Assembly: GCF_900102075.1 (NCBI RefSeq)
Contig: NZ_FNAV01000004.1
Coordinates: forward strand, 62,001 to 126,000
Direction: 5' to 3'
DNA: 64,000 nt
Source: Salipiger thiooxidans
GTDB taxonomy: Bacteria; Pseudomonadota; Alphaproteobacteria; Rhodobacterales; Rhodobacteraceae
Translations under genes and position numbers: made by a program
The notes under the pieces: model-generated
The model's input: the letters and a program-made list of their open reading frames with translations, nothing else
Database searches by the model: none
Told to the model about the DNA's origin: nothing
Part shown: piece by piece, positions 1 through 64,000 of the stretch
How the letters are laid out: each line of letters opens with the position of its first letter
Position numbering within the stretch: the stretch's first letter is position 1

Positions 1-564
1 CTGCCGGCACTGGTCGACGTGACGGACTACGACCTCAACACGATTGCCACGCTGCTGAACGCGGTCGAGCCGCCGCTGGCGGGGCCGCGCCCGATCACCG
101 TGGGCGGGCTCAAGCAGATCGCGCGGGCGTGGATGGATGACATGCACGAATATTGCAACGTCTCGCATTCGACCTCGAAGCTCGACCCGGTGCAGACCAA
201 CGCCATGCGGCGGCTGCGGATGTTCCGGCTGAACAACCCGTGGCTGCGGCAGAACCTGGGCCCGGACGACCATTTCCGCTATCTCGAGCCCATCGACGGG
301 CGCACGGTCTTCGTGGCGCTGCGCAATGCGCCGCAGGGGGGCGAGGTCTTCACCGTCTGCCACATGGAGGGCGGCGAGACCGATGACATCGACCCGCTCG
401 ACCTGCTGCCCGACAGCGTCAGCCGCAACGACTGGCACCTGACGATCCGCGGCCCCGGGATCGGGGCGGACTACATCGGCGGCCCGCTGGTGCTGCGCGA
501 CAGCATGGGGCTGGTGTTCACCCGCGGGCTCGACATCACCCACCTCGCGGGCGAGCCGCACTGA
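1..564 (+). CDS. C-terminal part of an unidentified protein (5' end outside window)
   Basis: The reading frame is open from base 1 and ends at TGA 562-564, so at least 187 residues of a longer protein are present; the first internal possible start (GTG at 19) has no clear ribosome binding site and is probably not the true start. I do not recognise the family. A stretch with basic helix residues followed by an Asn-Pro-Trp-Leu-Arg motif and a beta-rich tail (HFRYLEP, TVFVALRNA) loosely resembles the end of a GH13 glycosidase catalytic domain plus its C-terminal beta domain, but this is only an impression. It runs convergently towards the nitrate cluster and shows no obvious functional tie to it. 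Confidence 0.6.
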   Translation: MPALVDVTDYDLNTIATLLNAVEPPLAGPRPITVGGLKQIARAWMDDMHEYCNVSHSTSKLDPVQTNAMRRLRMFRLNNPWLRQNLGPDDHFRYLEPIDGRTVFVALRNAPQGGEVFTVCHMEGGETDDIDPLDLLPDSVSRNDWHLTIRGPGIGADYIGGPLVLRDSMGLVFTRGLDITHLAGEPH

Positions 565-621
565 GCCTGCGCCAGGGCCTGCGCTCTGACCTGAGCCTGC
601 GCCGGGGCCTGCGCTCGGACC
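562..621. repeat. Two tandem copies of a 30-bp repeat overlapping the stop codon
   Basis: Copies at 562-591 and 592-621 differ at two positions and each begins with TGAGCCTGCGCC. A degenerate third copy begins at 622 (TGAGCGTGAGCC). The first copy contains the TGA stop of the preceding gene. The rest of the 277-bp gap (to 841) shows no gene or clear terminator. Confidence 0.7.
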
Positions 622-841
622 TGAGCGTGAGCCGTGACATGGGCGTGGTCTTTGTCCGGGTCTCGGTTGGGGCCCGGGCGTGAAGCGTGGCCCGAGCGCG
701 GTCGACAACTGCATCTGGGTCCGGTCTTGAGCTCGGGCCTGGGACCGGCTGAGGGCCTCCGATACATGTCGCGCCGCGGGGGGAACCGGGATCGGGCAGA
801 GCGTCGTCCGGGGCGGTAAGGACGCCAGGCCGGAAAAGCCC

Positions 842-1804
842 TCAGGCCGAGACGGCGATCGGGGCGCGGGCGTGCCAGAGCGCGCGGGCGACGTCGAGCG
901 GCTCCGGCACGCCCAGCGTGTCGAGCGCCAGCGCGGCGGTGCCGGTGACCACGGCCTCGGCGAAGGGGTCGTGCAGGCTGCCGTCCCAGAGCGCGCTCAG
1001 CATCGCCCCGTCGGTGGCGCCGTCGTCGAGGCGCCGGGTCTCCTCGGGCAGGAGCGCGGGGAAGCTGGTCTCCCACGCCGCGCCGCCGCGCAGGCCGAAG
1101 CCCGCGATGGCCTTGCAGGGGTGGCGCTCGAACTCGCCGCCACCGCCCTTGATCACGGTCAGCGCCTCGAGCCCCAGCAGCGCGCCCGCATCCGCCTGCA
1201 GCAGCCGGTAGGGCGGGTGGAAGACCCCCTGCACGCTGACCGGGGCCGCGCCGGGGTTCAGCATCCGGCACACGGTGTTGATGCAGGAGCGCAGGTGCAG
1301 CACGTCGCGCAGCGTCAGCAGCGAGAAGAGCGCCGGCGACAGCGTCTCGAGCGGCAGGTAGGCGATGCCGTCCCGCGCCATCAGCGCGCCGGCCTCGGCG
1401 CCGCTGCCGGCCACCGCGATGCCGAGGGTGCCGAGCCCGTCGCGGATCGCCCGGTCGGCGCCGTTCCAGCCGTGCAGCAGCACCGGGTGGCCGCCGGCGG
1501 CCACCAGCCGCGCCGAGAGCAGGAACCACGGCAGCCCGCGCGTGCGCCCGGCGGCGTAGCAGGGCCAGTCGAGCGCCGGGCGCGGCAGCGCGGGCAGGCT
1601 CGCCTGCGCCTCGGCGGCGAAGCCCGAGATCTCGTCCGCGGTCTCGCCCTTCATCCGCATCAGCATCAGCAGCGCCCCCACCGCATGTGGGTCGGCCTCG
1701 CCCGAGAGCATCAGGCGCATCGCGTCGCGCGCCTCCTCGTGGGTCAGGGATCGCGACCGTCCGGGGCCGCGCCCCAGCGTGCGGACATGGGCGCCAAGGC
1801 TCAT
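842..1804 (-). CDS. TrpD-like glycosyl transferase family protein at the end of the nitrate operon
   Basis: A 320-residue protein of the anthranilate phosphoribosyltransferase fold (TrpD/YbiB-like). It has the N-terminal helical region (SLTHEEARDAM, LMLMRMKGETADE) and later glycine-rich loops (HGWNGAD, KGGGGEFERH). Proteins of this type are regularly annotated as 'glycosyl transferase family' beside nirBD/nasA in proteobacteria; the substrate is unknown. Classical TrpD phosphoribosyl-pyrophosphate motifs are not intact, so anthranilate activity is not expected. The start is the ATG at 1804, which overlaps the nasA stop as ATGA, indicating translational coupling. A link to nitrate reductase maturation or nitrogen metabolism is inferred from position only. 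Confidence 0.85.
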   Translation of the reverse strand: MSLGAHVRTLGRGPGRSRSLTHEEARDAMRLMLSGEADPHAVGALLMLMRMKGETADEISGFAAEAQASLPALPRPALDWPCYAAGRTRGLPWFLLSARLVAAGGHPVLLHGWNGADRAIRDGLGTLGIAVAGSGAEAGALMARDGIAYLPLETLSPALFSLLTLRDVLHLRSCINTVCRMLNPGAAPVSVQGVFHPPYRLLQADAGALLGLEALTVIKGGGGEFERHPCKAIAGFGLRGGAAWETSFPALLPEETRRLDDGATDGAMLSALWDGSLHDPFAEAVVTGTAALALDTLGVPEPLDVARALWHARAPIAVSA

Positions 1805-4437
1805 TCGGCGGCTTCCTTTGCATGGGCGGCAGCAAGGATCGCCGCCAGTTCCGGGCGGCAGGAGCCGCAGTTGGTGCCGGCCTCGAGCGCCGCGCCGATC
1901 TGCTCGACGGACACGAGACCCTGGCTCTCGATGGCGGCGAGGATGGTGTTCACGCCGACGTTGAAGCAGGAGCAGACCAGCGGGCCGGGGTCGGGGCGGT
2001 CGGCGGGCGGCTGCCCGGTGAGCGCGTCCCAGGCCTCGGTGCCGGGCAGGGTGGCGAGGTAGTCGCGCTTGAGCGCCACAGGCTCTGGCCCGGCGAAGAG
2101 CGCGGCGATCAGCCGTCCCTCGCGGTGGAAGGCAATGCGGGCGAGGCCGCGCCGGGCGTCGATCAGCACCTGCGCCTCGGCGTCGCCGGGGGCGAGACCG
2201 AAGAGCGCGCGGGCCTCGGCCTCCCAGTCCTGCGGCACGGTGGCACCGGCAAGCTCGGCCCGCCAGCCGGCGCGGGTGCGGGCCCGGGCCCAGTAGTCGC
2301 AGGACGGATCGAGCCGGTCGGCGGCGATGGCAAAGCCGTACCACGCCGCCTCGAAGCGGCGCACGGCGCAGACGCTGGCCTTGCTCTCGGGCTGGCCGGA
2401 GACCGGGTCGGTCACCGGCGCCACCAGCACGTCGATGCGGGCGCTGGGCGCGGTCTCGCCGGTCCAGTGCATCGGCGCGAAGACGTCGCCCGGCTGCACT
2501 GCGTCGGTGATCCGGGCGCGCAGCACCGCCGAGCCCTGCGTGCTCTCGACCCGCACGAGGTCGGCGGCGGCGATGCCGAGCCGCTCTGCGTCGCGCGGGT
2601 GGATCTCGAGGAAGGGCTCTGCCAGATGCGCCGCCAGCCGGGGCGAGCGCGCGGTGCGGGTCATCGTGTGCCACTGGTCGCGGATGCGCCCGGTGTTGAG
2701 CCGGAACGGGAAGCGCGGACCCTGCTTCGCGGCGGGCGGGCGGTAGCGGATCGGCAGCATCCGGGCCTTGCCGTCGGCGTGGTAGAACCGGCCGTCGCCG
2801 AAGAAGCGCCCGCCGGAGCGCTCGCCCGCGAAGGGCCAGCGGAACGGCTCCAGCGTCTCGTAGCGGCTGTCGGAGATGTCTGCGTGGCCCGAGATGTCGA
2901 AGTCGCGCCCGAGCTTGCCCGCGATGCCCGAAAGCGCCGCGTATTCGCGAAAGATCTCGGCGGGCGTGGCGTAGTCGAAGGCGTCGTGCCAGCCCATGCG
3001 GCGACCGACCTCGGCGAGGATCGCCCAGTCGGGCCGCGCCGCGCCCGGTGCGGGCAGGGCGGCGCGTTGCCGGCTGATGGTGCGGTCCGAGTTGGTCACC
3101 GTGCCGTCCTTCTCTCCCCAGGCGGTGGCGGGCAGCAGCACATCGGCCAGCCGCGCCGTGTCGTTGGCCCCGGTGATATCCGAAACCACGACGAAGTCAC
3201 AGCCCGCGATGGCCGACGTCACCGCATCGGCATCTGGCATGGTCACGGCGGGGTTGGTGTGGATGATCCAGAGCGCCTTGATGCGCCCGTCGCCCACCGC
3301 CTCGAACATCTCGACGGCCTTCATGCCGGGGGCGGCGGCCATGCGCGGGCTCTCCCAGAACGCGTGCACGGCGGCGCGGTGGTCGGCGTTCTCGATGTCG
3401 AGATGGCACGCCAGCATGTTGGCAAGCCCGCCCACCTCGCGCCCGCCCATGGCGTTGGGCTGGCCGGTGACCGAGAACGGCCCGCAGCCAATGGTGCCGA
3501 TGCGGCCGGTGGCGAGGTGGCAGTTGAGGATGGCGTTGACCTTGTCGCTCCCCGACGAAGACTGGTTCACGCCCTGGCTGTAGATCGTCACCACCTTCGG
3601 CGTGCGGATCCAGAGGTCGTAGAAGGCGGCGAGATCGTTCTCGGACAGCCCCGTCACCTCGGCCCGGTCGCTGGAGGCGGCGGCGAGCGCGTCGTCGAAG
3701 CCCTGCACGGAGGGGATGAAACCCTCGTCCACCGCATCGGCGTCGTGGATGGCGCAGAGCAACCCGTTGAAGAGCGCCGCATCGGTCCCGGCCCGAAGCG
3801 CGAGGTGCATGTCCGCCCCGTCGCAGGACGCAGTGCGCCGCGGGTCGATCACCACGAGCCTGGTGCCACGCGTCTTCCTTGCCGCGAGGATGCGCTGGTA
3901 GAGCACCGGATGGCACCACGCGAGGTTGCTGCCCACCAGCACGATCAGGTCGGCCTCTTCGAGGTCCTCGTAGGTGCCGGGCACGGTGTCGGTGCCGAAG
4001 GCGCGGCGGTGGCCCGCCACCGACGAGGCCATGCAGAGCCGTGAATTGGTGTCGATGTTGGCGCCGCCGATGTAGCCCTTCATCAACTTGTTGGCGATGT
4101 AGTAATCCTCTGTCAGCAGTTGGCCGGAGACGTAGAAGGCCACGCTCTCCGGCCCGTGTTGCCCGATGGTCTCCCGGAACCGGTCCGCGACGAGGGTGAG
4201 GGCCTCGTCCCAGCCGGTCTCGGTGCCACGCACGACGGGGGAGAGCAGGCGGCCCTCCGGCCCGAGGGTTTCAGCGAGGGCAGAGCCCTTGGAGCAGAGC
4301 TTGCCGAAATTGGCGGGGTGGACCGGATCGCCCCGGACCTCGAGACCGCCGTCCCCGGTGGGGCGCAGGCGCACGCCGCAGCCCACGCCGCAATAGGGGC
4401 AGGTGGACCGGATTTCGCAGGCTCGCGCGTCGGTCAT
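1801..4437 (-). CDS. nasA: Assimilatory nitrate reductase catalytic subunit
   Basis: This 878-residue cytoplasmic molybdoenzyme reduces nitrate to nitrite. The N-terminus carries the [4Fe-4S] motif Cys13-x2-Cys16-x3-Cys20-x27-Cys48, followed by the molybdopterin oxidoreductase domains, with a probable Mo-ligand cysteine in NSRLCMASS (about residue 145). The molydopterin dinucleotide-binding domain follows (FRLNTGRIRDQWHTMTR). At the extreme C-terminus there is a BFD-type [2Fe-2S] domain (CSCFNVG, later CGSCRPEL), as in NasA/NasC enzymes that take electrons from a small partner or ferredoxin. The ATG at 4437 shares one base with the nirD stop (TGATG). No separate NasB-like electron-transfer subunit is visible nearby. 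Confidence 0.97.
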   Translation of the reverse strand: MTDARACEIRSTCPYCGVGCGVRLRPTGDGGLEVRGDPVHPANFGKLCSKGSALAETLGPEGRLLSPVVRGTETGWDEALTLVADRFRETIGQHGPESVAFYVSGQLLTEDYYIANKLMKGYIGGANIDTNSRLCMASSVAGHRRAFGTDTVPGTYEDLEEADLIVLVGSNLAWCHPVLYQRILAARKTRGTRLVVIDPRRTASCDGADMHLALRAGTDAALFNGLLCAIHDADAVDEGFIPSVQGFDDALAAASSDRAEVTGLSENDLAAFYDLWIRTPKVVTIYSQGVNQSSSGSDKVNAILNCHLATGRIGTIGCGPFSVTGQPNAMGGREVGGLANMLACHLDIENADHRAAVHAFWESPRMAAAPGMKAVEMFEAVGDGRIKALWIIHTNPAVTMPDADAVTSAIAGCDFVVVSDITGANDTARLADVLLPATAWGEKDGTVTNSDRTISRQRAALPAPGAARPDWAILAEVGRRMGWHDAFDYATPAEIFREYAALSGIAGKLGRDFDISGHADISDSRYETLEPFRWPFAGERSGGRFFGDGRFYHADGKARMLPIRYRPPAAKQGPRFPFRLNTGRIRDQWHTMTRTARSPRLAAHLAEPFLEIHPRDAERLGIAAADLVRVESTQGSAVLRARITDAVQPGDVFAPMHWTGETAPSARIDVLVAPVTDPVSGQPESKASVCAVRRFEAAWYGFAIAADRLDPSCDYWARARTRAGWRAELAGATVPQDWEAEARALFGLAPGDAEAQVLIDARRGLARIAFHREGRLIAALFAGPEPVALKRDYLATLPGTEAWDALTGQPPADRPDPGPLVCSCFNVGVNTILAAIESQGLVSVEQIGAALEAGTNCGSCRPELAAILAAAHAKEAAE

Positions 4438-4769
4438 CACGCGGCACTCCGCCTCGAGACGGCGGCGCCGTCCAGCAGGATGCGCCCGTCCTCGAGCCGC
4501 ACCGGGTAGGTCGAGATGCGGCCGTCGTCGGCGCCCTGCGCCTCGCCGGTGTTGAGGTCGAACACCCAGTTGTGCAGCGGGCAGGTGACCTTGTGGCCAT
4601 GCACGATGCCCTCGGAGAGCGGGCCCTTCTTGTGGGGGCAGGTGTTCGACGCGGCGAACACCTCGGCCTCGTCGGTGCGGAACACCGCGACGCAGCCCAC
4701 GTGGGTCTTGACCAGACGGGCTCCGCGCAGGGGCACGTCGTCGATATGTCCGATGTCGATCCAGCTCAT
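4437..4769 (-). CDS. nirD: Nitrite reductase (NAD(P)H) small subunit, Rieske-type
   Basis: A 110-residue NirD protein with a Rieske fold and the motif Cys-Pro-His-Lys (NTCPHKKGP), then CPLHNW, matching the CxH...CxxH pattern of a [2Fe-2S] site; many NirD proteins lack these residues, so a bound cluster is plausible here. It pairs with NirB to reduce nitrite to ammonium in the cytoplasm. The ATG at 4769 overlaps the nirB stop as ATGA and the stop overlaps the nasA start, so nirB-nirD-nasA are translationally coupled. Confidence 0.96.
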   Translation of the reverse strand: MSWIDIGHIDDVPLRGARLVKTHVGCVAVFRTDEAEVFAASNTCPHKKGPLSEGIVHGHKVTCPLHNWVFDLNTGEAQGADDGRISTYPVRLEDGRILLDGAAVSRRSAA

Positions 4770-7198
4770 TCCGCAGCCTCCACGGTAAGATCGGCGAGGG
4801 GCTGGAAGCGGCGCGCCGCGTCCGGTACGGCCCGCTCGGCCCAGGGGTCCACTTGGTAGACGCTCTGCGACACGTCGAAACGGTCGACCAGCGCCTTGCG
4901 TTCGGCGTCGTCGGCAAGCACCTCCTTCACCCAGTCGAGCCCGACCTTGGCCACCCACTTGTAGGGGCGGTCGAGATACCTGGCGGTCTCGCGGTAGAGC
5001 TGGATGAAGGCAGTGGTCCACTCGATGGCCTCGTCCTCGGTCCGGACGTCGACGAGCCGCTCGGTCTCCTTCACGTCCATGCCCGCGGCCCCCGCGACAC
5101 CGACCTGGTAGCCGCTGTCGACGCAGATGATGCCCACGTCCTTGCAGGTGGCCTCGGCGCAGTTCCGCGGGCAGCCCGAGACGGCGAGCTTGACCTTGTG
5201 CGGCGTCCAGCTGCCCCACAGCTTCTTCTCGAGCCTGATGCCGAGCCCGGTGCTGTCCTGCGTGCCGAAGCGGCACCAGTCCGAGCCCACGCAGGTCTTC
5301 ACCGTCCGCAGGCCCTTGGTGTAGGCGTGCCCCGAGACCATGCCGGCCTCGTTGAGGTCGTACCAGATCGCCGGAAGGTCTTCCTTCTTCACGCCGAGCA
5401 GGTCGATGCGCTGGCCGCCGGTGACCTTGACCACCGCGTCGTATTTCTTCGCGGCCTCGGCGATGGCGATGAGCTCTTCCGGCGTGGTCATGCCGCCCCA
5501 CATGCGGGGCATGACCGAATAGGTGCCGTCCTTCTGGATGTTGGCGTGGTTGCGCTCGTTGACGAAGCGGCTTTGCGGGTCGTCCCTGTAGTCCAGCGGC
5601 CAGTCCGCCAGCAGGTAGTAGTTCACCGCCGGGCGGCAGACGTGGCAGCCGTTGCGGGTCTTCCAGCCAAGCTCCTGCCAGACAGCCTCCTGCGACTTCA
5701 GCTCCGCGGTCTTGATCAGGCGCCGCACGTCCTCGTGGGTGAGGTCGGTGCAGCCGCAGACCGGCTGGGCGGCGGGGATGACGAAATCGTCGCCCAGCGT
5801 GACCGAGAGCACCTGTTCCACCAGCCCCGTGCAGGTCCCGCAGGAGGCCGAGGCCTTGGTGGTGGCGCGGATCGCGCCGAGATCCGAGGCACCGGCCTCG
5901 ATCGCCTTGACGATATCGCCCTTGCAGACGCCGTTGCAGCCACAAATTTCCGCATCAGGCGGCAATGCTGCAACGGCTGACAGAGGGTCCGCGGAGGCGC
6001 CCCCCTGGTAGGACGGGCCGAAGATCAGCGTCTCGCGCATCTCCGAGATGTCCCCGCCTTCCTTGATGAGGCCGAAGAACCAGTTGCCATCGGCAGTGTC
6101 GCCATACATCACCGCGCCGATCAGGCGGTCGTTCTCGATGACGAGGCGCTTGTAGATGCCGCGGGCGGGGTCGCGGTAGACGATGTCCTCGCGGCCCGGC
6201 GCATCGGCGAAATCGCCCGCCGAGAACAGGTCGCAGCCGGTGACCTTGAGCTTGGTCGAGAGCTCGCGCATGGCGAATGTCTCGGGCTCGCCCACGAGGG
6301 TCTTCGCCAGCACCCTGGCCTGGTCGTAGAGCGGCGCCACGAGGCCGAAGAGGTTGCCGTTGTATTCCACGCATTCGCCGACGGCGAAGACGTCCGGGGT
6401 CTCGGTGCGCATCTGCGCATCGACCTTGATGGCGCGGCCGCAGGGGATGCCGCTGTCCTGCGCCAGCGTCACGGCGGGGCGGATGCCCACCGCCATCACC
6501 ACGATGTCGCAGGGCAGCTCGGTGCCGTCGGCAAGGTTCACCTGCTCGGCGCGGCCGTTGCCGATGATCTCCCTGGTCGAGGCCTCGAGCAGCACGGTGA
6601 TGCCGCGCTTCTCGAGATCCTTCTTCAGAAGGTACCCCGCCGCCGGATCAAGCTGGCGCTCCATCAGATGCGAGGCAATGTGCAGCACGGTCACCTCCAT
6701 GCCGCGCAGGCGCAGCGCCGCCGCGGCCTCGAGCCCGAGCAGGCCGCCGCCGATGACGACCGCCTTCGAGCCCGGCTTGCCCGCGGCCTCGACCATGGCG
6801 GTGGTGTCCTCGAGGTCGCGGAAGGCGACCACCCCGGGCAGGTCATGGCCCGGGCAGGGGATGATGAAGGCCGACGAGCCGGTGCCGAAGACCAGCTTGT
6901 CGTAGGCGACCTCGCCCTTCTCGCCCACCACGACCTTGCGCGAGGGGTCGACGCTCAGGACCTTCTCGCCGAAGCGGCAGGTGACCTTGTTGGCGGCGTA
7001 CCAGGCGTCGTCGTGGGTGACGATCTCGGCGTAGCTCTTTTCGCCCGAGAGCACCGGCGACAGCATGATGCGGTTGTAGTTGCCGCGCGGTTCGGCGTTG
7101 AAGACGGTGATCTCGAAGGCGTCGGGCGCGGCGTCAAGGAGATGCTCCAGCATCCGCCCCGAGGCCATGCCCGCTCCGATGACGACGAGTTTCTGCAT
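4766..7198 (-). CDS. nirB: Nitrite reductase (NAD(P)H) large subunit
   Basis: An 810-residue full-length NirB. In order: an FAD-binding motif GAGMASGRM (residues 8-16), an NAD(P)H-binding motif GGGLLGLEAA (about 150-159), a first BFD [2Fe-2S] domain (Cys419, 421, 453, 456), a second one (Cys481, 483, 518, 521), then the sirohaem/ferredoxin-like half with the sirohaem-[4Fe-4S] ligands Cys636, Cys642, Cys676 and Cys680 (CVGSDWC, SGCPRNC). It performs six-electron reduction of nitrite to ammonium. The ATG at 7198 has GAGGAG eight bases upstream. Sirohaem would derive from precorrin-2 made by CobA (36855-37574) or a CysG elsewhere. Confidence 0.97.
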   Translation of the reverse strand: MQKLVVIGAGMASGRMLEHLLDAAPDAFEITVFNAEPRGNYNRIMLSPVLSGEKSYAEIVTHDDAWYAANKVTCRFGEKVLSVDPSRKVVVGEKGEVAYDKLVFGTGSSAFIIPCPGHDLPGVVAFRDLEDTTAMVEAAGKPGSKAVVIGGGLLGLEAAAALRLRGMEVTVLHIASHLMERQLDPAAGYLLKKDLEKRGITVLLEASTREIIGNGRAEQVNLADGTELPCDIVVMAVGIRPAVTLAQDSGIPCGRAIKVDAQMRTETPDVFAVGECVEYNGNLFGLVAPLYDQARVLAKTLVGEPETFAMRELSTKLKVTGCDLFSAGDFADAPGREDIVYRDPARGIYKRLVIENDRLIGAVMYGDTADGNWFFGLIKEGGDISEMRETLIFGPSYQGGASADPLSAVAALPPDAEICGCNGVCKGDIVKAIEAGASDLGAIRATTKASASCGTCTGLVEQVLSVTLGDDFVIPAAQPVCGCTDLTHEDVRRLIKTAELKSQEAVWQELGWKTRNGCHVCRPAVNYYLLADWPLDYRDDPQSRFVNERNHANIQKDGTYSVMPRMWGGMTTPEELIAIAEAAKKYDAVVKVTGGQRIDLLGVKKEDLPAIWYDLNEAGMVSGHAYTKGLRTVKTCVGSDWCRFGTQDSTGLGIRLEKKLWGSWTPHKVKLAVSGCPRNCAEATCKDVGIICVDSGYQVGVAGAAGMDVKETERLVDVRTEDEAIEWTTAFIQLYRETARYLDRPYKWVAKVGLDWVKEVLADDAERKALVDRFDVSQSVYQVDPWAERAVPDAARRFQPLADLTVEAAE

Positions 7199-7212
7199 TG
7201 CTGCGGCTCCTC

Positions 7213-8154
7213 TCAGACGTACCAGGCGACGATGTGCGCGATGGCGCCGTCGTCGTAGATGGGCAGGGCGACCATGGCGTCGTAGCCCTCGGTCAGCTTG
7301 GGTGAGCCGGCGAAGATCTCGGGCAGGCCCGAGGCCAGCACGCGGCCGACGTTGCCCTGATTGGCGGCGATGCGGCGCGGCGGCTCCTGCGTGTCGTCGG
7401 TCCAGAGCGCGCCCTCGCGCTCGCAGATGCCGTCGACGAGGATCGCGGCTTTGTCCTTGCCGACCTTCACGGGCCGGGCGTCCCAGATCTCGAACCGGCG
7501 GGCGATGGGGGTGCCGCGCGCCGAAAGCAGCGTCAGCACGAAGGTCTTGTCGCCGGGCACCGGGATCGGCAGGCCGAGGCCTGTGGTCAGCCCGGCCTTG
7601 CCGGCGCTGTCGGCGCGGATGAAGCGGTAGCCCGAGCCGAGGTCGCGGAACAGCATCGGCGTCTCGGCCGACCACACGCCGCCGGGCAGGCCCTGGCCGC
7701 GCGGGAAATGCGTGTGCTGCGACACCCATTCGAAATGCTTGGCGGCGCCGTAGTAGCCGTCGTCGAGCATCAGAAGCCCGTCGGCCTCGTGCCAGACCTC
7801 GATGGCGCCGGTGCGGTTCGCGTCATCGCCGCAGAGCACCACCAGCACCGCCCTGAGCGTGTCGCCGTCGAACACCGGCACCGCCACGGCCGAGGTCAGC
7901 CCGGCCTCGGCCGCGGCCTCGATGCGCTTGAAATACGAGCCGTCGAAGCCCTTGAGCACCACCGGGCGCTCTTCGGCCCAGGCCTTGCCCGGCAGGCCCT
8001 CGCCCTTGCCGAAGCTGATGGCGCGGGTGGCCTCCTCGAAGGCGGCGAGCCCGCCGTAATTGCCCGTGGCGAGAACCAGCCGGTCCCCCTCGGGTATCCA
8101 GTATTCGGTGACCTGGATGAAGGTCTTCACAGGTGCGTCGAGAACGGTGTCCAC
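7213..8154 (-). CDS. GAF domain-containing protein of the nitrate operon
   Basis: A 313-residue soluble protein with two similar halves, each GAF-like: residues about 10-120 and 135-310, both with a G(Q/E)GLPG motif (KGEGLPGKAW; RGQGLPGGVW). No output domain is attached. It lies between the transporter ATPase gene and nirB, 14 bp from nirB. The start is GTG at 8154, chosen because AAGGGGGC lies just upstream and no in-frame ATG precedes it. The function is unknown; the position suggests a small-molecule or redox sensor, or an accessory factor, for nitrate/nitrite metabolism. Confidence 0.85.
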   Translation of the reverse strand: MDTVLDAPVKTFIQVTEYWIPEGDRLVLATGNYGGLAAFEEATRAISFGKGEGLPGKAWAEERPVVLKGFDGSYFKRIEAAAEAGLTSAVAVPVFDGDTLRAVLVVLCGDDANRTGAIEVWHEADGLLMLDDGYYGAAKHFEWVSQHTHFPRGQGLPGGVWSAETPMLFRDLGSGYRFIRADSAGKAGLTTGLGLPIPVPGDKTFVLTLLSARGTPIARRFEIWDARPVKVGKDKAAILVDGICEREGALWTDDTQEPPRRIAANQGNVGRVLASGLPEIFAGSPKLTEGYDAMVALPIYDDGAIAHIVAWYV

Positions 8155-8223
8155 GAATCTGCCCCCTTGTCATAGAGGTTGCGTTGGGTCGCGCCCCGGC
8201 GCGTGGTCCGGGGCACCTGCCTT

Positions 8224-9918
8224 TCAGGCGGCCTTCTTCTTCTCGGCTTTCGCGTCGGTCTTGCCGTGCTTGCCGTGCTCGTATTCCTCGAGGAAATTCA
8301 GCACCTGCTCGCGGTAGAGGTAGTAGTCCGGGTGCTCGAGCAGCGCCTTGCGGGTGCGCGGGCGGGGCAGGTCGACATCGACGATCTTGCCGATGGTGGC
8401 CTGCGGGCCGTTGGTCATCATCACCACGCGGTCGGCGAGCAGGATGGCCTCGTCCACGTCATGGGTGACGCAGATCGCGGTGACCTTGGTGCGCGACCAG
8501 ACCTCCATCAGCACCTCCTGAAGCTCCCAGCGGGTGAGGCTGTCGAGCATGCCGAAGGGCTCGTCGAGCAGCAGCAGCTTCGGCGAGAGGGCGAAGGCCC
8601 GGGCGATGCCCACGCGCTGCTTCATGCCGTTCGACATGTCGGCGGCGCCGCGGTCCATGGCATCGGCGAGACCGACGCGCTCGAGGTAGTACTCGACCAC
8701 CTCCTGGCGCTCGGCCTGGCTGGCGCGGGGGTAGACCTTGTCGACACCGATGGCGCAGTTCTCGCGGGCGGTGAGCCACGGGAAGAGGTTCGGCGACTGG
8801 AACACCACGGCGCGCTCGGGATCGGCGCCCTCGACGTGGCGGCCGTCGAGACGGATGCCGCCCCTGGAGATGCTGTTGAGGCCCGCGGCCATGGTCAGCA
8901 CCGTGGACTTGCCGCAGCCCGAGTGGCCGATCAGCGAGATGAACTCGCCCTTGTTGACCTTGAGGTTGAAATCCTCGACCACGGTCAGCGGCCCCTTGGG
9001 GGTGGGGTAGATCTTGTGCAGCTGCGAGAAGTCCAGGAAGCGCTCCTCGATCATGCCTTCCTGCGCCTGTGCCACCGCCGCGGGGATGTCCGAGGCCGCG
9101 CCGTGGATCGGGGTGACGTCGGGCAGGTTGCGCGAGCCCTCGGTCTTGGCGCTGATGCCCACGTCCATGAGGTAGGTCGTGACCTCGGCGCGCAGGCGCT
9201 TGAAGGTTTCGTCGTGGTTCATCTCGCCCCGGTCGCGCGGGCGCGGGATGGTGACCGGGAACTCGGACCCCAGCGTGCCGTCCGGGTTCAGCGCGATGAT
9301 GCGGTCGGCCAGCATGATCGCCTCGTCCACGTCGTTGGTGATCAGCACGCAGGTCTTCTTGTCCTGCTCCCAGATGTGCTCGATCTCGTCGGCGAGGTTG
9401 GCGCGGGTCAGCGCGTCCAGCGCCGAGAGCGGCTCGTCGAGCAGCAGCACCTCGGGGCTCATGGCGAGCGCCCGCGCCACGTTGACGCGCTGGCGCATGC
9501 CGCCCGAAAGCTCGGCCGGGCGGCGCGTGGTGGCGTGGGAGAGGCCGACCATCTTCACGTACCTGGCGACGGTGGCGTCCTTCTCGGCCTTGGGCATCTT
9601 CGGGAAGACGCTGTCGAGCGCGAGCCGGACGTTGCCGTTCACCGTGAGCCAGGGCATCAGCGAGTAGTTCTGGAAGATCACGCCGCGCTCGGGGCCTGGG
9701 CCGTCGATCGCGGCGCCCTTGAAGGTGACCTTGCCCTTCGTGGGTTTCTCGAGCCCCGCCATCAGGTTGATGAGGGTGGTCTTGCCAGTGCCGGAGAAGC
9801 CGAGGAGCACGAGGAACTCGCCCTCCTTCACCTCGAGGTCGATGTCCCTGAGGACGTCGGTCCTGCGGGTGCCTTCGCCGAAGCTCTTCGAGACGTTGTC
9901 GAACTTGAGAATGCTCAT
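8224..9918 (-). CDS. Nitrate/nitrite ABC transporter, two fused ATP-binding domains
   Basis: This 564-residue protein contains two complete ABC ATPases in tandem. Domain 1 (about 1-255) has Walker A GFSGTGKTT, signature LSGGMRQR and Walker B VLLLDEP. Domain 2 (about 305-530) has Walker A GHSGCGKST, a diverged signature MSNGMKQR and Walker B LLLLDEP. In cyanobacterial nitrate transporters the two ATPases are the separate proteins NrtC and NrtD; here one chain supplies both. Domain 1 carries an unusual Walker A (GFSGTGKT). The tail ends in a Lys-rich stretch. The ATG at 9918 has AAAGGA upstream. A 100-bp gap with an internal repeat separates it from nrtB. Confidence 0.95.
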   Translation of the reverse strand: MSILKFDNVSKSFGEGTRRTDVLRDIDLEVKEGEFLVLLGFSGTGKTTLINLMAGLEKPTKGKVTFKGAAIDGPGPERGVIFQNYSLMPWLTVNGNVRLALDSVFPKMPKAEKDATVARYVKMVGLSHATTRRPAELSGGMRQRVNVARALAMSPEVLLLDEPLSALDALTRANLADEIEHIWEQDKKTCVLITNDVDEAIMLADRIIALNPDGTLGSEFPVTIPRPRDRGEMNHDETFKRLRAEVTTYLMDVGISAKTEGSRNLPDVTPIHGAASDIPAAVAQAQEGMIEERFLDFSQLHKIYPTPKGPLTVVEDFNLKVNKGEFISLIGHSGCGKSTVLTMAAGLNSISRGGIRLDGRHVEGADPERAVVFQSPNLFPWLTARENCAIGVDKVYPRASQAERQEVVEYYLERVGLADAMDRGAADMSNGMKQRVGIARAFALSPKLLLLDEPFGMLDSLTRWELQEVLMEVWSRTKVTAICVTHDVDEAILLADRVVMMTNGPQATIGKIVDVDLPRPRTRKALLEHPDYYLYREQVLNFLEEYEHGKHGKTDAKAEKKKAA

Positions 9919-9937
9919 TGAGGTATCCTTTCGCGTT

Positions 9938-9996
9938 ATCGCTTCGCGACCTGAGCGCTGGCTTGCTTGCGCCATCGCTTCGCTGCCTGAGCGCCG
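9938..9996. repeat. Imperfect direct repeat in the nrtB-ATPase gap
   Basis: Two copies of about 23 bp starting ATCGCTTCGC (9938 and 9974), each followed by CCTGAGCGC, are spaced 36 bp apart between the ATPase start and the nrtB stop. No gene is seen in this gap. Confidence 0.5.
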
Positions 9997-10018
9997 ATGG
10001 TCTCCGGACGGGACCGGT

Positions 10019-11101
10019 TCAGCGGTTGTTCGAGAAGGTGAAGAGCGATTGCAGGGCGAACATCACGCGATCGAGCAGGAAGCCGATGATGCCGATGGTG
10101 AAGACCGCGACCATGATCTTGGCCAGCGACGAGGAAGAGCCGTTCTGGAACTCGTCCCACACGAACTTGCCGAGGCCGGGGTTCTGGGCGAGCATCTCGG
10201 CGGCGATCAGCACCATCCAGCCAACCCCGAGCGACAGGCGCAGGCCGGTGAAGATGAGCGGCAGGGCCGAGGGCAGGACCAGCTTGGTGATCTTGGTCCA
10301 GGTGTTCATCTTGAGCACCTTCGAGACGTTGACGAGGTCCTTGTCGATCGAGGCCACGCCGAGCGCGGTGTTGATCAGCGTCGGCCACAGCGAACACAGC
10401 GTCACGGTGATCGCCGAGATCAGGAAGGACTTGGAGAAGAGCCCGTCGTTGGTGGCCACCGCGGCGGAGATGATCATCGTCACGATGGGCAGCCATGCCA
10501 GCGGCGAGACCGGCTTGAAGATCTGCACCAGCGGGTTGATGGCCGAGTTGGCGTAGGGCGAGAGGCCGGCAAGGATGCCCAGCGGGATGGCGACGCAGGA
10601 GCCGATCAGGAAGCCGAAGAACACAGTTTTGATCGAGGTCCAGATCTGCTCGTAGTAGCTTGGCGCGCCAGTGTAGGCGACGTCCTTGACCTGGTCTTCC
10701 TTGCCCGCGGCGATGAGCTTCTCGTTGCGCGCCGCGACCATGGTCTCGAACTTCTCCCTCTTCGCGGCCTTGGCTTCGGCGTCCTGGTGCAGGAGCACGG
10801 CCTCGTGCCAGACCTCTGCCGGGCCGGGGACGGCGCCGAGCGAGGTCTGCACCCTGGGCGCCAGCGTGCCCCAGAGCAGCAGGAAGGCCACGATGGCGAC
10901 CAGCGGCACGCCCAGCAGCAGCCAGATGTCCTTCATCTGGGCGCGGGGATTGTCGCCGGCGGCGGCTTTCAGGATCGGGGTGATCCAGGCGAGGCCGAGG
11001 ACGCGGAACCATGCGTCGGCCTTGTTGATGCGGGTGAAGAGGCGCGCCCGGCGGGCCTCGCGCGCGGCGTCACGGGCGTATTCGGGATCGACGGTGGTCA
11101 T
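10019..11101 (-). CDS. nrtB: Nitrate ABC transporter permease
   Basis: A 360-residue inner-membrane permease of the NrtB/SsuC type. One membrane segment lies near residues 42-62 (DIWLLLGVPLVAIVAFLLLWG), then a soluble stretch of about 80 residues rich in Lys/Glu, then the BPD_transp_1 core with the EAA-like loop (MNTWTKITKLVLPSALP, about residue 265). The N-terminal extension before the core is longer than in cyanobacterial NrtB (around 280 residues). The ATG at 11101 has GAGGA about ten bases upstream. It works with NrtA and the fused ATPase. The gap to nrtA (11102-11303) holds only short G-rich direct repeats near 11177-11219. Confidence 0.93.
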   Translation of the reverse strand: MTTVDPEYARDAAREARRARLFTRINKADAWFRVLGLAWITPILKAAAGDNPRAQMKDIWLLLGVPLVAIVAFLLLWGTLAPRVQTSLGAVPGPAEVWHEAVLLHQDAEAKAAKREKFETMVAARNEKLIAAGKEDQVKDVAYTGAPSYYEQIWTSIKTVFFGFLIGSCVAIPLGILAGLSPYANSAINPLVQIFKPVSPLAWLPIVTMIISAAVATNDGLFSKSFLISAITVTLCSLWPTLINTALGVASIDKDLVNVSKVLKMNTWTKITKLVLPSALPLIFTGLRLSLGVGWMVLIAAEMLAQNPGLGKFVWDEFQNGSSSSLAKIMVAVFTIGIIGFLLDRVMFALQSLFTFSNNR

Positions 11102-11303
11102 CGGAGGGTCCTCGGGGTTGGATGGATCGGGACGGGGCGGGCGCATCGCCCCGCCCACCGTCCCGTGGTCTGTCGTCTCGGGAGGTGGGACTCGGGGAGG
11201 TGGGGCTCGGGGAAGGGGCGGCAGGCGCACCCGAAGGTGCATCTGCCATCTGTCCTGGAGCGCCCCCAGGCTGCGCCCGTCAGGGCACAGCCTGGAAGCA
11301 ACA

Positions 11304-12665
11304 TCAGCCCTGGATCTCGTTGCCGATGACCTTCTGCTCACCTTTCAGGCCGATCGGCAGGCTCTCGAGGTAGGCGTTGGGCTGCTTGCCGTCGTATGGG
11401 ATGCCGTCGATGACGTCCTCGGCCGGGGTCGCGTCCTTGTAGCCGTCGCTGTCCCAGGGGAAGTCGGCCTCGTCGGCGAGCCCCTCGTCGACCAGCGCGC
11501 GGGCGGCCTCGAGGTAGATCTCGGGCTTGTAGACCGACCTGGCGATCTCGTCGTACCACGCGTCCGGCTTGGCCTCGGGGATCTGGCCCCAGCGGCGCAT
11601 CTGGGTGAGGTACCACACCGCGTCCGAGTAGAACGGGTAGGTGGCGTTGTAGCGGAAGAACACGTTGAAGTCGGGAACCTCGCGCTTGTCGCCCTTCTCG
11701 TACTCGAAGGTGCCGGTCATAGAGTTGGCGATCACCTCGGCGTCGGCGCCCACGTATTCCGGCTGCGAGAGCATCTGCACCGCTTCCATGCGGTTGGCAT
11801 TGTCGTTCTCGTCCAGCCACATGGCGGCACGGATCAGCGCCTTGACGACGGCCTTGGTGGTGTTCGGGTTCTCTTCAGCGAACTCGGCGGTGATGCCGAA
11901 GACCTTCTCGGGGTTGTTCTTCCACAGCTCGTAGTCGGTGATCACCGGAACGCCGATGCCCTTGAACACGGCCGCCTGGTTCCACGGCTCCCCCACGCAG
12001 TAGCCGTAGATGGTGCCGGCCTCGAGGGTGGCGGGCATCTGCGGCGGCGGGGTCACCGAGAGCAGCACCTCGGCGCCGATCTGGCCGGTGACGTTTTCGG
12101 GCGAGTAGTAGCCGGGCTCGAGCCCGCCGGCGGCGAGCCAGTAGCGCAGCTCGTAGTTGTGGGTCGAGACCGGGAACACCATGCCCATGTTGAAGGGCTT
12201 GCCCTCGGAGCGGTACTTCTCGACCACCGGCGCCAGCGCGGAAGCGCTGATCGGGTGCTGCGGCAGGCCGTCGGCGTTGGTCGGGATGTTGGGCTTCATC
12301 TCTTCCCAGACGGCGTTCGACACGGTGATGCCGTTGCCGTTCAGGTCCATCGAGAAGGGGGTGATGATATGCGCCTCGGTGCCGTAGCCGATGGTGGCCG
12401 CGAGCGGCTGGCCGGCCAGCATGTGCGCGCCGTCGAGCTGGCCGCCGATCACGCCGTCGAGCAGCACCTTCCAGTTGGCCTGCGCCTCGAGCGTCACGAA
12501 GAGGCCTTCGTCGAGGAAGTAGCCCTGCTCGTAGGCCACCGCGAGGGGCGCCATGTCGGTGAGCTTGATGAAGCCGAAGGTCAGCTCGTCCTTTTCGAGG
12601 TCCTGCGCGAGAAGCGGCGAGGACAGTGCCGTGGTGGCGGTAAGTGCGAGGAGAAGGTTCTTCAT
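11304..12665 (-). CDS. nrtA: Nitrate ABC transporter substrate-binding protein
   Basis: A 453-residue periplasmic binding protein with a Sec signal peptide (cleavage expected after LLAQ, about residue 21). Family features include [11 protein letters not shown] near the N-terminus, [12 protein letters not shown], and GYCVGEPWN in the second lobe, typical of NrtA/CmpA-type nitrate or bicarbonate binders; the nitrate context favours nitrate/nitrite. No Tat motif or lipobox is visible. It is the first transporter gene behind the attenuator leader, so it is the immediate target of NasT antitermination. Confidence 0.95.
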
Positions 12666-12712
12666 TCGTCCGTTCCGTCCCTGGGTGCTGGTCCGGATGT
12701 TGCGTCCCGGAC

Positions 12713-12776
12713 CGAAAAAACAAAAAAGCCGCCGACTGGCCGCGACGGAGGAAGGTCGCGGCAGTCGAGCGGCTTT
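12713..12776 (-). terminator. Intrinsic terminator in the nrtA leader (NasT-controlled attenuator)
   Basis: On the minus strand 12776-12725 forms a stem of about 22 bp (AAAGCCGC ... GCGGCTTT outer, CCGCGAC/GTCGCGG inner) with loop CTTCCTCC, followed directly by a run of T broken once by G (12724-12713). It sits about 50 bp before the nrtA start and after nasS. In NasT/NasS systems such a leader terminator is released when ANTAR protein NasT binds the upstream hairpins. Confidence 0.9.
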
Positions 12777-12785
12777 GCTCGGATA

Positions 12786-12833
12786 TCCCAAACGCTGGGA
12801 GAATTTCGGGAAGCAGGCGCCATTGCATGCTTC
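12786..12833 (-). promoter_or_regulatory. Candidate ANTAR-binding leader hairpins upstream of nrtA
   Basis: On the minus strand 12833-12810 can form a 9-bp stem with one mismatch closing the hexaloop AAUGGC, which has A at position 1 and G at position 4, the conserved loop positions of ANTAR target RNAs. A second small hairpin (stem UCCCA/UGGGA, loop GCGUU) follows at 12800-12786, immediately before the terminator. I did not find a convincing second hexaloop hairpin (P1). NasT (14119-14703) is the expected ligand. Confidence 0.6.
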
Positions 12834-12895
12834 GTGAAGCTTCTATGCGGGTGAATCGGCGCGCCGGGCAAATGAAAACGCACGAAAGACGTATC

Positions 12896-12913
12896 TTTTA
12901 CCGGGTGGTAAAA
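12896..12913. promoter_or_regulatory. Perfect 7-bp inverted repeat upstream of the nrtA leader
   Basis: TTTTACC-GGGT-GGTAAAA is a perfect palindrome with a 4-bp spacer, between the nasS stop and the ANTAR hairpin. It has no T-tract on the minus side, so a terminator is unlikely; it may be an operator for a promoter in front of nrtA. Confidence 0.4.
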
Positions 12914-12946
12914 CGGTTCATGCTGCAGATGCACAAAAAAGTCGCG

Positions 12947-14122
12947 TCAGTTCCGCGAGGGTTCGAAAATGCGGCCGTCGAAGAACGAATCCGGCCCGAG
13001 GAAGAGCCGTCCCCCGACCGAGGCCACTGCGGTCTCTTCGCTCAGCGCGCCCTCCATCTTCGAAGAGGCGCCGGGCAGGTCGGCGCGGGTCGGTCTCAGC
13101 GCCTCGCGGTAGAGATCGCTGCGGAACACCCCGCGCGCGGCGCGCGCGGCGGTGGTGCGGTCGAGCCCGGTGCGGGCGGCGAGTTGCATGCCGATCCACT
13201 CCGCCTGGCTGCGCCACGGGAAGTTCGCGGCGCTGCAGTGGAACTCGACGAAGCCCTCGACCGAGCGTTCCTCGCCCTGCGGCGAGATCACCATGCGCCC
13301 GGTGAGCGCGCGGTCGAGGATCTCGGGCGGCAGGTCGAGGTATTCCTTGCGGCTCAGCAGCTCGGCCGCGAGCGTCGGCGCCCCGGGTTCGGCCAGCCAG
13401 CGGCCGGCGCGCCAGGTCGCGCGGATCAGCCGGCCGAGCAGGTCGGGCTCGGCCGCGGCCCAGTCGCTGCGGACCGCCAGCACCTTTTCGGGGGCAAACT
13501 TCCAGATCGCGTTGCCCGGCAGCAGCAGCGTGCCGACGCCGTTCTCGACCGCCATGCTCCCCCATGGCTCGCCGACGCAGAAGGCGTCGATCTCGCCGGC
13601 CTTGAGCGCGTCGGCCATCAGCGAGGGTGGCACGGTGCGGATATCGACGCTCTGCGGGGCGGGGAGCCCCAGCGCCGAGAGCCAGTAGTAGAGCAGCTCG
13701 GCGTGCATCGAGAAGGGGAAGGGCACGCCCAGCCGCAGCGGCTGGTCGCAGACCGCGATCAGCGCCTCGCCGGCGGCGCGGGCGTCGCGGAAGCCGAAGT
13801 CGTGGCCATGCGCGCGCAGCTTGGCGGCGAGCGCGTTGCTGACCCCGATGCAGTTGCCGTTGACCGACAGCACCGAGACCGCCGAGAGCGCCGTGCCGGT
13901 GCCGCCGAGCCCGAGGGCCGCGGCCACGGGCACGGGCGAGAGCATGTGCGCGGCCTCGACCCGGCCGAAGGTCAGCAGATCGCGGACCGAGGACCACGAC
14001 GGCGCGCGCCGCAGGTCGAGCGCGATGCTCTCCTCGGCGGCGAAGCCCATCTCGTGCGCCACGATGAGCGGCGCGGCATCGACCAGCGGCAGGAAGCCGA
14101 CAGAGAGCTGAGCCGCGATCAT
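12947..14122 (-). CDS. nasS: Nitrate sensor protein NasS
   Basis: A 391-residue protein homologous to NrtA (VGFLPLVDAAPLIVAHEMGF; DAFCVGEPWG) but without a signal peptide, so it is cytoplasmic. In this family NasS binds NasT and keeps it inactive when nitrate or nitrite is absent, and releases it when the ligand binds. The ATG at 14122 overlaps the nasT stop as ATGA. The gene is followed by the 281-bp leader of nrtA. Confidence 0.93.
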   Translation of the reverse strand: MIAAQLSVGFLPLVDAAPLIVAHEMGFAAEESIALDLRRAPSWSSVRDLLTFGRVEAAHMLSPVPVAAALGLGGTGTALSAVSVLSVNGNCIGVSNALAAKLRAHGHDFGFRDARAAGEALIAVCDQPLRLGVPFPFSMHAELLYYWLSALGLPAPQSVDIRTVPPSLMADALKAGEIDAFCVGEPWGSMAVENGVGTLLLPGNAIWKFAPEKVLAVRSDWAAAEPDLLGRLIRATWRAGRWLAEPGAPTLAAELLSRKEYLDLPPEILDRALTGRMVISPQGEERSVEGFVEFHCSAANFPWRSQAEWIGMQLAARTGLDRTTAARAARGVFRSDLYREALRPTRADLPGASSKMEGALSEETAVASVGGRLFLGPDSFFDGRIFEPSRN

Positions 14123-14703
14123 CCCAGCAGTCCCGCCGCGGTGACCAGCGCCGCCGCGACCTCGGCCACCCGGCGGCCCTGGTCCATGGCGGTCTTGCGC
14201 AAAAGCGCGTAGGCCTCGTCTTCGTTGATGCCGCGGGCCTTCATCAGCATGCCCTTGGCGCGGTCGATCATCTTGCGCTCTTCCAGCGCCCGCTTGGTCT
14301 CGGCAAGCTCGGTGCGCATGCGCTGGAACATGCGGAAGCGGGCAATGGCCGCGTCCATGATCGGCTTCACCCGCTGCGGTTTCATGCCGTCGACGATATA
14401 GGCCGAGACCCCGGCCTCGATGGCGGCCTCGGTGAGGCCGGCGCCGTCGCGGTCGACGAACATGGCGACCGGCCGGTCGTGCGGGCCCGAGGCCAGCGCC
14501 AGCTCTTCGAGCATGTCGCGCGAGGGGCTCTCGATGTCTATGAGCACCACGTCGGGGTTCAACGCCTGGATGCGGCGAGCAAGCCCGGTGGGTTCTGAGA
14601 TCACGTGAATGTCGTAGTTTCCGGCATCGCGGAGGCTGTCGACGATCAGCAGCGCGCGGTCGCGGTCAGGTTCGACGACAACGATGGAAAGTGCGGCGGT
14701 CAT
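14119..14703 (-). CDS. nasT: ANTAR-domain transcription antiterminator NasT
   Basis: A 194-residue protein with an N-terminal receiver-like domain (about 5-120; VVVEPDRDRA, VVLIDIESPSRDM) and a C-terminal ANTAR RNA-binding domain (about 130-190; RAKGMLMKARGINEDEAYALLRKTAM). It would bind the leader hairpins upstream of nrtA and prevent termination at 12776-12713. The receiver keeps an Asp in LIDIE, but NasT proteins are normally controlled by NasS rather than by phosphorylation. The ATG is at 14703. The upstream gap (14704-14798) includes a GC-rich imperfect inverted repeat. Confidence 0.95.
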   Translation of the reverse strand: MTAALSIVVVEPDRDRALLIVDSLRDAGNYDIHVISEPTGLARRIQALNPDVVLIDIESPSRDMLEELALASGPHDRPVAMFVDRDGAGLTEAAIEAGVSAYIVDGMKPQRVKPIMDAAIARFRMFQRMRTELAETKRALEERKMIDRAKGMLMKARGINEDEAYALLRKTAMDQGRRVAEVAAALVTAAGLLG

Positions 14704-14764
14704 GGCGCCACAAAAGGCCGGGCGGCGGGCGGAAGTAAAGCAGCCGCCCGCGCCGGGGCCTGTC

Positions 14765-14785
14765 AAACGGGCAGCGTGCCCGTTT
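14765..14785 (-). terminator. Probable terminator of the acetyltransferase gene
   Basis: A perfect 8-bp inverted repeat AAACGGGC/GCCCGTTT with a 5-base loop lies 14 bp after the GNAT gene stop. The T-run on the minus side is short, so it is probably a weak terminator separating this gene from nasT. Confidence 0.6.
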
Positions 14786-14798
14786 CTTGTGCAGTGCG

Positions 14799-15617
14799 TC
14801 AGCCGAGCTCGAGCGTCGCGACCGCATAGAGTGTGTCGGCCGCCTCCGGGGGCGTGCCGCGGTACATGCGGGCGGTCTCGAAGGTGGCGACGAAGCCGCG
14901 CGCCTTGAGCGCCTCGCGGAAGCCGCCCTGCGCTGAGGGCACGTCGAGGATGAAGGCCTCTGCGCCGAGCGCGGCGGCGGCCGCATCGGCCAGCGCCAGC
15001 GCGGTCTCGCCGTCGGGCGCCACCACCGGGCCGATCTTGCAGCCCTCGCGGCAGAGCCGGGCGGTGGCGAAGCCCGCGGGGCCCTCCGGCCCGTCGAGCA
15101 CCAGCGTGCGGCGGGTGTCGCAGTCCGCCAGCCACGCCCCGAGGAAGCGCGGGCGGGTGATGCCGTTCGCGGTCTCGTCGAGCGCGGTGAGCGCGGGCAG
15201 GTCTTCGGGCGTGGCGCCGCGCAGGGCAGGGGCGGGCCGTGCCGCGCCTTCGAAGCGCGAGGTCGCGCCGGTCAGCGCAAAGCCCGAGCGGGCGTAGTTG
15301 GCCTGCTGCTCGGCGACGCCGTCAAGCCCGACGGTGCGCTCGCCCGCATGCGCGAGCGCGTGTTTCCAGAGCGCGAAGGCCACCCCCTTGCCGCGCCAGT
15401 CCGGGCGGCAGAGGTAGAGGCCGAGAAAGGCGAAGCTGTCGGAGTGGTTGACCACCGAGATCGCGGCGACGATCTCGCCGTCCTCCTCGGCCACGAAGAA
15501 CCCCACCGGGTCGGCAGCGTGAAAGGCCCGCGCGTCGTCTAGGCCCGGGTTCCAGCCCTCGTCCGCCGCCCAGTCGATGATCAGGCCGACCTCTTCCGCC
15601 GTCGCAGTCCGCATCAT
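14799..15617 (-). CDS. Double GNAT-fold N-acetyltransferase
   Basis: A 272-residue protein with an N-terminal GNAT domain (about 1-135; CRPDWRGKGVAFALWKHAL is the acetyl-CoA-binding motif A) and a second GNAT-like domain (about 150-270) as in YitH/HsuA-type proteins. The acceptor substrate is unknown. Two ATGs are possible; the one at 15617 overlaps the stop of the GntR gene as ATGA and is preferred. It is co-transcribed with the GntR regulator and divergent from an ABC transporter cluster, so it may act on the same substrate. Confidence 0.88.
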   Translation of the reverse strand: MMRTATAEEVGLIIDWAADEGWNPGLDDARAFHAADPVGFFVAEEDGEIVAAISVVNHSDSFAFLGLYLCRPDWRGKGVAFALWKHALAHAGERTVGLDGVAEQQANYARSGFALTGATSRFEGAARPAPALRGATPEDLPALTALDETANGITRPRFLGAWLADCDTRRTLVLDGPEGPAGFATARLCREGCKIGPVVAPDGETALALADAAAAALGAEAFILDVPSAQGGFREALKARGFVATFETARMYRGTPPEAADTLYAVATLELG

Positions 15618-16303
15618 TCCGATAGTGCCTCCCTGAGCGATTGCGGCACCGAGCCGCGCTCGCGCAGGTCTAGCGAAGTGAGCAGATCGAGCAAGTGGCT
15701 CTTCATCAGGTCCTCGGCCAGCGTGCCGTCTCCGGCGGCGAAGGCCTGCAGCAGCGCGTGGTGGGCGTGACTTTCGCAAAGCGCCGCGCGGCGCTGCCAG
15801 TAGAGCGCGATGATCAGGGACGAGCGCGAAACCAGCTGGGCGATGAACTCTTCGACGGTCTTCTGGTCGGCGATGCGGGCGATCTCGACATGGAAGAGCC
15901 CCGACAGATGCAGCGCGCGGCCGGTGTCGCCCTCGTCGAGCGCGCGGTGCTCGTCGTCGATGTGCGACTGCAGGCGGGCGAGGGCGGCGGGTGTCATGCG
16001 CTCGGCGGCGGAGCGTGCGGTGCGCGGTTCGAGCAGGGCGCGGGCCTCGAACACCTCGCGCGCCTCCTTGACCGTGGGCTGGGCGACAAAGGCGCCGCGG
16101 TTGCGGCGCAGGTCCACGAGGTGCATGTGCGCGAGCTTCTGCAACGCCGCGCGCACCACGGTGCGGCTGACGCCGTAGACTTCGCCCACCTCGTCCTCGC
16201 TCAGTTTCATGCCCGGCGCCAGCCGGTGTTCGTGGATCGCCGTCGCCATCCTGTCGACGATGCGCTCGTCGCCGCTCTCGGTTTTCTGCGCTGCCCGCGC
16301 CAT
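15614..16303 (-). CDS. GntR family (FCD) transcriptional regulator
   Basis: A 229-residue regulator: winged helix at residues about 14-80 (LSEDEVGEVYGVSRTVVRAALQ, RNRGAFVA) and a C-terminal FCD ligand-binding helical bundle (about 90-215) with metal-ligand-type histidines (H...H in FHVEIA and SHAHHALLQAF). FCD regulators usually respond to the substrate of the adjacent transporter or catabolic genes. The gene faces the ABC cluster at 16548 across a region with palindromic candidate operators. Confidence 0.92.
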   Translation of the reverse strand: MARAAQKTESGDERIVDRMATAIHEHRLAPGMKLSEDEVGEVYGVSRTVVRAALQKLAHMHLVDLRRNRGAFVAQPTVKEAREVFEARALLEPRTARSAAERMTPAALARLQSHIDDEHRALDEGDTGRALHLSGLFHVEIARIADQKTVEEFIAQLVSRSSLIIALYWQRRAALCESHAHHALLQAFAAGDGTLAEDLMKSHLLDLLTSLDLRERGSVPQSLREALSE

Positions 16304-16388
16304 GGTTCTCGTCCCGTCAGCTTGTCCGCCAACTGTGGGGCGGCGGCAGCGATTCTCAAGCCGAAGGGAGGCACATGCCGTTTGTGAG

Positions 16389-16420
16389 CATGATTGTATA
16401 CGATTCTCGCTTCAATCATG
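16389..16420. promoter_or_regulatory. Candidate GntR operator region
   Basis: Two overlapping symmetric signals lie between the divergent genes. ATTGTATACGAT (16393-16404) fits the TNGTNNNACNA-like sites of FCD GntR proteins and is a palindrome with one mismatched pair. The arms CATGATTG (16389-16396) and CAATCATG (16413-16420) form a perfect inverted repeat spaced by 16 bp. The rest of the 244-bp gap shows nothing else I can assign. Confidence 0.5.
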
Positions 16421-16547
16421 TGCGCAATCCTGTCGCATAAGCTGAATTCCCGGGCATTCCCGGTCTGGCACCGGCACCGGTGCGAAAAGCCTTTCCCTGC
16501 GAACCGGGTGTTGCCGCAGCGTGAGCACAGATCGCAACAGGGGGCCT

Positions 16548-17522
16548 ATGATGCGGACGGAAGACGATCTCGAACTCGTGCACCTGACCAAGCGCTACGG
16601 CGACACCGTGGCGGTGCGCGACATCAACCACGTCTTCAACAAGGGCACCTATGTCTGCCTGCTGGGGCCGTCCGGCTGCGGCAAGTCCACGACGCTGCGC
16701 ATGATCGCCGGGCACGAGGACGTGAGCGACGGCTCGATCCTGCTGCAGGGACAGGACATCGCGCACCTGCCGCCCGCCAAGCGCGGCACTGCCATGATGT
16801 TCCAGAGCTATGCGCTGTTCCCGCACCTCTCGGTGCGCGACAACGTGGCGTTCTCGCTGCGGATGAAGGGCGAGGACAGGGCCACGCGCCACCGCGCCGC
16901 CGACGAGATGCTCGAACTCGTGGACATGGGCCACCTCGCCGCGCGCCTGCCGGCACAGCTGTCGGGCGGGCAGCAGCAGCGGGTGGCGCTGGCGCGGGCG
17001 CTGGTGACCAAGCCGCGGGTGCTGCTGCTCGACGAGCCGCTCTCGGCGCTGGACCCGTTCCTGCGCATCCGGGTGCGGGCCGAGCTCAAGCGTCTGCAGC
17101 GCGAACTGGGCATCACCTTCATCCACGTCACCCACGGCCAGGACGAGGCGCTGGCGCTCGCCGACGAGATCGTGGTGATGAACAACGCGGTGATCGAGCA
17201 GGCGGGCCACCCGCGCGACGTCTTCGCCGCCCCCCGCACCGAGTTCGTTGCCCGCTTCATGGGCGGGCACAACGTGCTGTCGTGGAACGGCGGCCGCTAC
17301 GCGCTGCGCGCCGACGACGTGCTGCTGGCGCCGCAGGGCCAGCCCGCGGTCGTGCGCACCGTCGAATACCAGGGGCACCACGTCGCGATGACCGCGGCGA
17401 TGGGCGAGCAGGAGATCCTCGCCTACGTGCCCGAGGCTGCGTTCTTCGCGGATCCGAAAAGCCCCGGCGATGCGGTCAGCCTCGCCTGGGAAGAAGGGCG
17501 GCTGCACCGCCTCGAAGCCTGA
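16548..17522 (+). CDS. ABC transporter ATP-binding protein (spermidine/putrescine type)
   Basis: A 324-residue ATPase: Walker A GPSGCGKST, signature LSGGQQQR, Walker B VLLLDEP and switch His in IHVTHGQDEA, followed by a short C-terminal TOBE-like beta domain (about 240-320), as in PotA/MalK-type proteins. ATG 16548 (or the next codon, 16551) is chosen because AGGGGG precedes it closely; an in-frame GTG at 16521 has no convincing ribosome binding site. First gene of the plus-strand transporter operon. Confidence 0.9.
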   Translation: MMRTEDDLELVHLTKRYGDTVAVRDINHVFNKGTYVCLLGPSGCGKSTTLRMIAGHEDVSDGSILLQGQDIAHLPPAKRGTAMMFQSYALFPHLSVRDNVAFSLRMKGEDRATRHRAADEMLELVDMGHLAARLPAQLSGGQQQRVALARALVTKPRVLLLDEPLSALDPFLRIRVRAELKRLQRELGITFIHVTHGQDEALALADEIVVMNNAVIEQAGHPRDVFAAPRTEFVARFMGGHNVLSWNGGRYALRADDVLLAPQGQPAVVRTVEYQGHHVAMTAAMGEQEILAYVPEAAFFADPKSPGDAVSLAWEEGRLHRLEA

Positions 17523-17579
17523 CGGACGCGCAACGTCCGCACCACAGATCAGACCCGTCCAACGGAGAGAGGACCAATC

Positions 17580-18845
17580 ATGGCCAAAACCGGATACACC
17601 CGCCGTGCGCTGCTCAAGGGAGGCGCCGCCGCGGCCGCCGCATCGGCGCTGCCCGCCCCGATGCTGTGGGCGCAGGACATCAAGAACATCACCCTGCGCC
17701 AGTTCGGCACCGGCGTGTCGAACCTCAACGAGGTGGGCCAGAAAGTGAAGGAGGATCTCGGCTTCACGCTCGAGATGACCGCGCTCGATTCCGACAGCGT
17801 GACCCAGCGCGCCGCGACCCAGCCCGACAGCTTCGACATCGCCGACATCGAGTACTGGATCTGCAAGAAGGTCTGGCCGACCGGCAACCTGCAGGCGATG
17901 GATGTCTCGAAGATCGCCAACTACGACAAGATCGTCGGCATCTTCAAGGACGGCAAGCTGACGCCCGAGTCCGAGATCGCGCAGGGCACCGCGCCGCACA
18001 CCGTGGGCTTCGTCGAGGGCGAGGGGTCGACCACCTTCGCCACCGAGCAGACCAACTGGATGACGCTGATCCCGACGATCTACAACGCCGACACGCTGGG
18101 CATCCGCCCGGATCTCATCGGCCGTCCGATCAACAACTGGTCCGAGCTGCTGAACCCCGAGTTCAAGGGCAAGGCCTCGATCCTCGACATCTCGTCGATC
18201 GGCATCATGGACATGGCGATGGTCTGCGAGTCGATGGGCGAGATCCAGTACGGCGACAAGGGCAACATGACCCGCGAGGAGATCGACAAGACCTTCGCGA
18301 TCTTCACCGAGGCCAAGCGCAACGGCCAGTTCCGCGCCTTCTGGAAGACCTTCGACGAGTCGGTGAACCTGATGGCCTCGGGTGAGGTAGTGATCCAGTC
18401 GATGTGGTCGCCCGCCATCACCGCGGTGAAGTCGCGCGGCATCGACTGCGTCTACCAGCCGCTGGAAGAGGGCTACCGCTCGTGGGGCGGCGGCATCGGC
18501 CTGTCGAAGTCGCTGACCGGCATGGAGCTGGACGCGGCCTACGACTACATCAACTGGTACCTCTCGGGCTGGGTCGGCGGCTTCCTGATGCGCCAGGGCT
18601 ACTACTCGGCGGTGCCCGACACCTCGAAGGAGTTCATGTCCGAGAACGAGTGGGGCTACTGGTTCGAGGGCAAGGAAGCCACCGCCGAGATCACCTCGCC
18701 CTTCGGCGACGTGCTGGCGCAGGCCGGCGACACCCGCGACGGCGGCTCGTTCTACGACCGCATGGGCTCGGTCGCCTGCTGGAACGCCGTCATGGACGAG
18801 AACCAGTACATGGTCCGCAAGTGGAACGAGTTCATCGCGTCCTGA
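17580..18845 (+). CDS. ABC transporter substrate-binding protein with Tat signal
   Basis: A 421-residue extracellular solute-binding protein (polyamine-type family). The N-terminus YTRRALLKGG followed by an Ala-rich hydrophobic stretch and ALPAPMLWAQ is a Tat signal peptide, so it is exported folded. The mature protein contains a probable ligand region DIADIEYWIC and EEGYRSWGGGIGLSKSL. The ligand cannot be read from sequence; polyamine-like or another nitrogen compound is plausible given the hydantoin-racemase-like gene downstream. GGAGAGAGG precedes the ATG. Confidence 0.92.
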   Translation: MAKTGYTRRALLKGGAAAAAASALPAPMLWAQDIKNITLRQFGTGVSNLNEVGQKVKEDLGFTLEMTALDSDSVTQRAATQPDSFDIADIEYWICKKVWPTGNLQAMDVSKIANYDKIVGIFKDGKLTPESEIAQGTAPHTVGFVEGEGSTTFATEQTNWMTLIPTIYNADTLGIRPDLIGRPINNWSELLNPEFKGKASILDISSIGIMDMAMVCESMGEIQYGDKGNMTREEIDKTFAIFTEAKRNGQFRAFWKTFDESVNLMASGEVVIQSMWSPAITAVKSRGIDCVYQPLEEGYRSWGGGIGLSKSLTGMELDAAYDYINWYLSGWVGGFLMRQGYYSAVPDTSKEFMSENEWGYWFEGKEATAEITSPFGDVLAQAGDTRDGGSFYDRMGSVACWNAVMDENQYMVRKWNEFIAS

Positions 18846-18887
18846 GCGTGACGAGCGGTTTCGCCGGCTGACGCCGGCGACCGGCCG

Positions 18888-18936
18888 GGGGGCTTCCGCC
18901 CCCCGGACCCCCCGAGAGTTCAGGGGCAAGATGAAG
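18888..18936 (+). repeat. Dispersed intergenic repeat, copy A
   Basis: A G6/C6 hairpin (GGGGGG-CTTCCG-CCCCCC) is followed by GAGAGTTCAGGGGCAAGATGAAG-like sequence, ending at 18936. It lies between the binding-protein and permease genes within one operon, so it may set the expression ratio. It is one of five related copies in the window. Confidence 0.7.
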
Positions 18937-18968
18937 ACAGGGGCCATGTGCCGAGGGGCTGATCCGAA

Positions 18969-19823
18969 ATGCTGAAGAACCGCCATGTGACGGGCTGGCT
19001 GCAGGCCGCGCCGCTATCGCTGATCCTCGCGGGGTTCCTGATCCTGCCGATCGCGACCATCGTGACAGTGAGCTTCTGGCAGGCCACCGAGTTCTCGATC
19101 ATCCCGGCGTTCTCGATGGAGAACTACGCGTTCCTGTTCGGCTCGGACGTGACCTACCGGGTGTTCCTCGCCACCTTCAAATATGCCGCGATCACATGGG
19201 CGCTGACCCTGCTGATCGGCTTCACGGTGGCCTATTACCTGGCCTTCCACATCCGCTCGCAGACGGTGCAGATTGCGCTGTTCCTGCTGTGCACCATCCC
19301 GTTCTGGACATCGAACATCATCCGGATGATCTCGTGGATCCCGTTCCTCGGGCGCAACGGCATCGCCAACAGCACGCTGATCGACCTCGGGCTGATCGAC
19401 GCGCCGCTGGAGTGGCTGCTCTATTCCGATTTCTCGGTGATCCTTGCCTTCGTGCATCTCTACACGCTGTTCATGGTGGTGCCGATCTTCAACACCATGA
19501 TGCGCATCGACCGCTCGCTGATCGAGGCGGCCTACGACAACGGCGCGAGCGGCTGGCAGACGCTGATGCACGTGATCGTGCCCCTGACCAAGCCCGGGAT
19601 CATGATCGGCACCATCTTCGTGCTGACGCTGATCATGGGCGATTTCATCACCGTGCGCTTCATGAGCGGTTCGCAGAAGGCCAATGTCGGCCGGCTGATC
19701 TCGAACGACATCTCGCTGCTGCAGTATCCCTCTGCCGCGGCCACCGCCGTGGTGCTGCTCTGCACGGTGCTGATCGTGATCGGCATCCTGCTGCGCTTCG
19801 TCGACATCCGGAAGGAGCTCTGA
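18969..19823 (+). CDS. ABC transporter permease (PotB-like)
   Basis: A 284-residue inner-membrane permease with six predicted segments, the first at about residues 13-34 (SLILAGFLILPIATIVTVSF). The EAA loop is at about residues 185-205 (EAAYDNGASGWQTLMHVIVPLTKPG). It belongs to the spermidine/putrescine permease type and pairs with the next permease. Confidence 0.92.
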   Translation: MLKNRHVTGWLQAAPLSLILAGFLILPIATIVTVSFWQATEFSIIPAFSMENYAFLFGSDVTYRVFLATFKYAAITWALTLLIGFTVAYYLAFHIRSQTVQIALFLLCTIPFWTSNIIRMISWIPFLGRNGIANSTLIDLGLIDAPLEWLLYSDFSVILAFVHLYTLFMVVPIFNTMMRIDRSLIEAAYDNGASGWQTLMHVIVPLTKPGIMIGTIFVLTLIMGDFITVRFMSGSQKANVGRLISNDISLLQYPSAAATAVVLLCTVLIVIGILLRFVDIRKEL

Positions 19824-19875
19824 GCCATGCCCCTCATCGCAACCCGCGCCGCGCGTGCCCGCAAGGAGAGCTGAC

Positions 19876-20712
19876 ATGGAAAAGCGTTCCCGCTCCTTCT
19901 ACGTGCTGACCGCCTTCTTCGCGCTCTTCATCCTGTTCCTCTACGGCCCGACGCTGACCATCGGCGTGCTGAGCTTCCAGGGGCCGCAGGGCGGTCTGAC
20001 CTTCCCGATGAACGGCGTCTCGCTGCACTGGTTCCGCGACCTCTTCGAGGAGCAGGCGGTGGGAGACATCTGGGGCGCCTTCCGCCGCAGCCTCGCGCTG
20101 GGGCTGATGGTCATGGTCACCACCGTCGTGGTCTCGGTGATGGGCGGGCTCGCCTTCCGCAAGCGCTTTGCCGGGTCGGGGGCGCTTTTCTACCTGATCA
20201 TCGCGTCGCTGGTCATTCCCTCGATCCTGATCTCGCTGGGCGTGGGGCTGATCTTCAACCAGTTCGGTCTGCGGGTGCACTGGGCGACCTCGGGCTTCGG
20301 CTCGCAGCTGACCTGGACGCTGCCCTTCGGCCTGCTCATCATGTTCGCGGTCTTCAACCGTTTCGACCGCTCCTACGAGGAGGCCGCCCGCGACCAGGGC
20401 GCCAGCGCGTGGCAGACCATCCGCTTCGTGGTGCTGCCGATCATCGCGCCCTCGCTGATCGGGGTGGCGCTCTTCGGCTTCACGCTGAGCTACGACGAGT
20501 TCGCCCGGACCCTGCTCACATCGGGCAGTTACAACACCCTGCCGCTCGAGATCTTCGGCATGACCACCAACGTCACCACGCCGGTGATCTACGCGCTGGG
20601 CACGCTGACGACGCTGTTCTCCTTCCTCATCATCGGGGCCTTCATCGTCACCGTCTGGGGGCTGGGCAAGCGGCGGGCGCGGCTCGGGTCGGACGCGGGC
20701 AAGGGCCTCTGA
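19876..20712 (+). CDS. ABC transporter permease (PotC-like)
   Basis: A 278-residue inner-membrane permease; first segment about 10-30, EAA loop EEAARDQGASAWQTIRFVVLP (about 170-190). ATG 19876 is chosen because AAGGAGAG precedes it; a 7-residue upstream extension is open but lacks a site. It forms a heterodimeric channel with the preceding permease. Confidence 0.92.
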   Translation: MEKRSRSFYVLTAFFALFILFLYGPTLTIGVLSFQGPQGGLTFPMNGVSLHWFRDLFEEQAVGDIWGAFRRSLALGLMVMVTTVVVSVMGGLAFRKRFAGSGALFYLIIASLVIPSILISLGVGLIFNQFGLRVHWATSGFGSQLTWTLPFGLLIMFAVFNRFDRSYEEAARDQGASAWQTIRFVVLPIIAPSLIGVALFGFTLSYDEFARTLLTSGSYNTLPLEIFGMTTNVTTPVIYALGTLTTLFSFLIIGAFIVTVWGLGKRRARLGSDAGKGL

Positions 20713-20713
20713 G

Positions 20714-21355
20714 GTGATCCTTTTCATCAACCCGAATTCCTCGGCCCACATGACCGAGAGCATCGTGGCCGCGGCGCGCGGGGCGCTGCCCGGGGTGGCG
20801 ATCGAGGGCTGGACCAACGCGGAGGGTCCGGTGGCGATCCAGGGCGCCGAGGATGGCGAGGCGGCGGTGCCGGGGCTGCTGGCGCTGCTGCCGGCGGCAC
20901 AGGCGGCGGGCGCGCGGGCCATCGTCATCGCCTGCTTCGACGACACCGGACTGGCCGAGGCGCGGGCCGCGGCGCATTGCCCGGTGATCGGCATCGGACA
21001 GGCGGGCTACCACGCGGCAACGCTGCTCGGGGCGCGCTTCGCGGTGCTGACCACGCTCGCGGTCTCGGTGCCGGTGATCGCGGGCAACATCGCGGCGCAG
21101 GGCTTTGCCGGGGCCTGCACCGAGGTGCGGCCGAGCGGCTACGGCGTGCTCGCGGTGGAGGAGGGCGCGCCGCAGGTGCTGGCGGACCTTCGGAAGGGGC
21201 TCGCCAAGCTGGGCGCGGCGGGCGCGGAGGCGGTGGTGCTGGGCTGCGCCGGCATGTGCACCCATCACGCGGCGCTGCAGGAGGGCATGCCGGTGCGCGT
21301 GGTCGACGGGGTGCGCGCGGCGGCGCGGCTGGCCGAGGCGCTTGCCGGGCTCTGA
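20714..21355 (+). CDS. Asp/Glu/hydantoin racemase family protein
   Basis: A 213-residue protein of the aspartate/glutamate/hydantoin racemase family. It starts IxFINPNSS, a hallmark of hydantoin/allantoin racemase-like members, and has the two catalytic cysteines expected of cofactor-independent racemases (IACFDDTG and LGCAGMC). It begins with GTG two bases after the permease stop, so it is coupled to the transporter. The family also includes decarboxylases and maleate isomerases, so the exact reaction is open; the transported compound is the likely substrate. Confidence 0.9.
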   Translation: MILFINPNSSAHMTESIVAAARGALPGVAIEGWTNAEGPVAIQGAEDGEAAVPGLLALLPAAQAAGARAIVIACFDDTGLAEARAAAHCPVIGIGQAGYHAATLLGARFAVLTTLAVSVPVIAGNIAAQGFAGACTEVRPSGYGVLAVEEGAPQVLADLRKGLAKLGAAGAEAVVLGCAGMCTHHAALQEGMPVRVVDGVRAAARLAEALAGL

Positions 21356-21454
21356 CGGGCTCTGACGGCGGCTGCCTGCACAGGGCCTGTGCGGCGGCTC
21401 ACGCTTTCGCTCGCGCCACGGCGGGCTATGTTCCCGCCGAACAAGGAGCGTGAC

Positions 21455-22483
21455 ATGGAAATCGGTCTCTACACATTCGGCGACGTCGGCACCAACCCCG
21501 TCACGGGCGAGCGCATCGACGCGCGGCGGCGCCTGAAGGACCTGCTCGAGGAGATACGGCTCGCCGACGAGGTCGGGCTCGATGTCTTCGGGCTGGGCGA
21601 GCATCACCGGCCGAATTACGCGATCTCGTCGCCCTCCACGGTGCTGGCGGCGGCGGCCTCGGTGACGAAGAACATCCGCCTGAGCTCGGCGGTCTCGGTG
21701 CTGAGCTCGGACGACCCGATCCGGGTGTTCCAGCAGTTTGCCACCGTCGATAACCTCTCGGACGGGCGGGCCGAGCTGATGGTCGGGCGTGGCAGCTTCA
21801 TCGAGAGCTTCCCGCTCTTCGGCTACGACCTGAACGACTACGACGCGCTCTTCGAGGAAAAGCTCGCCATGCTGCTCGCCATCAACGAGCAGGAGCGGCT
21901 GAACTGGCCGGGGACGGCGCATACGCCCAAGGTCGACCGGCAAGGGGTCTACCCCCGCCCGGTGGACGGCTCGCTGCCGGTCTGGGTGGCGGCGGGCGGC
22001 ACGCCGCAGAGCATGGTCCGGGCGGGGGCGCTCGGCTGCCCGCTGGCGCTGGCGATCATCGGCGGCGAGCCGCGCCGCTTCGCGCCGCTGGCGGATCTCT
22101 ACCGTCGCGCCGCCGCACAGGCGGGCAACGAGGACAAGGCGCGGGTGTCGCTGAACGTGCACGGCTTCGTGGGCGAGGACGGCAAGCGCGCGGCGGACAT
22201 CTTCTTCCCGGCGCAGAAGGCGGTGATGGACCAGCTCGGGCGCGAGCGCGGCTGGGGCCCGCAGAGCCGGGCGCAGTTCGAGGCGGGCATCGGCCCGGAA
22301 GGCGCGCAGTTCGTGGGCTCGCCGGCGCAGATCGTCGACAAGATCCTGTCGCTGCGCGAGGACCTCGGTTTTGATCGCGTCACCATCCAGATGGCGATCG
22401 GGGTGATCGAGCAGTCGGAGATGCTGAAGGCGATCGAGGTGCTCGGCACCAAGGTCGCGCCGGAACTGCGCAAGGCGGGCTGA
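21455..22483 (+). CDS. LLM class flavin-dependent oxidoreductase
   Basis: A 342-residue luciferase-like (F420/FMN) oxidoreductase with the TIM-barrel motifs LGEHH near residue 50, SSAVSVLSSDDP (about 75-90) and AAGGTPQSMVRAGALG (about 190). The ATG at 21455 follows AAGGAG. It probably oxidises or hydroxylates an organic substrate using FMNH2; a partner flavin reductase is not in the window. It lies 99 bp after the racemase-like gene, consistent with the same operon. Confidence 0.9.
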   Translation: MEIGLYTFGDVGTNPVTGERIDARRRLKDLLEEIRLADEVGLDVFGLGEHHRPNYAISSPSTVLAAAASVTKNIRLSSAVSVLSSDDPIRVFQQFATVDNLSDGRAELMVGRGSFIESFPLFGYDLNDYDALFEEKLAMLLAINEQERLNWPGTAHTPKVDRQGVYPRPVDGSLPVWVAAGGTPQSMVRAGALGCPLALAIIGGEPRRFAPLADLYRRAAAQAGNEDKARVSLNVHGFVGEDGKRAADIFFPAQKAVMDQLGRERGWGPQSRAQFEAGIGPEGAQFVGSPAQIVDKILSLREDLGFDRVTIQMAIGVIEQSEMLKAIEVLGTKVAPELRKAG

Positions 22484-22586
22484 AGGCCGGTCCGGGCGTT
22501 GCTTGCGGCGGTATCATCGCGGGACTTGGCTGCGCGTGAATACGTCGATGAAGGATTTGGGAGGCGGCGAGCGTGACAAGGCAAGA

Positions 22587-22646
22587 GGGGGGCGCTGCCC
22601 CCTCGGCCTGCGGCCTCACCCCCGGAGTTTGCCTTGCAAGATGAAG
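22587..22646 (+). repeat. Dispersed intergenic repeat, copy B
   Basis: GGGGGCGCTGCCCCC hairpin, a spacer TCGGCCTGCGGCCTCAC, CCCCCGGAGTTT and the tail GCAAGATGAAG. It lies in the 261-bp gap between two convergent genes and faces copy C, so the two tails form a large inverted repeat. Nothing else is seen in the gap. Confidence 0.75.
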
Positions 22647-22675
22647 GGCGGAGGCCGGCGCGGGGCGGCATGTGT

Positions 22676-22737
22676 CTTCATCTTGCCGAATAAACTCCCG
22701 CCGGAGGCATCCGGCGCTGGCCGCCCCTCGCAGGGGC
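22676..22737 (-). repeat. Dispersed intergenic repeat, copy C
   Basis: On the minus strand: hairpin GCCCCTGCGAGGGGC, then CCGGCGGGAGTTTATTC and the tail GGCAAGATGAAG. The hairpin lies 7 bp after the stop of the ATPase gene at 22745 and may act as its terminator. Confidence 0.7.
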
Positions 22738-22744
22738 TGGCGGA

Positions 22745-23493
<749 letters not shown>

Positions 23494-23497
<4 letters not shown>

Positions 23498-24351
23498 AGC
23501 AGGGCGCTCACGGAGGCGGCCTCGCGCCATTGCGGATCGCGGCTCAGCACGTCGAGGCGGGGGCGGGGGTGTTCGAGATCGGGCACGGAGTTGAGCAGGC
23601 CTCTGGTGTAGGGATGGGTCGCCTCGTGCAGCCGGCCGGCCTCGCAGACCTCGACGATGCGGCCCGCGTACATGATCAGGATGCGGTCGCAGAAGTTGGA
23701 GACGAGGTTGAGGTCGTGGCTGATGAAGATCAGCCCCATGCCGCGGTCGGTGACGAGCTTGTCCATGATCTCGAGCACCTGCAGCTGAACCGAGACGTCG
23801 AGGGCGGAGGTGGGCTCGTCGGCGATCAGGATCTCGGGGTCGGGGATCAGCATCATGGCGATCATGATGCGCTGGCCCATGCCGCCCGAGACCTCGTGCG
23901 GGTAGAGCCCCATGACCCGCTCGGGGTCGCGGATCGCCACCGCGTGGAGCATGGCGATGGCGCGCGTGCGGGCCTCGGCGCGGGAGATCTTCTCGTGGGT
24001 GAGCAGGGCCTCGGTGATCTGCTGGCCCACGGTCATCACCGGGTTCAGCGAGAACCTGGGGTCCTGCATGATCATCGAGGCGTGGCGGCCGCGGATCCTG
24101 CGCATCTGCTTTTCGGAGGCGGTGCGCAGGTCGGTGCCGCCCATCTCCATGCGGTCGGCGGTGACCTCGCCCGGCTTGCGGATGAGGCGCAGGAGGGCGC
24201 GGCCGGTCATCGACTTGCCGGAGCCGGATTCGCCCACGATGCCCAGCCGTTCGCGGCCCAGCGAGAAGGAGATGCCGCGCACCGCCTCGAAGCGGCCGGA
24301 GCGGGTGGGGAAGCTGACGCGGAGGTTTTCGACGTCGAGGAGATTGGTCAT
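23494..24351 (-). CDS. Peptide/dipeptide ABC transporter ATP-binding protein (OppD/DppD-like)
   Basis: A 285-residue ATPase with Walker A GESGSGKSM, an unusual signature VSGGMGQR, Walker B ILIADEP and DVSVQLQVL. A partial C-terminal extension is present (HPYTRGLLNSVPDLEHPRPRL). It pairs with the following OppF-like protein. A 109-bp gap containing repeat copy D separates it from the permease gene. Confidence 0.93.
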
Positions 24352-24377
24352 GGCTGCTGCCCGTGGTGGCCGAGGTC

Positions 24378-24438
24378 GGGGGCGCTGCCCCCGTCGCCCG
24401 GGGGGCGACTCCCCCGGAGTTTGCCCGGCAAGATGAAG
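24378..24438 (+). repeat. Dispersed intergenic repeat, copy D
   Basis: GGGGGCGCTGCCCCC hairpin, CCCCCGGAGTTT and tail GGCAAGATGAAG on the plus strand, inside a minus-strand transporter operon between permease and ATPase genes, so it is opposite to the direction of transcription. Confidence 0.75.
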
Positions 24439-24460
24439 GGGCGGGGTCGCGCGGGGGCGG

Positions 24461-25393
24461 TCATTTGCCGGCCTCCTTGGGGTCGAGCACGTCGCGCAGA
24501 CCGTCGCCCAGCAGGTTGAAGGCGAGCGAGATGGTGAAGATCGCGAGACCGGGAATGGTGGCGACCCACCAGTGGTCGAGGATGTACTTGCGCCCCTCCG
24601 AGACCATGGCGCCCCATTCCGGGCTCGGCGGCTGGGCACCGAGGCCGAGGAAGCCGAGGCCCGCGGCGGTCAGGATGATGCCGGCCATGTCGAGGGTGAC
24701 GCGGATCACCAGGCTCGAGATGCAGAGCGGCCAGACGTGGCGGGTGATGATGCGGATCGGGCCCGCGCCCTGCAGCTTGATGGCGTGGATGAAGTCGGAG
24801 TTGCGGATGGTCAGGGTCTCGGCCCGGGCGATGCGGGCGTAGGGCGGCCAGGCGGTGAGCGAGATGGCAAGCACCGCGTTCTCGATGCCGGCGCCGAGGG
24901 CGGCCACGAAGGCGAGCGCGAGGATCAGCCGCGGGAAGGCGAGGAAGATGTCGGTGAAACGCATCAGCACCACGTCGACGATGCCGCCCATGTAGCCCGC
25001 GACCGTCCCGATGATGAGACCGAGCAGCGGCGCCACCAGCGCCACCAGCGCCACGATGTAGAGCGAGATGCGGGCGCCGTAGACCAGCCTCGACCAGATG
25101 TCGCGGCCAAGGCTGTCGGTGCCGAAGAGATGCGCGTCGGTGCCCGGCGGCAGCAGCCGCGCGCCGAGGTCCTGCACGAAGGGATCCTGCGTGGCCACGA
25201 GCGACGCGAAGAGCGCCATGGCAATGAGCAGCACCAGCACGACGAGCCCCGCCATCGCCAGCGTGTTGGCGCGCAGCTTCAGCCAGCCGGTGTACCATGC
25301 GGCGGCGCGGGCCTGCCGGCGCGAGCTCGGGGCGTCGGAGAGCAGCCAGGCGCGCAGGCCGGGGCGGGGGGAAGGGGTCGGACGGTCGCTCAT
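24461..25393 (-). CDS. Peptide/dipeptide ABC transporter permease (DppC-like)
   Basis: A 310-residue inner-membrane permease with a cytoplasmic N-terminal arm, a first membrane segment near 48-70 (AMAGLVVLVLLIAMALFASL), the periplasmic motif HLFGTDSLGRDIWSRL typical of DppC/OppC, and the BPD_transp_1 core with EGRKYILDHWWVATIPG near the end. ATGA overlap with the DppB-like gene. Confidence 0.94.
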   Translation of the reverse strand: MSDRPTPSPRPGLRAWLLSDAPSSRRQARAAAWYTGWLKLRANTLAMAGLVVLVLLIAMALFASLVATQDPFVQDLGARLLPPGTDAHLFGTDSLGRDIWSRLVYGARISLYIVALVALVAPLLGLIIGTVAGYMGGIVDVVLMRFTDIFLAFPRLILALAFVAALGAGIENAVLAISLTAWPPYARIARAETLTIRNSDFIHAIKLQGAGPIRIITRHVWPLCISSLVIRVTLDMAGIILTAAGLGFLGLGAQPPSPEWGAMVSEGRKYILDHWWVATIPGLAIFTISLAFNLLGDGLRDVLDPKEAGK

Positions 25394-26451
25394 TTGGCCC
25401 TCGGGTCGAAGAAGCGGTAGAGCAGGTCGGAGAAGATGTTCAGCGCCACGAAGATGGTGCCGATCACCACGGTTCCGCCCAGCACCGAGTTCATGTCGTT
25501 GGAGAGCAGCGAGGTGGTGATGTAGCTGCCGATGCCGGGCCAGGCGAAGATGATCTCGGTCAGCACCGAACCCTCGAGCAGGTTGGCATAGGCCAGCGCG
25601 ATCACCGTCACCAGCTGGATGCGGATGTTGCGGAAGGCGTGGCGCCAGACCACGTTCCATTCGCTGAGCCCCTTCACCCGGGCGGTGGTGACGTATTCCG
25701 AATTCAGCTGTTCGAGCATGAAGCTGCGGGTCATGCGGCTGATGTAGGCCAGCGAGAAATACCCGAGCAGCGAGGCCGGCAGGATGATGTGGCTGAAGGC
25801 GTCCTTGAACACCGTCCAGTCGCCGGCGATCGCCGCGTCGAGCAGCAGCAGGCCGGTGCGGGTGGGCACGATGCCCTGGTAGAAGACGCCGAGCCGGCCC
25901 GGCCCCGCGACCCAGCCGAGGATGCCGTAGAACACCAGCAGTCCCACGAGCCCCAGCCAGAAGATCGGCATGGAATAGCCGACGAGCCCCACGAGGCGCG
26001 CCAGCTGGTCGATCCAGGTGCCGCGGTAGACCGCCGCCAGCACGCCCAGCGGCACGCCGATGAAGACCCCGATCAGGGTGCCCAGCGTCGCCAGTTCGAG
26101 CGTCGCGGGGAACACCCGGCGGATGTCGTCCGAGACCTGCTGGCCGGTGCGGATGGAGGTGCCGAAATCGCCGTGCAGCACGTCGTTCACGTAGATCGCG
26201 AACTGCGCCAGCAGCGGCTTGTCGAGGCCGAGCTCGAGGTAGACGGCGTTGTACTGCGCCTGCGTCGCGCGCTCGCCGATCACCGCGAGCACCGGGTCGA
26301 TGGGCATGACGCGACCGATCATGAAGGTCACGAAGAGCAGGCCGAGCAGCGTGACCGCGATGGTCAGCAGCGTGCCGAGCAGCTTTCGCGGCCAGCGCGG
26401 CGCGAAGGGAGAGCGCCGGGCGTAGGGTGCGGGGGCGTTGTTCTGGGGCAA
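25390..26451 (-). CDS. Peptide/dipeptide ABC transporter permease (DppB-like)
   Basis: A 353-residue permease with a first segment at about 24-46 and the DppB/OppB motifs DPVLAVIGERAT, LHGDFGTSIRTGQ and EGSVLTEIIFAWPGIG. The start is TTG at 26451, because no in-frame ATG or GTG exists before the first membrane segment; the site upstream is poor, so the start is uncertain. Confidence 0.9.
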   Translation of the reverse strand: MPQNNAPAPYARRSPFAPRWPRKLLGTLLTIAVTLLGLLFVTFMIGRVMPIDPVLAVIGERATQAQYNAVYLELGLDKPLLAQFAIYVNDVLHGDFGTSIRTGQQVSDDIRRVFPATLELATLGTLIGVFIGVPLGVLAAVYRGTWIDQLARLVGLVGYSMPIFWLGLVGLLVFYGILGWVAGPGRLGVFYQGIVPTRTGLLLLDAAIAGDWTVFKDAFSHIILPASLLGYFSLAYISRMTRSFMLEQLNSEYVTTARVKGLSEWNVVWRHAFRNIRIQLVTVIALAYANLLEGSVLTEIIFAWPGIGSYITTSLLSNDMNSVLGGTVVIGTIFVALNIFSDLLYRFFDPRAK

Positions 26452-26505
26452 AAGAGGTCGGTCCTCGGGAATGGGGGGCGGGCGCCGTGGCCCGCCCCTA
26501 GGACT

Positions 26506-28107
26506 TTACTTCGTCACGACCCAGTAGGACGCCGCCGTGGTGGCGCCCCCGGAGATGAAGTTCTGGACGTTGTCCCGCATCGCGTGCTGTTCGATCTGCT
26601 GGAACATGATGCCGAAGGGCGAGACGGTCTGGTGCTCCTTCTGCAGCGCCAGGTACATCTCCTTGCGGGTGTCGGTGTCGTTCTCGGTGACGGCGGCGAG
26701 GGTTTCCTCGCTCATCTCCGGGATGCCCCAGGCGTTGCGCCATGCCAGCAGGCCGGTGGCGCCGGCCTCGTCCGAGTTGTCGGGGTTATAGGCGAAGGTG
26801 CCGGCGTTGGTGTTGGGGTCGGGATAGTCCGGACCCCACGCGCCGAGGTAGATGTCGTGCTCGCGCGCGCGGTAGCGGTCGAGCGTCTGCGCGCCGGTGC
26901 CGACGATCAGCGACACGTCGCAGCCGAGCTGACTCCAGGTGTTCTGCAGCGACTGGGCGATGTCGATGCGCTCCTGCGCGTCGCGCACCGAGATCTCGAT
27001 GGCGCCGCAGTCGGGGAAGCCGGACTCGGCGAGCGCCGCCTTGGCCTTTTCGATGTCATACGAGAACGGCTTGTCCTCGAGCGCGCCGAGGAAGGTCAGC
27101 GGCAGGAAGGCCTGGTGCACGGTGTACTGGCCGTTGAGGAAGCTGCCCGACATGCCGGCGTAATCGGTCGCCCACTTGAGCGCCTCGACCACCTTGGGAT
27201 CCGAGAGCATCTCGTTCTTCTGGTTGGCGGACCAGTACATCAGCCGGCCCTTGAGCTCGTCGACGACCTGCAGGCCGTCGGTCTCCTTCACCGCGGCGAT
27301 GTCTTCGGGCGAGAGGTTGCGGGCGATGTCGATGTCGCCGCGCTCGAGCTGCAGGCGCTGGGTGGCGGATTCCTGGATGTGCTGGACGATCACCCGCTCC
27401 ATCGCCGGCTTCTCGCCGCCGTAATTGGGGTTGAGGTCCATCAGGACCGACTCGTTGGGCTTCCAGTCCACCACCTTGTAGGGGCCGGAGCCGGCGGTGT
27501 TGGTGCGCAGCCACTCGGCGCCCATGTCGCCGTCGGTCTCGTGCTCCATCACCGTCGCCATGTCGACGATGCCGCCGATGGTGGAGGTCAGGCAGTTCAG
27601 CACGAAGGAGACCGCGTATTTCTGGTCGAGCTTGATGACCAGCGTCTTGTCGTCGGTGGCGACGATGGTCTCCTCGACGTTCTCGGGGGTGAAGCCGAAC
27701 TGGGTGAGGATGAACGACGGCGTCTTGTTGAGGGTCACCGCGCGGCGCAGCGAGAACTCGGCGTCCTTGGCGGTCACCGGGTTGCCAGAGGCGAAGACGT
27801 GGCCGTCGGCCATGGTGAAGGTGATCTCGGTGCCGTCCTCGGAGATCTCCCAGCTTTCGGCGAGCTGCGGCTCGAAGCCCGCCTCGAGGTCGAGCGGATC
27901 GAAGTTGACCAGCTTCTCGTAGACGTTGCGCGACACGTCGGCGCCCGCGAACTCGAAGCTTTCCGCCGGGTCGAGGGTCTTGATGTCGTCGATCCGGTTG
28001 GCGATCACCAGCATGTTGGGCGGGGTCTCGGCCATGGCGGGCAGGGCCACCGAGCCCAGCAGCACCGCCGTGAGCGCGGCGGCCTGGAAACTGCGTGAAG
28101 TTTTCAT
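26506..28107 (-). CDS. Peptide/dipeptide ABC transporter substrate-binding protein
   Basis: A 533-residue SBP_bac_5 family protein with a Sec signal peptide (cleavage after PAMA, about residue 26). Family features: IDDIKTLDPAESFEF, the YGGEKPAMERVIVQHIQE loop and AYNPDNSDEAG. GAGGGAG precedes the ATG. The ligand is presumably a small peptide, which would suit the adjacent M19 dipeptidase. Confidence 0.93.
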   Translation of the reverse strand: MKTSRSFQAAALTAVLLGSVALPAMAETPPNMLVIANRIDDIKTLDPAESFEFAGADVSRNVYEKLVNFDPLDLEAGFEPQLAESWEISEDGTEITFTMADGHVFASGNPVTAKDAEFSLRRAVTLNKTPSFILTQFGFTPENVEETIVATDDKTLVIKLDQKYAVSFVLNCLTSTIGGIVDMATVMEHETDGDMGAEWLRTNTAGSGPYKVVDWKPNESVLMDLNPNYGGEKPAMERVIVQHIQESATQRLQLERGDIDIARNLSPEDIAAVKETDGLQVVDELKGRLMYWSANQKNEMLSDPKVVEALKWATDYAGMSGSFLNGQYTVHQAFLPLTFLGALEDKPFSYDIEKAKAALAESGFPDCGAIEISVRDAQERIDIAQSLQNTWSQLGCDVSLIVGTGAQTLDRYRAREHDIYLGAWGPDYPDPNTNAGTFAYNPDNSDEAGATGLLAWRNAWGIPEMSEETLAAVTENDTDTRKEMYLALQKEHQTVSPFGIMFQQIEQHAMRDNVQNFISGGATTAASYWVVTK

Positions 28108-28186
28108 GGTTTGGTCTCCCTCTTGGTTATCCTGTCGGTTCTGCGGCCCGCTGTTACGGTGCCGTTCAGTCTTGTGTCGCTTGCCC

Positions 28187-29248
28187 TCAGTCGCGCCAGG
28201 TCCGGCGCAGCACGCGCAGCCAGTTCCCGTAGCAGAGCTTTTCCATCAGCACGGAATCGATGCCGTGGGACGTCATCGCGGCGCGCAGGGCAGGCAGCCC
28301 GGCGCAGTCCCTGATGTCCTTCGGCACCAATGCCCCGTCGAAGTCGGAACCGAAGCCCACCCGGTCCTCCCCCAGGAATTTGATCAAATGGTCAATATGC
28401 CGGAGCATCAGGTCAAGGGAAAAGTCGCTGTCCATCTGGCCGTCGGGACGCAGGAAGGCAGAGGCGAAGTTGAGACCCACCATGCCGTCACTCTCGGCAA
28501 TTATCCCGAGTTGCCGGTCGGTTAGGTTGCGCGAATGCGGCGTGACGGCCCAGGCGTTGGAATGCGTCGCGACCAGCGGCGCGTCCGAAGCGGACGCCAC
28601 GTCATCGAAGCCCTGTTCATTCAGGTGACTCAGATCGAGCATGATTCCGAGCTTGTTGCACTCGGAGACGAGTCGCTTTCCGTGCTCGGTGAGCCCCGGA
28701 CCGGTGTCGGGCGTCGAGGGGAATCGGAACGGAACGCCGTGGCCGAAGATGGTCGGGCGCGACCAGACCGGCCCCAGCGAGCGCAGTCCGCGGGCGTGCA
28801 GCTGGTGCAGGGTCTCGAACTCGGGGTCGATGCCCTCGGCACCCTCGATGTGCATGATCGCGGCCATCCTGGGGCCGTGGATCGCGGTCTCGAGCTCGGG
28901 GACGGTGCGGCAGATGGTGACCGCGCCCGCGGCCTCCAGCGCTTCGAGCGCCTCGGCGCCGCGCAGGGTGGTCTCGAGCCCTTCCTCGAAGGGGATCATC
29001 GGCGGTAGGGGCAGGTCGTACTCGGCCCGCGTCATCTCTTCCTGCCGCTCGGAGCGGTTCGAGGGCGAGGCCACGAAGATGGCGAAGAAGCCACCGCCGA
29101 AGCCGCCCTTGATGGCGCGGGGCAGGTCGATGTGGCCATCGGGAAGCCCCGCCGCCACTCCTTCTGCCGTTGCGGCCCCGCGCAGCAGGCGCAGGATCAG
29201 GTCATTGTGGCCATCGAAGATCGGCGGGGTCGTGGGGGCGGCGGTCAT
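28187..29248 (-). CDS. Membrane dipeptidase (peptidase family M19)
   Basis: A 353-residue zinc dipeptidase of the renal dipeptidase family. Metal ligands are visible as DGHNDL (residues 12-17), the bridging Glu in MHIEGAEG (about 130), and His in LDLSHLNE and THSNAW. No signal peptide is seen, so it is probably cytoplasmic and hydrolyses dipeptides brought in by the transporter encoded downstream. About 80 bp separate it from the binding-protein gene. Confidence 0.93.
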   Translation of the reverse strand: MTAAPTTPPIFDGHNDLILRLLRGAATAEGVAAGLPDGHIDLPRAIKGGFGGGFFAIFVASPSNRSERQEEMTRAEYDLPLPPMIPFEEGLETTLRGAEALEALEAAGAVTICRTVPELETAIHGPRMAAIMHIEGAEGIDPEFETLHQLHARGLRSLGPVWSRPTIFGHGVPFRFPSTPDTGPGLTEHGKRLVSECNKLGIMLDLSHLNEQGFDDVASASDAPLVATHSNAWAVTPHSRNLTDRQLGIIAESDGMVGLNFASAFLRPDGQMDSDFSLDLMLRHIDHLIKFLGEDRVGFGSDFDGALVPKDIRDCAGLPALRAAMTSHGIDSVLMEKLCYGNWLRVLRRTWRD

Positions 29249-29318
29249 TCTGTGCGGTGCTCCGGTTTCCTGTACTGACAGGAGACTGGCACCGCGAATT
29301 GTTCGCCTGCAAGTGGGT

Positions 29319-30710
29319 TCAGCTCAGCAGGTAGGCATAGGCCAGGACCCAGAGCGGAAGTGCCACCAGACAGACCAGCATGTAGGTGCCGTTCCAGCGC
29401 AACCCGACGTGGCGGGCGCTGACGTTGCCGAAGGAGCCGATCAGCAGCGTCGTGGCGGTGAAGGGCGAGCTGATGCCGCCAAGCGCCCAGCCCGCGCAGA
29501 TCGCCGAGACCAGCACCGCGGGGCTCACGCCCAGCTCGGCCGGCGTCGGCAGCAGCGGCGCGATCAGCGTGACCGCAAGGATCGGGTTCATCGCGAACTG
29601 GCCGCACAGCGGGATGACCCAGATGAGCCCGGCCAGCACCAGCCAGTGCGGCAGGTCCTCGGGGTGGAAGCCGCTCGCCTTGACCAGCGGTGCCAGCAGC
29701 GGCGCGCCGACGGTGCCGATGTAGCCCGCCATCATCAGCAGCAGCACCTCGGAGCGGTAGCCCGGCATGTCGCGGAAGGTGTAGTCGCGCAGGCGCTCGC
29801 CCAGCGGTGTGCCGCCGTCACGGGCCTGCAGCCATGTCCAGACGAACGCCATGATCGGCACGATCACCAGCACGAGGCCGATGACGCGGATGCCGGTGAT
29901 GGCGCCGAGGATGACGACGCTGGTCGCGAGGATCGCCAGCAGGGCCAGCAGCGGCAGCATCAGGGCCCACGAGCCCTCGGGCTTGCCGCGCGGCGGCAGC
30001 GGGTGCGACAGCCGCGGCTTGAAGAGCGTGTCGAGCCCCCAGCCCAGCAGCGTCATGATGACGGCGGTGATGAAGCAGGGCAGCACGACACCGCCCCAGC
30101 TTGCGCCGGGGATCAGCGCGGTCGAGATGGCGACAGAGAAGGACAGCGGCGACCACGGCAGCGAGACGACGAAGCCGCGCTGGATCGCCAGCAGCATGCG
30201 GCGGCGGCGGTGGTTGCGGATCTCCTCGTCCGGCTCCTCGTGGGCGGCGGCGGTGGCGAGCGAGCCCAGAAGCGCGATCGAGCCGTAGTTCAGCAGCAGC
30301 GCAAAGGCGGTCCCGCCCAGCGTCAGCGCGAGATAGCGCTTGCCCGGCGGCTGGCGCGACAGGAACGAGCCGCCGGCACGGATCGCCTCGGACGGCTCGG
30401 CGGCGGCGCGCAGCGTGGCCAGCGCGGTGAAGAAGGCGGCGATGAAGGTGCCCGAGTGCATCGCGGCGGTGATGGTGCCGCGCCAGTCTCCGCCCTTCAT
30501 GATCAGCGCCGCGGTCAGCGCCAGCGCCACGTAGACAAAGGCCTTGCGGCCGGGTCTGACCTGCAGGAACAGCGCCCCCACGAGGATCACCCAGAGCAGG
30601 TAGGCCAGCGGATCGAGCGCATCGGTGCGCCCCCATTCGCGGATCGCCACGAGCGCCGTCACGGATATCAGCAGGAGCCCGGTCAGGCGGTGAAGAAGGG
30701 GGGCGGTCAT
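29319..30710 (-). CDS. Polytopic membrane protein, ion-transporter-superfamily-like
   Basis: A 463-residue protein with about 11-12 hydrophobic segments. A region resembling transporters of the NhaD/ArsB/DctM group (ion transporter superfamily) lies near the end: AMNPILAVTLIAPLLP and GGISSPFTATTLL. I cannot assign a substrate. The ATG at 30710 is chosen; an in-frame ATG at 30740 would add ten polar residues. It is upstream of, and probably co-transcribed with, the M19 dipeptidase and the peptide transporter. Confidence 0.8.
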   Translation of the reverse strand: MTAPLLHRLTGLLLISVTALVAIREWGRTDALDPLAYLLWVILVGALFLQVRPGRKAFVYVALALTAALIMKGGDWRGTITAAMHSGTFIAAFFTALATLRAAAEPSEAIRAGGSFLSRQPPGKRYLALTLGGTAFALLLNYGSIALLGSLATAAAHEEPDEEIRNHRRRRMLLAIQRGFVVSLPWSPLSFSVAISTALIPGASWGGVVLPCFITAVIMTLLGWGLDTLFKPRLSHPLPPRGKPEGSWALMLPLLALLAILATSVVILGAITGIRVIGLVLVIVPIMAFVWTWLQARDGGTPLGERLRDYTFRDMPGYRSEVLLLMMAGYIGTVGAPLLAPLVKASGFHPEDLPHWLVLAGLIWVIPLCGQFAMNPILAVTLIAPLLPTPAELGVSPAVLVSAICAGWALGGISSPFTATTLLIGSFGNVSARHVGLRWNGTYMLVCLVALPLWVLAYAYLLS

Positions 30711-30899
30711 GGCCGGGCCGCGCTCCGGGGACTGTCGCATGGGGCGATCCGGGGCCTTTGCTGTGTCTGTCGCGTCCGGCGCTTCGGACCGGGGCCGGGC
30801 ACGGGGCGCGGACGGGGCCAGATCGGTAAGGACTCGTGACCTTTTAGACCAGCATTCGCCCCCGGCGCAATCACCTGACGTCAGCGGCGGTGCGCGGGG

Positions 30900-30917
30900 C
30901 TGTCGTCAAAGCTTCAT
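30900..30917 (+). promoter_or_regulatory. Candidate PHO box upstream of phnC
   Basis: CTGTCGT-CAAA-GCTTCAT matches the two 7-bp repeats (CTGTCAT) of a PhoB box in 6 and 4 positions, with the usual 4-bp A-rich spacer, 93 bp before phnC. A 10-bp palindrome CTGACGTCAG lies just upstream (30875-30884). Nothing else is seen in the 299-bp gap. Confidence 0.4.
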
Positions 30918-31009
30918 CCACCGGTGACCTTTCCGACATGGCCGCGACACGAAGCCGATACCTGCGGGCGCTTATACGTCTTCCCGGAACAGGACACGCA
31001 GGGGGATGC

Positions 31010-31828
31010 ATGCTCGTCGTAGACCAGCTGACGAAGCGCTTTGGCGCCAATACGGCCGTGGACAACGCGAGCTTCACCGTCGACCGCCCGCTGATGATCG
31101 GCATCATCGGCCGCTCGGGCGCCGGCAAGTCGACCTTCCTGCGCATGATGAACCGGCTGACCGACGCCAGCGAGGGCGAGATCCGCTTCGAGGGCCGCAA
31201 CGTGCTGGCGCTGAAGGGCGCCGACAAGCGGGCGTGGCAGTCGGACTGCGCGATGATCTTCCAGCAGTTCAACCTCGTGCCGCGCATGGACGTGGTGTCG
31301 AACGTGCTGCACGGCACACTGGCCAAGCGCCCGGTGCTGTCGACCATGTTCAACCTCTACCCGCGCGAGGACATCCACCGCGCCATCGACATCCTCGAGC
31401 GTCTGGGCATCGCCGCCCACGCCGCCAAGCGCGCCGAGGCGCTCTCGGGCGGCCAGCAGCAGCGCGTCGCCATCGCGCGCGCGCTCATGCAGGACCCCAA
31501 GGTGATCCTCGCCGACGAGCCCATCGCCTCGCTCGACCCGATGAACGCGCAGATCGTCATGAAGGCGCTGCGCCGCATCCATGACGAGGACGGCCGCATG
31601 GTCATCGCCAACCTGCACACGCTCGACACCGCGCGGCGCTACTGCGACCGGGTGATCGGGATGCGCGACGGGCGCATCGTCTTCGATGGCACGCCCGCGC
31701 AGCTCACCACCGGCGTCGCCCGCGACATCTACGGGGCGGGCTCGGATTTTTCCGAGGACGCCACCTCCACCGAAATCCGCGAGCCCGTGGCCGTGACCGA
31801 GATCCGGCACGCCGAGGTGGCGCTCTGA
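31010..31828 (+). CDS. phnC: Phosphonate ABC transporter ATP-binding protein
   Basis: A 272-residue ATPase: Walker [10 protein letters not shown], PhnC-typical [19 protein letters not shown], signature LSGGQQQR, Walker [14 protein letters not shown]. The ATG at 31010 follows AGGGGG; upstream in-frame codons are open but lack a site. It energises uptake of phosphonates with PhnD and the two PhnE proteins. PhoB control is suggested by the candidate box upstream. Confidence 0.95.
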
Positions 31829-31887
31829 TCCAGCTTCCATGGGGCCCAACAGGGACGGGTCCCTCAGTGTCAAAAAGGGGAAGAACC

Positions 31888-32787
31888 ATGAAGAAACTCA
31901 TCGCGGCCGCTCTGGCCACCACCGCCCTCTGCTCGGCCGCTTCCGCGCAGGAGATCACCGAATTCCGTCTCGGCATCCTCGGCGGCGAGAACGCTCAGGA
32001 CCGTCTGGCCAGCAACCAGTGCTACGCCGACAAGATCGCCGAAGCGCTCGGCGTCGAGGTCAAGGTCTTCACTCCCGCCGACTACAACGGCGTGATGCAG
32101 GGCCTGCTCGGCGGCACCATCGACGCGGCGTGGATGGGCGCCTCGTCCTATGCCGGCACCTACATCGCCGACCCCGAAGCGGTCGAGCCGGTGCTGGTGA
32201 AGCAGAACGAGGACGGCTCGATCGGCTACTACTCGATCGGGTTCGCCCGCGCCGACAGCGGCATCACCTCGCTCGACGACCTCAAGGGCAAGAACTTCGG
32301 CTTCGGTGACCCGAACTCGACCTCGGGCTACCTGATCCCCTCGATCGAGATCGACGCCGCGGGTTACTCGATGGAGCCGGGCAGCTACTTCGGCGACGTC
32401 GTCTTCACCGGCGGCCACGAACAGACCATCGTTGCCGTCAACAACGGTGACGTCGACGCCGGCGTGACCTGGGCCGACGGCCAGGGCGCATGGGAAGACG
32501 GCTACAACTCGGGCGCGCTGCGCAAGGCCAGCGATGCCGGCCTCGTCGACATGAACGACCTCGTGCAGATCTGGCAGTCCAAGATCATCCCCGAAGGTCC
32601 GTTCGTGCTGCGCAAGGCGCTGCCGCAGGACGTCAAGGACGCGGTCACCGAGCTGACCGCGAACCTCTGGGAAGAAGACCCCGACTGCGCCTACGGCGTG
32701 GCCGCAGGCGACGCCAAGGACTTCATCCCGGTGACTCACGCCGAGTACGAGTCGATCGTCGCTGCCCGCCAGTCGAAGATCAACTGA
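31888..32787 (+). CDS. phnD: Phosphonate ABC transporter substrate-binding protein
   Basis: A 299-residue periplasmic protein with a Sec signal peptide (cleavage after SASA, about residue 20). PhnD signatures: FRLGILGGENAQDR, DAAWMGASSYA and GDPNSTSGYLIPS, which form the phosphonate-binding cleft. It captures alkylphosphonates for import. An AAGGGG site precedes ATG 31888. Confidence 0.96.
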   Translation: MKKLIAAALATTALCSAASAQEITEFRLGILGGENAQDRLASNQCYADKIAEALGVEVKVFTPADYNGVMQGLLGGTIDAAWMGASSYAGTYIADPEAVEPVLVKQNEDGSIGYYSIGFARADSGITSLDDLKGKNFGFGDPNSTSGYLIPSIEIDAAGYSMEPGSYFGDVVFTGGHEQTIVAVNNGDVDAGVTWADGQGAWEDGYNSGALRKASDAGLVDMNDLVQIWQSKIIPEGPFVLRKALPQDVKDAVTELTANLWEEDPDCAYGVAAGDAKDFIPVTHAEYESIVAARQSKIN

Positions 32788-32801
32788 TCGAGACCCGTGC
32801 C

Positions 32802-32830
32802 AAGGCCCCGTCCGCGTGACGGGGCCTTTT
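32802..32830 (+). terminator. Intrinsic terminator/attenuator after phnD
   Basis: A perfect 10-bp stem AAGGCCCCGT/ACGGGGCCTT with a 7-base loop, ending in TTTT, 14 bp after the phnD stop and 190 bp before phnE1. It probably makes phnD more abundant than the permease genes. The rest of the gap (32831-33020) shows no gene. Confidence 0.8.
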
Positions 32831-33020
32831 CGCGCCGCGTGACCGACGGCGGAGACCTTACCGCCGCACACGCCTCCGTCGCAGATGCGGGCCCGCCGCC
32901 CGCTGCCGCGTCCGCCATCGCCGCGCAAGCGGGGCCACCTCGGGCCCGCCGCATGGTGCGCCTGCCGTGCCCGGACCCGCGCCTCCGACCCCGAGTGCTG
33001 CCCTGCTGGATGACTTGCCC

Positions 33021-33881
33021 ATGACCCACACCGACGCCAGTTTCGACACCCGCGCGCATTACATGGCGCTGATGGCGCGCAAGCGCCTCTACGGCGGGCT
33101 GGTCCTGACCGTCTTCGTGGCGCTCATGGTCTCGGGCTTCATGCTCGCCGACGACCGCAACGCCGGCGGCTTCTGGAGCGGCCTTCCGCAGATCCTCGAT
33201 TTCCCGGCCAGCGTGATCGACGACACGCTGCCCAAGCTCGACCGGCTGCCCGGCCACGTCGTGCGCTACTTCCCGGCGCTGCTCGAGACCGTGAACATCG
33301 CCGCCGTCTCGACCCTGATCGGTGCACTTCTTGCCATGGTGATCTCGCTGCTCTCGACCCGGGGGCTGGCGCGCTGGCCGCGGCTCATCCCGCTGTTCCG
33401 CCGGATCATGGACATCCTGCGCGCGGTGCCCGAGATCGTTATCGCGCTGGTGCTGATCTTCGTGCTGGGCGGCGGGCCGGTGCCCGCGATGATCGCCATC
33501 GCCTTCCACACCGTGGGTGCGCTCGGCAAGCTCTTCTCCGAGGTCAACGAGAACGCCGACCTCAAGCCCGTCGAGGGACTGCAGTCGGTCGGCGCCACCT
33601 GGCTCCAGCGCATGTGGCTGGGCGTGGTGCCGCAGGTCTCGCCCAACTACTTCAGCTACGCGCTGCTGCGCTTCGAGATCAACATCCGCGCTTCGGCGAT
33701 CCTCGGCTTCGTGGGCGCAGGCGGCATCGGATACGAGCTCAGGAACGCCATGGCCTGGGGGCAGGGGCGCTTCGACGAGGCGGCGGCGATCTTCCTGCTG
33801 CTGTTCGGCTCCATCGTGATCTTCGACCAGCTCTCGAGCCACGTCCGCAACGCCATGATCGCGAAGAAGGGAACCCACTGA
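33021..33881 (+). CDS. phnE: Phosphonate ABC transporter permease PhnE (first)
   Basis: A 286-residue inner-membrane permease. First segment near residues 25-45; core BPD_transp_1 domain with LRAVPEIVIALVLIF and the PhnE motif VEGLQSVGATWLQRMWLGVVPQ. The start ATG 33021 has only a poor site. It overlaps the second phnE by one base (TGATG). Confidence 0.94.
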   Translation: MTHTDASFDTRAHYMALMARKRLYGGLVLTVFVALMVSGFMLADDRNAGGFWSGLPQILDFPASVIDDTLPKLDRLPGHVVRYFPALLETVNIAAVSTLIGALLAMVISLLSTRGLARWPRLIPLFRRIMDILRAVPEIVIALVLIFVLGGGPVPAMIAIAFHTVGALGKLFSEVNENADLKPVEGLQSVGATWLQRMWLGVVPQVSPNYFSYALLRFEINIRASAILGFVGAGGIGYELRNAMAWGQGRFDEAAAIFLLLFGSIVIFDQLSSHVRNAMIAKKGTH

Positions 33882-35185
33882 TGGCCGACGCCGTTCTCTA
33901 CGCCTCTGCCGACCGGCTGTTCCTGCGCAAGCGGCTGCTGGCCTTCGGCCTGCCCGCCGTGGTGCTGGCCTATCTCGCCTACGTATTCTTCGCCTTCGAC
34001 ATCGCGGGCCTCGCCGAGCGGGCACGCATGGACAACGCCCGCACGCTGCTCGCCGACGTCTGGAGCTACAAGACCCATGTCACGCAGGACAACCGCACCG
34101 GCGAGGTGGTCGTCGCCATCGAGGGCGAGCGCAAGGGCACCTACGCCGCGGGCACCGAGCCCGACTGGGTCGAGATGGACCCCGAGGGCACCGTGGTCGC
34201 GCTTGGCGACGGCCATGCAGTGACCTTCCTGCCCGCGGGCGGCTTCCGCTACGACGTGCCGGGCTACGGGCCGGTCGAGGTCCGGGTCGAGGGTCGCGAG
34301 GTGGTCTCGAACCTCGAGGGCGAGATTCCCGACTGGGTCTCGGCCTCGGGCACGAGGGTGCAGGTCGAGACCTCGCACGCGCGCATCTCGGTGACCCGCA
34401 ACCGCACCGAGCTCTTCCGTTACTTCCCCGGCTGGGAGCTGTTCTTCTTCACCCTCGGCAGCCCCTACCACGGCCACGGCGCGGGCGAGATCCTGTTCGG
34501 CGACCGCATCGACCCGACCCGGTCGAACCTTTCGGGCGCATGGCACGATTTCTGGGGCAACGACATGTGGCGCCACGCGGATGTTGCATGGGCGCTGTTC
34601 GAGACCGTGCTCATGGCCTTCCTCGGCACCTTCGGCGCTGCGTTCGTGGCCTTGCCGCTGGCGTTCCTCTCGGCCCGGAACTTCGCGCCGCTGGTGGCCG
34701 TGCGCTTTGCCGTGCGCCGGGTCTTCGACTTCCTGCGCGGGGTCGACGGGCTGATCTGGACCATCGTGCTCAGCCGCGCCTTCGGGCCGGGGCCGCTCAC
34801 CGGCGCGCTGGCGATCCTGCTGACCGACACCGGCACCTTCGGCAAGCTGTTCTCGGAGGCGCTGGAAAACGTCGACGGCAAGCAAATCGAGGGCGTCTCC
34901 TCGACCGGCGCCAAGCCGCTGCAGCGCTACCGTTTCGGCGTCCTGCCGCAGATTACGCCGGTGCTGATCTCGCAGCTCTTCTATTACCTTGAATCCAACA
35001 CCCGATCCGCCACCATCATCGGCGCGATCACCGGGGGCGGCATCGGGCTTCTGCTGACGCAGGCGATGATCACGCAGAAGGACTGGGAAGAGGTGAGCTA
35101 CTACATCATCCTGATCGTGCTGATGGTCATGGCGATGGACAGCCTGTCGGGCTGGCTGCGCCGCAAGCTGATCCGGGGGGCGTGA
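33881..35185 (+). CDS. phnE: Phosphonate ABC transporter permease PhnE (second, with large insert)
   Basis: A 434-residue permease, much longer than the first PhnE. After the first membrane segment (21-40) there is a soluble, beta-rich stretch of about 195 residues (41-235), predicted periplasmic, and then the usual core with LRGVDGLIWTIVLSRAFG, EGVSSTGAKPLQRYRFGVLPQ and YYLESNTRSATIIG. The core motifs are intact, so the protein should pair with the first PhnE. The insert resembles no domain I know. TGATG junctions at both ends. Confidence 0.93.
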   Translation: MADAVLYASADRLFLRKRLLAFGLPAVVLAYLAYVFFAFDIAGLAERARMDNARTLLADVWSYKTHVTQDNRTGEVVVAIEGERKGTYAAGTEPDWVEMDPEGTVVALGDGHAVTFLPAGGFRYDVPGYGPVEVRVEGREVVSNLEGEIPDWVSASGTRVQVETSHARISVTRNRTELFRYFPGWELFFFTLGSPYHGHGAGEILFGDRIDPTRSNLSGAWHDFWGNDMWRHADVAWALFETVLMAFLGTFGAAFVALPLAFLSARNFAPLVAVRFAVRRVFDFLRGVDGLIWTIVLSRAFGPGPLTGALAILLTDTGTFGKLFSEALENVDGKQIEGVSSTGAKPLQRYRFGVLPQITPVLISQLFYYLESNTRSATIIGAITGGGIGLLLTQAMITQKDWEEVSYYIILIVLMVMAMDSLSGWLRRKLIRGA

Positions 35186-35796
35186 TGGCGAAGCTCGGCG
35201 AGACGCCCTTCATCCACCCCGATTGCAAGATCGTCGAGTGCAGTTTCGGCCGCTACGTCGAGATCGGCGCGGGCTCGATCCTCGCCTTCTCCGAGCTCGG
35301 CGACTACAGTTATTGCGACACTCAGGCGGATATCGCCAACACCACCGTCGGCAAGTTCGCCAACATCGCGAGCCACACCCGCATCGGGCCCACCGATCAC
35401 CCGATGCAACAGGCCTCGCTGCACCATTTCCTCTACCGCTCGAACGACTACTGGGATGACGCCGAGCCCGATGCCGCGTTCTTCGCGCATCGCCGCGCGC
35501 GCCGGACATATGTGGGCCATGACACCTGGATAGGGCACGGTGCCATTGTGCGGCCGGAGGTCACCATCGGCCATGGCGCCGTGGTCGGGGCAGGGGCGGT
35601 GGTCACGAGGGACGTGGCGCCCTACACCATCGTGTCCGGCGTGCCCGCCACACCGATGCGCCAACGCTTCCCGGCGCAGGTGGCCGAGCGCCTGATGGCG
35701 CTGGCCTGGTGGGACTGGGACCACGCCACGCTGCGCGCGCGGCTTGACGACTTCCGCACGCTGTCGGTCGAGGCGTTTCTCGAGACGTACGAATAG
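35185..35796 (+). CDS. Hexapeptide-repeat acetyltransferase of the phosphonate operon
   Basis: A 203-residue left-handed beta-helix acyltransferase (CatB/DapH/GlmU-related) of the kind linked to phn operons. Hexapeptide turns are visible from VEIGAGSILAF through IGHGAIVRPEVTIGHGAVVGAGAVV, with a catalytic-type His in IGPTDHPMQQASLHH. ATG 35185 overlaps the phnE stop (TGATG) and follows GGGGGG. It may acetylate an aminophosphonate or C-P lyase intermediate; the C-P lyase genes themselves are not in the window. Confidence 0.9.
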   Translation: MAKLGETPFIHPDCKIVECSFGRYVEIGAGSILAFSELGDYSYCDTQADIANTTVGKFANIASHTRIGPTDHPMQQASLHHFLYRSNDYWDDAEPDAAFFAHRRARRTYVGHDTWIGHGAIVRPEVTIGHGAVVGAGAVVTRDVAPYTIVSGVPATPMRQRFPAQVAERLMALAWWDWDHATLRARLDDFRTLSVEAFLETYE

Positions 35797-36103
35797 GGGC
35801 GCGGGCGGGCGTCTTCGCAGAGGTGGTTGCCGGAGTGACGGTTCTCGGGGGGCGGCGCCGGTGCCGACGCTATGTGACGGCCGTCTGCCCGGTCATGGCG
35901 AGCGCGGGGCGTCCGTGGCCGGTCTTCGACGCCGGGAAACGCCTTGTGACGATGCCGGAGTCTCGCCGGAACCACCAGCAGGTCAGATGCAGGGGGTCCG
36001 CCCACGGCCGGCAGCCGTCGCGCCCCGAACTGAACAAGCCCCAACGCACCCGATCCCGGACCACCCGCCCGGCCCGCCGCCGCCGAAGGCAGAGCCCGGC
36101 CGC
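35797..36103. other. Intergenic gap between convergent phn and cob operons
   Basis: This 307-bp stretch lies between two gene ends. Open frames exist on both strands but have no family resemblance or ribosome binding site. I see no clear intrinsic terminator and no riboswitch motif. Confidence 0.6.
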
Positions 36104-36841
36104 TCAGCCCCGCCGCAGCAGGTAGGTGTCCATGATCCAGCCGTGCCGCTCGCGGGCCTCGGCGCGCATCCTGGCGATCTCGTCCGAGACCTCGGCGAGC
36201 GGGCCCATGCACAGGATCTGGTCGCCGCTGCCGAGATAGGCGCCCCACCAGATCGTCAGCCCCTCGGGGTCGAGCCCGCGGAAGCTGCACTCGCCGTCCA
36301 GCATCACCACCAGCGTCTCGGCGCCCTCGGGCCAGCCGCCGTCGCGCAGGCGGCGCCCGGTGGTGATCCGGACCTCGCCGTTGATGGTGTTGAGCGGGAT
36401 GGCATGGGCCGCGGTCAGCGCCTGGATCGCGGTGATCCCCGGCACCACCCGCACCCGCGGCTTCGAGGGCAGGCGGGCGGCAATGCGCAGGGTGCTGTCG
36501 TAGAGCGACGGGTCGCCCCAGACCATCAGCGCCACCGGCCCGGGCGCGCCCACGGCGTCATGCGCCGCCTTCCAGCGCCGCGCGATCTCGTCGTGCCAGA
36601 GCGCCACCCGCTCGGCATAGGGCAGGGCGGGGTCGCGTTCGGGGTAATCGAAGGGCGCCACGCGCGCGAGACTGCCCGAGGCCTCGAGGATGCGCCGCCG
36701 CAGCGCCGCAAGCGCGTCCTTTTCGTCGCCCTTATGTGGCATCAGCACCACCGCCGCCTCGCGCAGCGCCTGCACGCCCTCCAGCGTCAGGTGCGAGGGG
36801 CTGCCGGTTCCGATACCCACCAGCCACAGATCGCGGATCAT
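36104..36841 (-). CDS. cobF: Precorrin-6A synthase (deacetylating)
   Basis: A 245-residue SAM-dependent methyltransferase of the aerobic cobalamin pathway. It methylates C1 of precorrin-5 with release of acetate, giving precorrin-6A. Visible motifs are the N-terminal GIGTGSPSHLTLEG, GDPSLYDST in the SAM site and VPGITAIQALTAAH. CobF is a marker of the oxygen-dependent route. It is the last gene of the operon, 13 bp after cobA. Confidence 0.96.
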   Translation of the reverse strand: MIRDLWLVGIGTGSPSHLTLEGVQALREAAVVLMPHKGDEKDALAALRRRILEASGSLARVAPFDYPERDPALPYAERVALWHDEIARRWKAAHDAVGAPGPVALMVWGDPSLYDSTLRIAARLPSKPRVRVVPGITAIQALTAAHAIPLNTINGEVRITTGRRLRDGGWPEGAETLVVMLDGECSFRGLDPEGLTIWWGAYLGSGDQILCMGPLAEVSDEIARMRAEARERHGWIMDTYLLRRG

Positions 36842-36854
36842 GTCCGACCTCCCG

Positions 36855-37574
36855 TCATGTCTCGGCGAGTGGACCGTAGAGGATCAGGGCAACCCTGTCC
36901 CGGGTTTCGCTCTTCAACTTTGAAGCGAGCCCGGCAACCGTGTCCCGGGTGATACGCTGGTCCGGTGTGCTGACCGCCTCGGCCAGAAGTGCGGGCGTCT
37001 CGGGAGGCAAACCGTGGGCGATCAGCCGCTCGGCGAGGGCGGGAAAGGTGCGCTTGCCCATGAACACCACGGTCGAGGCGTCGGGATCGGCGAGCGCCGC
37101 CATGTTGACGTCCTCGGGCAGGGCGCCGGTGACGTCGTGACCGGTGACGAACTGCACCCGCCGCGCGGTGAGCCTGCGGGTGAGCGGGATCCCCGCCGCC
37201 GCCGCCGCCGCGCAGGCCGAGGGCACGCCGGGCACGATCTCGTAGGGGATGCGGGCGGCCTTCAGCGCGACGAGCTCTTCCTCGAGACGGCCGAAGATGC
37301 CGCCGTCGCCGGACTTCAGCCGCACCACCTTCTGGCCGCTGCGGGCGTAGTCCACCAGCAGCCGGCTCACGTGGTCCTGCCTGGGCGAGGGCCGCCCAGC
37401 GCGCTTGCCGACGCCCACGAGGTCGGCCTCGGCGCGGGCAAGCTCGAGGATCGGCCCCGAGGACAGGTCGTCGAACAGGATCGCGTCGGCGTTGCGCAGC
37501 CGGTCGGCGGCCTTCAGGGTCAGAAGCTCGGGGTCGCCGGGGCCGGAGCCGACGAAGCTGACGAAGCCGGTCAT
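36855..37574 (-). CDS. cobA: Uroporphyrinogen-III C-methyltransferase
   Basis: A 239-residue SUMT enzyme converting uroporphyrinogen III to precorrin-2, the precursor for both cobalamin and the sirohaem of NirB. Motifs: VGSGPGDPELLTLKA, LKSGDGGIFGR, VPGVPSACAAAAAAGIPLT. It has no CysG-type dehydrogenase/chelatase domain. Overlaps cobB by ATGA. Confidence 0.96.
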   Translation of the reverse strand: MTGFVSFVGSGPGDPELLTLKAADRLRNADAILFDDLSSGPILELARAEADLVGVGKRAGRPSPRQDHVSRLLVDYARSGQKVVRLKSGDGGIFGRLEEELVALKAARIPYEIVPGVPSACAAAAAAGIPLTRRLTARRVQFVTGHDVTGALPEDVNMAALADPDASTVVFMGKRTFPALAERLIAHGLPPETPALLAEAVSTPDQRITRDTVAGLASKLKSETRDRVALILYGPLAET

Positions 37575-38902
37575 GCGGCCTCCTCCTCTGCGATGAGGTG
37601 AAAGAACGTACCGCTGACGTGACCCCGGTGCGAGCCGGTCTCGGGCACCGGGTTGCCGTCGGCATCGGCGACCCTGGCGAGCGGCGCGTCGGGCTGTTCG
37701 AGGATGGTCGAGTAGTGGAACTCGTGGCCGCGCAGCGCCGTGCCGGGCGCGTGGCCGGGCAGCGCGGCATCCAGCACCGCGCGGCGATAGCCGAGGTGGA
37801 AGCGGCGCGTCTCGTAGGAGGTCACCAGTCCCAGCAGCCCGGCCATGGCGTGGCGGGTGCCATCCTTGTCGATCAGCGCCTCGCCAAGCGCCATGTAGCC
37901 GCCGCACTCGCCATGCACCGGCCGGGTCTCGGCGTGGCGGTGCAGCCCGGCGCGGAAGCGCTCCGCCGCCGCCAGTGTGCCCGCGTGCAGCTCCGGGTAT
38001 CCGCCCGGCAACCAGACCAGACCGGCGTCCGCGTCCGGTGCCTCGTCCGCCAGCGGCGAAAACGGCAGGATCTCGGCGCCGGCGCGGCGCCAGCCCTCGA
38101 GCACATGCGGATAGGTGAAGGAAAACGCCGCGTCCTGCGCCAGCGCGATCCGCTGCGCCGGCGGGCGCGGCAGCGTGCCATGGGCGGGCGGGGCCGCGCC
38201 GCTGGCAGATGAGCGGAGGGCGGCGGCGCGCAGGGCAGCAAGGTCGACATGTTCGCGCAGGAAGGCGGCATAGCCCGCGATGGCGGTCTCGAGATCCGGG
38301 TGTTCGACCGCCTGGATCAGCCCGAGGTGGCGCTCGGGCAGGGTCAGGTCGCCGCGCCGGGGCAGGGCGCCCAGCACCGGCAGGCCGGCGCGCTCCATGC
38401 CCAGCCGGGCCAGCCGCTCGTGCCGGGGCGAGGCCACACGGTTCAGGATCACCCCGGCGAAGGGCAGGCCGGGCAGGTAGTCGCGGAACCCAAGCGCGGT
38501 GGCGGCGGCGCTCTGCGCCTGCCCGCTCACGTCGATCACCAGTACCACCGGCCAGCCCATGGCCTGCGCGGTCTCGGCGCTCGAGCCGAAGCCCTGCTGC
38601 CCGCGCGTGGCCACCCCGTCGAAGAGCCCCATGGAGCCCTCGGCGACGCAGATCCCGGCGCCCTCTGCCTGCGCGGCAATGGCCTGCCAGAGCGACGGCC
38701 CCATGGCCCAGCCGTCGAGGTTGAACGACGCGCGCCCGCTGGCGGCGCGGTGAAAGGCCGGGTCGATGTAGTCGGGGCCCGACTTGAAGGGCTGCACCGC
38801 GAGCCCGTCCTCGGCCAGCGCCCGCAACAGCCCCAGCATCACCGTGGTCTTGCCGGTCCCCGACGAGGGGGCCGAGATCAGCAGGCCCGGCACCTCAGCC
38901 AT
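37571..38902 (-). CDS. cobB: Cobyrinate a,c-diamide synthase
   Basis: A 443-residue ATP-dependent amidotransferase using glutamine to amidate the a and c side chains of hydrogenobyrinate. The N-terminal dethiobiotin-synthetase-like domain has P-loop [11 protein letters not shown] (residues 10-20) and [10 protein letters not shown]; the C-terminal class I glutamine amidotransferase domain has the nucleophile in [11 protein letters not shown] (about 330). ATG 38902 lies within the 3' end of cobM (8-bp overlap). Confidence 0.96.
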
Positions 38903-39701
38903 TGCCGCCACCCTCCGCCTCGGGGGTCCAGCCGCGCCACGGGCTTTCCGCGCTTTGCGGGCGGTAGCGGCGGTCATAGCCGGCGGAGTAGAGACAGCTC
39001 TCGGCAAAGCCCTCGCCCGAAAGCGCGGGGCCGACGAGGATCAGCGCGGTGCGCTCGACACCGGCGACGCGGCCTTCGATGTCGGCAAGCGTGCCGCGGA
39101 TGATGCGCTCGTCCGGCCAGCTTGCGCGGAAGACCACGGCGACGGGGCAATCGGCGCCGTAGTGGGGCGCAAGCTCGGCGGTGACGTGGGCGAGGTTGCC
39201 GATCGAGAGGTGGATCGCCAGCGTGGCGCCGGTGGCGGCGAAATTGGCCAGCGTCTCGCCCTCGGGCATCGACGAGGCGCGGCCGGGCGTGCGGGTCAGC
39301 ACCACCGACTGCGCGATGCCGGGCAGGGTGAGCTCGGCCCCGAGCGCCGCGGCCGCGGCGGCAAAGGCGGGCACGCCGGGGGTGACCGATACCGGGATGC
39401 CGAGGTCGCGCAGGCGGCGCATCTGCTCGCCGATGGCCGACCAGACCGAGAGATCGCCCGAATGCAGCCGCGCCACGTCGTGACCCGCCTCGTGGGCGGT
39501 GCGGATCTCGGCGACGATGGCGTCGAGGTCCAGGGGCGCGGTGTTCACGATGCGCGCGCCGGGCGGGCAATGCGCGAGGATCGCCTCGGGCACCAGCGAG
39601 CCGGCATAGAGACAGACCGGGCAGGCGGCGATGATGTCGCGCCCGCGCAGGGTCAGCAGGTCCGGAGCGCCGGGGCCGGCGCCGATGAAGTGAACGGTCA
39701 T
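38895..39701 (-). CDS. cobM: Precorrin-4 C(11)-methyltransferase
   Basis: A 268-residue methyltransferase producing precorrin-5. Motifs: [17 protein letters not shown] at the N-terminus, [12 protein letters not shown] (typical of CobM/CbiF), [14 protein letters not shown] and [16 protein letters not shown]. The C-terminal tail ([16 protein letters not shown]) is slightly longer than usual. ATGA overlap with cobE. Confidence 0.96.
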
Positions 39702-40111
39702 GGGTCTTGTCCTTCTTCCGGCGGGGTGCCGGGCGTCAAGCTGGAAAGGGTGGCAAGCGCGCAGCTTGCCATGCGGTCGGGCGACAGGCTGCGCGGACCG
39801 AACAGGCGCGCACCGGGGCCGGCGGCGGCCAGCGCGGCGGCCTCGGCCACCGAGCCGGTGCCGCGCGCCGCGTGCGAGGCCGCCGAGTTCGTGAGCGTCG
39901 CCTGCCGGGTGAGCGCGTCGGGGGCGATGCCCCGCACGGGCAGGCCGAGCTCTGCGGCAAGGGCGGTGAAGGCGGGCGTCGCGGCCTTGTCTCCGGCGGT
40001 GGCGAGCAGCGCCGCGCCACCGCCCGCCTGCGCATAGGCCTCGCGCAGGCTGTCCGCGGTGGCGGTGGCGCGGAATCCGAAGCCCGCGACGATCACAGCC
40101 GGTGGCTCCAC
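39698..40111 (-). CDS. cobE: Cobalamin biosynthesis protein CobE (CbiG C-terminal-like)
   Basis: A 137-residue protein matching the C-terminal domain of Cbi[18 protein letters not shown] at the start and [17 protein letters not shown] in the middle. Its exact role in the aerobic pathway is not settled. The start is GTG 40111, inside the 3' end of cobL (19-bp overlap). Confidence 0.9.
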
Positions 40112-41289
40112 TGTGTGATCGGCCAGCCTGCCTTCCAGCCGCGCTTCGGCCCGATCGGGGCGATGGTGGAGAGCTCAATGCGCAGCAGCGACCCGCCGAG
40201 CCGCGCCTGCGCCGCGGTCAGCAGCGCCTCGGTCTCGAGCGTCACCGCGTTGGCCACGAGCCGGGTGCCATTGGGCAGGGTCGCGAGCAGGTCGAGCAGG
40301 CCGGGCGTCAGCCCGCCGCCCACGAAGACCGCATCGGGCGGCGCCAGCCCGTCGAGCGCCTCGGGGGCCTTGCCCTCGATCACGCGCAGCCGGTCGACGC
40401 CCAGCCGGGCGGCGTTGCGGGCGATGCGCGCGGCGCGGTCGGCGCGGGACTCGATGGCGGTGGCGGCAAGGCTCGGGTCCGAGAGCAGCCACTCGATGCC
40501 GACGGCGCCCGAGCCGCCGCCGATGTCCCAGAGTGTCTCACCCGGGCGCGGCGCCAGCGCCGCGAGGGTCAGCGCCCGGACCGGGGCGCGGGTGATCTGG
40601 CCGTCGGTCTCGAACCAGTCGTCGGGACGCCCGGGCGTCAGCGGCAGGGCCACGCCGTCGCCCGCCACCTCGAGCGCCACGCAGACCGGGTGCGCGAAGG
40701 CGCGCTCGGGCAGCGCGTCGGCGCGGCAGGGCGTGAGGCGCTCGCGGGGGCCGCCGAGGGCCTCCATCACCGTAAGCTGCGACGCGCCGAAGCCCGCCTC
40801 GGCAAGGAAGCCCGCAAGCGCCGCCACCGCCGCGCCGTCGCGCAGCAGCACCACCAGCCGCTGCCCCGAGGCCAGCGCCGGGCGCAGCCGGGACAGCGGC
40901 GCCGCGTGCAGGCCGAAACAGCCCGTGCGCTCCAGCGGCCAGCCCATGCGGGCAGCGGCGAGCGAGAAGCTCGAGCGACCGGGCAGGGCGTGCCAGTCGC
41001 CACGCGGCAGCGACCGCGCCAGCACCGCGCCGGCGCCGAACCAGAACGGATCGCCCGAGGCCAGCACCACCACGCGCTTGCCGCGAAAGTCTATGAGCAC
41101 GTCGATCCCTTCAGCGAAGGGCACCGGCCACGGCACCAGCTCGGCGGCGCCGGGGTCGATCAGCGCGAGGTGCCGGGGCGGGCCCATGACCAACTCGGCC
41201 GCCGCAAGCGCGCTTCGGCTTGCGGCGCAGAGCCCGTCCGGTCCATCTTCGCCCAGACCGATGATCGTCAGCCACGGAGCCTCAGCCAT
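40093..41289 (-). CDS. cobL: Precorrin-6Y C(5,15)-methyltransferase (decarboxylating)
   Basis: A 398-residue fusion: N-terminal CbiE-type methyltransferase (about 1-205; [28 protein letters not shown]) and C-terminal CbiT-type domain (about 225-398; [16 protein letters not shown]). It methylates C5 and C15 and removes the acetate carboxyl, giving precorrin-8X. Its ATG (41289-41287) interlocks with the start codon of cobK on the other strand (CATG at 41287-41290). Confidence 0.96.
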
Positions 41290-42040
41290 GACGCCCAACA
41301 TCCTGCTGCTTGGCGGCACCACCGAGGCGGCGTCGCTGGCCAGGGCGCTGGCCGCCACCGGCCTTCGCGCCACCGTCTCGCTGGCCGGGCGCGTGGCCCG
41401 TCCCGCGCCGTTGCCCCTGCCGCTGCGCGTGGGCGGCTTCGGCGGCGTCGCGGGGCTGGTGGATCACCTCAGCGCCGAGGGCGTCACCCACGTGGTCGAC
41501 GCCACCCATCCCTTTGCCGCGCAGATGAGCGCCAACGCCGCCGCCGCTTGCGCCGAGACCGGTGTGCCGCTGATCGCGCTCACCCGGGCCGAATGGCGCG
41601 AAACCGGCGAAGACCGCTGGATTCGCGTGCCCGACATGGCGGGCGCGGTGGCGGCGCTCGACCGGCCCGCGGCGCGGGTGTTCCTTGCGGTGGGGCGGAT
41701 GCACCTTGCGGCCTTCGCCGCCCGGCCGCAGCACGATTACCTGCTGCGCCTCGTCGATGCGCCCGACACCCCGCCGCCGTTGCCGCGCCACCGCGCGGTG
41801 ATCGACCGTGGGCCCTTCGGGCTCGAGGGCGACATGGCGCTGATGCGCGAGCATGGCACCGGGATCGTGGTCTCGAAGAACGCCGGCGGCACCGGCGCCT
41901 TCGCCAAGATCGCGGCGGCGCGGGCGCTTGGCCTGCCGGTCATCATGATCGACCGGCCCGCGGTGCCGCCGCGCCCCGAGGCCCATACTCCGGAAGAGGT
42001 GATGCGCTGGCTCGGTCACGGCGCCGACCTCGGGGTGTAG
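41288..42040 (+). CDS. cobK: Precorrin-6A (precorrin-6x) reductase, encoded on the opposite strand
   Basis: A 250-residue NADPH-dependent reductase converting precorrin-6A to precorrin-6Y. It has an N-terminal nucleotide-binding motif LLLGGTTEAASLARAL, DATHPFAAQMSANA, VFLAVGRMHLAAF and SKNAGGTGAFAKI, all typical of CobK/CbiJ. It is the only plus-strand gene in the cobF-cobW block. Its start codon shares the CATG of the cobL start, and its last 25 bp overlap the 3' end of cobJ. Any promoter must lie inside cobL. Confidence 0.96.
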   Translation: MTPNILLLGGTTEAASLARALAATGLRATVSLAGRVARPAPLPLPLRVGGFGGVAGLVDHLSAEGVTHVVDATHPFAAQMSANAAAACAETGVPLIALTRAEWRETGEDRWIRVPDMAGAVAALDRPAARVFLAVGRMHLAAFAARPQHDYLLRLVDAPDTPPPLPRHRAVIDRGPFGLEGDMALMREHGTGIVVSKNAGGTGAFAKIAAARALGLPVIMIDRPAVPPRPEAHTPEEVMRWLGHGADLGV

Positions 42041-42765
42041 ACGATGGGCGCGCCGTCGCGGGCGATGATCCGGGTGGCCGAGGAGCCCACCAGCACCATG
42101 GTGCGCATGTCCGCCATCTCGGGGCGGCAGTCGGGGAGGGGCACGACGCGGATCGCTTCTTCGGGGGTCGAGACGGCGCGGGCGAAGATCACCGGCCGCG
42201 CATCGCCGCAGGCCTCGTTGAGCACCTCGAGCGCGCGGGCGAAGCCCTCGGGCCGCGACCGCGAGCGCGGGTTGTAGAAGGCCATGGCGAAATCCGCCTC
42301 GGCGGCGAGCCGCAGGCGGCGCTCGATCAGCGGCCAGGGCTTGAGGTTGTCGCTAAGGTTGATGGCGCAGAAATCATGCCCGAGCGGGGCGCCCGCCCGT
42401 GCCGCCGCCGCCAGCATCGCGGTGATCCCGGGCAGCACCCGGATGTCGAGAGCGCGCCACGCTGCGGGCCCGGCCTCGACTGCCTCGAAGACGGCGGCCG
42501 CCATGGCAAAGACCCCGGGGTCGCCCGACGAGACCACCACCACTGCGCGGCCCTCGGCGGCCAGCTCGAGCGCGTGGCGCGAGCGGTCGAGCTCCACCCG
42601 GTTGTCGCTGGCGTGCTTCACCAGCCCCGGCCGGTCGGGCGCGCGGGCGACGTAGGGGATGTAGCCCACCACGTCGGTGGCGCGGGCCAGCGCCTCGCTG
42701 ACCTCGGGAGTGACGAGCGCCTCGGCGCCGGGGCCGAGCCCCGCGATGACCAGCGACCCGGTCAT
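42016..42765 (-). CDS. cobJ: Precorrin-3B C(17)-methyltransferase
   Basis: A 249-residue methyltransferase that methylates C17 with ring contraction, giving precorrin-4. Motifs: IAGLGPGAEALVTPEVSEAL, VVSSGDPGVFAMAAAVFEA, LPGITAMLAAAARAGAPLGHDF, and AMAFYNPRSRSR. ATGA overlap with cobI; its 3' end overlaps cobK tail-to-tail. Confidence 0.96.
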   Translation of the reverse strand: MTGSLVIAGLGPGAEALVTPEVSEALARATDVVGYIPYVARAPDRPGLVKHASDNRVELDRSRHALELAAEGRAVVVVSSGDPGVFAMAAAVFEAVEAGPAAWRALDIRVLPGITAMLAAAARAGAPLGHDFCAINLSDNLKPWPLIERRLRLAAEADFAMAFYNPRSRSRPEGFARALEVLNEACGDARPVIFARAVSTPEEAIRVVPLPDCRPEMADMRTMVLVGSSATRIIARDGAPIVYTPRSAP

Positions 42766-43502
42766 GGCCGGCGCCCGTGGCCATGCACCACGACGATCGA
42801 GAAATAGGGCGTCACCCGGTCCTCGGCCTCGGCCAGCCGCTGCACGGTCTGGCCGGGCATGGCGGCGTATTCCACCAGCCACGCCTGATCGTAGCGGCCG
42901 GCCTGTTGCAGCGCCCGCCGGACCTTGCCGATGTTGCGGCCGATCTTCATCAGCACCAGCGCGTCGGTCTGCGCGATGCGGGCGGCGAGGTCGTCCTCGG
43001 GCAGCGTCGCCATCAGCACCGTGAGCACGTCGTCGCCCCAGGTGATCGGCGTGCCGGTGGCGGTCCAGGCCGCCGACATGCCGGTGATCGCGGGCACCAC
43101 CTCGACCGGCACCTGGTCGAGCAGGCGCAGGTGCAGGTGCATGAAGGAGCCGTAGAAGAACGGGTCGCCCTCGCAGAGCACCACAACGTCCTCGCCCGCG
43201 GCGGCAAGCGCCACCAGCTGCGCGGTGCAATCCTCGTAGAACTCCGCCAGCAGGCGGTTGTAGGCGGGATCGGTCACCGGGATCTCGGTGGTCACCGGGT
43301 ATTCCATCGGGTGCTCGATGGCGCCCTCGGGGATCATGCCCTCGACGATCCGCCGCGCCTGTCCCTTGCGCCCGGCCTTGCGGAAGAATGCGACGTGGCG
43401 CGCCTGCCGCAGCAGCCGGTCGGCGCGCACCGTCATCAGGTCCGGATCGCCCGGCCCGAGCCCCAGCCCGTAGACCGTGCCCGCCTGCAGCACCGGGCTC
43501 AT
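42762..43502 (-). CDS. cobI: Precorrin-2 C(20)-methyltransferase
   Basis: A 246-residue methyltransferase forming precorrin-3A. Motifs: VYGLGLGPGDPDLMTVRADR, CEGDPFFYGSFMHLHLRL, VPAITGMSAAWTATG. ATGA overlaps on both sides (cobH stop, cobJ start). Confidence 0.96.
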   Translation of the reverse strand: MSPVLQAGTVYGLGLGPGDPDLMTVRADRLLRQARHVAFFRKAGRKGQARRIVEGMIPEGAIEHPMEYPVTTEIPVTDPAYNRLLAEFYEDCTAQLVALAAAGEDVVVLCEGDPFFYGSFMHLHLRLLDQVPVEVVPAITGMSAAWTATGTPITWGDDVLTVLMATLPEDDLAARIAQTDALVLMKIGRNIGKVRRALQQAGRYDQAWLVEYAAMPGQTVQRLAEAEDRVTPYFSIVVVHGHGRRP

Positions 43503-44128
43503 TCCTTGCGGCTCGCGATGGCGTTGACCGCGGCCACGGTGATGGCGCTGCCGCCGAGCCGGCCCTCGACGATGCAGCATGGCACCGGCTGGTCGGCCCA
43601 GAGCGCGTCCTTGCTCTCGGCGGCGCCGACGAAGCCCACCGGGCAGCCGATGATGGCGGCGGGGCGGGGGCAGTCGGGGTCCTGCAGCATGTTGAGCAGG
43701 TGGAAAAGCGCGGTGGGCGCGTTGCCGATGGCCACGACGGCGCCCTTCAGGTGCGGGCGCCAGAGCTCGAGCGCCGCCGCCGAGCGGGTGTTCGACATCT
43801 GCTTGGCCAGCTCCGGCACCGAGGCGTTGTGCAGGGTGCAGAGCACCGCGTTGTCGGCGGGCAGGCGCGGGCGGGTGATGCCCTCGCTCACCATGCGCGC
43901 GTCGCACAGGATCGGGGCCCCGGCCTCGAGCGCACTGCGCGCCGCGGCGACGAAGCCCGGCGAGAAGCGGATGTGGCGCTCGAGCCCCACCATGCCGGCG
44001 GCGTGGATCATGCGCACCGCCACCTGTTCCTCGTCTGGGTCGAAGCCTCCGAGCGCGGCCTCGGCGCGGATGATGGCAAAGGAGCGGTCGTAGATCGCCG
44101 CCCCGTCGGTTTCGTAGCTGTAGGTCAT
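43499..44128 (-). CDS. cobH: Precorrin-8X methylmutase
   Basis: A 209-residue enzyme that moves the C11 methyl group to C12, giving hydrogenobyrinate. Motifs: RMIHAAGM with the catalytic-type His (about residue 42), GAPILCDARMVSEGI, AIGNAPTALFHLL and GCPVGFVGAAESKDAL. ATGA overlaps on both sides. Confidence 0.97.
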   Translation of the reverse strand: MTYSYETDGAAIYDRSFAIIRAEAALGGFDPDEEQVAVRMIHAAGMVGLERHIRFSPGFVAAARSALEAGAPILCDARMVSEGITRPRLPADNAVLCTLHNASVPELAKQMSNTRSAAALELWRPHLKGAVVAIGNAPTALFHLLNMLQDPDCPRPAAIIGCPVGFVGAAESKDALWADQPVPCCIVEGRLGGSAITVAAVNAIASRKE

Positions 44129-45261
44129 CGTGTGCCGGAAGGCTCCTCCAGGATGTCTTGTGTGCTCAGCCCGGTGCGGCGGGGCGCATCCCAGGCGTGG
44201 CCGTTCTCGATGAGGTCGAAGCGCCCGTCTCGCCCGGTCAGAACCATGGCCGCGGGCCGCGAGCGGGCGCAGCCCTTGGCGCAGCCCGAGACGTGCAGCC
44301 CGCCGCCGACGCGCGGCGCAAGGGCGCGCGCAAGGTTGCGGGTCTCGACCGAGGCCGCGGGGCAGAAGGGCGCGCCAGGGCAGGCGTCGGAGCTCAGCAG
44401 CGGATCGCCGGGCGCGGTGATGAAACCGCTGCCCCCGGGCATCTCGGCGCCCTCGAGCAGGATCAGCCGCCACGGCGTGACCCGCAGCGCCGTGGCGCCG
44501 CTGTCGTGCAGGACGCGGGCGAGCGCGCCGGCGTCGATCTGGCCGAAGGCGGCGCCGAGAAGCGCGCCCTGCGGCGTCGCGCCGGGGCCGGGCCGGGGCG
44601 CACGGGGGCGCGGCGAGGTGGTCATCCACGCCTCGGGAAGGCTGTGGGCGGCGAGCACCTGCGCCATGCGGCGGCGCTCGGGGCTGCGGTGGGCATCGAA
44701 CCATTCCGCCATCTCGAGCAGCGCGGGAATGGCGCTGCGGTCGGTCACCGGGCGGCCAAGGGCGCAGCCGTCGGCACGCAGGATGAGCCCGGCCTTGGCG
44801 CGCTCGAAGCGGAAATCGGCGGGATCCTCGACCAGCACCGGCTGCGGCCCGGTGTCGACGGCAAAGCCGGTCTTTGCGGGCAGCTCGGGCAGGTCGGCAA
44901 GCGCCGCCAACAGCGCCCGCGCCAGCCGCGCGGTGCGGTCGCCGCGCTGCCAGAACGGCGTCACGAGGATGTTGCGCCGGCCCTCGATCCGCGGATCCGC
45001 GTCCAGCAGGTCGAGCTCCGCCAGCGCCTGCAGCACCGGCTCGTGCGCCTCGGGGGCGACGCCGCGGATCTGCAGGTTGGCGCGGTTGGTGAGGTCGAGA
45101 AAGCCGTTGCCGTGCGCTTGCGCCAGCGCGCAGAGCCCCGCGACCTGCGCAGGTTCCAGCCGCGCCAGCCGCGGCCGCACCCGCACCACCAGCCCGTCGC
45201 CTGACATCATCGGGCGGTGCGCGCCGGGGCACCAGCCCTTGACTTCGGGCGCCACGCTCAT
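44125..45261 (-). CDS. cobG: Precorrin-3B synthase (O2-dependent)
   Basis: A 378-residue monooxygenase of the nitrite/sulfite reductase ferredoxin-like superfamily; it hydroxylates C20 and forms the gamma-lactone of precorrin-3B using O2. The [4Fe-4S] ligands are visible as CPGAPFC and CAKGC (C-x5-C ... C-x3-C). Several Rhodobacterales use the flavoprotein CobZ instead; here classical CobG is present. ATGA overlaps with cobN and cobH. Confidence 0.94.
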   Translation of the reverse strand: MSVAPEVKGWCPGAHRPMMSGDGLVVRVRPRLARLEPAQVAGLCALAQAHGNGFLDLTNRANLQIRGVAPEAHEPVLQALAELDLLDADPRIEGRRNILVTPFWQRGDRTARLARALLAALADLPELPAKTGFAVDTGPQPVLVEDPADFRFERAKAGLILRADGCALGRPVTDRSAIPALLEMAEWFDAHRSPERRRMAQVLAAHSLPEAWMTTSPRPRAPRPGPGATPQGALLGAAFGQIDAGALARVLHDSGATALRVTPWRLILLEGAEMPGGSGFITAPGDPLLSSDACPGAPFCPAASVETRNLARALAPRVGGGLHVSGCAKGCARSRPAAMVLTGRDGRFDLIENGHAWDAPRRTGLSTQDILEEPSGTR

Positions 45262-48200
45262 GCCCCGCCCTCCAGCGCCGCGCGGACGGAATTGCTGCGG
45301 CTCACCCAGAGCCCGGCGTCGAGGAGCGCGCGAAAGCGGGCGCGCATTGCCTCGAGCGCCTGCGGGTTGGCCTCCTGCAGGAAGCGCGTCACCTCCGGGT
45401 CGCCAAGCGTGGCCTCGTGGTAGAGGTCGAAGAGATGCGGCGCCACGGCACCGGCGAGATGGGCGAAGGCCGCCATGTGCTCGAGCGTGGCGGCGATCTC
45501 GGCACCGCCGCGGAAGCCATGGGCGCGCATGCCCGCGATCCACCCGGGGTTGGCGGCGCGGGCGTGGACCACGCGGGCGATCTCTTCGGGAAGCTGGCGG
45601 GCGCGGGGGCGGGCGGGATCGGTTGCGTCGAGATGCCAGAGCGCGGCGCGCCCCCCCGTGATCGCCTGCGCGGCGGCGAAACCGGCCTCGTGGGCGGCGT
45701 AATCCTCGGCCAGCAGCAGGTCGGTCTCGGGCAGGTCCTGCAGGTGTACGAAGGCCTCTGCCGCCGCCACCCGTTCGCGCAGCCCCTCGGCGTCGTGCCG
45801 GGCGTCGCCCGCGTCGAGCGCCCAGGACGAGGCGGCAAGCCAGGCCTCGCCGGCGGCGTGGCGGCCCCCGTCGCCGTAGTCGGTGAGCGTCGCGCCCATG
45901 CCGAGCCCGAAGCTGCCCGGCGCCGGGCCGTAGACCCGCGCCGTGGCGGCGTGGCCCGCGTAGGGGTTCCAGTCCGGCGCCTCGTCGCGCGCCGTCAGCG
46001 CCCGCACCGCCTGCCCGAAAAGGGTCGAGAGCGTGGGGAAGACGTCGCGGAACAGCCCCGACACCCGCAGCGTCACGTCGAGCCGGGGCCGGTCGAGCTC
46101 GGCGATGGGCAGCACCTCGACGCCGCTCACCCGCTCGGAACCCGCGTCCCAGACCGGCCGGCACCCCAGCAGGTGCAGCGCCATGGCGAATTCCTCGCCC
46201 GCGGTGCGCATGGTGGCCGAGCCCCAGAGGTCGACGACCAGGCCGCGCGGCCAGTCGCCCTCGTCCTGCAGGTGGCGCCGGATCAGCTCGTCGGCGAGCC
46301 GGACACCCTGCGCGTAAGCGGCGCGCGTCGGCACCGCGCGCGGGTCGGTGGTGAAGAGGTTGCGCCCGGTCGGCAGCACGTCGCCGCGGCCACGGTAGGG
46401 CGAGCCCGAGGGCCCGGCGTCGATGCGCCGCCCGTCGAGCGCGTCGAGCAGCGCCTGCCGCTCTGCATTGACCGAGGCGGCGGTCTCGAAGGGCGCGCCG
46501 GGCTGTGCCGGTCGGCCCCAGACGTGCAGCCCCTCGCCGAACTGGCTGTCCTTCACGTCGCAGACGAAGCGGTCGATGCGGGTGATCGCCTCGGCGGGGC
46601 AGGCGGCGCCGTCGAGCCCGAGATCGGCCTCGACCCCCAGCGCCTGTGCCTCGGCGCGGATGTCGTCCTGCAGCCGGTCGCGGCGGCGCGGGTCGAGCCC
46701 GTCGGCGTTGGAGAACTCGTCGAGCAGCGCCTCGAGCCGGGCGAGCCGCAGCGGCGTGCCCGAGGCCTTGAGCGGCGGCGGCAGGTGGCCGAGCGTGACC
46801 GCGCCGATGCGCCTCTTGGCCTGCGCCGCCTCGCCGGGGTCGTTGACGATGAACGGGTAGACGACGGGCAGGTCGCCGGTCAGCGCCTCGGGCCAGCAGC
46901 CGTCGGACAGCGCCACCGACTTGCCGGGGAGCCACTCGAGCGTGCCGTGGGCGCCGATGTGGACCAGCGCGTCGCTTGCCTGTCGAAGCCAGAGGTAGAA
47001 GGCCACATAGGCGTGGCGCGGCACCCGCTGAAGATCATGGTATTCATCGCTGCGCAGCGCCTGCGACCCGCGTTCAGGCTGCAGCGCCAGCACTGCGCGG
47101 CCAGCGCGCAGCAGCGCGAAGCGGAAGGCGCCGTCGGTGACGTCGGGATCATCCTCGGGCGCGCCCCACGCTGCGTGCAGCGCCTCGCGCAGCGGTTCGG
47201 GCAGGCGCGACAGGGCCGCGCGGTACTCGGCAACGGGCCAGGCCTCGCGCCGCTCCAGCAAGGCTGCGGCCAGATCCTCGGGCAGGGGGGCGGTCGTATA
47301 GCCGGCGGCGTCGAGATCGCCGAGGATCGCCCGCGCCGAGGCCAGCGCGTCGAGCCCCACCGCATGCGCGAGGTTCCATTCGCGCCCGGGGTAGGTCGAG
47401 AGCACCAGCGCCGGGCGCCGCTCGGACACGGGCCTGCGTGCGAGCCGCAGCCAGCCAGCGACCCGCGCCACCAACGCCGCGACCCGGTCCGGATCGGGCG
47501 CGTGCACATAGCGCGCGAATTGCAGCTCGGGGTCGCGCAGGCCCGGCTCCTTGAACGAGACCACGCCGCCGAGGATCCGGCCGTCGACCTCGGGCAGCAC
47601 CACGTGCATGGCAAGGTCCGCGGGCGAGAGCCCCCGGTCCGCCTCTTCCCATGCCGCGTGCGTCGAGGTCGCGAGCGCCACCTGGAAGACCGGCACGCCG
47701 CCCGCATCCAGCGGCGAGGCCCCGCCGTCGCCGCGCCCTGAGAAGGCCGTCGCGTTGACGATGGCCGAAGGCGCGATCCCGGCCACGGCGCGGGCCAGTT
47801 CCGGCGCCGCCTCGGGGGCCTTGAGCGACGGCGCGAAGAGCCCCAGCACCGCGAAGCCCCGGGCGCGGAAGGCGGCGAAGAGCGCCTCGACCGGCGCCAT
47901 GTCCGCCGCCACGAGATAGGAGCGGTAGAAGACCACGAGGATCCGCTCGCCGGTCATCTCCTTGCACAAGTGGGCCGCCGCGTCGGGTGCCAGCGCCCCG
48001 GTCTCGGGCGTCCAGAACCCCACCGGCGGAAGCGCCTTGGAGCCCGGCACCGGGGCCGCGTAGAGCCCCGCCGCCAGCGACAGCTGCGCCAGCGCCGCCT
48101 GTGCCGCCACCGCACCGCCGGTGTCGCAGAGATGCGCCAGCCGCCGCAGGGTCGAGACCGGCAGCGTCGAGAGCGCGTCGAGCCGCGCATCGGGGCGGCC

Positions 48201-48557
48201 GTCGCCGGGCAGCACCGCCAGCGCGATGCCCCGCGCCATGGCCAGCGCCCGCACCTGCTGCAGCCCGTAGTCCCAGTAGGGCACGCCGCCGATCAGCCGG
48301 ATCAGGATGCCGCGCGCGCCGCCGAGGGTCTGCTCGACGTAGGTGTCGACCGAGAGCGGGTGGCGCAGCGCCGCGAGGTTGGCGAGCCGCAGCGACGGCA
48401 GCCCCTGCGCGCCGCCACCGCGATGCCATCCGGCCGCGAAGGCGCCGAGATCGCTGTCCGAGAAGGACAGCACCACCAGCTCCGCCGGATCCTGCCCGAG
48501 GTCGGTGGGCGTGGCGGTTTCCTCGAGCCCGTGGCTCTCGCGGAAGACGACGTGCAT
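45258..48557 (-). CDS. cobN: Cobaltochelatase subunit CobN
   Basis: The 1099-residue large subunit of the aerobic ATP-dependent cobaltochelatase, inserting cobalt into hydrogenobyrinate a,c-diamide with CobS and CobT (not in window). Motifs typical of CobN/BchH: HIGAHGTLEWLPGKS, NPYAGHAATARVYGPAPGSFG and EATLGDPEVTRFLQEANPQAL. It is somewhat shorter than the Pseudomonas denitrificans enzyme. It begins 9 bp after cobW. Confidence 0.96.
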   Translation of the reverse strand: MHVVFRESHGLEETATPTDLGQDPAELVVLSFSDSDLGAFAAGWHRGGGAQGLPSLRLANLAALRHPLSVDTYVEQTLGGARGILIRLIGGVPYWDYGLQQVRALAMARGIALAVLPGDGRPDARLDALSTLPVSTLRRLAHLCDTGGAVAAQAALAQLSLAAGLYAAPVPGSKALPPVGFWTPETGALAPDAAAHLCKEMTGERILVVFYRSYLVAADMAPVEALFAAFRARGFAVLGLFAPSLKAPEAAPELARAVAGIAPSAIVNATAFSGRGDGGASPLDAGGVPVFQVALATSTHAAWEEADRGLSPADLAMHVVLPEVDGRILGGVVSFKEPGLRDPELQFARYVHAPDPDRVAALVARVAGWLRLARRPVSERRPALVLSTYPGREWNLAHAVGLDALASARAILGDLDAAGYTTAPLPEDLAAALLERREAWPVAEYRAALSRLPEPLREALHAAWGAPEDDPDVTDGAFRFALLRAGRAVLALQPERGSQALRSDEYHDLQRVPRHAYVAFYLWLRQASDALVHIGAHGTLEWLPGKSVALSDGCWPEALTGDLPVVYPFIVNDPGEAAQAKRRIGAVTLGHLPPPLKASGTPLRLARLEALLDEFSNADGLDPRRRDRLQDDIRAEAQALGVEADLGLDGAACPAEAITRIDRFVCDVKDSQFGEGLHVWGRPAQPGAPFETAASVNAERQALLDALDGRRIDAGPSGSPYRGRGDVLPTGRNLFTTDPRAVPTRAAYAQGVRLADELIRRHLQDEGDWPRGLVVDLWGSATMRTAGEEFAMALHLLGCRPVWDAGSERVSGVEVLPIAELDRPRLDVTLRVSGLFRDVFPTLSTLFGQAVRALTARDEAPDWNPYAGHAATARVYGPAPGSFGLGMGATLTDYGDGGRHAAGEAWLAASSWALDAGDARHDAEGLRERVAAAEAFVHLQDLPETDLLLAEDYAAHEAGFAAAQAITGGRAALWHLDATDPARPRARQLPEEIARVVHARAANPGWIAGMRAHGFRGGAEIAATLEHMAAFAHLAGAVAPHLFDLYHEATLGDPEVTRFLQEANPQALEAMRARFRALLDAGLWVSRSNSVRAALEGGA

Positions 48558-48566
48558 TGGCGGGCG

Positions 48567-49625
48567 TTACTCCGCTGCGGGGGCGGGCACGGCGCCGAGC
48601 ACCGCCGCGATCGCCTCGGGGCGGATGTCGTCGTGCTCGGCGATCACCACCAGCCGGCCCGCGCGCGGCTCGTCGGATTTCCAGGGGCGGTCGAACTGGT
48701 GGCGCACCCGCGCGCCCACCGCCTGCACCAGCAGCCGCATCGGCTTGCCGCGCACCGAGGCATAGCCCTTGACCCGCAGGATGTTCTGCTCGTTTGCCAG
48801 CCGCTCGATGGCGGCGACCAGCGTGGCGGGGCTGTCGAGCTCGGGGATCTCGACCACGATGCTCTCGAAGTCGTCGTGATCGTGGTCATGGGCCTCGTCG
48901 TGGTGGCTCGGCCGGGCGTCCATGTCGTCTTCCGCCGCCGCCTCGATCCCGAGGATCACGCGCGCGTCCACCACGCCCTCGGCGACCTCGATCACCGGCA
49001 GCGGCCGCGGCGCTTCGGCGGCGATCACCGCCCTCGCTTTGGCCACGCCCTCGGGGCCGGCGAGGTCGGGCTTCGTCAGCAGCACGATGTCGGCGCAGGC
49101 GATCTGGTCTTCGAACACCTCCGAGAGCGGCGTCTCGTGGTCGAGACTGTCGTCGGCCAGACGCTGGGCATCGACCCGGGCCACGTCGGGGGCGAAGCGG
49201 CCCGCGGCCACCGCCTCGGCATCGGCCAGCGCGATGACGCCGTCGACGGTGATGCGCGAACGGATGTCGGGCCAGTCGAAGGCCTTGAGCAGCGGTTTCG
49301 GCAGCGCCAGCCCCGAGGTCTCGATCAGGATGTGGTCCGGGCGCGGCTCGAGCGCCATCAGCGCCTCGATGGTGGGGATGAAGTCGTCGGCCACGGTGCA
49401 GCAGATGCAGCCGTTGGCGAGTTCGACGATGTTCTCGGCCGGGCAGTCGGGGATGGCGCAGCTCTTGAGGATCTCGCCGTCAACGCCGACGTCGCCGAAC
49501 TCGTTGACCATCACCGCAAGGCGCTTGCCGCCGGGGTTCTGCATCAGCTGGCTGATCAGCGTGGTCTTGCCCGAGCCAAGGAAGCCGGTGATCACCGTGA
49601 CGGGGAGTTTCGAGAGGTCGGTCAT
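48567..49625 (-). CDS. cobW: Cobalamin biosynthesis GTPase CobW
   Basis: A 352-residue G3E-family GTPase and probable cobalt chaperone supplying the chelatase. P-loop GFLGSGKTT (residues 14-22), metal-binding NGCICCTVADD (CxCC, about 70-80), G-motif TKPD, and a His/Asp-rich loop HHDEAHDHDHDD (about 245). The C-terminal CobW domain starts near 265. ATGA overlap with the upstream small gene. Confidence 0.96.
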   Translation of the reverse strand: MTDLSKLPVTVITGFLGSGKTTLISQLMQNPGGKRLAVMVNEFGDVGVDGEILKSCAIPDCPAENIVELANGCICCTVADDFIPTIEALMALEPRPDHILIETSGLALPKPLLKAFDWPDIRSRITVDGVIALADAEAVAAGRFAPDVARVDAQRLADDSLDHETPLSEVFEDQIACADIVLLTKPDLAGPEGVAKARAVIAAEAPRPLPVIEVAEGVVDARVILGIEAAAEDDMDARPSHHDEAHDHDHDDFESIVVEIPELDSPATLVAAIERLANEQNILRVKGYASVRGKPMRLLVQAVGARVRHQFDRPWKSDEPRAGRLVVIAEHDDIRPEAIAAVLGAVPAPAAE

Positions 49626-50017
49626 TCTGAGCCACCTTTGTGCTGGGAAGGGGAGGGCGTGGGCGGCGGGATCCGCGCCACGCAGTTGCGCTTGAAATGC
49701 TCGGGACGGCTGCGCCACGGGATCAGCCCGTCGGGGGCCGCGCGGTAGAGCGCCGTGCCCCCGAGCAGCATGCCGGCCTGGCTGTCCTCGTCGATGCCGC
49801 CGTAGACATAGGTCCAGCGCCCGTCGCCGCGCATGGCGACGGTGCAGCCCGCATCGCAGTTCTGCAGGCATTCCACCGCGCTCACGGTGACGCCCTCGGG
49901 GATCTCGCACGCGGCGATCTCGTCGAAGAGCCGCTGCCCGGGCCGGCGTTCGTCGGCGGGCGGCTCGGTGCCCTTGCGGCACTTCACGCAAATCAGAAGC
50001 TCGACGGTCGCGCTCAT
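49622..50017 (-). CDS. Small cysteine-rich ferredoxin-like protein (DUF1636 type)
   Basis: A 131-residue protein with CVKCRKG near the N-terminus and CLQNCDAGCTVAM in the middle, the spacing of a thioredoxin-like [2Fe-2S] ferredoxin (DUF1636 family). Such proteins occur beside cobW in alphaproteobacteria; the function is unknown, possibly metal handling or electron supply to the pathway. The start is ATG 50017 with GGAG upstream; the open frame extends into the riboswitch but that part is not protein. First gene after the riboswitch. Confidence 0.88.
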   Translation of the reverse strand: MSATVELLICVKCRKGTEPPADERRPGQRLFDEIAACEIPEGVTVSAVECLQNCDAGCTVAMRGDGRWTYVYGGIDEDSQAGMLLGGTALYRAAPDGLIPWRSRPEHFKRNCVARIPPPTPSPSQHKGGSE

Positions 50018-50119
50018 CCGGGTCTCCAACGCAAGGGGCGGGGGAACGAGCGCGCAACGGGACCTCGCATCGGTGCAACGGTCCTGCTCCGACACCGGCT
50101 CACCCCGTCCGGTCCATGT

Positions 50120-50300
50120 CTTCGGTCGCTGGCAGGTCTCCCGGCTTGCGGATTCGGGCCTTGCGGCCCTCGGTCTCCCGTCCTTCCCGGCATTGCGCCA
50201 GTGGCTTCGGGGACCTCTCCGGTCACGGTCGCGGGGGCGGCTGTGCTGACCTTGCGGCTGCACATTCCCTTTTCACCTGTTTACACAGGCACCAGCTGCG
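50120..50300 (-). promoter_or_regulatory. Cobalamin (B12) riboswitch
   Basis: On the minus strand the order is GGTGCC (50293-50288), AAAAGGGAA, a CAGCCGCCCCCGCGAC segment, GCCACTGG, CGGGAAGG and the B12 box GCCGGGAGACCTGCC (50145-50131), the consensus arrangement of the cobalamin riboswitch. It sits about 100 bp before the DUF1636-like gene and should repress the whole 14-kb operon when B12 is plentiful. Confidence 0.95.
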
Positions 50301-50348
50301 CGCCAGATGGCCGCGAAACGAGGCAAGTGTCAAGGAGCCGTATCCGCC

Positions 50349-50972
50349 ATGACCGATGGAACCGTCGAGGACGTCAACACCCGCCACGCGGAAAAGATGA
50401 AGAAGATCAAGGCGGCGCGCGACCGGCTGATGGAGGGCAAGACCGAGGAGAAGGGCTTGATCATGGTCCATACCGGCCCCGGCAAGGGCAAGTCCTCGTC
50501 GGGCTTCGGCATGATCCTGCGCTGCATCGCCCATGGCATGCCCTGCGCCGTGGTGCAGTTCATCAAGGGCACATGGGTCACCGGCGAGGCCGAGATGATC
50601 CGCACCCGCTTCGCCGCGGAGTGCCGGTTCTTCATCTCGGGCGAGGGCTTCACCTGGGAGACGCAGGACCGCGAGCGCGACATCGCCGCGGCCCAACGCG
50701 GCTGGGAGATCGCCAAGGCGCAGATCCTCGACCCGGAGATCCGCTTCGTGCTGCTCGACGAGATCAACATCGCGCTGCGCTACGACTACCTCGACATCGA
50801 CGAGGTGGTGGAGTTCCTGCTGACCCAAAAGCCCGAGATGACCCACGTCTGCCTCACCGGCCGCAACGCCAGGCCCGAGCTGATCGAGGCGTCGGACCTG
50901 GTGACCGAGATGACGCTGGTCAAGCACCCGTTCCGCGACGGCATCAAGGCGCAGAAGGGCGTGGAATTCTGA
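50349..50972 (+). CDS. cobO: Cob(I)yrinic acid a,c-diamide adenosyltransferase
   Basis: A 207-residue CobA/CobO/BtuR-type ATP:corrinoid adenosyltransferase. P-loop HTGPGKGKSSSGFG (about 55-68), FIKGTWVTGE and LLDEINIALRYDYLD. ATG 50349 follows AAGGAG; a 14-residue upstream extension is open but unsupported. It is divergent from the riboswitch-controlled operon, and its own short leader has no B12 box on its strand. Confidence 0.96.
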   Translation: MTDGTVEDVNTRHAEKMKKIKAARDRLMEGKTEEKGLIMVHTGPGKGKSSSGFGMILRCIAHGMPCAVVQFIKGTWVTGEAEMIRTRFAAECRFFISGEGFTWETQDRERDIAAAQRGWEIAKAQILDPEIRFVLLDEINIALRYDYLDIDEVVEFLLTQKPEMTHVCLTGRNARPELIEASDLVTEMTLVKHPFRDGIKAQKGVEF

Positions 50973-51474
50973 GTTTCGGATTGTGGGGGCCGAGGTCTGA
51001 CGGGCCGCCGGACAGGCCTGACCCTGCACAGGAGGGGGCAGAGTGCCCCAGTCGGAAACGATCTCGCGGCCCTGACAGGTTTCGCCCGTCTCGGGGGGGG
51101 GCCAAATCGGCGAACTCTGGGGCCTGAAAAGGTGTGTGGGTGACCGGCCAAGCTCAAAGCTCAGACCGGCCGCCGCAAAACGCTTCCCGACGGTGATTCT
51201 CGCCGCCGCCGCCGCCCCGCGACCGGATTTCGTGAGCTGGTCGAGAGGCGCCAGGATTTGACGTCGTTTCGCGCCGGAAGCGGTGGGCAGAGCATTTCCC
51301 GGCCGCCACGCCAAACGCATGGACCGGGTGAGCGGCGCCGGCCGTCCGGCCACCTCCGGGCCGGGACCACCAGTCCGCGTCCCTGGTCGACCCGTCCGTG
51401 TCAGACCATGGCCCCGCCACCGAAGCCAACGCTTCCGCACCAGCCCCCCCGCCGACCCACAGACCAAAAGAAAA
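50973..51474. other. Intergenic gap between cobO and the PQQ dehydrogenase
   Basis: About 500 bp between convergent genes. Short open frames exist on both strands without homology or ribosome binding sites. The only structure noticed is a direct repeat GACCGGCC around 51138-51175 and the terminator described next. Confidence 0.6.
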
Positions 51475-51500
51475 ATGCGCCACCCCGAGGGGCGGCGCAT
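51471..51500 (-). terminator. Intrinsic terminator of the PQQ alcohol dehydrogenase gene
   Basis: On the minus strand ATGCGCC...GGCGCAT (51500-51475) forms a stem with a GC-rich interior, followed by TTTTTCTTTT, 26 bp after the dehydrogenase stop. Confidence 0.9.
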
Positions 51501-51526
51501 CCGGTCTTGCTCCGGGAGGGGAGCGC

Positions 51527-53293
51527 TCAGTTGGCGGATGCCAGCTGCTTGGGAAGCTTGAAGGTCCAGACCGTCCCGCCCTGGTTGAGGTAGTTCACCT
51601 TCTTGGCGACCTCGCCGCCCCAGAGCGGAACCGCACCGCCCCATCCCGAGACGACCGAGACGTACTGCTCGCCATCCATGTCCCAGGTGATCGGCTGGCC
51701 GACGATGCCCGAGCCGGTCTGGAAGCTCCAGAGCACCTCGCCGGTCTCGTCGTCGAGCGCCAGGAACTTGCCCTCGGGGGTGCCGGTGAACACCAGCCCG
51801 CCGGCGGTGGTCATCACGCCGCCCCAGAGCGGAGCCTCGTTCTTGAACTCCCACTTCCATTCGCCGGTGGCCGGGTCGATGGCCTTGAGCGAGCCGATGT
51901 GGTCCTCGTACATGGGCTTGATGGTGAAGCCCGAGCCGAGGTAGGCGGCGCCCTTCTTGTAGGTCACGGGCTCGTTCCAGATGTCCATGCCCCACTCGTT
52001 CGAGGGCACGTAGAACAGGCCGGTGTGCTGCGAGTAGGCCATCGGCATCCAGTTCTTGCCGCCGAGGAAGCCCGGGGCCGAGAACACCACCTCGCCCTTG
52101 CCGCCATCCGCCGCCGCGGTGGGATCGCCGGGGCGGTTTTCCTCGACGTAGATCGGACGGCCGGTCTCGTCGATGCCGCTGGCCCAGGTGATGTCCTTGA
52201 CGAAGGGATGGGCCGAGACGAAGCCGCCGTCCTCGCGGTTCAGCACGTAGAAGAAGCCGTTGCGGTCGGCGGTGGCGAAGCGCTTGTTGCCCTCGGCATC
52301 CTCGTAGGCCACGACCTCGTTCACGCCGTCGTAGTCCCAGCCCTCGCGCGGGGTGGTCTGGAAGTGCCACTTGATCTCGCCGGTGGCCGGGTCGATGCCG
52401 AGGCGGGAGGCGGCGTAGAGGTTGTCGCCGGTGTTGCCCTCGACGGGCGTGCCCGCGCCGCGCAGGTGGCTGTTCCAGGGCGCCGGGTTGCCGGTGCCGA
52501 AGACCAGCGTGTCGGTCTCGGCGTCATAGGAGCCGCCAAGCCAGGTGGCGCCGCCGCCGGTCTTCCACAGGTCGCCCGGCCAGGTGGCGTTGAGCGTGCC
52601 GGTCATGGTGCTCTCTTCGCCGTTGAGCGTGCCCATGTGGCCTTCGATCACCGGGCGGGTCCAGACCATCTCGCCGGTCTCGACGTCACGGGCCTGCACC
52701 TCGCCGACGATGCCGAACTCGCCGCCCGAGTTGCCGGTGATCACCAGCCCGTTCACGATGAGCGGGGCTGCGGTGTAGGAATAGCCCGCCTTGTAGTCGG
52801 CGATCTTGTCGCGCCAGACCACGTCGCCGGTCTTGCGGTCGAGGGCCACGAGACGGGCGTCGAGTGTGCCGAAGACGATCTTGTCGCCGTAGATCGCGGC
52901 GCCGCGGTTGATCACGTCGCAGCAGGGCAGGATGCCCTCGGGCAGTCGGGCGTCGTACTGCCAGAGCTCCTCGCCGCTGGCGAGGTCGATGGCGTAGAGC
53001 CGCGAGTAGGAGCCGGTGACGTACATCACGCCGTCATAGACGATGGGCTGGGTCTCCTGGCCGCGCTGCTTCTCGCCGCCCAGGGAAAAGGCCCAGGCCG
53101 GCATCAGGTTCTTGACGTTGTCCTTGTTGAGAATGTCCAGCGGGCTGTAGCGCTGGAGATGCCGGCCCATGCCGTTGGTGACCACCTGATTGGTGATGGT
53201 CTGGTCGTTGGCCAGATCCTCTTCGGTGACCTGCGCCTGTGCGACGCCGGTGGCGAGCAGGCTGGCGGTGACGGCCAGGATGAAACGGTTCAT
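51527..53293 (-). CDS. PQQ-dependent alcohol dehydrogenase, lanthanide-type signature
   Basis: A 588-residue periplasmic quinoprotein of the methanol/ethanol dehydrogenase family (eight-bladed W-motif propeller) with a Sec signal peptide (cleavage after AQA, about residue 20). Visible: the vicinal disulfide Cys124-Cys125 (LPCCDV), metal-ligand candidates Glu192 (GGEFG) and Asn269 (GTGNPAPWN), and GWDYDGVN, in which Asp320 is the catalytic base and Asp322, two residues on, is the extra acid found in lanthanide-dependent XoxF/PedH/ExaF enzymes; calcium enzymes have Ala, Ser or Thr there. The C-terminus lacks a haem domain. GGGAGGA precedes the ATG. The substrate may be methanol, ethanol or a longer alcohol. 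Confidence 0.93.
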
Positions 53294-53397
53294 GTTGTCC
53301 TCCCTAGGAACGGTTGTGGCGATTCTGCTGCGGCCGTGCGGGGGCCGGTCGCTCCTCCGGTGCAAAGCATCTCCGGCTCGGGGCCGGAGATGAATTG

Positions 53398-53407
53398 CAC
53401 CATGGTC
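53398..53407. promoter_or_regulatory. Operator-like palindrome CACCATGGTC upstream of the PQQ dehydrogenase
   Basis: Part of a longer shared block, TGAATTGCACCATGGTC, located 105 bp before the dehydrogenase start. The same block, with A for T, precedes the cytochrome gene. It belongs to the SACCWWGGTC set described in the findings. Confidence 0.6.
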
Positions 53408-53426
53408 GTAAGACCTTTCGGCAAGC

Positions 53427-53834
53427 CTAGTCCTTCCCCTCGACGGCGCGGTTGTCCTGCGTGGTGATGGCGGCGAGGTAGGAGAGGATGAAGTCCTGCA
53501 CCGTGCGGTCCTCGATGCCCACGTGGCGCATCTTCGTGCCGGGCATGAAGCCGTCGTTGTCCTCCATCCAGGCGCGCAGGGCCGCCGGCGTCCAGACGAT
53601 GCCCGAGGCCGAAAGCGCGGTGGAATAGTCGTAATCGGGGAAGGTGCCAGCCCCCCGGTAGAGGATGTTCGTGAGTGGTGGCCCGTAAGAAGGGTCTTTG
53701 GAATCAACCGCATGGCAGCGGCGGCACTCGGCATCGAAAAGCTTCTGGCCGGCCGAGACCTTGATCTCGTCGAAGGTGTCGGCCAGTGCCGGTGCCGCGA
53801 AGCACAGGACGACAGGCAGGGTCAGGCGGAGCAT
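53427..53834 (-). CDS. Periplasmic cytochrome c
   Basis: A 135-residue c-type cytochrome with signal peptide (cleavage after ALA, about residue 18), haem motif Cys37-Arg-Arg-Cys40-His41 and a probable axial Met in PGTKM (residue 102), a mitochondrial-type class I arrangement. Located directly upstream of the dehydrogenase gene, it is the likely primary electron acceptor. ATG 53834 with GGGAGA; the longer open frame upstream is not supported. It has its own palindromic motif upstream, so it is probably a separate transcription unit. Confidence 0.92.
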
Positions 53835-53943
53835 TTGGATTTCTCCCGTTTGGCGCCCCCGGCCCGAATACCGAGCCCGGGGTGGCTGAGATGCGCGCGT
53901 TTCCGCCCCCGAGTATTTCGCCGCCGCCCCGTGGGGTGAATTG

Positions 53944-53953
53944 CACCAAGGTC
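53944..53953. promoter_or_regulatory. Operator-like palindrome CACCAAGGTC upstream of the cytochrome c gene
   Basis: Within TGAATTGCACCAAGGTC, 110 bp before the cytochrome start; almost the same block and the same distance as at the PQQ dehydrogenase gene. Confidence 0.6.
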
Positions 53954-54067
53954 TATAGCCAGACCCCAAACGGCGACCGCAGACCCACCCGCATCAGCGA
54001 AATTCGACCCGATAGCCCCCAAACGCCCGCCGCCCAAGGCCGCGACGCCACCCACCCCGGGCCCCAT

Positions 54068-54128
54068 CTTCATCTTGCCAGACAAACTCCGGGGGTGAGG
54101 CGCAAAGCGCCGAGGGGGCAGCGCCCCC
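54068..54128 (-). repeat. Dispersed intergenic repeat, copy E
   Basis: On the minus strand: hairpin GGGGGCGCTGCCCCC (54128-54114), CCCCCGGAGTTTGTCT and tail GGCAAGATGAAG ending at 54068. It lies in the 399-bp gap between the Sel1 gene and the cytochrome gene, 105 bp after the Sel1 stop. Apart from this and the operator motif the gap shows nothing. Confidence 0.75.
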
Positions 54129-54233
54129 TTCCTCACCGACCACCTGCACGGCACACCGGGGACCGTCCCCGTCGCTCGCACGCGCGGCCAAGCCCCGAAC
54201 CATGCAGCCCGGAACCAACCGGATCCCGCGGCC

Positions 54234-54761
54234 TCAGAACAGCGGCGCGTAGCGCCAGGTGTCGGCGTCGGGCGTCACCTCGTCGAGGTCGTATTCGGCG
54301 CCCTGAAGCCGCCTGGCGATGGCGAGCCCGTCGCGGGCGGCCTCGTCGACCAGGGCCCGGCCACGGGCTTCGTCCTGCGCCACGCCGAAGCCGCGCATCA
54401 GGCTGATGCCGTAGTTGAACTTGCCCACCGGGTCGCCGGCCTCGGCGGCGCGGCGGTCCCATTCGGCGGCGGCGTCCGGGTCGAACTCGCCGCCGAAGCC
54501 GTTCTGCTCCATGTAGGACATCCAGGTCATGGCGCCGGTGTAGCCCGCCGCGGCGCAGGCCTCGAAGATCTTGCGCGCGGTCTCGTGGTCGCCGGACTTG
54601 GTCATGAGGTAGCCCGCGGCGCAGGTCATCATGTCCGTCTGCCCGCGCTCGGCGCGGTCCCGCACCGAGCGCCAGGTCAGCTCCTCGGGGTTGGTCGTGC
54701 CGTACTCATCCGCCACGGCGGGCGTGGCGAGCAGGCAGAGGGCGAGAAGGGCGCGGCGCAT
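54234..54761 (-). CDS. Sel1-repeat periplasmic protein
   Basis: A 175-residue secreted protein with a signal peptide (cleavage after AVA, about residue 17) and three Sel1-like helical repeats (about 45-150; AAGYTGAMTWMSYMEQNGFGG, AAEAGDPVGKFNYGISLMRG, ARRDGLAIA-like). Sel1 repeats usually mediate protein-protein contacts. AAAGGAG precedes the ATG. It follows the beta-propeller gene by 17 bp and is probably the last gene of that operon. Confidence 0.85.
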   Translation of the reverse strand: MRRALLALCLLATPAVADEYGTTNPEELTWRSVRDRAERGQTDMMTCAAGYLMTKSGDHETARKIFEACAAAGYTGAMTWMSYMEQNGFGGEFDPDAAAEWDRRAAEAGDPVGKFNYGISLMRGFGVAQDEARGRALVDEAARDGLAIARRLQGAEYDLDEVTPDADTWRYAPLF

Positions 54762-54778
54762 GGGATCTCCTTTCGGGG

Positions 54779-55744
54779 TCAGCCTCCGGTGGGCCGGTAG
54801 GCCGCGCCCCAGGGGAAGCGGCCGACCTTGACGGTCTTGATGGCCTCGCGCCGCGCGACGTCGATCACCGTCACGTCGCCCGAGATGCCATTGGTGGTGA
54901 AGAGCCGGGAGTGGTCGCCGTCGAAGGCCATGTGCCAGACCCGGCGGCCGACCAGCAGGTATTCCTCGACCTCCCAGGTCTCGGCGTTCACCACGGCCAC
55001 GTGGTTGGCGGGCCCCAGCGCCACGAAGGCGGTCTTGCCGTCCGGCGTCAGCTCGAAGCCCACCGGCTGGATCAGGTCCTCGTGCACGCCCTTGATGGCG
55101 AAGCGGATCCTGGCCTTCTCGGTCTGTGTCGCGGTGTCGAAGACGGTGACCGTGCCGCCGATCTCGGCAGAGACCCAGAGCTCGGCCCCGTCCTTGACGA
55201 ACTCGGCGTGGCGCGGGCGGCTGTCGACCAGCGTGTTGGCGAAGATCGTCTCGGTTTCGGTGTCGATCCAGTGCGCCATGTTGGTGGTCTCGGAGGTGGT
55301 CACGACGATCTTCCCGTCCGGGCTCACCGCCATGCCCTCGGGCTCGATGCCGACGTCGATCTGGGCCACCACCCGACGGGTCTCGGTGTCGACCACGGTG
55401 GTGATCGCGTCGTCCTCGTTGGCGATGTAGAGCCGCCGGTCGTCCGGGTGCAGCACGAACTGCTCGGGGTCCTCGCCCGAGGGCAGGTCGTGCAGGATCT
55501 CGCCCGAGACCGGATCCATCACCTGCACCGCGTCGCTGTCGGAGGCGCAGATGTAGACCCGCGAATAATCGTGGCTGAAGGTGATGCCGCGCGGGCGCTC
55601 GCCGGTTTCGAGCGTGCGGGTGACCTCGAGCGTGTCGGCGTCGATCACGCTGATCGTGTTGTCCTTCTCGTTGGTCACCCAGATCTCGTCGGCGAAGGCC
55701 GGCGTGGCGGCCAGCAGGGCGAGGGCGGTGGTCAGTCTCAGCAT
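54779..55744 (-). CDS. YVTN-type beta-propeller protein of PQQ-dependent catabolism
   Basis: A 321-residue periplasmic protein with signal peptide (cleavage after AFA, about residue 18) and seven repeated blades with motifs such as NTISVIDADTLEV, RPRGITFS, PEGMAVSPDGK and GDVTVIDVARR. It matches the beta-propeller family regularly found with PQQ alcohol dehydrogenases and their ABC-type genes. The role is unknown. The gene starts 5 bp after the binding-protein gene. Confidence 0.9.
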   Translation of the reverse strand: MLRLTTALALLAATPAFADEIWVTNEKDNTISVIDADTLEVTRTLETGERPRGITFSHDYSRVYICASDSDAVQVMDPVSGEILHDLPSGEDPEQFVLHPDDRRLYIANEDDAITTVVDTETRRVVAQIDVGIEPEGMAVSPDGKIVVTTSETTNMAHWIDTETETIFANTLVDSRPRHAEFVKDGAELWVSAEIGGTVTVFDTATQTEKARIRFAIKGVHEDLIQPVGFELTPDGKTAFVALGPANHVAVVNAETWEVEEYLLVGRRVWHMAFDGDHSRLFTTNGISGDVTVIDVARREAIKTVKVGRFPWGAAYRPTGG

Positions 55745-55749
55745 GTGTC

Positions 55750-56916
55750 TCACTCCTGGAACGCGCGGCAGGTCGTCTCGGGGGCGTCGCGGCCCAGCGT
55801 GTCGAGCTCGTTGCCCTGGTGGAAGAAGCCCTCGAGCGGGGCGGTGGCGACCACGGCGCGGTCGGTGACGATGGGGATCGGCTGGCGCAGCTGGCCGTTC
55901 CATGGCCGGAAGCTCAGAGGGCGACCCTTGAAGCCCGCGAGCTCGAAGGCATCCGACAGGATGTAGTCGCGCAGAACCGCGATGTCGTCCGAGCCGGTGC
56001 GGGTCACTGCCTCGCCGAGCGTGCGGATCGCGGCCCATGCGGCGTAATCCTCGGGCGTCATGTCGCGGTGGGCCTGATCCTCGAAGCGCGACTGCAGCTG
56101 CGCGGCGCCCCATTGCTCGACCACCGGCGACCAGGCCTGCGGCACCAGCTCCTCGGAGCCCGCGACCGGGCGGGGCAGCCAGGTGTTGTAGACCACGTAG
56201 CGGCCGAAATCGCCGATCTCGTCGGCCACCAGCAACACGTCGTGCTCGCCCAGTTGCTGGGTGAAGAGAGGCACCTCTGCGCTGGCGTTGCGGCGCATGT
56301 CGGCGTCGAAGACCCATTCCTTCTCGCCGGTGAGCGTCAGCCGGAACTTCGCGATCGAGGCCTTGAGCGCCTCGGCAAAGGCGTGGTCGCGCGGGTGGGC
56401 GCCCGAGATCAGCGCCACGTCGGTCCAGCGGCGCTGCACGAGGAACTGCGCCAGCGCGTCGGCGCGCATGGCATCCGAGGGCAGGGTGTGGAACAGGTTC
56501 GCCCGGCAGGCGCCGTCGCGCAGCGCCGCGTCGGGGGCGGTGGCGTTGAACAGCAGGGCGCCCTCGGCCTCGGGCAGGTCGGCGATGGCGGTGAGCGTCT
56601 CGGCCGGCGCGTCCAGCACCAGCACCCGGGTCGCGGCCAGCGCGGCACGTGCGGCGGCCAGCGCGTCGCCGCCCTCGGGCACCAGCGTTTCCGAGAGAAC
56701 CCACTCCTGACCCATGAACTTGCCGGTGGTCTGGTTGTCCGCAAGCCCCAGCCGCGCCCCCGCGAGGGCGCGGTCGTCGGGCACGGGGTCGAGATTCGAC
56801 AGCACCGGCGGGGCCGGCTGCTCGACGCCGATATATCCGATCCGCACCTTGGTCTCGGACGCGGCGGCGGCGCCGAGCGTCAGCGATAAGGCGGCAGCAA
56901 GTCCGATCACACGCAT
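55750..56916 (-). CDS. ABC-type substrate-binding protein of the PQQ alcohol dehydrogenase system
   Basis: A 388-residue periplasmic protein with a signal peptide (cleavage after AAA, about residue 19), of the branched-chain amino acid-binding fold, corresponding to the binding protein of the PQQ-dependent alcohol dehydrogenase ABC set. The predicted first lobe contains RIGYIGVEQPAPPVLSNL and the second AHPRDHAFAEALKASIAKF. AAGGGAGGA precedes ATG 56916. No ATPase or permease of the set is present in the window. Confidence 0.9.
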   Translation of the reverse strand: MRVIGLAAALSLTLGAAAASETKVRIGYIGVEQPAPPVLSNLDPVPDDRALAGARLGLADNQTTGKFMGQEWVLSETLVPEGGDALAAARAALAATRVLVLDAPAETLTAIADLPEAEGALLFNATAPDAALRDGACRANLFHTLPSDAMRADALAQFLVQRRWTDVALISGAHPRDHAFAEALKASIAKFRLTLTGEKEWVFDADMRRNASAEVPLFTQQLGEHDVLLVADEIGDFGRYVVYNTWLPRPVAGSEELVPQAWSPVVEQWGAAQLQSRFEDQAHRDMTPEDYAAWAAIRTLGEAVTRTGSDDIAVLRDYILSDAFELAGFKGRPLSFRPWNGQLRQPIPIVTDRAVVATAPLEGFFHQGNELDTLGRDAPETTCRAFQE

Positions 56917-56968
56917 GAAGTGTCCTCCCTTAACGCAAGGTACGCCCCTCCGCCTTTTGCCGCCGTTA

Positions 56969-57007
56969 GACCATGGTCGAAGATCGGGCGGCTTCGCGAC
57001 CAAGGTC
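56969..57007. promoter_or_regulatory. Two operator-like palindromes in a divergent promoter region
   Basis: GACCATGGTC (56969-56978) and GACCAAGGTC (56998-57007) lie 29 bp apart centre to centre, about three helical turns, between the divergent binding-protein gene (start 56916) and cytochrome gene (start 57072). The arrangement suits one regulator serving both directions. Confidence 0.65.
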
Positions 57008-57071
57008 CAATATGGCCCGCCCGGGACGCTTGCTAACGAAAATGGGAGTTTCGGAAACGGAGGAGGTTCCC

Positions 57072-57752
57072 ATGTCCGTCATCAAGTTCAAGCGTCCGCT
57101 GATTGCCGGTGTCGCCCTGTTCGCCCTTGCCAATCTTGCCTTCGCCCATGGCGACGTGGCACCGCAGCCGGTCAATACCGATGCGCTGCCCGAGGTGGGC
57201 GAGGACTGGCTCAGCGAGAACCCCTACCGCGACGCCGGTGACGAGGTCTGGCAGACCGCGGTGCAGATCGGCGCCTCGGGGTACAACCAGAACTGCGCGC
57301 GCTGCCACGGGCTCGAGGTGATCTCGGGCGGGCTTGCCCCCGACCTGCGCTTCCTCGAGGCCGAGGAGTTCGGCGACGAGTGGTTCGTCGAGCGCTTCCG
57401 CGCAGGATACACCCAGAACGGCACCACCAAGATGCCGGCCTTCGGCGAGCTGCTGGGCCAGAAGGCGGCCTGGGCGATCCGCACCTACATCGAGGCCCGC
57501 CCGGACGACGCCGCCATCGAGGACCAGTCGGCCGAGCTCAAGGACATTCGCGACCAGCTCGCCGCAGGCGATGCCGACGTCGAGGCGCTGAAGGCCCGCC
57601 TCCGCGAGATCGCGGGCGAGATCGAGACCCTCTCGGGCGCGCCCGTTGCCGACAGCATCGCCTTCCGCGCCGCCAACCTGCTCGAAGCCAATCCGTCGGA
57701 CACGGCGCATGCCGCCGAAACGCTGACGATCGGGCTTTCCGCGGCACACTGA
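57072..57752 (+). CDS. Cytochrome c-550, PedF-like
   Basis: A 226-residue c-type cytochrome with a signal peptide (cleavage after AFA, about residue 25), haem motif Cys75-Ala-Arg-Cys78-His79 and an axial Met in TKMPAFGE (about 120). The length and C-terminal helical extension (about 150-226, acidic, coiled-coil-like) match the PedF type linked to PQQ ethanol dehydrogenases. GGAGGAGG precedes ATG 57072. It is followed one base later by the MxaJ-like gene. Confidence 0.92.
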   Translation: MSVIKFKRPLIAGVALFALANLAFAHGDVAPQPVNTDALPEVGEDWLSENPYRDAGDEVWQTAVQIGASGYNQNCARCHGLEVISGGLAPDLRFLEAEEFGDEWFVERFRAGYTQNGTTKMPAFGELLGQKAAWAIRTYIEARPDDAAIEDQSAELKDIRDQLAAGDADVEALKARLREIAGEIETLSGAPVADSIAFRAANLLEANPSDTAHAAETLTIGLSAAH

Positions 57753-57753
57753 C

Positions 57754-58644
57754 ATGCGCCGCCGGTTTGTGATGGCCGCGCTGGCCGGGCTTGCGTTCGC
57801 AGGCCCGGCGTTCGCGCGTTGCGAGGGCTGGGTGCCGCAGCCGAAGCCGCAGAACGTGGGCCGCGACGTGGTCGGCAAGGATCTCGACGAGATCGTCGAG
57901 CGCGGCTGGATCGAGTTCGCCGCCTACGAGGACTTCCCGCCGTGGTCCTGGGAGGAGGGCGGGAAGGTGCAGGGCGTCGACATCGAGATCGGCCGCCTGA
58001 TCGCCGAGGCGCTGGGCGTCGAGCCGCGCTTCCGGCTGGTGGCGGCGGGAGAGAACCTCGATGCCGACCTCCGCAACTACGTCTGGAAGGGCGCGGTGGT
58101 GGGCGGGCGGGTGTCCAACGTCATGCTGCACGTCCCCTATGACAGCGAATACGCCTGCCGGGTCGAGCAGGTGGTGTTCACCGGGCAATACGCCGACGAG
58201 CAGATCGCCATCGCCTACCGCGAGGACGCGTACCCGGAGGATCCGCCGGTTCCGGCCTATTTCCGCATCGACACGGTGGCGGTGGAAAACGACTCGATCT
58301 CGGATTTCTACCTGACCTCGTTTGCGGGCGGGCAGACGGCGCAGGGCGTCCGGCGCTACCCGAGCCACGCCGCGGCGATGGAGGCCCTGGCGGCGGGCGA
58401 GACCATGGCCGCCATGGGCCCGCTGGCGCAGCTCGAGGCCGGGGCAGGCGAGGGCATCGCCATCCACCAGCCGCCGCTGCCCGGCTTCGCGGTGAGCCAC
58501 TGGACAGCGGGGGTGGCGGTGCACATGGCCTACCGCTCGCTCGGCTACGCGGTGGACGACGCCATCCGCGCCGGGCTCGAGGACGGGCGCATCGACGCGA
58601 TCTTCGAGCAGTACGGCCTGACCCACCTGCCGCCTGAGCGCTAG
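57754..58644 (+). CDS. MxaJ/XoxJ-like periplasmic solute-binding protein
   Basis: A 296-residue protein of the bacterial extracellular solute-binding family 3, with a signal peptide (cleavage after AFA, about residue 21). Motifs: VQGVDIEIGRLIAEALG and AAMGPLAQLEAG. In methanol dehydrogenase operons the homologous MxaJ/XoxJ is thought to help assemble or activate the dehydrogenase. Co-transcribed with the cytochrome c-550 gene, one base apart. Confidence 0.88.
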   Translation: MRRRFVMAALAGLAFAGPAFARCEGWVPQPKPQNVGRDVVGKDLDEIVERGWIEFAAYEDFPPWSWEEGGKVQGVDIEIGRLIAEALGVEPRFRLVAAGENLDADLRNYVWKGAVVGGRVSNVMLHVPYDSEYACRVEQVVFTGQYADEQIAIAYREDAYPEDPPVPAYFRIDTVAVENDSISDFYLTSFAGGQTAQGVRRYPSHAAAMEALAAGETMAAMGPLAQLEAGAGEGIAIHQPPLPGFAVSHWTAGVAVHMAYRSLGYAVDDAIRAGLEDGRIDAIFEQYGLTHLPPER

Positions 58645-58651
58645 GGTCCTT

Positions 58652-58690
58652 CCCCAGCCAGCCGCCCGGTTTCGGGCCGACTGGCTGGGG
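58652..58690 (+). terminator. Hairpin after the MxaJ-like gene
   Basis: A perfect 10-bp stem CCCCAGCCAG/CTGGCTGGGG with an inner GCCCGG hairpin, starting 8 bp after the stop. There is no T-run, so it may be a weak or factor-dependent terminator. The remaining gap to 58874 shows no gene. Confidence 0.55.
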
Positions 58691-58874
58691 GCGGCGCGTT
58701 GGGGCGGGGATCTCGCCTCCATGACCTCAATGGTTCTCCGTCGCAGACCTCTGCGGCGATCTTTCAGCCGAAGAACTTGCTGGGCAGCGTGTCGAGCCTG
58801 TCGCGGTGCCGCCTCACGTCTCCGATGTTGGGTCCTGTACCTGACGTCGCGCCTTCCGCGTCGCCGCGCGGCGC

Positions 58875-59759
58875 TCAGCCCGCCGTCAGCGTGCGCAGCC
58901 GTCCCGCGCCATCCACCAGCGTCACCCGCCGGATCCGCGGCAGCACGGCCATGGCCCGTCGGATCTCATCCGGGTCGAGCAGGCAGCAGGCGGTGGAGAG
59001 CGCGTCGGCCTGTGCTGCGCTTTCGGCCTCGACGCTGGCGGTCGACCAGAGCGGCGCGCGGAGCCCGCGCGGGTCGAGGATGTGGCCGCCCGTCCCGAGG
59101 CGCAGCGCGGCCGGGCTCGAGGTGGCGATGGCGCCGTCCGCCAGCGTCCGCGTGCCCAGGTATCCCGCGGCAGGATCCGAAAGCCCCAGCCGCCACGGCC
59201 CGCCGAGCGCGCGGTGCTCGCCGATGTTCACCAGCGCCCGCCCGAAGCCGCGCGACGCCAGCAGGTCGGTCACCACGTCCGTGGCGAAGCCCTGCGCGAT
59301 GCCGTTGAAGGTCAGCGCCTGACCCGGTGCGAGCGTGACGTCCTGCCTGATCGTCATCCGCTCCCAGCCCGTCAGTGCCCGCGCGGCCTCGACGTCGCCG
59401 CCACGCGCCAGCGCCTGCCAGAGCGGTTGCACGCTCGGGTCGAAGGCGCCGCCGGTCGCGCGGTGTACCGCATCCGCCTGTCGGAGCAGCAAACGGAAGG
59501 CGGGCGAGGGCGCGAGCCTGCCCGACGCATTGAGCCGCGCCAGCTCGGAGGTCGGGTCGTAAAGGCTGAAGGCCCGCTCGATGCCGCGCACACGGGCGAT
59601 GGCCTCGGTCAGAACCGCCTCGGCGCCGGGGCCGTGCAGGGTGATCTCGGCCTCCGCTCCCAGTGCGATGCCGCGCCAGCGGGCGGGGGCGGCGGGGCTC
59701 GCACCGGCACAGAGCGCGGCGGCGGAGATGCAGAGGAAGCGGCGGCGGGTCAGGTTCAT
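58875..59759 (-). CDS. apbE: FAD:protein FMN transferase (ApbE)
   Basis: A 294-residue flavin transferase that attaches FMN covalently to Thr/Ser of target proteins. The N-terminus TRRRFLCISAAALCAG is a Tat-type signal. Motifs: ERAFSLYDPTSELARLN, GAFDPSVQPLW, FNGIAQGFATD and DALSTACCLLDP. ATGA overlap with the NosR-like gene indicates that this protein is its substrate. Confidence 0.93.
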   Translation of the reverse strand: MNLTRRRFLCISAAALCAGASPAAPARWRGIALGAEAEITLHGPGAEAVLTEAIARVRGIERAFSLYDPTSELARLNASGRLAPSPAFRLLLRQADAVHRATGGAFDPSVQPLWQALARGGDVEAARALTGWERMTIRQDVTLAPGQALTFNGIAQGFATDVVTDLLASRGFGRALVNIGEHRALGGPWRLGLSDPAAGYLGTRTLADGAIATSSPAALRLGTGGHILDPRGLRAPLWSTASVEAESAAQADALSTACCLLDPDEIRRAMAVLPRIRRVTLVDGAGRLRTLTAG

Positions 59760-61846
59760 TCGGCGGGCACCTCGCCAGTCTTGGCGATACCACGGCTGCG
59801 CGCCTTGCCGGCCAGCACCAGCGGCACGCAGAGCCCCGGGTCGTCGTGGATCTTCACGCAGTCGAGGCACTGGAAACACTCGGAATAGACGATCTTGCCG
59901 GTCTTCTCGATGGCCCCGTAGCGGCAGCGCACCCGGCAAAGCTGGCAGGGCGTGCCGCAATCCTTGCGCCGTGCGATCCAGTCGCGCCCGCGCAACAGCC
60001 CGCCGATGGCCATGACGGCGCCGAGCGGGCAGAGGTAGCGGCAGAAGCCCTTGAACAGCACCGCGCTGAAGAGCAGCAGCCCCACCGCCCAGGCGACATA
60101 GGGCAGCGCCCGCTGGAAATGGGTGGTGATCGCGGTCTTGAAGGGCTCGATCTCGGCCACCGCGTCGACCTCGCCCGGGGCCACGAAGACCACGCCGATC
60201 ATCGCCGCCAGCACCACGTATTTCAGCCCCTTGAGCCGCCGGTCCCAACGCGGCGACGGCTCGATCTGCGGCAGGCGCAGCAGCCTCCCGACGTGGCCTG
60301 CGAATTCCTGCAGCGCGCCGAAGGGGCAGAGCCAGCCGCAGAAGAACCCGCGGCCCCAGAGCACGAAGCCCGCGATGGCCGCGGCCCAGACCAGCAGCGA
60401 GAACGGATCATAGAGCAGGAAGGCGAAGCTGCCGCCGTCGAGCGCCGTGCGCAACACCCCGAGCGGCGTGACGATGGAAAGCTGCCCCTGTCCCCAGAAT
60501 CCGACGAAGCCGGTCATCACTGCAAGGATACCGAGCCGGACCGGGGTGAAATAGCGCAGCCCCGCCAGCCGGTTCTGCGCCGGTCCCACCGCCAGCAGGA
60601 GCACGATCAGGAAGGCGCAGAGCACGATCAGGTCGGTCTGCCGGTTCAGGATCGCCTCGCGCCACGGGCTCAGCGTTTGGACCTTTCCCGGACGCACGAA
60701 GAAGCGTTCGGGCGTGGCGTGCGAAACGGCAAGCTCCTGCTGCCCGATCTCGGGCTGGAACATGCCGTGCTCGCGGATCGCCGCGACCTTGAGCGTCCAT
60801 TCCCGCGAGGGGTCGAAGCCGAGCCGCCGGTCGGTGCGCAGGATCATCGCGGTGCCCTCGGGCACGCCGGGTGCGGTCTCGACCAGCAGGTCGGCGTCAC
60901 GCAGGGCGATGGGCAGCCCGTCCTGTTCCGCCGAAAGCCGGTCGGGCGCGGTGTTGCGCACGAAGTCCGGTGAGACCAGCCCGTGGCGCCCGGTCTCGAC
61001 CAGCAGGATGGGCTCTTCATCGGGCGAGATCGCGAGAAAGCGCTGCAGCTCGGCCTGCGTATCGGGGCTCAGCGCCGCGCGGGCGATGCTGGGGGGGCCG
61101 AGGTCGACGATCCAGAGGTCGAGATAGGGCGCGTCGGGCTCGTCCTCGGCTTCGGGATCGTCATGGGCCCAGATGGTGCCGGCGAACTGCGCGTCGATCT
61201 CGGCGTTGCTCACCACCGCGTGGGTGGCGATGCCCTGATCGACCAGCGCCTGCCAGTCGAGCGGCTCGTCGACGGCGGGGTCGGGGAAGGCGGGCGGGCC
61301 GGAGGAGACGCCCTGCATCTTCTCGCGCGCCACCTCGCGGGTCGCTGCCATGATGCTCTCATGCGCGATGCGCACGCTCGCGGTCGCCTTGGTGACGCCG
61401 TCGAGATAGACCAGCGCCGAGCCGCCGGAGCCATGGCCATAGGCGTTGCCGACAACCATGGTCTCGGAGATCGAATGCCCGGCATATTGCTCGAGGAACC
61501 CCCGCAGCGGCGCCTCGCCCAGCCCCGAGACGAAGATCGGCTCGTTGTGCGAGATCAGCCGGACGTCGAGGAACTGGCCGTCGAGATCGAGCATGACGAA
61601 GACGTTGATCGGGGCGCCGGAGAAGCCGGGCAGGGGCGCCATCAGCTCGGTCTCGAAGGCGTAGCCGGCGAGCCCTCCGCCGGAATTCCGCAGCTCCCAC
61701 AGGCCTTTCTCGTTGACCTGCTCGCCAAGCGCGTAGGGGGCGTAGACGAAGCCCTCCATCGCCTCGCGGTCGAGCGCCTCCGCCCCGGCCCGGGCGGGCA
61801 GGAGGGCGGCGAGACTCAGGGCAAGGGCGAGAACCAGAAAGCGCAT
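59756..61846 (-). CDS. NosR/NirI-like membrane flavo-iron-sulfur protein
   Basis: A 696-residue protein with signal peptide (about 1-22), a periplasmic FMN-binding domain (about 80-170) with flavinylation motif Asp149-Gly-Val-Thr-Lys-Ala-Thr155, a further periplasmic stretch (about 190-400), five membrane segments (about 410-620) and cytoplasmic iron-sulfur motifs: GWLCPFG, RYLCPLG, then CGTPCQLCRVRC and CFQCLDC. This is the architecture of NosR/NirI, membrane electron carriers normally next to nitrous oxide or nitrite reductases. No nos or nir denitrification gene is present here; the neighbours are PQQ alcohol oxidation genes. Confidence 0.92.
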   Translation of the reverse strand: MRFLVLALALSLAALLPARAGAEALDREAMEGFVYAPYALGEQVNEKGLWELRNSGGGLAGYAFETELMAPLPGFSGAPINVFVMLDLDGQFLDVRLISHNEPIFVSGLGEAPLRGFLEQYAGHSISETMVVGNAYGHGSGGSALVYLDGVTKATASVRIAHESIMAATREVAREKMQGVSSGPPAFPDPAVDEPLDWQALVDQGIATHAVVSNAEIDAQFAGTIWAHDDPEAEDEPDAPYLDLWIVDLGPPSIARAALSPDTQAELQRFLAISPDEEPILLVETGRHGLVSPDFVRNTAPDRLSAEQDGLPIALRDADLLVETAPGVPEGTAMILRTDRRLGFDPSREWTLKVAAIREHGMFQPEIGQQELAVSHATPERFFVRPGKVQTLSPWREAILNRQTDLIVLCAFLIVLLLAVGPAQNRLAGLRYFTPVRLGILAVMTGFVGFWGQGQLSIVTPLGVLRTALDGGSFAFLLYDPFSLLVWAAAIAGFVLWGRGFFCGWLCPFGALQEFAGHVGRLLRLPQIEPSPRWDRRLKGLKYVVLAAMIGVVFVAPGEVDAVAEIEPFKTAITTHFQRALPYVAWAVGLLLFSAVLFKGFCRYLCPLGAVMAIGGLLRGRDWIARRKDCGTPCQLCRVRCRYGAIEKTGKIVYSECFQCLDCVKIHDDPGLCVPLVLAGKARSRGIAKTGEVPAE

Positions 61847-61885
61847 GGGCGGAACCCTAGCAAGCGGCCGGACGGCTGCCGATGC

Positions 61886-61895
61886 GACCTAGGTC
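61886..61895. promoter_or_regulatory. Operator-like palindrome GACCTAGGTC upstream of the NosR-like gene
   Basis: A perfect 10-bp palindrome 40 bp before the NosR-like start, differing from the other sites only in the central AT pair order (TA). Confidence 0.6.
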
Positions 61896-61915
61896 GGAGG
61901 GAAAGGGAGAGGGGT

Positions 61916-62041
61916 AAGCGGTGCCTTGGGAGGGGAAGGGTAAGGCACCGCTTGGGGGTGTGCCGGCGCAGCGCGGAGGGGCCGCACCGGCACGGGGCGT
62001 GCGCCCCGGGCGTCCATGGTTGGCAAGGGGGGACGCCCGGG
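61916..62041. terminator. Array of three long hairpins downstream of the aldehyde dehydrogenase gene
   Basis: Three consecutive inverted repeats: AAGCGGTGCCTT/AAGGCACCGCTT (61916-61927 and 61942-61953), GTGCCGG/CCGGCAC (61960-61966 and 61987-61993) and CCCGGGCGTCC/GGACGCCCGGG (62005-62015 and 62031-62041). The last begins 12 bp after the aldehyde dehydrogenase stop (62054) and probably ends that transcript. None has a T-run. Confidence 0.65.
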
Positions 62042-62053
62042 ACGGGAGGAGCC

Positions 62054-63574
62054 TTAGAAGAAGCCCAGCTTGTTGGGGTTGTAGCTCATCAGGATGTTCT
62101 TGGTCTGCTGGTAGTGGTCCAGCATCATCTTGTGATTCTCACGCCCGATGCCCGACTGCTTGTAGCCGCCAAAGGCCGCGTGGGCCGGGTAGGCGTGGTA
62201 GTTGTTCACCCAGACGCGGCCGGCTTCGACCGCGCGCCCGAAGCGGTAGCAGCGGTTGGCATCGCGGGTCCAGACACCGGCGCCGAGGCCGTACATGGTG
62301 TCGTTGGCGATGGCGAGCGCCTCGGCCTCGTCCTTGAAGGTGGTAACCGAGACAACCGGGCCGAAGATCTCTTCCTGGAAGACCCGCATCTTGTTGTGGC
62401 CCTTCAGGATCGTCGGCTGGATGTAGAAGCCGTTCGACAGATCGCCGTCAAAGCTGGCGGCATCGCCGCCCACCAGAACCTCGGCGCCCTCTTCGCGGCC
62501 GATGGTGAAGTAGGACATGATCTTGTCCTGCTGCTCGGCGCTGGCCTGCGCGCCGACCATGGTTTCCATGTCGCGCGGGTCGCCCTGCTTGATGGCTTTC
62601 ACGCGCGCGATGCACTTCTCGATGAAGGCGTCGTAGATGTCTTCCTGCACCAGTGCGCGGCTCGGGCAGGTGCAGACCTCGCCCTGGTTGAAGGCGAAGA
62701 GCACGAAGCCCTCGACCGCCTTGTCGAGGAAGGCGTCGTCCTCGGCCATCACGTCCGAGAAGAAGATGTTCGGCGACTTGCCGCCCAGCTCGAGCGTGAC
62801 CGGGATCAGGTTCTCGGTCGCGGCCTGCATGATCTTGCGGCCGGTGGCGGTGGAGCCGGTGAAGGCGATCTTGGCGATGCGCGGGCTGCTGGCCAGCGGC
62901 GCACCGACTTCAGCGCCCATGCCGTTGACGATGTTCAGCACACCGGCGGGCAGCAGGTCGGCGATGAGCTCGGCCAGCACCATGATCGCGGCCGGGGTCT
63001 GCTCGGCGGGCTTGAGCACGATGCAGTTGCCGGCGGCAAGCGCGGGCGCCAGCTTCCACGCGGCCATCAGGATCGAGAAGTTCCACGGGATGATCTGGCC
63101 GACGACGCCCAGCGGCTCGTGGAAGTGATAGGCCACGGTGTCGTGGTCGATCTCGGACATGTTGCCTTCCTGGCTCCGCAGGACGCCTGCGAAGTAGCGG
63201 AAGTGGTCGACCGAGAGCGGAATGTCGGCGGCGGTGGTCTCGCGGATCGGCTTGCCGTTGTCCCAGGTCTCGGCCTGGGCGAGGGTCTCGAGGTTCTCCT
63301 CGAGGCGGTCGGCGATCTTGAGCAGGATGTTGCTGCGCTCGGCGGCCGAGGTGCGGCCCCAGCTCTCGCGGGCGGCATGGGCGGCGTCGAGCGCCTTCTC
63401 GACGTCGGCGGCGTCGGAGCGGGCGACCTCGCAGACCTTGGCGCCAGTAATCGGCGTGATGTTGTCGAAGTAGCGGCCATTCACCGGGGCGACGAACTCG
63501 CCGCCGATGAAGTTGTCGTAGCGGGCCTTGAAGGGCGAGGCGTACTTGCCCTGCGTTTCGGTCATGACGTTCAT
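62054..63574 (-). CDS. NAD-dependent aldehyde dehydrogenase
   Basis: A 506-residue cytoplasmic aldehyde dehydrogenase similar to ExaC/AldB-type acetaldehyde dehydrogenases. Motifs: [18 protein letters not shown] (NAD-binding), Glu262 in LELGGKSP as general base and catalytic Cys301 in [10 protein letters not shown]-terminal [11 protein letters not shown]. It would oxidise the aldehyde released by the PQQ dehydrogenase. ATG 63574 follows a strong AGGAGG site. Confidence 0.96.
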
Positions 63575-64000
63575 GGTAATCCTCCTGTGCGCACCGGGTC
63601 CTCCACCCGGGTTGACCTGAAGACTGGCAAGTCCGGCGCGAGACGTCATCCCGACCAAGGTCGCGGACGGCGCGGAACTGTCTCGCAACTGAGACAGGTC
63701 GGAGGGGGAAGCGGCACATGCGGGCCGCCTTGGGGGGCCGCAGGGAGGGGCAAGCGGCGTCTTCGGGCGTCTCTGAGGCCTTCGGGACGCGGCGCGCTCG
63801 GGTCGGCCCGGGAGCCGGCGGCAGATCGAAGCGGCCTCCCGGGCCACCTCCGGCCTGCCGAACGGGGGACGCGCTTTCCGGGCATCCTTGCGGCCGCCGG
63901 GAGGGGACACTCGGGCCGTCACGGCGACTGACGGGACCGGGAGGCGGTGCGTCCGGCCCGTCCCGGGGGGGCTGGCGCGGGGCGCGCGCGACGGCTACTC
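63575..64000. other. Upstream region of the aldehyde dehydrogenase gene, no gene recognised
   Basis: About 425 bp of very GC-rich sequence to the window end. Apart from the operator-like palindrome at 63653 I see no supported gene; the open frames on both strands have no ribosome binding site or recognisable product. Confidence 0.55.
63653..63662. promoter_or_regulatory. Operator-like palindrome GACCAAGGTC upstream of the aldehyde dehydrogenase gene
   Basis: Located 79 bp before the aldehyde dehydrogenase start, identical to the site at 56998. Confidence 0.65.

Follow-up and report, generated by a model that had tools for sequence, protein, structure and literature searches.

A conserved palindrome upstream of the PQQ alcohol-oxidation genes of Salipiger thiooxidans is a probable operator of a LuxR-type response regulator

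A palindrome of the form SACCWWGGTC precedes six start regions of an alcohol-oxidation cluster in Salipiger thiooxidans. Most likely a single two-component regulator binds there; its genes stand beside the cluster in many relatives. We consider it probable that the palindrome is the operator of a single NarL/LuxR-type response regulator, termed RR-A, which would activate the six units together. For a large group of marine bacteria, the assignment offers an operator and a candidate regulator of alcohol oxidation by PQQ enzymes, apparently of the lanthanide type.

Results

The window, a stretch of 64,000 nucleotides analyzed at its full length, had been given a first-pass annotation that reported six copies of the palindrome. 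All six are present and intergenic according to our in-house gene caller. The accompanying statement that the motif stands before every transcription unit of the region held for the stretch from 53290 to 63574 with its six start regions. The distance from core to start is 39-109 bp, taking the proximal site for the divergent pair, close to the 33-110 bp given at first.

The PQQ alcohol dehydrogenase (51527..53290, minus strand; TIGR03075, 772.5 bits) is preceded by an operator at 53398..53407 (minus strand), which reads GACCATGGTGCAATTCA on the gene strand and is the same site in the relatives L207 and L265-L268. The best PDB match of this enzyme is PedH (6zcv; 836 bits, vs 687 for 1flg), and its segment GWDYDGVNE aligns with GWDFDGVNE of 6zcv. 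The second Asp of this motif marks lanthanide use, and the enzyme is apparently of the lanthanide (PedH) type. The small cytochrome c (53427..53834, minus strand) is preceded by the operator at 53944..53953 (minus strand; GACCTTGGTGCAATTCA on the gene strand). On the gene strand both of these operators are of the form GACCWWGGTG, with one arm ending in G.

Three minus-strand genes follow, for a Sel1-like protein (54234..54761; PF08238, 26.9 bits, under the cut-off of 30.7), a PQQ-associated beta-propeller protein (54779..55744; TIGR03866, 529.7 bits) and the ABC-type binding protein of the PQQ alcohol dehydrogenase system (55750..56916; TIGR03863, 491.5 bits). Divergent from them on the plus strand are cytochrome c-550 PedF (57075..57752; TIGR04494, 192 bits, above the cut-off of 122) and a family-3 solute-binding protein (57754..58644; PF00497). 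Two operators lie between the divergent genes. GACCATGGTC at 56969..56978, proximal for the binding protein and distal for PedF, shows no variation in an alignment of 9 genomes of the genus, our own among them, and GACCAAGGTC at 56998..57007, starting 29 bp after it, is proximal for PedF. GACCTAGGTC at 61886..61895 precedes the minus-strand genes of a NosR-like membrane protein (59756..61846; PF12801; NF046105, 428.5 bits, under the NosR cut-off of 1000) and an ApbE flavin transferase (58875..59759; PF02424), and GACCAAGGTC recurs at 63653..63662 before the minus-strand acetaldehyde dehydrogenase of ExaC type (62054..63574; NF050026, 938.7 bits, above the cut-off of 900).

Within the 64-kb window, SACCWWGGTC gave 15 strand-matches against 0.78 expected, and at least 15 were reached in none of 100 shuffles. 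These matches fall at 10 places, the six operators plus 8482, 10736, 22447 and 56845, the last four all within predicted genes. Across the 5.87-Mb genome, GACCWWGGTC occurs at 63 places compared with 48 for a reversed control, so that the raw count is unstriking. A codon-score gene caller, the in-house script on which all coding and intergenic calls rest, assigned 55 of the 63 to coding and 8 to intergenic DNA: four in the alcohol cluster, one before ccoN and three others (L036, L048 and L049) with flanks differing from the consensus. The extended palindrome is ATNS-GACCWWGGTC-SNAT. The 16-mer TNVGACCWWGGTBBNA, designed after the flanks in relatives and our own genome had been seen, has three occurrences in 5.87 Mb, every one in the alcohol cluster, and leaves the other three window sites unmatched; the looser YNVGACCWWGGTBBNR is at background level genome-wide. 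An 18-mer with one mismatch allowed was not specific for genomes with RR-A, matching 9 of 15 of them and 12 of 46 others.

For comparison we took the best 80 of 553 confirmed binding-protein relatives, a choice that makes the sample favor this cluster type. Nine loci with too few genes by the in-house caller were dropped (L109, L110, L126, L129, L134, L142, L151, L152 and L163), leaving 71 modelled loci; the related genomes in these counts are not independent of one another. Neither of the two weaknesses foreseen in the first-pass annotation, background frequency and lack of conservation, was observed, as hits are enriched between genes and orthologues are preceded by conserved sites. In the 71 modelled loci of these best 80 of 553, 63 of 71 motif hits are intergenic (66 of 74 with all 80 loci), while each of 11 permuted palindromes has at most 4 intergenic hits. 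In 9 genomes of the genus, 19 of 20 palindrome columns are invariant, compared with 44 of 140 columns outside.

Two site matrices were built, each tested away from its own training sites. The matrix for the binding-protein/PedF regions, trained on other promoters, found a site at a score of at least 6 in 69 of 71 such regions (best 80 of 553), the coding rate being 0.27 per kb. With the second matrix and the same best 80 of 553, a site lies upstream of 39/43 NosR-like, 19/23 permease, 13/16 unnamed c21, 48/60 alcohol dehydrogenase (ADH) and 22/32 CoxG genes, vs 16/183 unclassed genes, and sites are sparser before the cytochrome c (CytC; 6/29), TauA-labelled (14/33) and aldehyde dehydrogenase (ALDH; 1/4) genes. 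These upstream counts exclude genes with a gap below 50 bp upstream or near a locus end. The labels CoxG, coxS/L/M, permease and PedBC-like transporter first came from visual inspection, and a search with one representative of each then confirmed them; searches on representatives found no family for the 'TauA' label, c21 or c6_150. In 8/8 genomes of family f67, perhaps Pseudomonadaceae, a TASTACCAAGGGAGTAG-like element stands upstream of PedF, related to the palindrome here yet distinct from it. In our genome GACCAAAGTC precedes pqqA, and exact or near sites, seen by eye and unscored, occur before pqqA in several linked relatives.

A putative -10-like hexamer 26 bases downstream would place the palindrome near -43.5, which fits an activator position, clearly for some promoter classes and weakly for others. 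In the window the candidate hexamers at offset 26 are GATGCT for the dehydrogenase (53366..53371, minus strand), the weakest of the six; AATACT for the small cytochrome c (53912..53917, minus strand); TACCTT for the binding protein (56937..56942, minus strand); TAACGA for PedF (57034..57039, plus strand); TAGGGT for NosR-like/ApbE (61854..61859, minus strand), 7 bases upstream of the predicted start codon; and CAGTCT for the aldehyde dehydrogenase (63621..63626, minus strand). All six promoters have A at offset 27, and five have T at offset 31. Among the best 80 of 553, 51 of 151 rows have a TANNNT that begins at offset 25-27, and no other offset has more than 4. This spacing is carried by the NosR-like (14/16) and binding-protein rows (25/54) and is uncommon for PedF (2 of 36 loci, with the nearest site counted), ADH (1/13), CytC (0/4) and ALDH (0/2); ATACT stands at offset 27 in 5/13 ADH and 2/4 CytC rows of the same sample.

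The first-pass annotation had found no regulator gene in the window; we likewise found none in its alcohol region, and the orthologue of the regulator seen in relatives lies on another contig. There, the genes of RR-A (G000:C27:8758-9459), a FIST protein and a histidine kinase are contiguous at C27:8758-12912 (L203), unlinked to the alcohol cluster. RR-A aligns with NarL (1a04) over residues 14-219, and its orthologue in L091 has PF00072 (receiver) and PF00196 (LuxR-type HTH) above cut-off, in line with the receiver plus GerE/LuxR HTH that define NarL/FixJ (LuxR-type) regulators. The FIST protein is NosP-like only, scoring 388.1 bits against NosP NF041558, under 450, over profile positions 7-367 of 368. 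The hybrid histidine kinase is likewise only NahK-like (370.9 bits for NF041831, cut-off 1500; 347.8 bits for NF041832, cut-off 400).

Among the best 80 of 553, the response regulator is present in 44 of the 71 loci, directly after ADH in 32 and adjacent to the FIST gene in 36. Furthermore, comparing each genome's best binding-protein locus only, RR-A above 350 bits was found in 12/12 genomes with a cluster-type best binding-protein hit and in 3/49 others, with this cut-off and the 61% identity required of the cluster-type binding protein both set after the gaps had been seen, and with the G022 regulator (306 bits, internal stop) counted as not RR-A. The three RR-A genomes without the cluster's binding protein are G016, G021 and G029; in G029 a site lies between the regulator gene and a divergent CoxG operon. 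No site was found near the RR-A gene itself in our own genome.

L144 and L145 are the two of the 71 binding-protein/PedF regions that lack a site, and among the 43 loci whose regulator helices were compared theirs diverge most, the L156 regulator being left out for its missing helix (best 80 of 553). At the same place both have the altered palindrome GTACCWWGGGAC, which no other modelled locus contains. The break may be one event because both are Roseibium. The suggestion of one operator for a dedicated, perhaps LuxR-type, regulator fits this joint change of helix and site, together with the linkage and co-occurrence above. Over the same 43 loci, helix identity and best site score are uncorrelated (Spearman 0.13, p 0.42). 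Only the two-locus break speaks for covariation of helix and site. The regulators of the other-class clusters L305, L309 and L315 have 42-45% identity with that of L144. Several lineages suggest that a single helix residue sets recognition (Thr/Ser vs GACC/TACC), a code which we do not claim because the paralogue RR-B does not fit it.

Discussion

RR-B (C34), which has its own NosP-like and NahK-like genes, is itself a candidate reader of the sites, as it is encoded in the same genome, has a helix similar to that of RR-A and is the second-best ErdR-family hit (148.2 vs 157.8 bits for RR-A). However, none of the eight genomes with RR-B and without RR-A (G004, G006-G010, G014 and G015) has GACCWWGGTC at its best binding-protein locus, where a CCGAAAGTATCGG-like element occurs instead, and we regard this reading as quite improbable. 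A true ErdR/CrbR was rejected, as no match above the model's cut-off was found in 37 genomes; for NF041830 this cut-off is 390 bits, and the best NCBIfam match of RR-A is this ErdR model, yet at 157.8 bits.

Somewhat less improbable, though still unlikely, is an unrelated regulator (GntR, TetR, CRP/FNR or other), possibly a repressor, given that a short palindrome suits many regulator families and that one genomic GACCATGGTC, before ccoN, lies within an FNR-type box. The FNR box consensus is TTGAY-N4-RTCAA. The cluster sites, however, lack such flanks, and their position near -43.5 fits activation; moreover, among the 30 largest neighborhood protein clusters of the best 80 of 553, those of the response regulator, FIST protein and kinase are the sole ones we recognized as regulatory, with family searches covering representatives of some of the 30. 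The ccoN (cytochrome cbb3) gene was itself rejected as a regulon member. Its site at C42:52119 matches the FNR consensus, aligns to a degenerate TTGAC-N4-type box in a search of 20 genus genomes, our own included, and reads TTGACAATGGTCAA or TTGACCATGCTCAA in several relatives; it is read as FNR-type because the relatives' box is of the TTGAC-N4 type. Chance or composition, such as frequent GGTC/GACC words, could account for the modest genome-wide excess over the reversed control and for the 30 vs 4 occurrences of GACCATGGTC alone, mostly inside genes. As an explanation of the operators it is hardly conceivable, since permuted palindromes do not show equal intergenic enrichment, and the conservation, the independent matrices and the -10 spacing all speak against it.

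We return to RR-A and propose a putative model for its action. A phosphorylated RR-A dimer would bind with its center at about -43.5, immediately before a sigma-70-type -10 element, and would co-activate, rather than repress, the dehydrogenase, both cytochromes, the binding protein, the NosR-like/ApbE and the ExaC units. At the divergent binding-protein/PedF promoter, the two sites 29 bp apart would each serve one direction. RR-A would be phosphorylated through a phosphorelay, and the FIST protein would gate the hybrid kinase in response to a signal. The predicted regulon comprises the dehydrogenase, cytochromes, NosR-like/ApbE, ExaC, a CoxG-linked molybdenum hydroxylase, transport units and perhaps pqq. 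More speculatively, the NosP-like/NahK-like/LuxR-type module might be a widespread proteobacterial control unit of PQQ alcohol oxidation. Its operators would share an ACC-WW-(G/A)G core with outer base pairs retuned by lineage (GACC..GGTC in Rhodobacterales; TACC-type in Roseibium, some other Alphaproteobacteria and other-class clusters), so that parallel copies such as RR-A and RR-B stay insulated. Lanthanide-type alcohol oxidation in marine Rhodobacterales might then be gated by a signal linked to NO or haem. The natural regulator and site variants lend themselves to studying how response regulators of this clade gain DNA specificity.

A literature search of mostly non-subscription sources found, among the string matches listed, neither such an operator in Rhodobacterales nor an AgmR operator; the consulted part of a P. 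aeruginosa TF atlas (PMC8041468) has one passage on EraR and no motif. Among known sites, the ACTU motif through which CrbR/ErdR serves acetate utilization in Gammaproteobacteria comes closest. According to excerpts of PMC5715377, it is an imperfect inverted repeat at -52 to -36, with its center at about -44, and a LuxR-type response regulator needs it to activate its targets. Matches before regulated genes in these excerpts include TACTACCATCGTCGAAT (acs), CTAGACTTACGTCCAAT (PFLU5625) and CGCTACCATGGTCGAAT (PFLU0110); their core positions 1, 4 and 7 are more variable than those of our sites, and several of the table matches most like ours, e.g. CTTGACCAAGGTCGATT, are non-significant predictions of that paper. 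The targets here belong to PQQ alcohol oxidation, unlike those of ACTU, and the partners are NosP-like and NahK-like proteins, whereas CrbR has an SLC5-type kinase (PMC5715377, excerpts). In the excerpted AIDmut-Seq study (PMC9927353), neither the ercS nor the agmR promoter is among the ErdR targets, and deletion of erdR raised most of the genes tested, so that a relative of ErdR can also repress.

The Pseudomonas ped cluster offers two further comparisons in the excerpted review PMC12997753. PedS2/PedR2, the lanthanide switch of P. putida, exerts two-component control of a PedH-type dehydrogenase, as is proposed here, but the two-component system linked to the alcohol cluster is of the NosP/NahK-like type. 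The LuxR-type AgmR/ErbR/PedR1, for which these excerpts give no operator, lies beside nosP- and nahK-like genes (PP_2663-PP_2665) and is said to activate the core ped genes and the pqq operon (PMC12997753). RR-A shares this arrangement, its gene standing next to nosP- and nahK-like genes.

The first-pass annotation had placed six SACCWWGGTC palindromes in the alcohol-oxidation cluster, and all six were located in the window sequence, at 53398, 53944, 56969, 56998, 61886 and 63653. The 64-kb window contains 15 strand-matches to the motif, corresponding to 10 places, versus 0.78 expected from shuffles. According to a codon-score gene caller, the six cluster sites are all intergenic, and the remaining four (8482, 10736, 22447 and 56845) lie within genes. 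The dehydrogenase and cytochrome c sites, read along the gene strand, have the sequence GACCWWGGTG-CAATTCA. Immediately downstream of the dehydrogenase operator, and spanning its putative -10, lies a GC-rich inverted repeat (CATCTCCGGC...GCCGGAGATG; 53368–53392) that may form a hairpin in the leader or terminate the cytochrome gene. The cluster encodes a PQQ alcohol dehydrogenase (ADH), a small cytochrome c (CytC), a Sel1-like protein, a PQQ-associated beta-propeller, a PQQ-system binding protein, PedF, a family-3 binding protein, ApbE, a NosR-like protein and an ExaC aldehyde dehydrogenase (ALDH). The nearest solved structures to the dehydrogenase are 6zcv and 6zcw (836 and 831 bits), named quinoprotein ethanol dehydrogenase by their depositors, followed by 1flg (687 bits). 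We take 6zcv/6zcw to be PedH, and the Asp present in the cluster dehydrogenase to be a lanthanide mark. Of the named relatives among the matches listed, a contig of Salipiger abyssi comes nearest (binding protein, 86%). The NosR-like/ApbE pair (58875–61846) is part of the alcohol cluster in most relatives, and the NosR-like protein cluster has 51 members, the window's included.

Conservation before orthologues, which the first-pass annotation had put forward as a check, was borne out in nine genomes of the genus and in 71 loci scanned with matrices. In the nine genomes, own included, the site pair between binding protein and PedF keeps its 29-bp spacing; 19 of 20 alignment columns are invariant within palindromes versus 44 of 140 outside (p 4e-8). 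Among the best 80 of 553 confirmed relatives' loci, mostly from Rhodobacterales with some Rhizobiales and uncultured Alphaproteobacteria, 66 of 74 exact matches are intergenic. Restricting the count to the 71 loci whose gene models were usable, with 90% of bases coding, leaves 63 of 71 intergenic, and 11 permutations of the same letters gave 0 to 4 intergenic matches each. A matrix trained on sites outside the binding-protein/PedF region (score 6 or more) found at least one site in 69 of the 71 binding-protein/PedF regions; 45 of these contain multiple sites, with 28–30 bp in 23 of 47 spacings; its coding rate is 0.27 per kb (30 of the loci). Conversely, a matrix trained on that region (score 9 or more) found upstream sites for NosR-like (39/43), permease (19/23), protein cluster c21 (13/16), ADH (48/60) and CoxG (22/32) genes, and less often for TauA-labelled (14/33), CytC (6/29), response regulator (5/43) and ALDH (1/4) genes, compared with 16/183 unclassed genes. 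Inner operon genes have 0 to 3 per class (Sel1 3/37, Prop 1/18, coxL 0/21). With one representative each, Pfam confirmed the labels of CoxG, the three molybdenum-hydroxylase subunits and the permease, and matched no family to c21 or the TauA-labelled protein.

Genome-wide, GACCWWGGTC occurs at 63 places in 5,868,215 bases (reversed control, 48), an unremarkable raw count. Its distribution, however, is not unremarkable: 55 places are coding and 8 intergenic by the codon-score gene caller, four of the 8 in the alcohol cluster. A version extended by flanking bases taken from relatives, TNVGACCWWGGTBBNA, was designed with the window sites already seen and fits 3 of the 6; it occurs at 3 places, all in the alcohol cluster (control, 0). 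The looser YNVGACCWWGGTBBNR is at background level genome-wide (15 and 21 strand-matches versus 16 and 18 in the control). Elsewhere, the ccoN promoter (C42:52117–52130) carries a TTGACCATGGTCAA box and a second FNR-type box, TTGATACAGATCAA.

Promoter spacing was analyzed as the offset of a -10-like hexamer downstream of the palindrome core. In 151 site-promoter rows, TANNNT starts 5 times at offset 25, 23 times at 26 and 23 times at 27; no other offset exceeds 4. This signal is carried by NosR-like (14/16) and binding-protein rows (25/54); ATACT is found at offset 27 in 5/13 ADH and 2/4 CytC rows, and PedF promoters have neither as a rule (2/36 loci, nearest site). The window hexamers at offset 26, measured from the proximal site at each divergent promoter, are GATGCT, AATACT, TACCTT, TAACGA, TAGGGT and CAGTCT. 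Taking the A at offset 27 as -11 would place the palindrome centre at about -43.5. In PMC5715377, the ACTU repeat of CrbR spans -52 to -36 and is required for activation. Before the window's NosR-like gene (61846–61895), the start codon lies 7 bases past the predicted -10 hexamer, and the median core-to-start distance is 40 in 39 upstream regions with a site; the NosR-like message is thus predicted to be nearly leaderless.

A response regulator with receiver and LuxR-type HTH domains is found in the neighbourhood of 44 of the 71 loci. In 32 it is the next gene after ADH, in the same orientation, and in 36 a FIST protein follows it, with a kinase often coming next. The orthologous trio in the window's genome lies at C27:8758–12912. 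The best NCBIfam models are ErdR for its regulator, RR-A (157.8, cut-off 390), NosP for the FIST protein (388.1, cut-off 450) and NahK-type for the kinase (370.9 and 347.8, cut-offs 1500 and 400); these scores mark the three proteins as relatives of the modelled families rather than members. Among 61 genomes, RR-A exceeds 350 bits in all 12 whose best binding-protein match reaches 61% identity to that of the window, and in 3 of 49 others (p 3e-10, genomes taken as unrelated). In G029, a genome without the cluster's binding protein, the trio (L214:9945–14997) and CoxG-coxS-coxL-coxM are divergently oriented, with a single GACCAAGGTC in the intervening region; this may reflect an older association with a molybdenum hydroxylase.

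Natural variants were also compared. Only two of the 71 binding-protein/PedF regions lack a site, L144 and L145; since both are from Roseibium, they may represent a single event. In a comparison of 43 regulator helices, those of L144 and L145 diverge the most, at 64% and 68% to the consensus against 79% for the next. Both regions carry GTACCWWGGGAC at a distance of 62–63 bp from PedF, a sequence that no other modelled locus contains. No graded helix-site correlation was found across the 43 loci. For distant clusters, 30 loci drawn from 398 sampled genomes of the phylum were scanned upstream of PedF, and a first pattern scan matched only 5. A TASTACCAAGGGAGTAG-like element, first spotted by eye, is present in 9 of 30, comprising all 8 loci of family f67 and one other, where letter shuffling gives an expectation of 0.01; for TACCWWRGNA the count is 10 (0.12 expected). 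Most other loci of the 30 have no recognisable element there. A regulator of 42% identity or more occurs together with a FIST gene in 6 of 16 distant-cluster stretches. RR-B, a paralogue with a helix similar to that of RR-A, has its own cluster on contig C34 of the window's genome. This second PQQ alcohol system (C34:93871–112655; L204, L205) includes RR-B, NosP-like and NahK-like genes. In binding-protein promoters of its relatives, a CCGAAAGTATCGG-like element replaces GACCWWGGTC, and it is present in 8/8 RR-B-only genomes. Read along the gene strand, the pqqA promoter contains GACCAAAGTC (C34:162035–162044; L261:6035–6044), and exact or near matches occur at the linked pqq operons of several relatives; pqq may therefore belong to the regulon.

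In summary, these comparisons indicate that the palindrome is very likely an operator, with RR-A as its likely, putative reader. Activation is the likely predicted role, given the palindrome position. The NosP-like proteins suggest NO or haem as a candidate signal. That RR-A activates the cluster units through this operator is, as a whole explanation drawn from sequence, one we hold with good confidence, set slightly lower because the -10 spacing varies from one class of promoter to another and because PMC9927353 is reported to show that an ErdR relative can repress as well. The trio is reminiscent of Pseudomonas, in which the same three-gene association adjoins the ped cluster (PMC12997753). 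This is not a new kind of system; the palindrome belongs with the operators read by AgmR/ErdR-like regulators.
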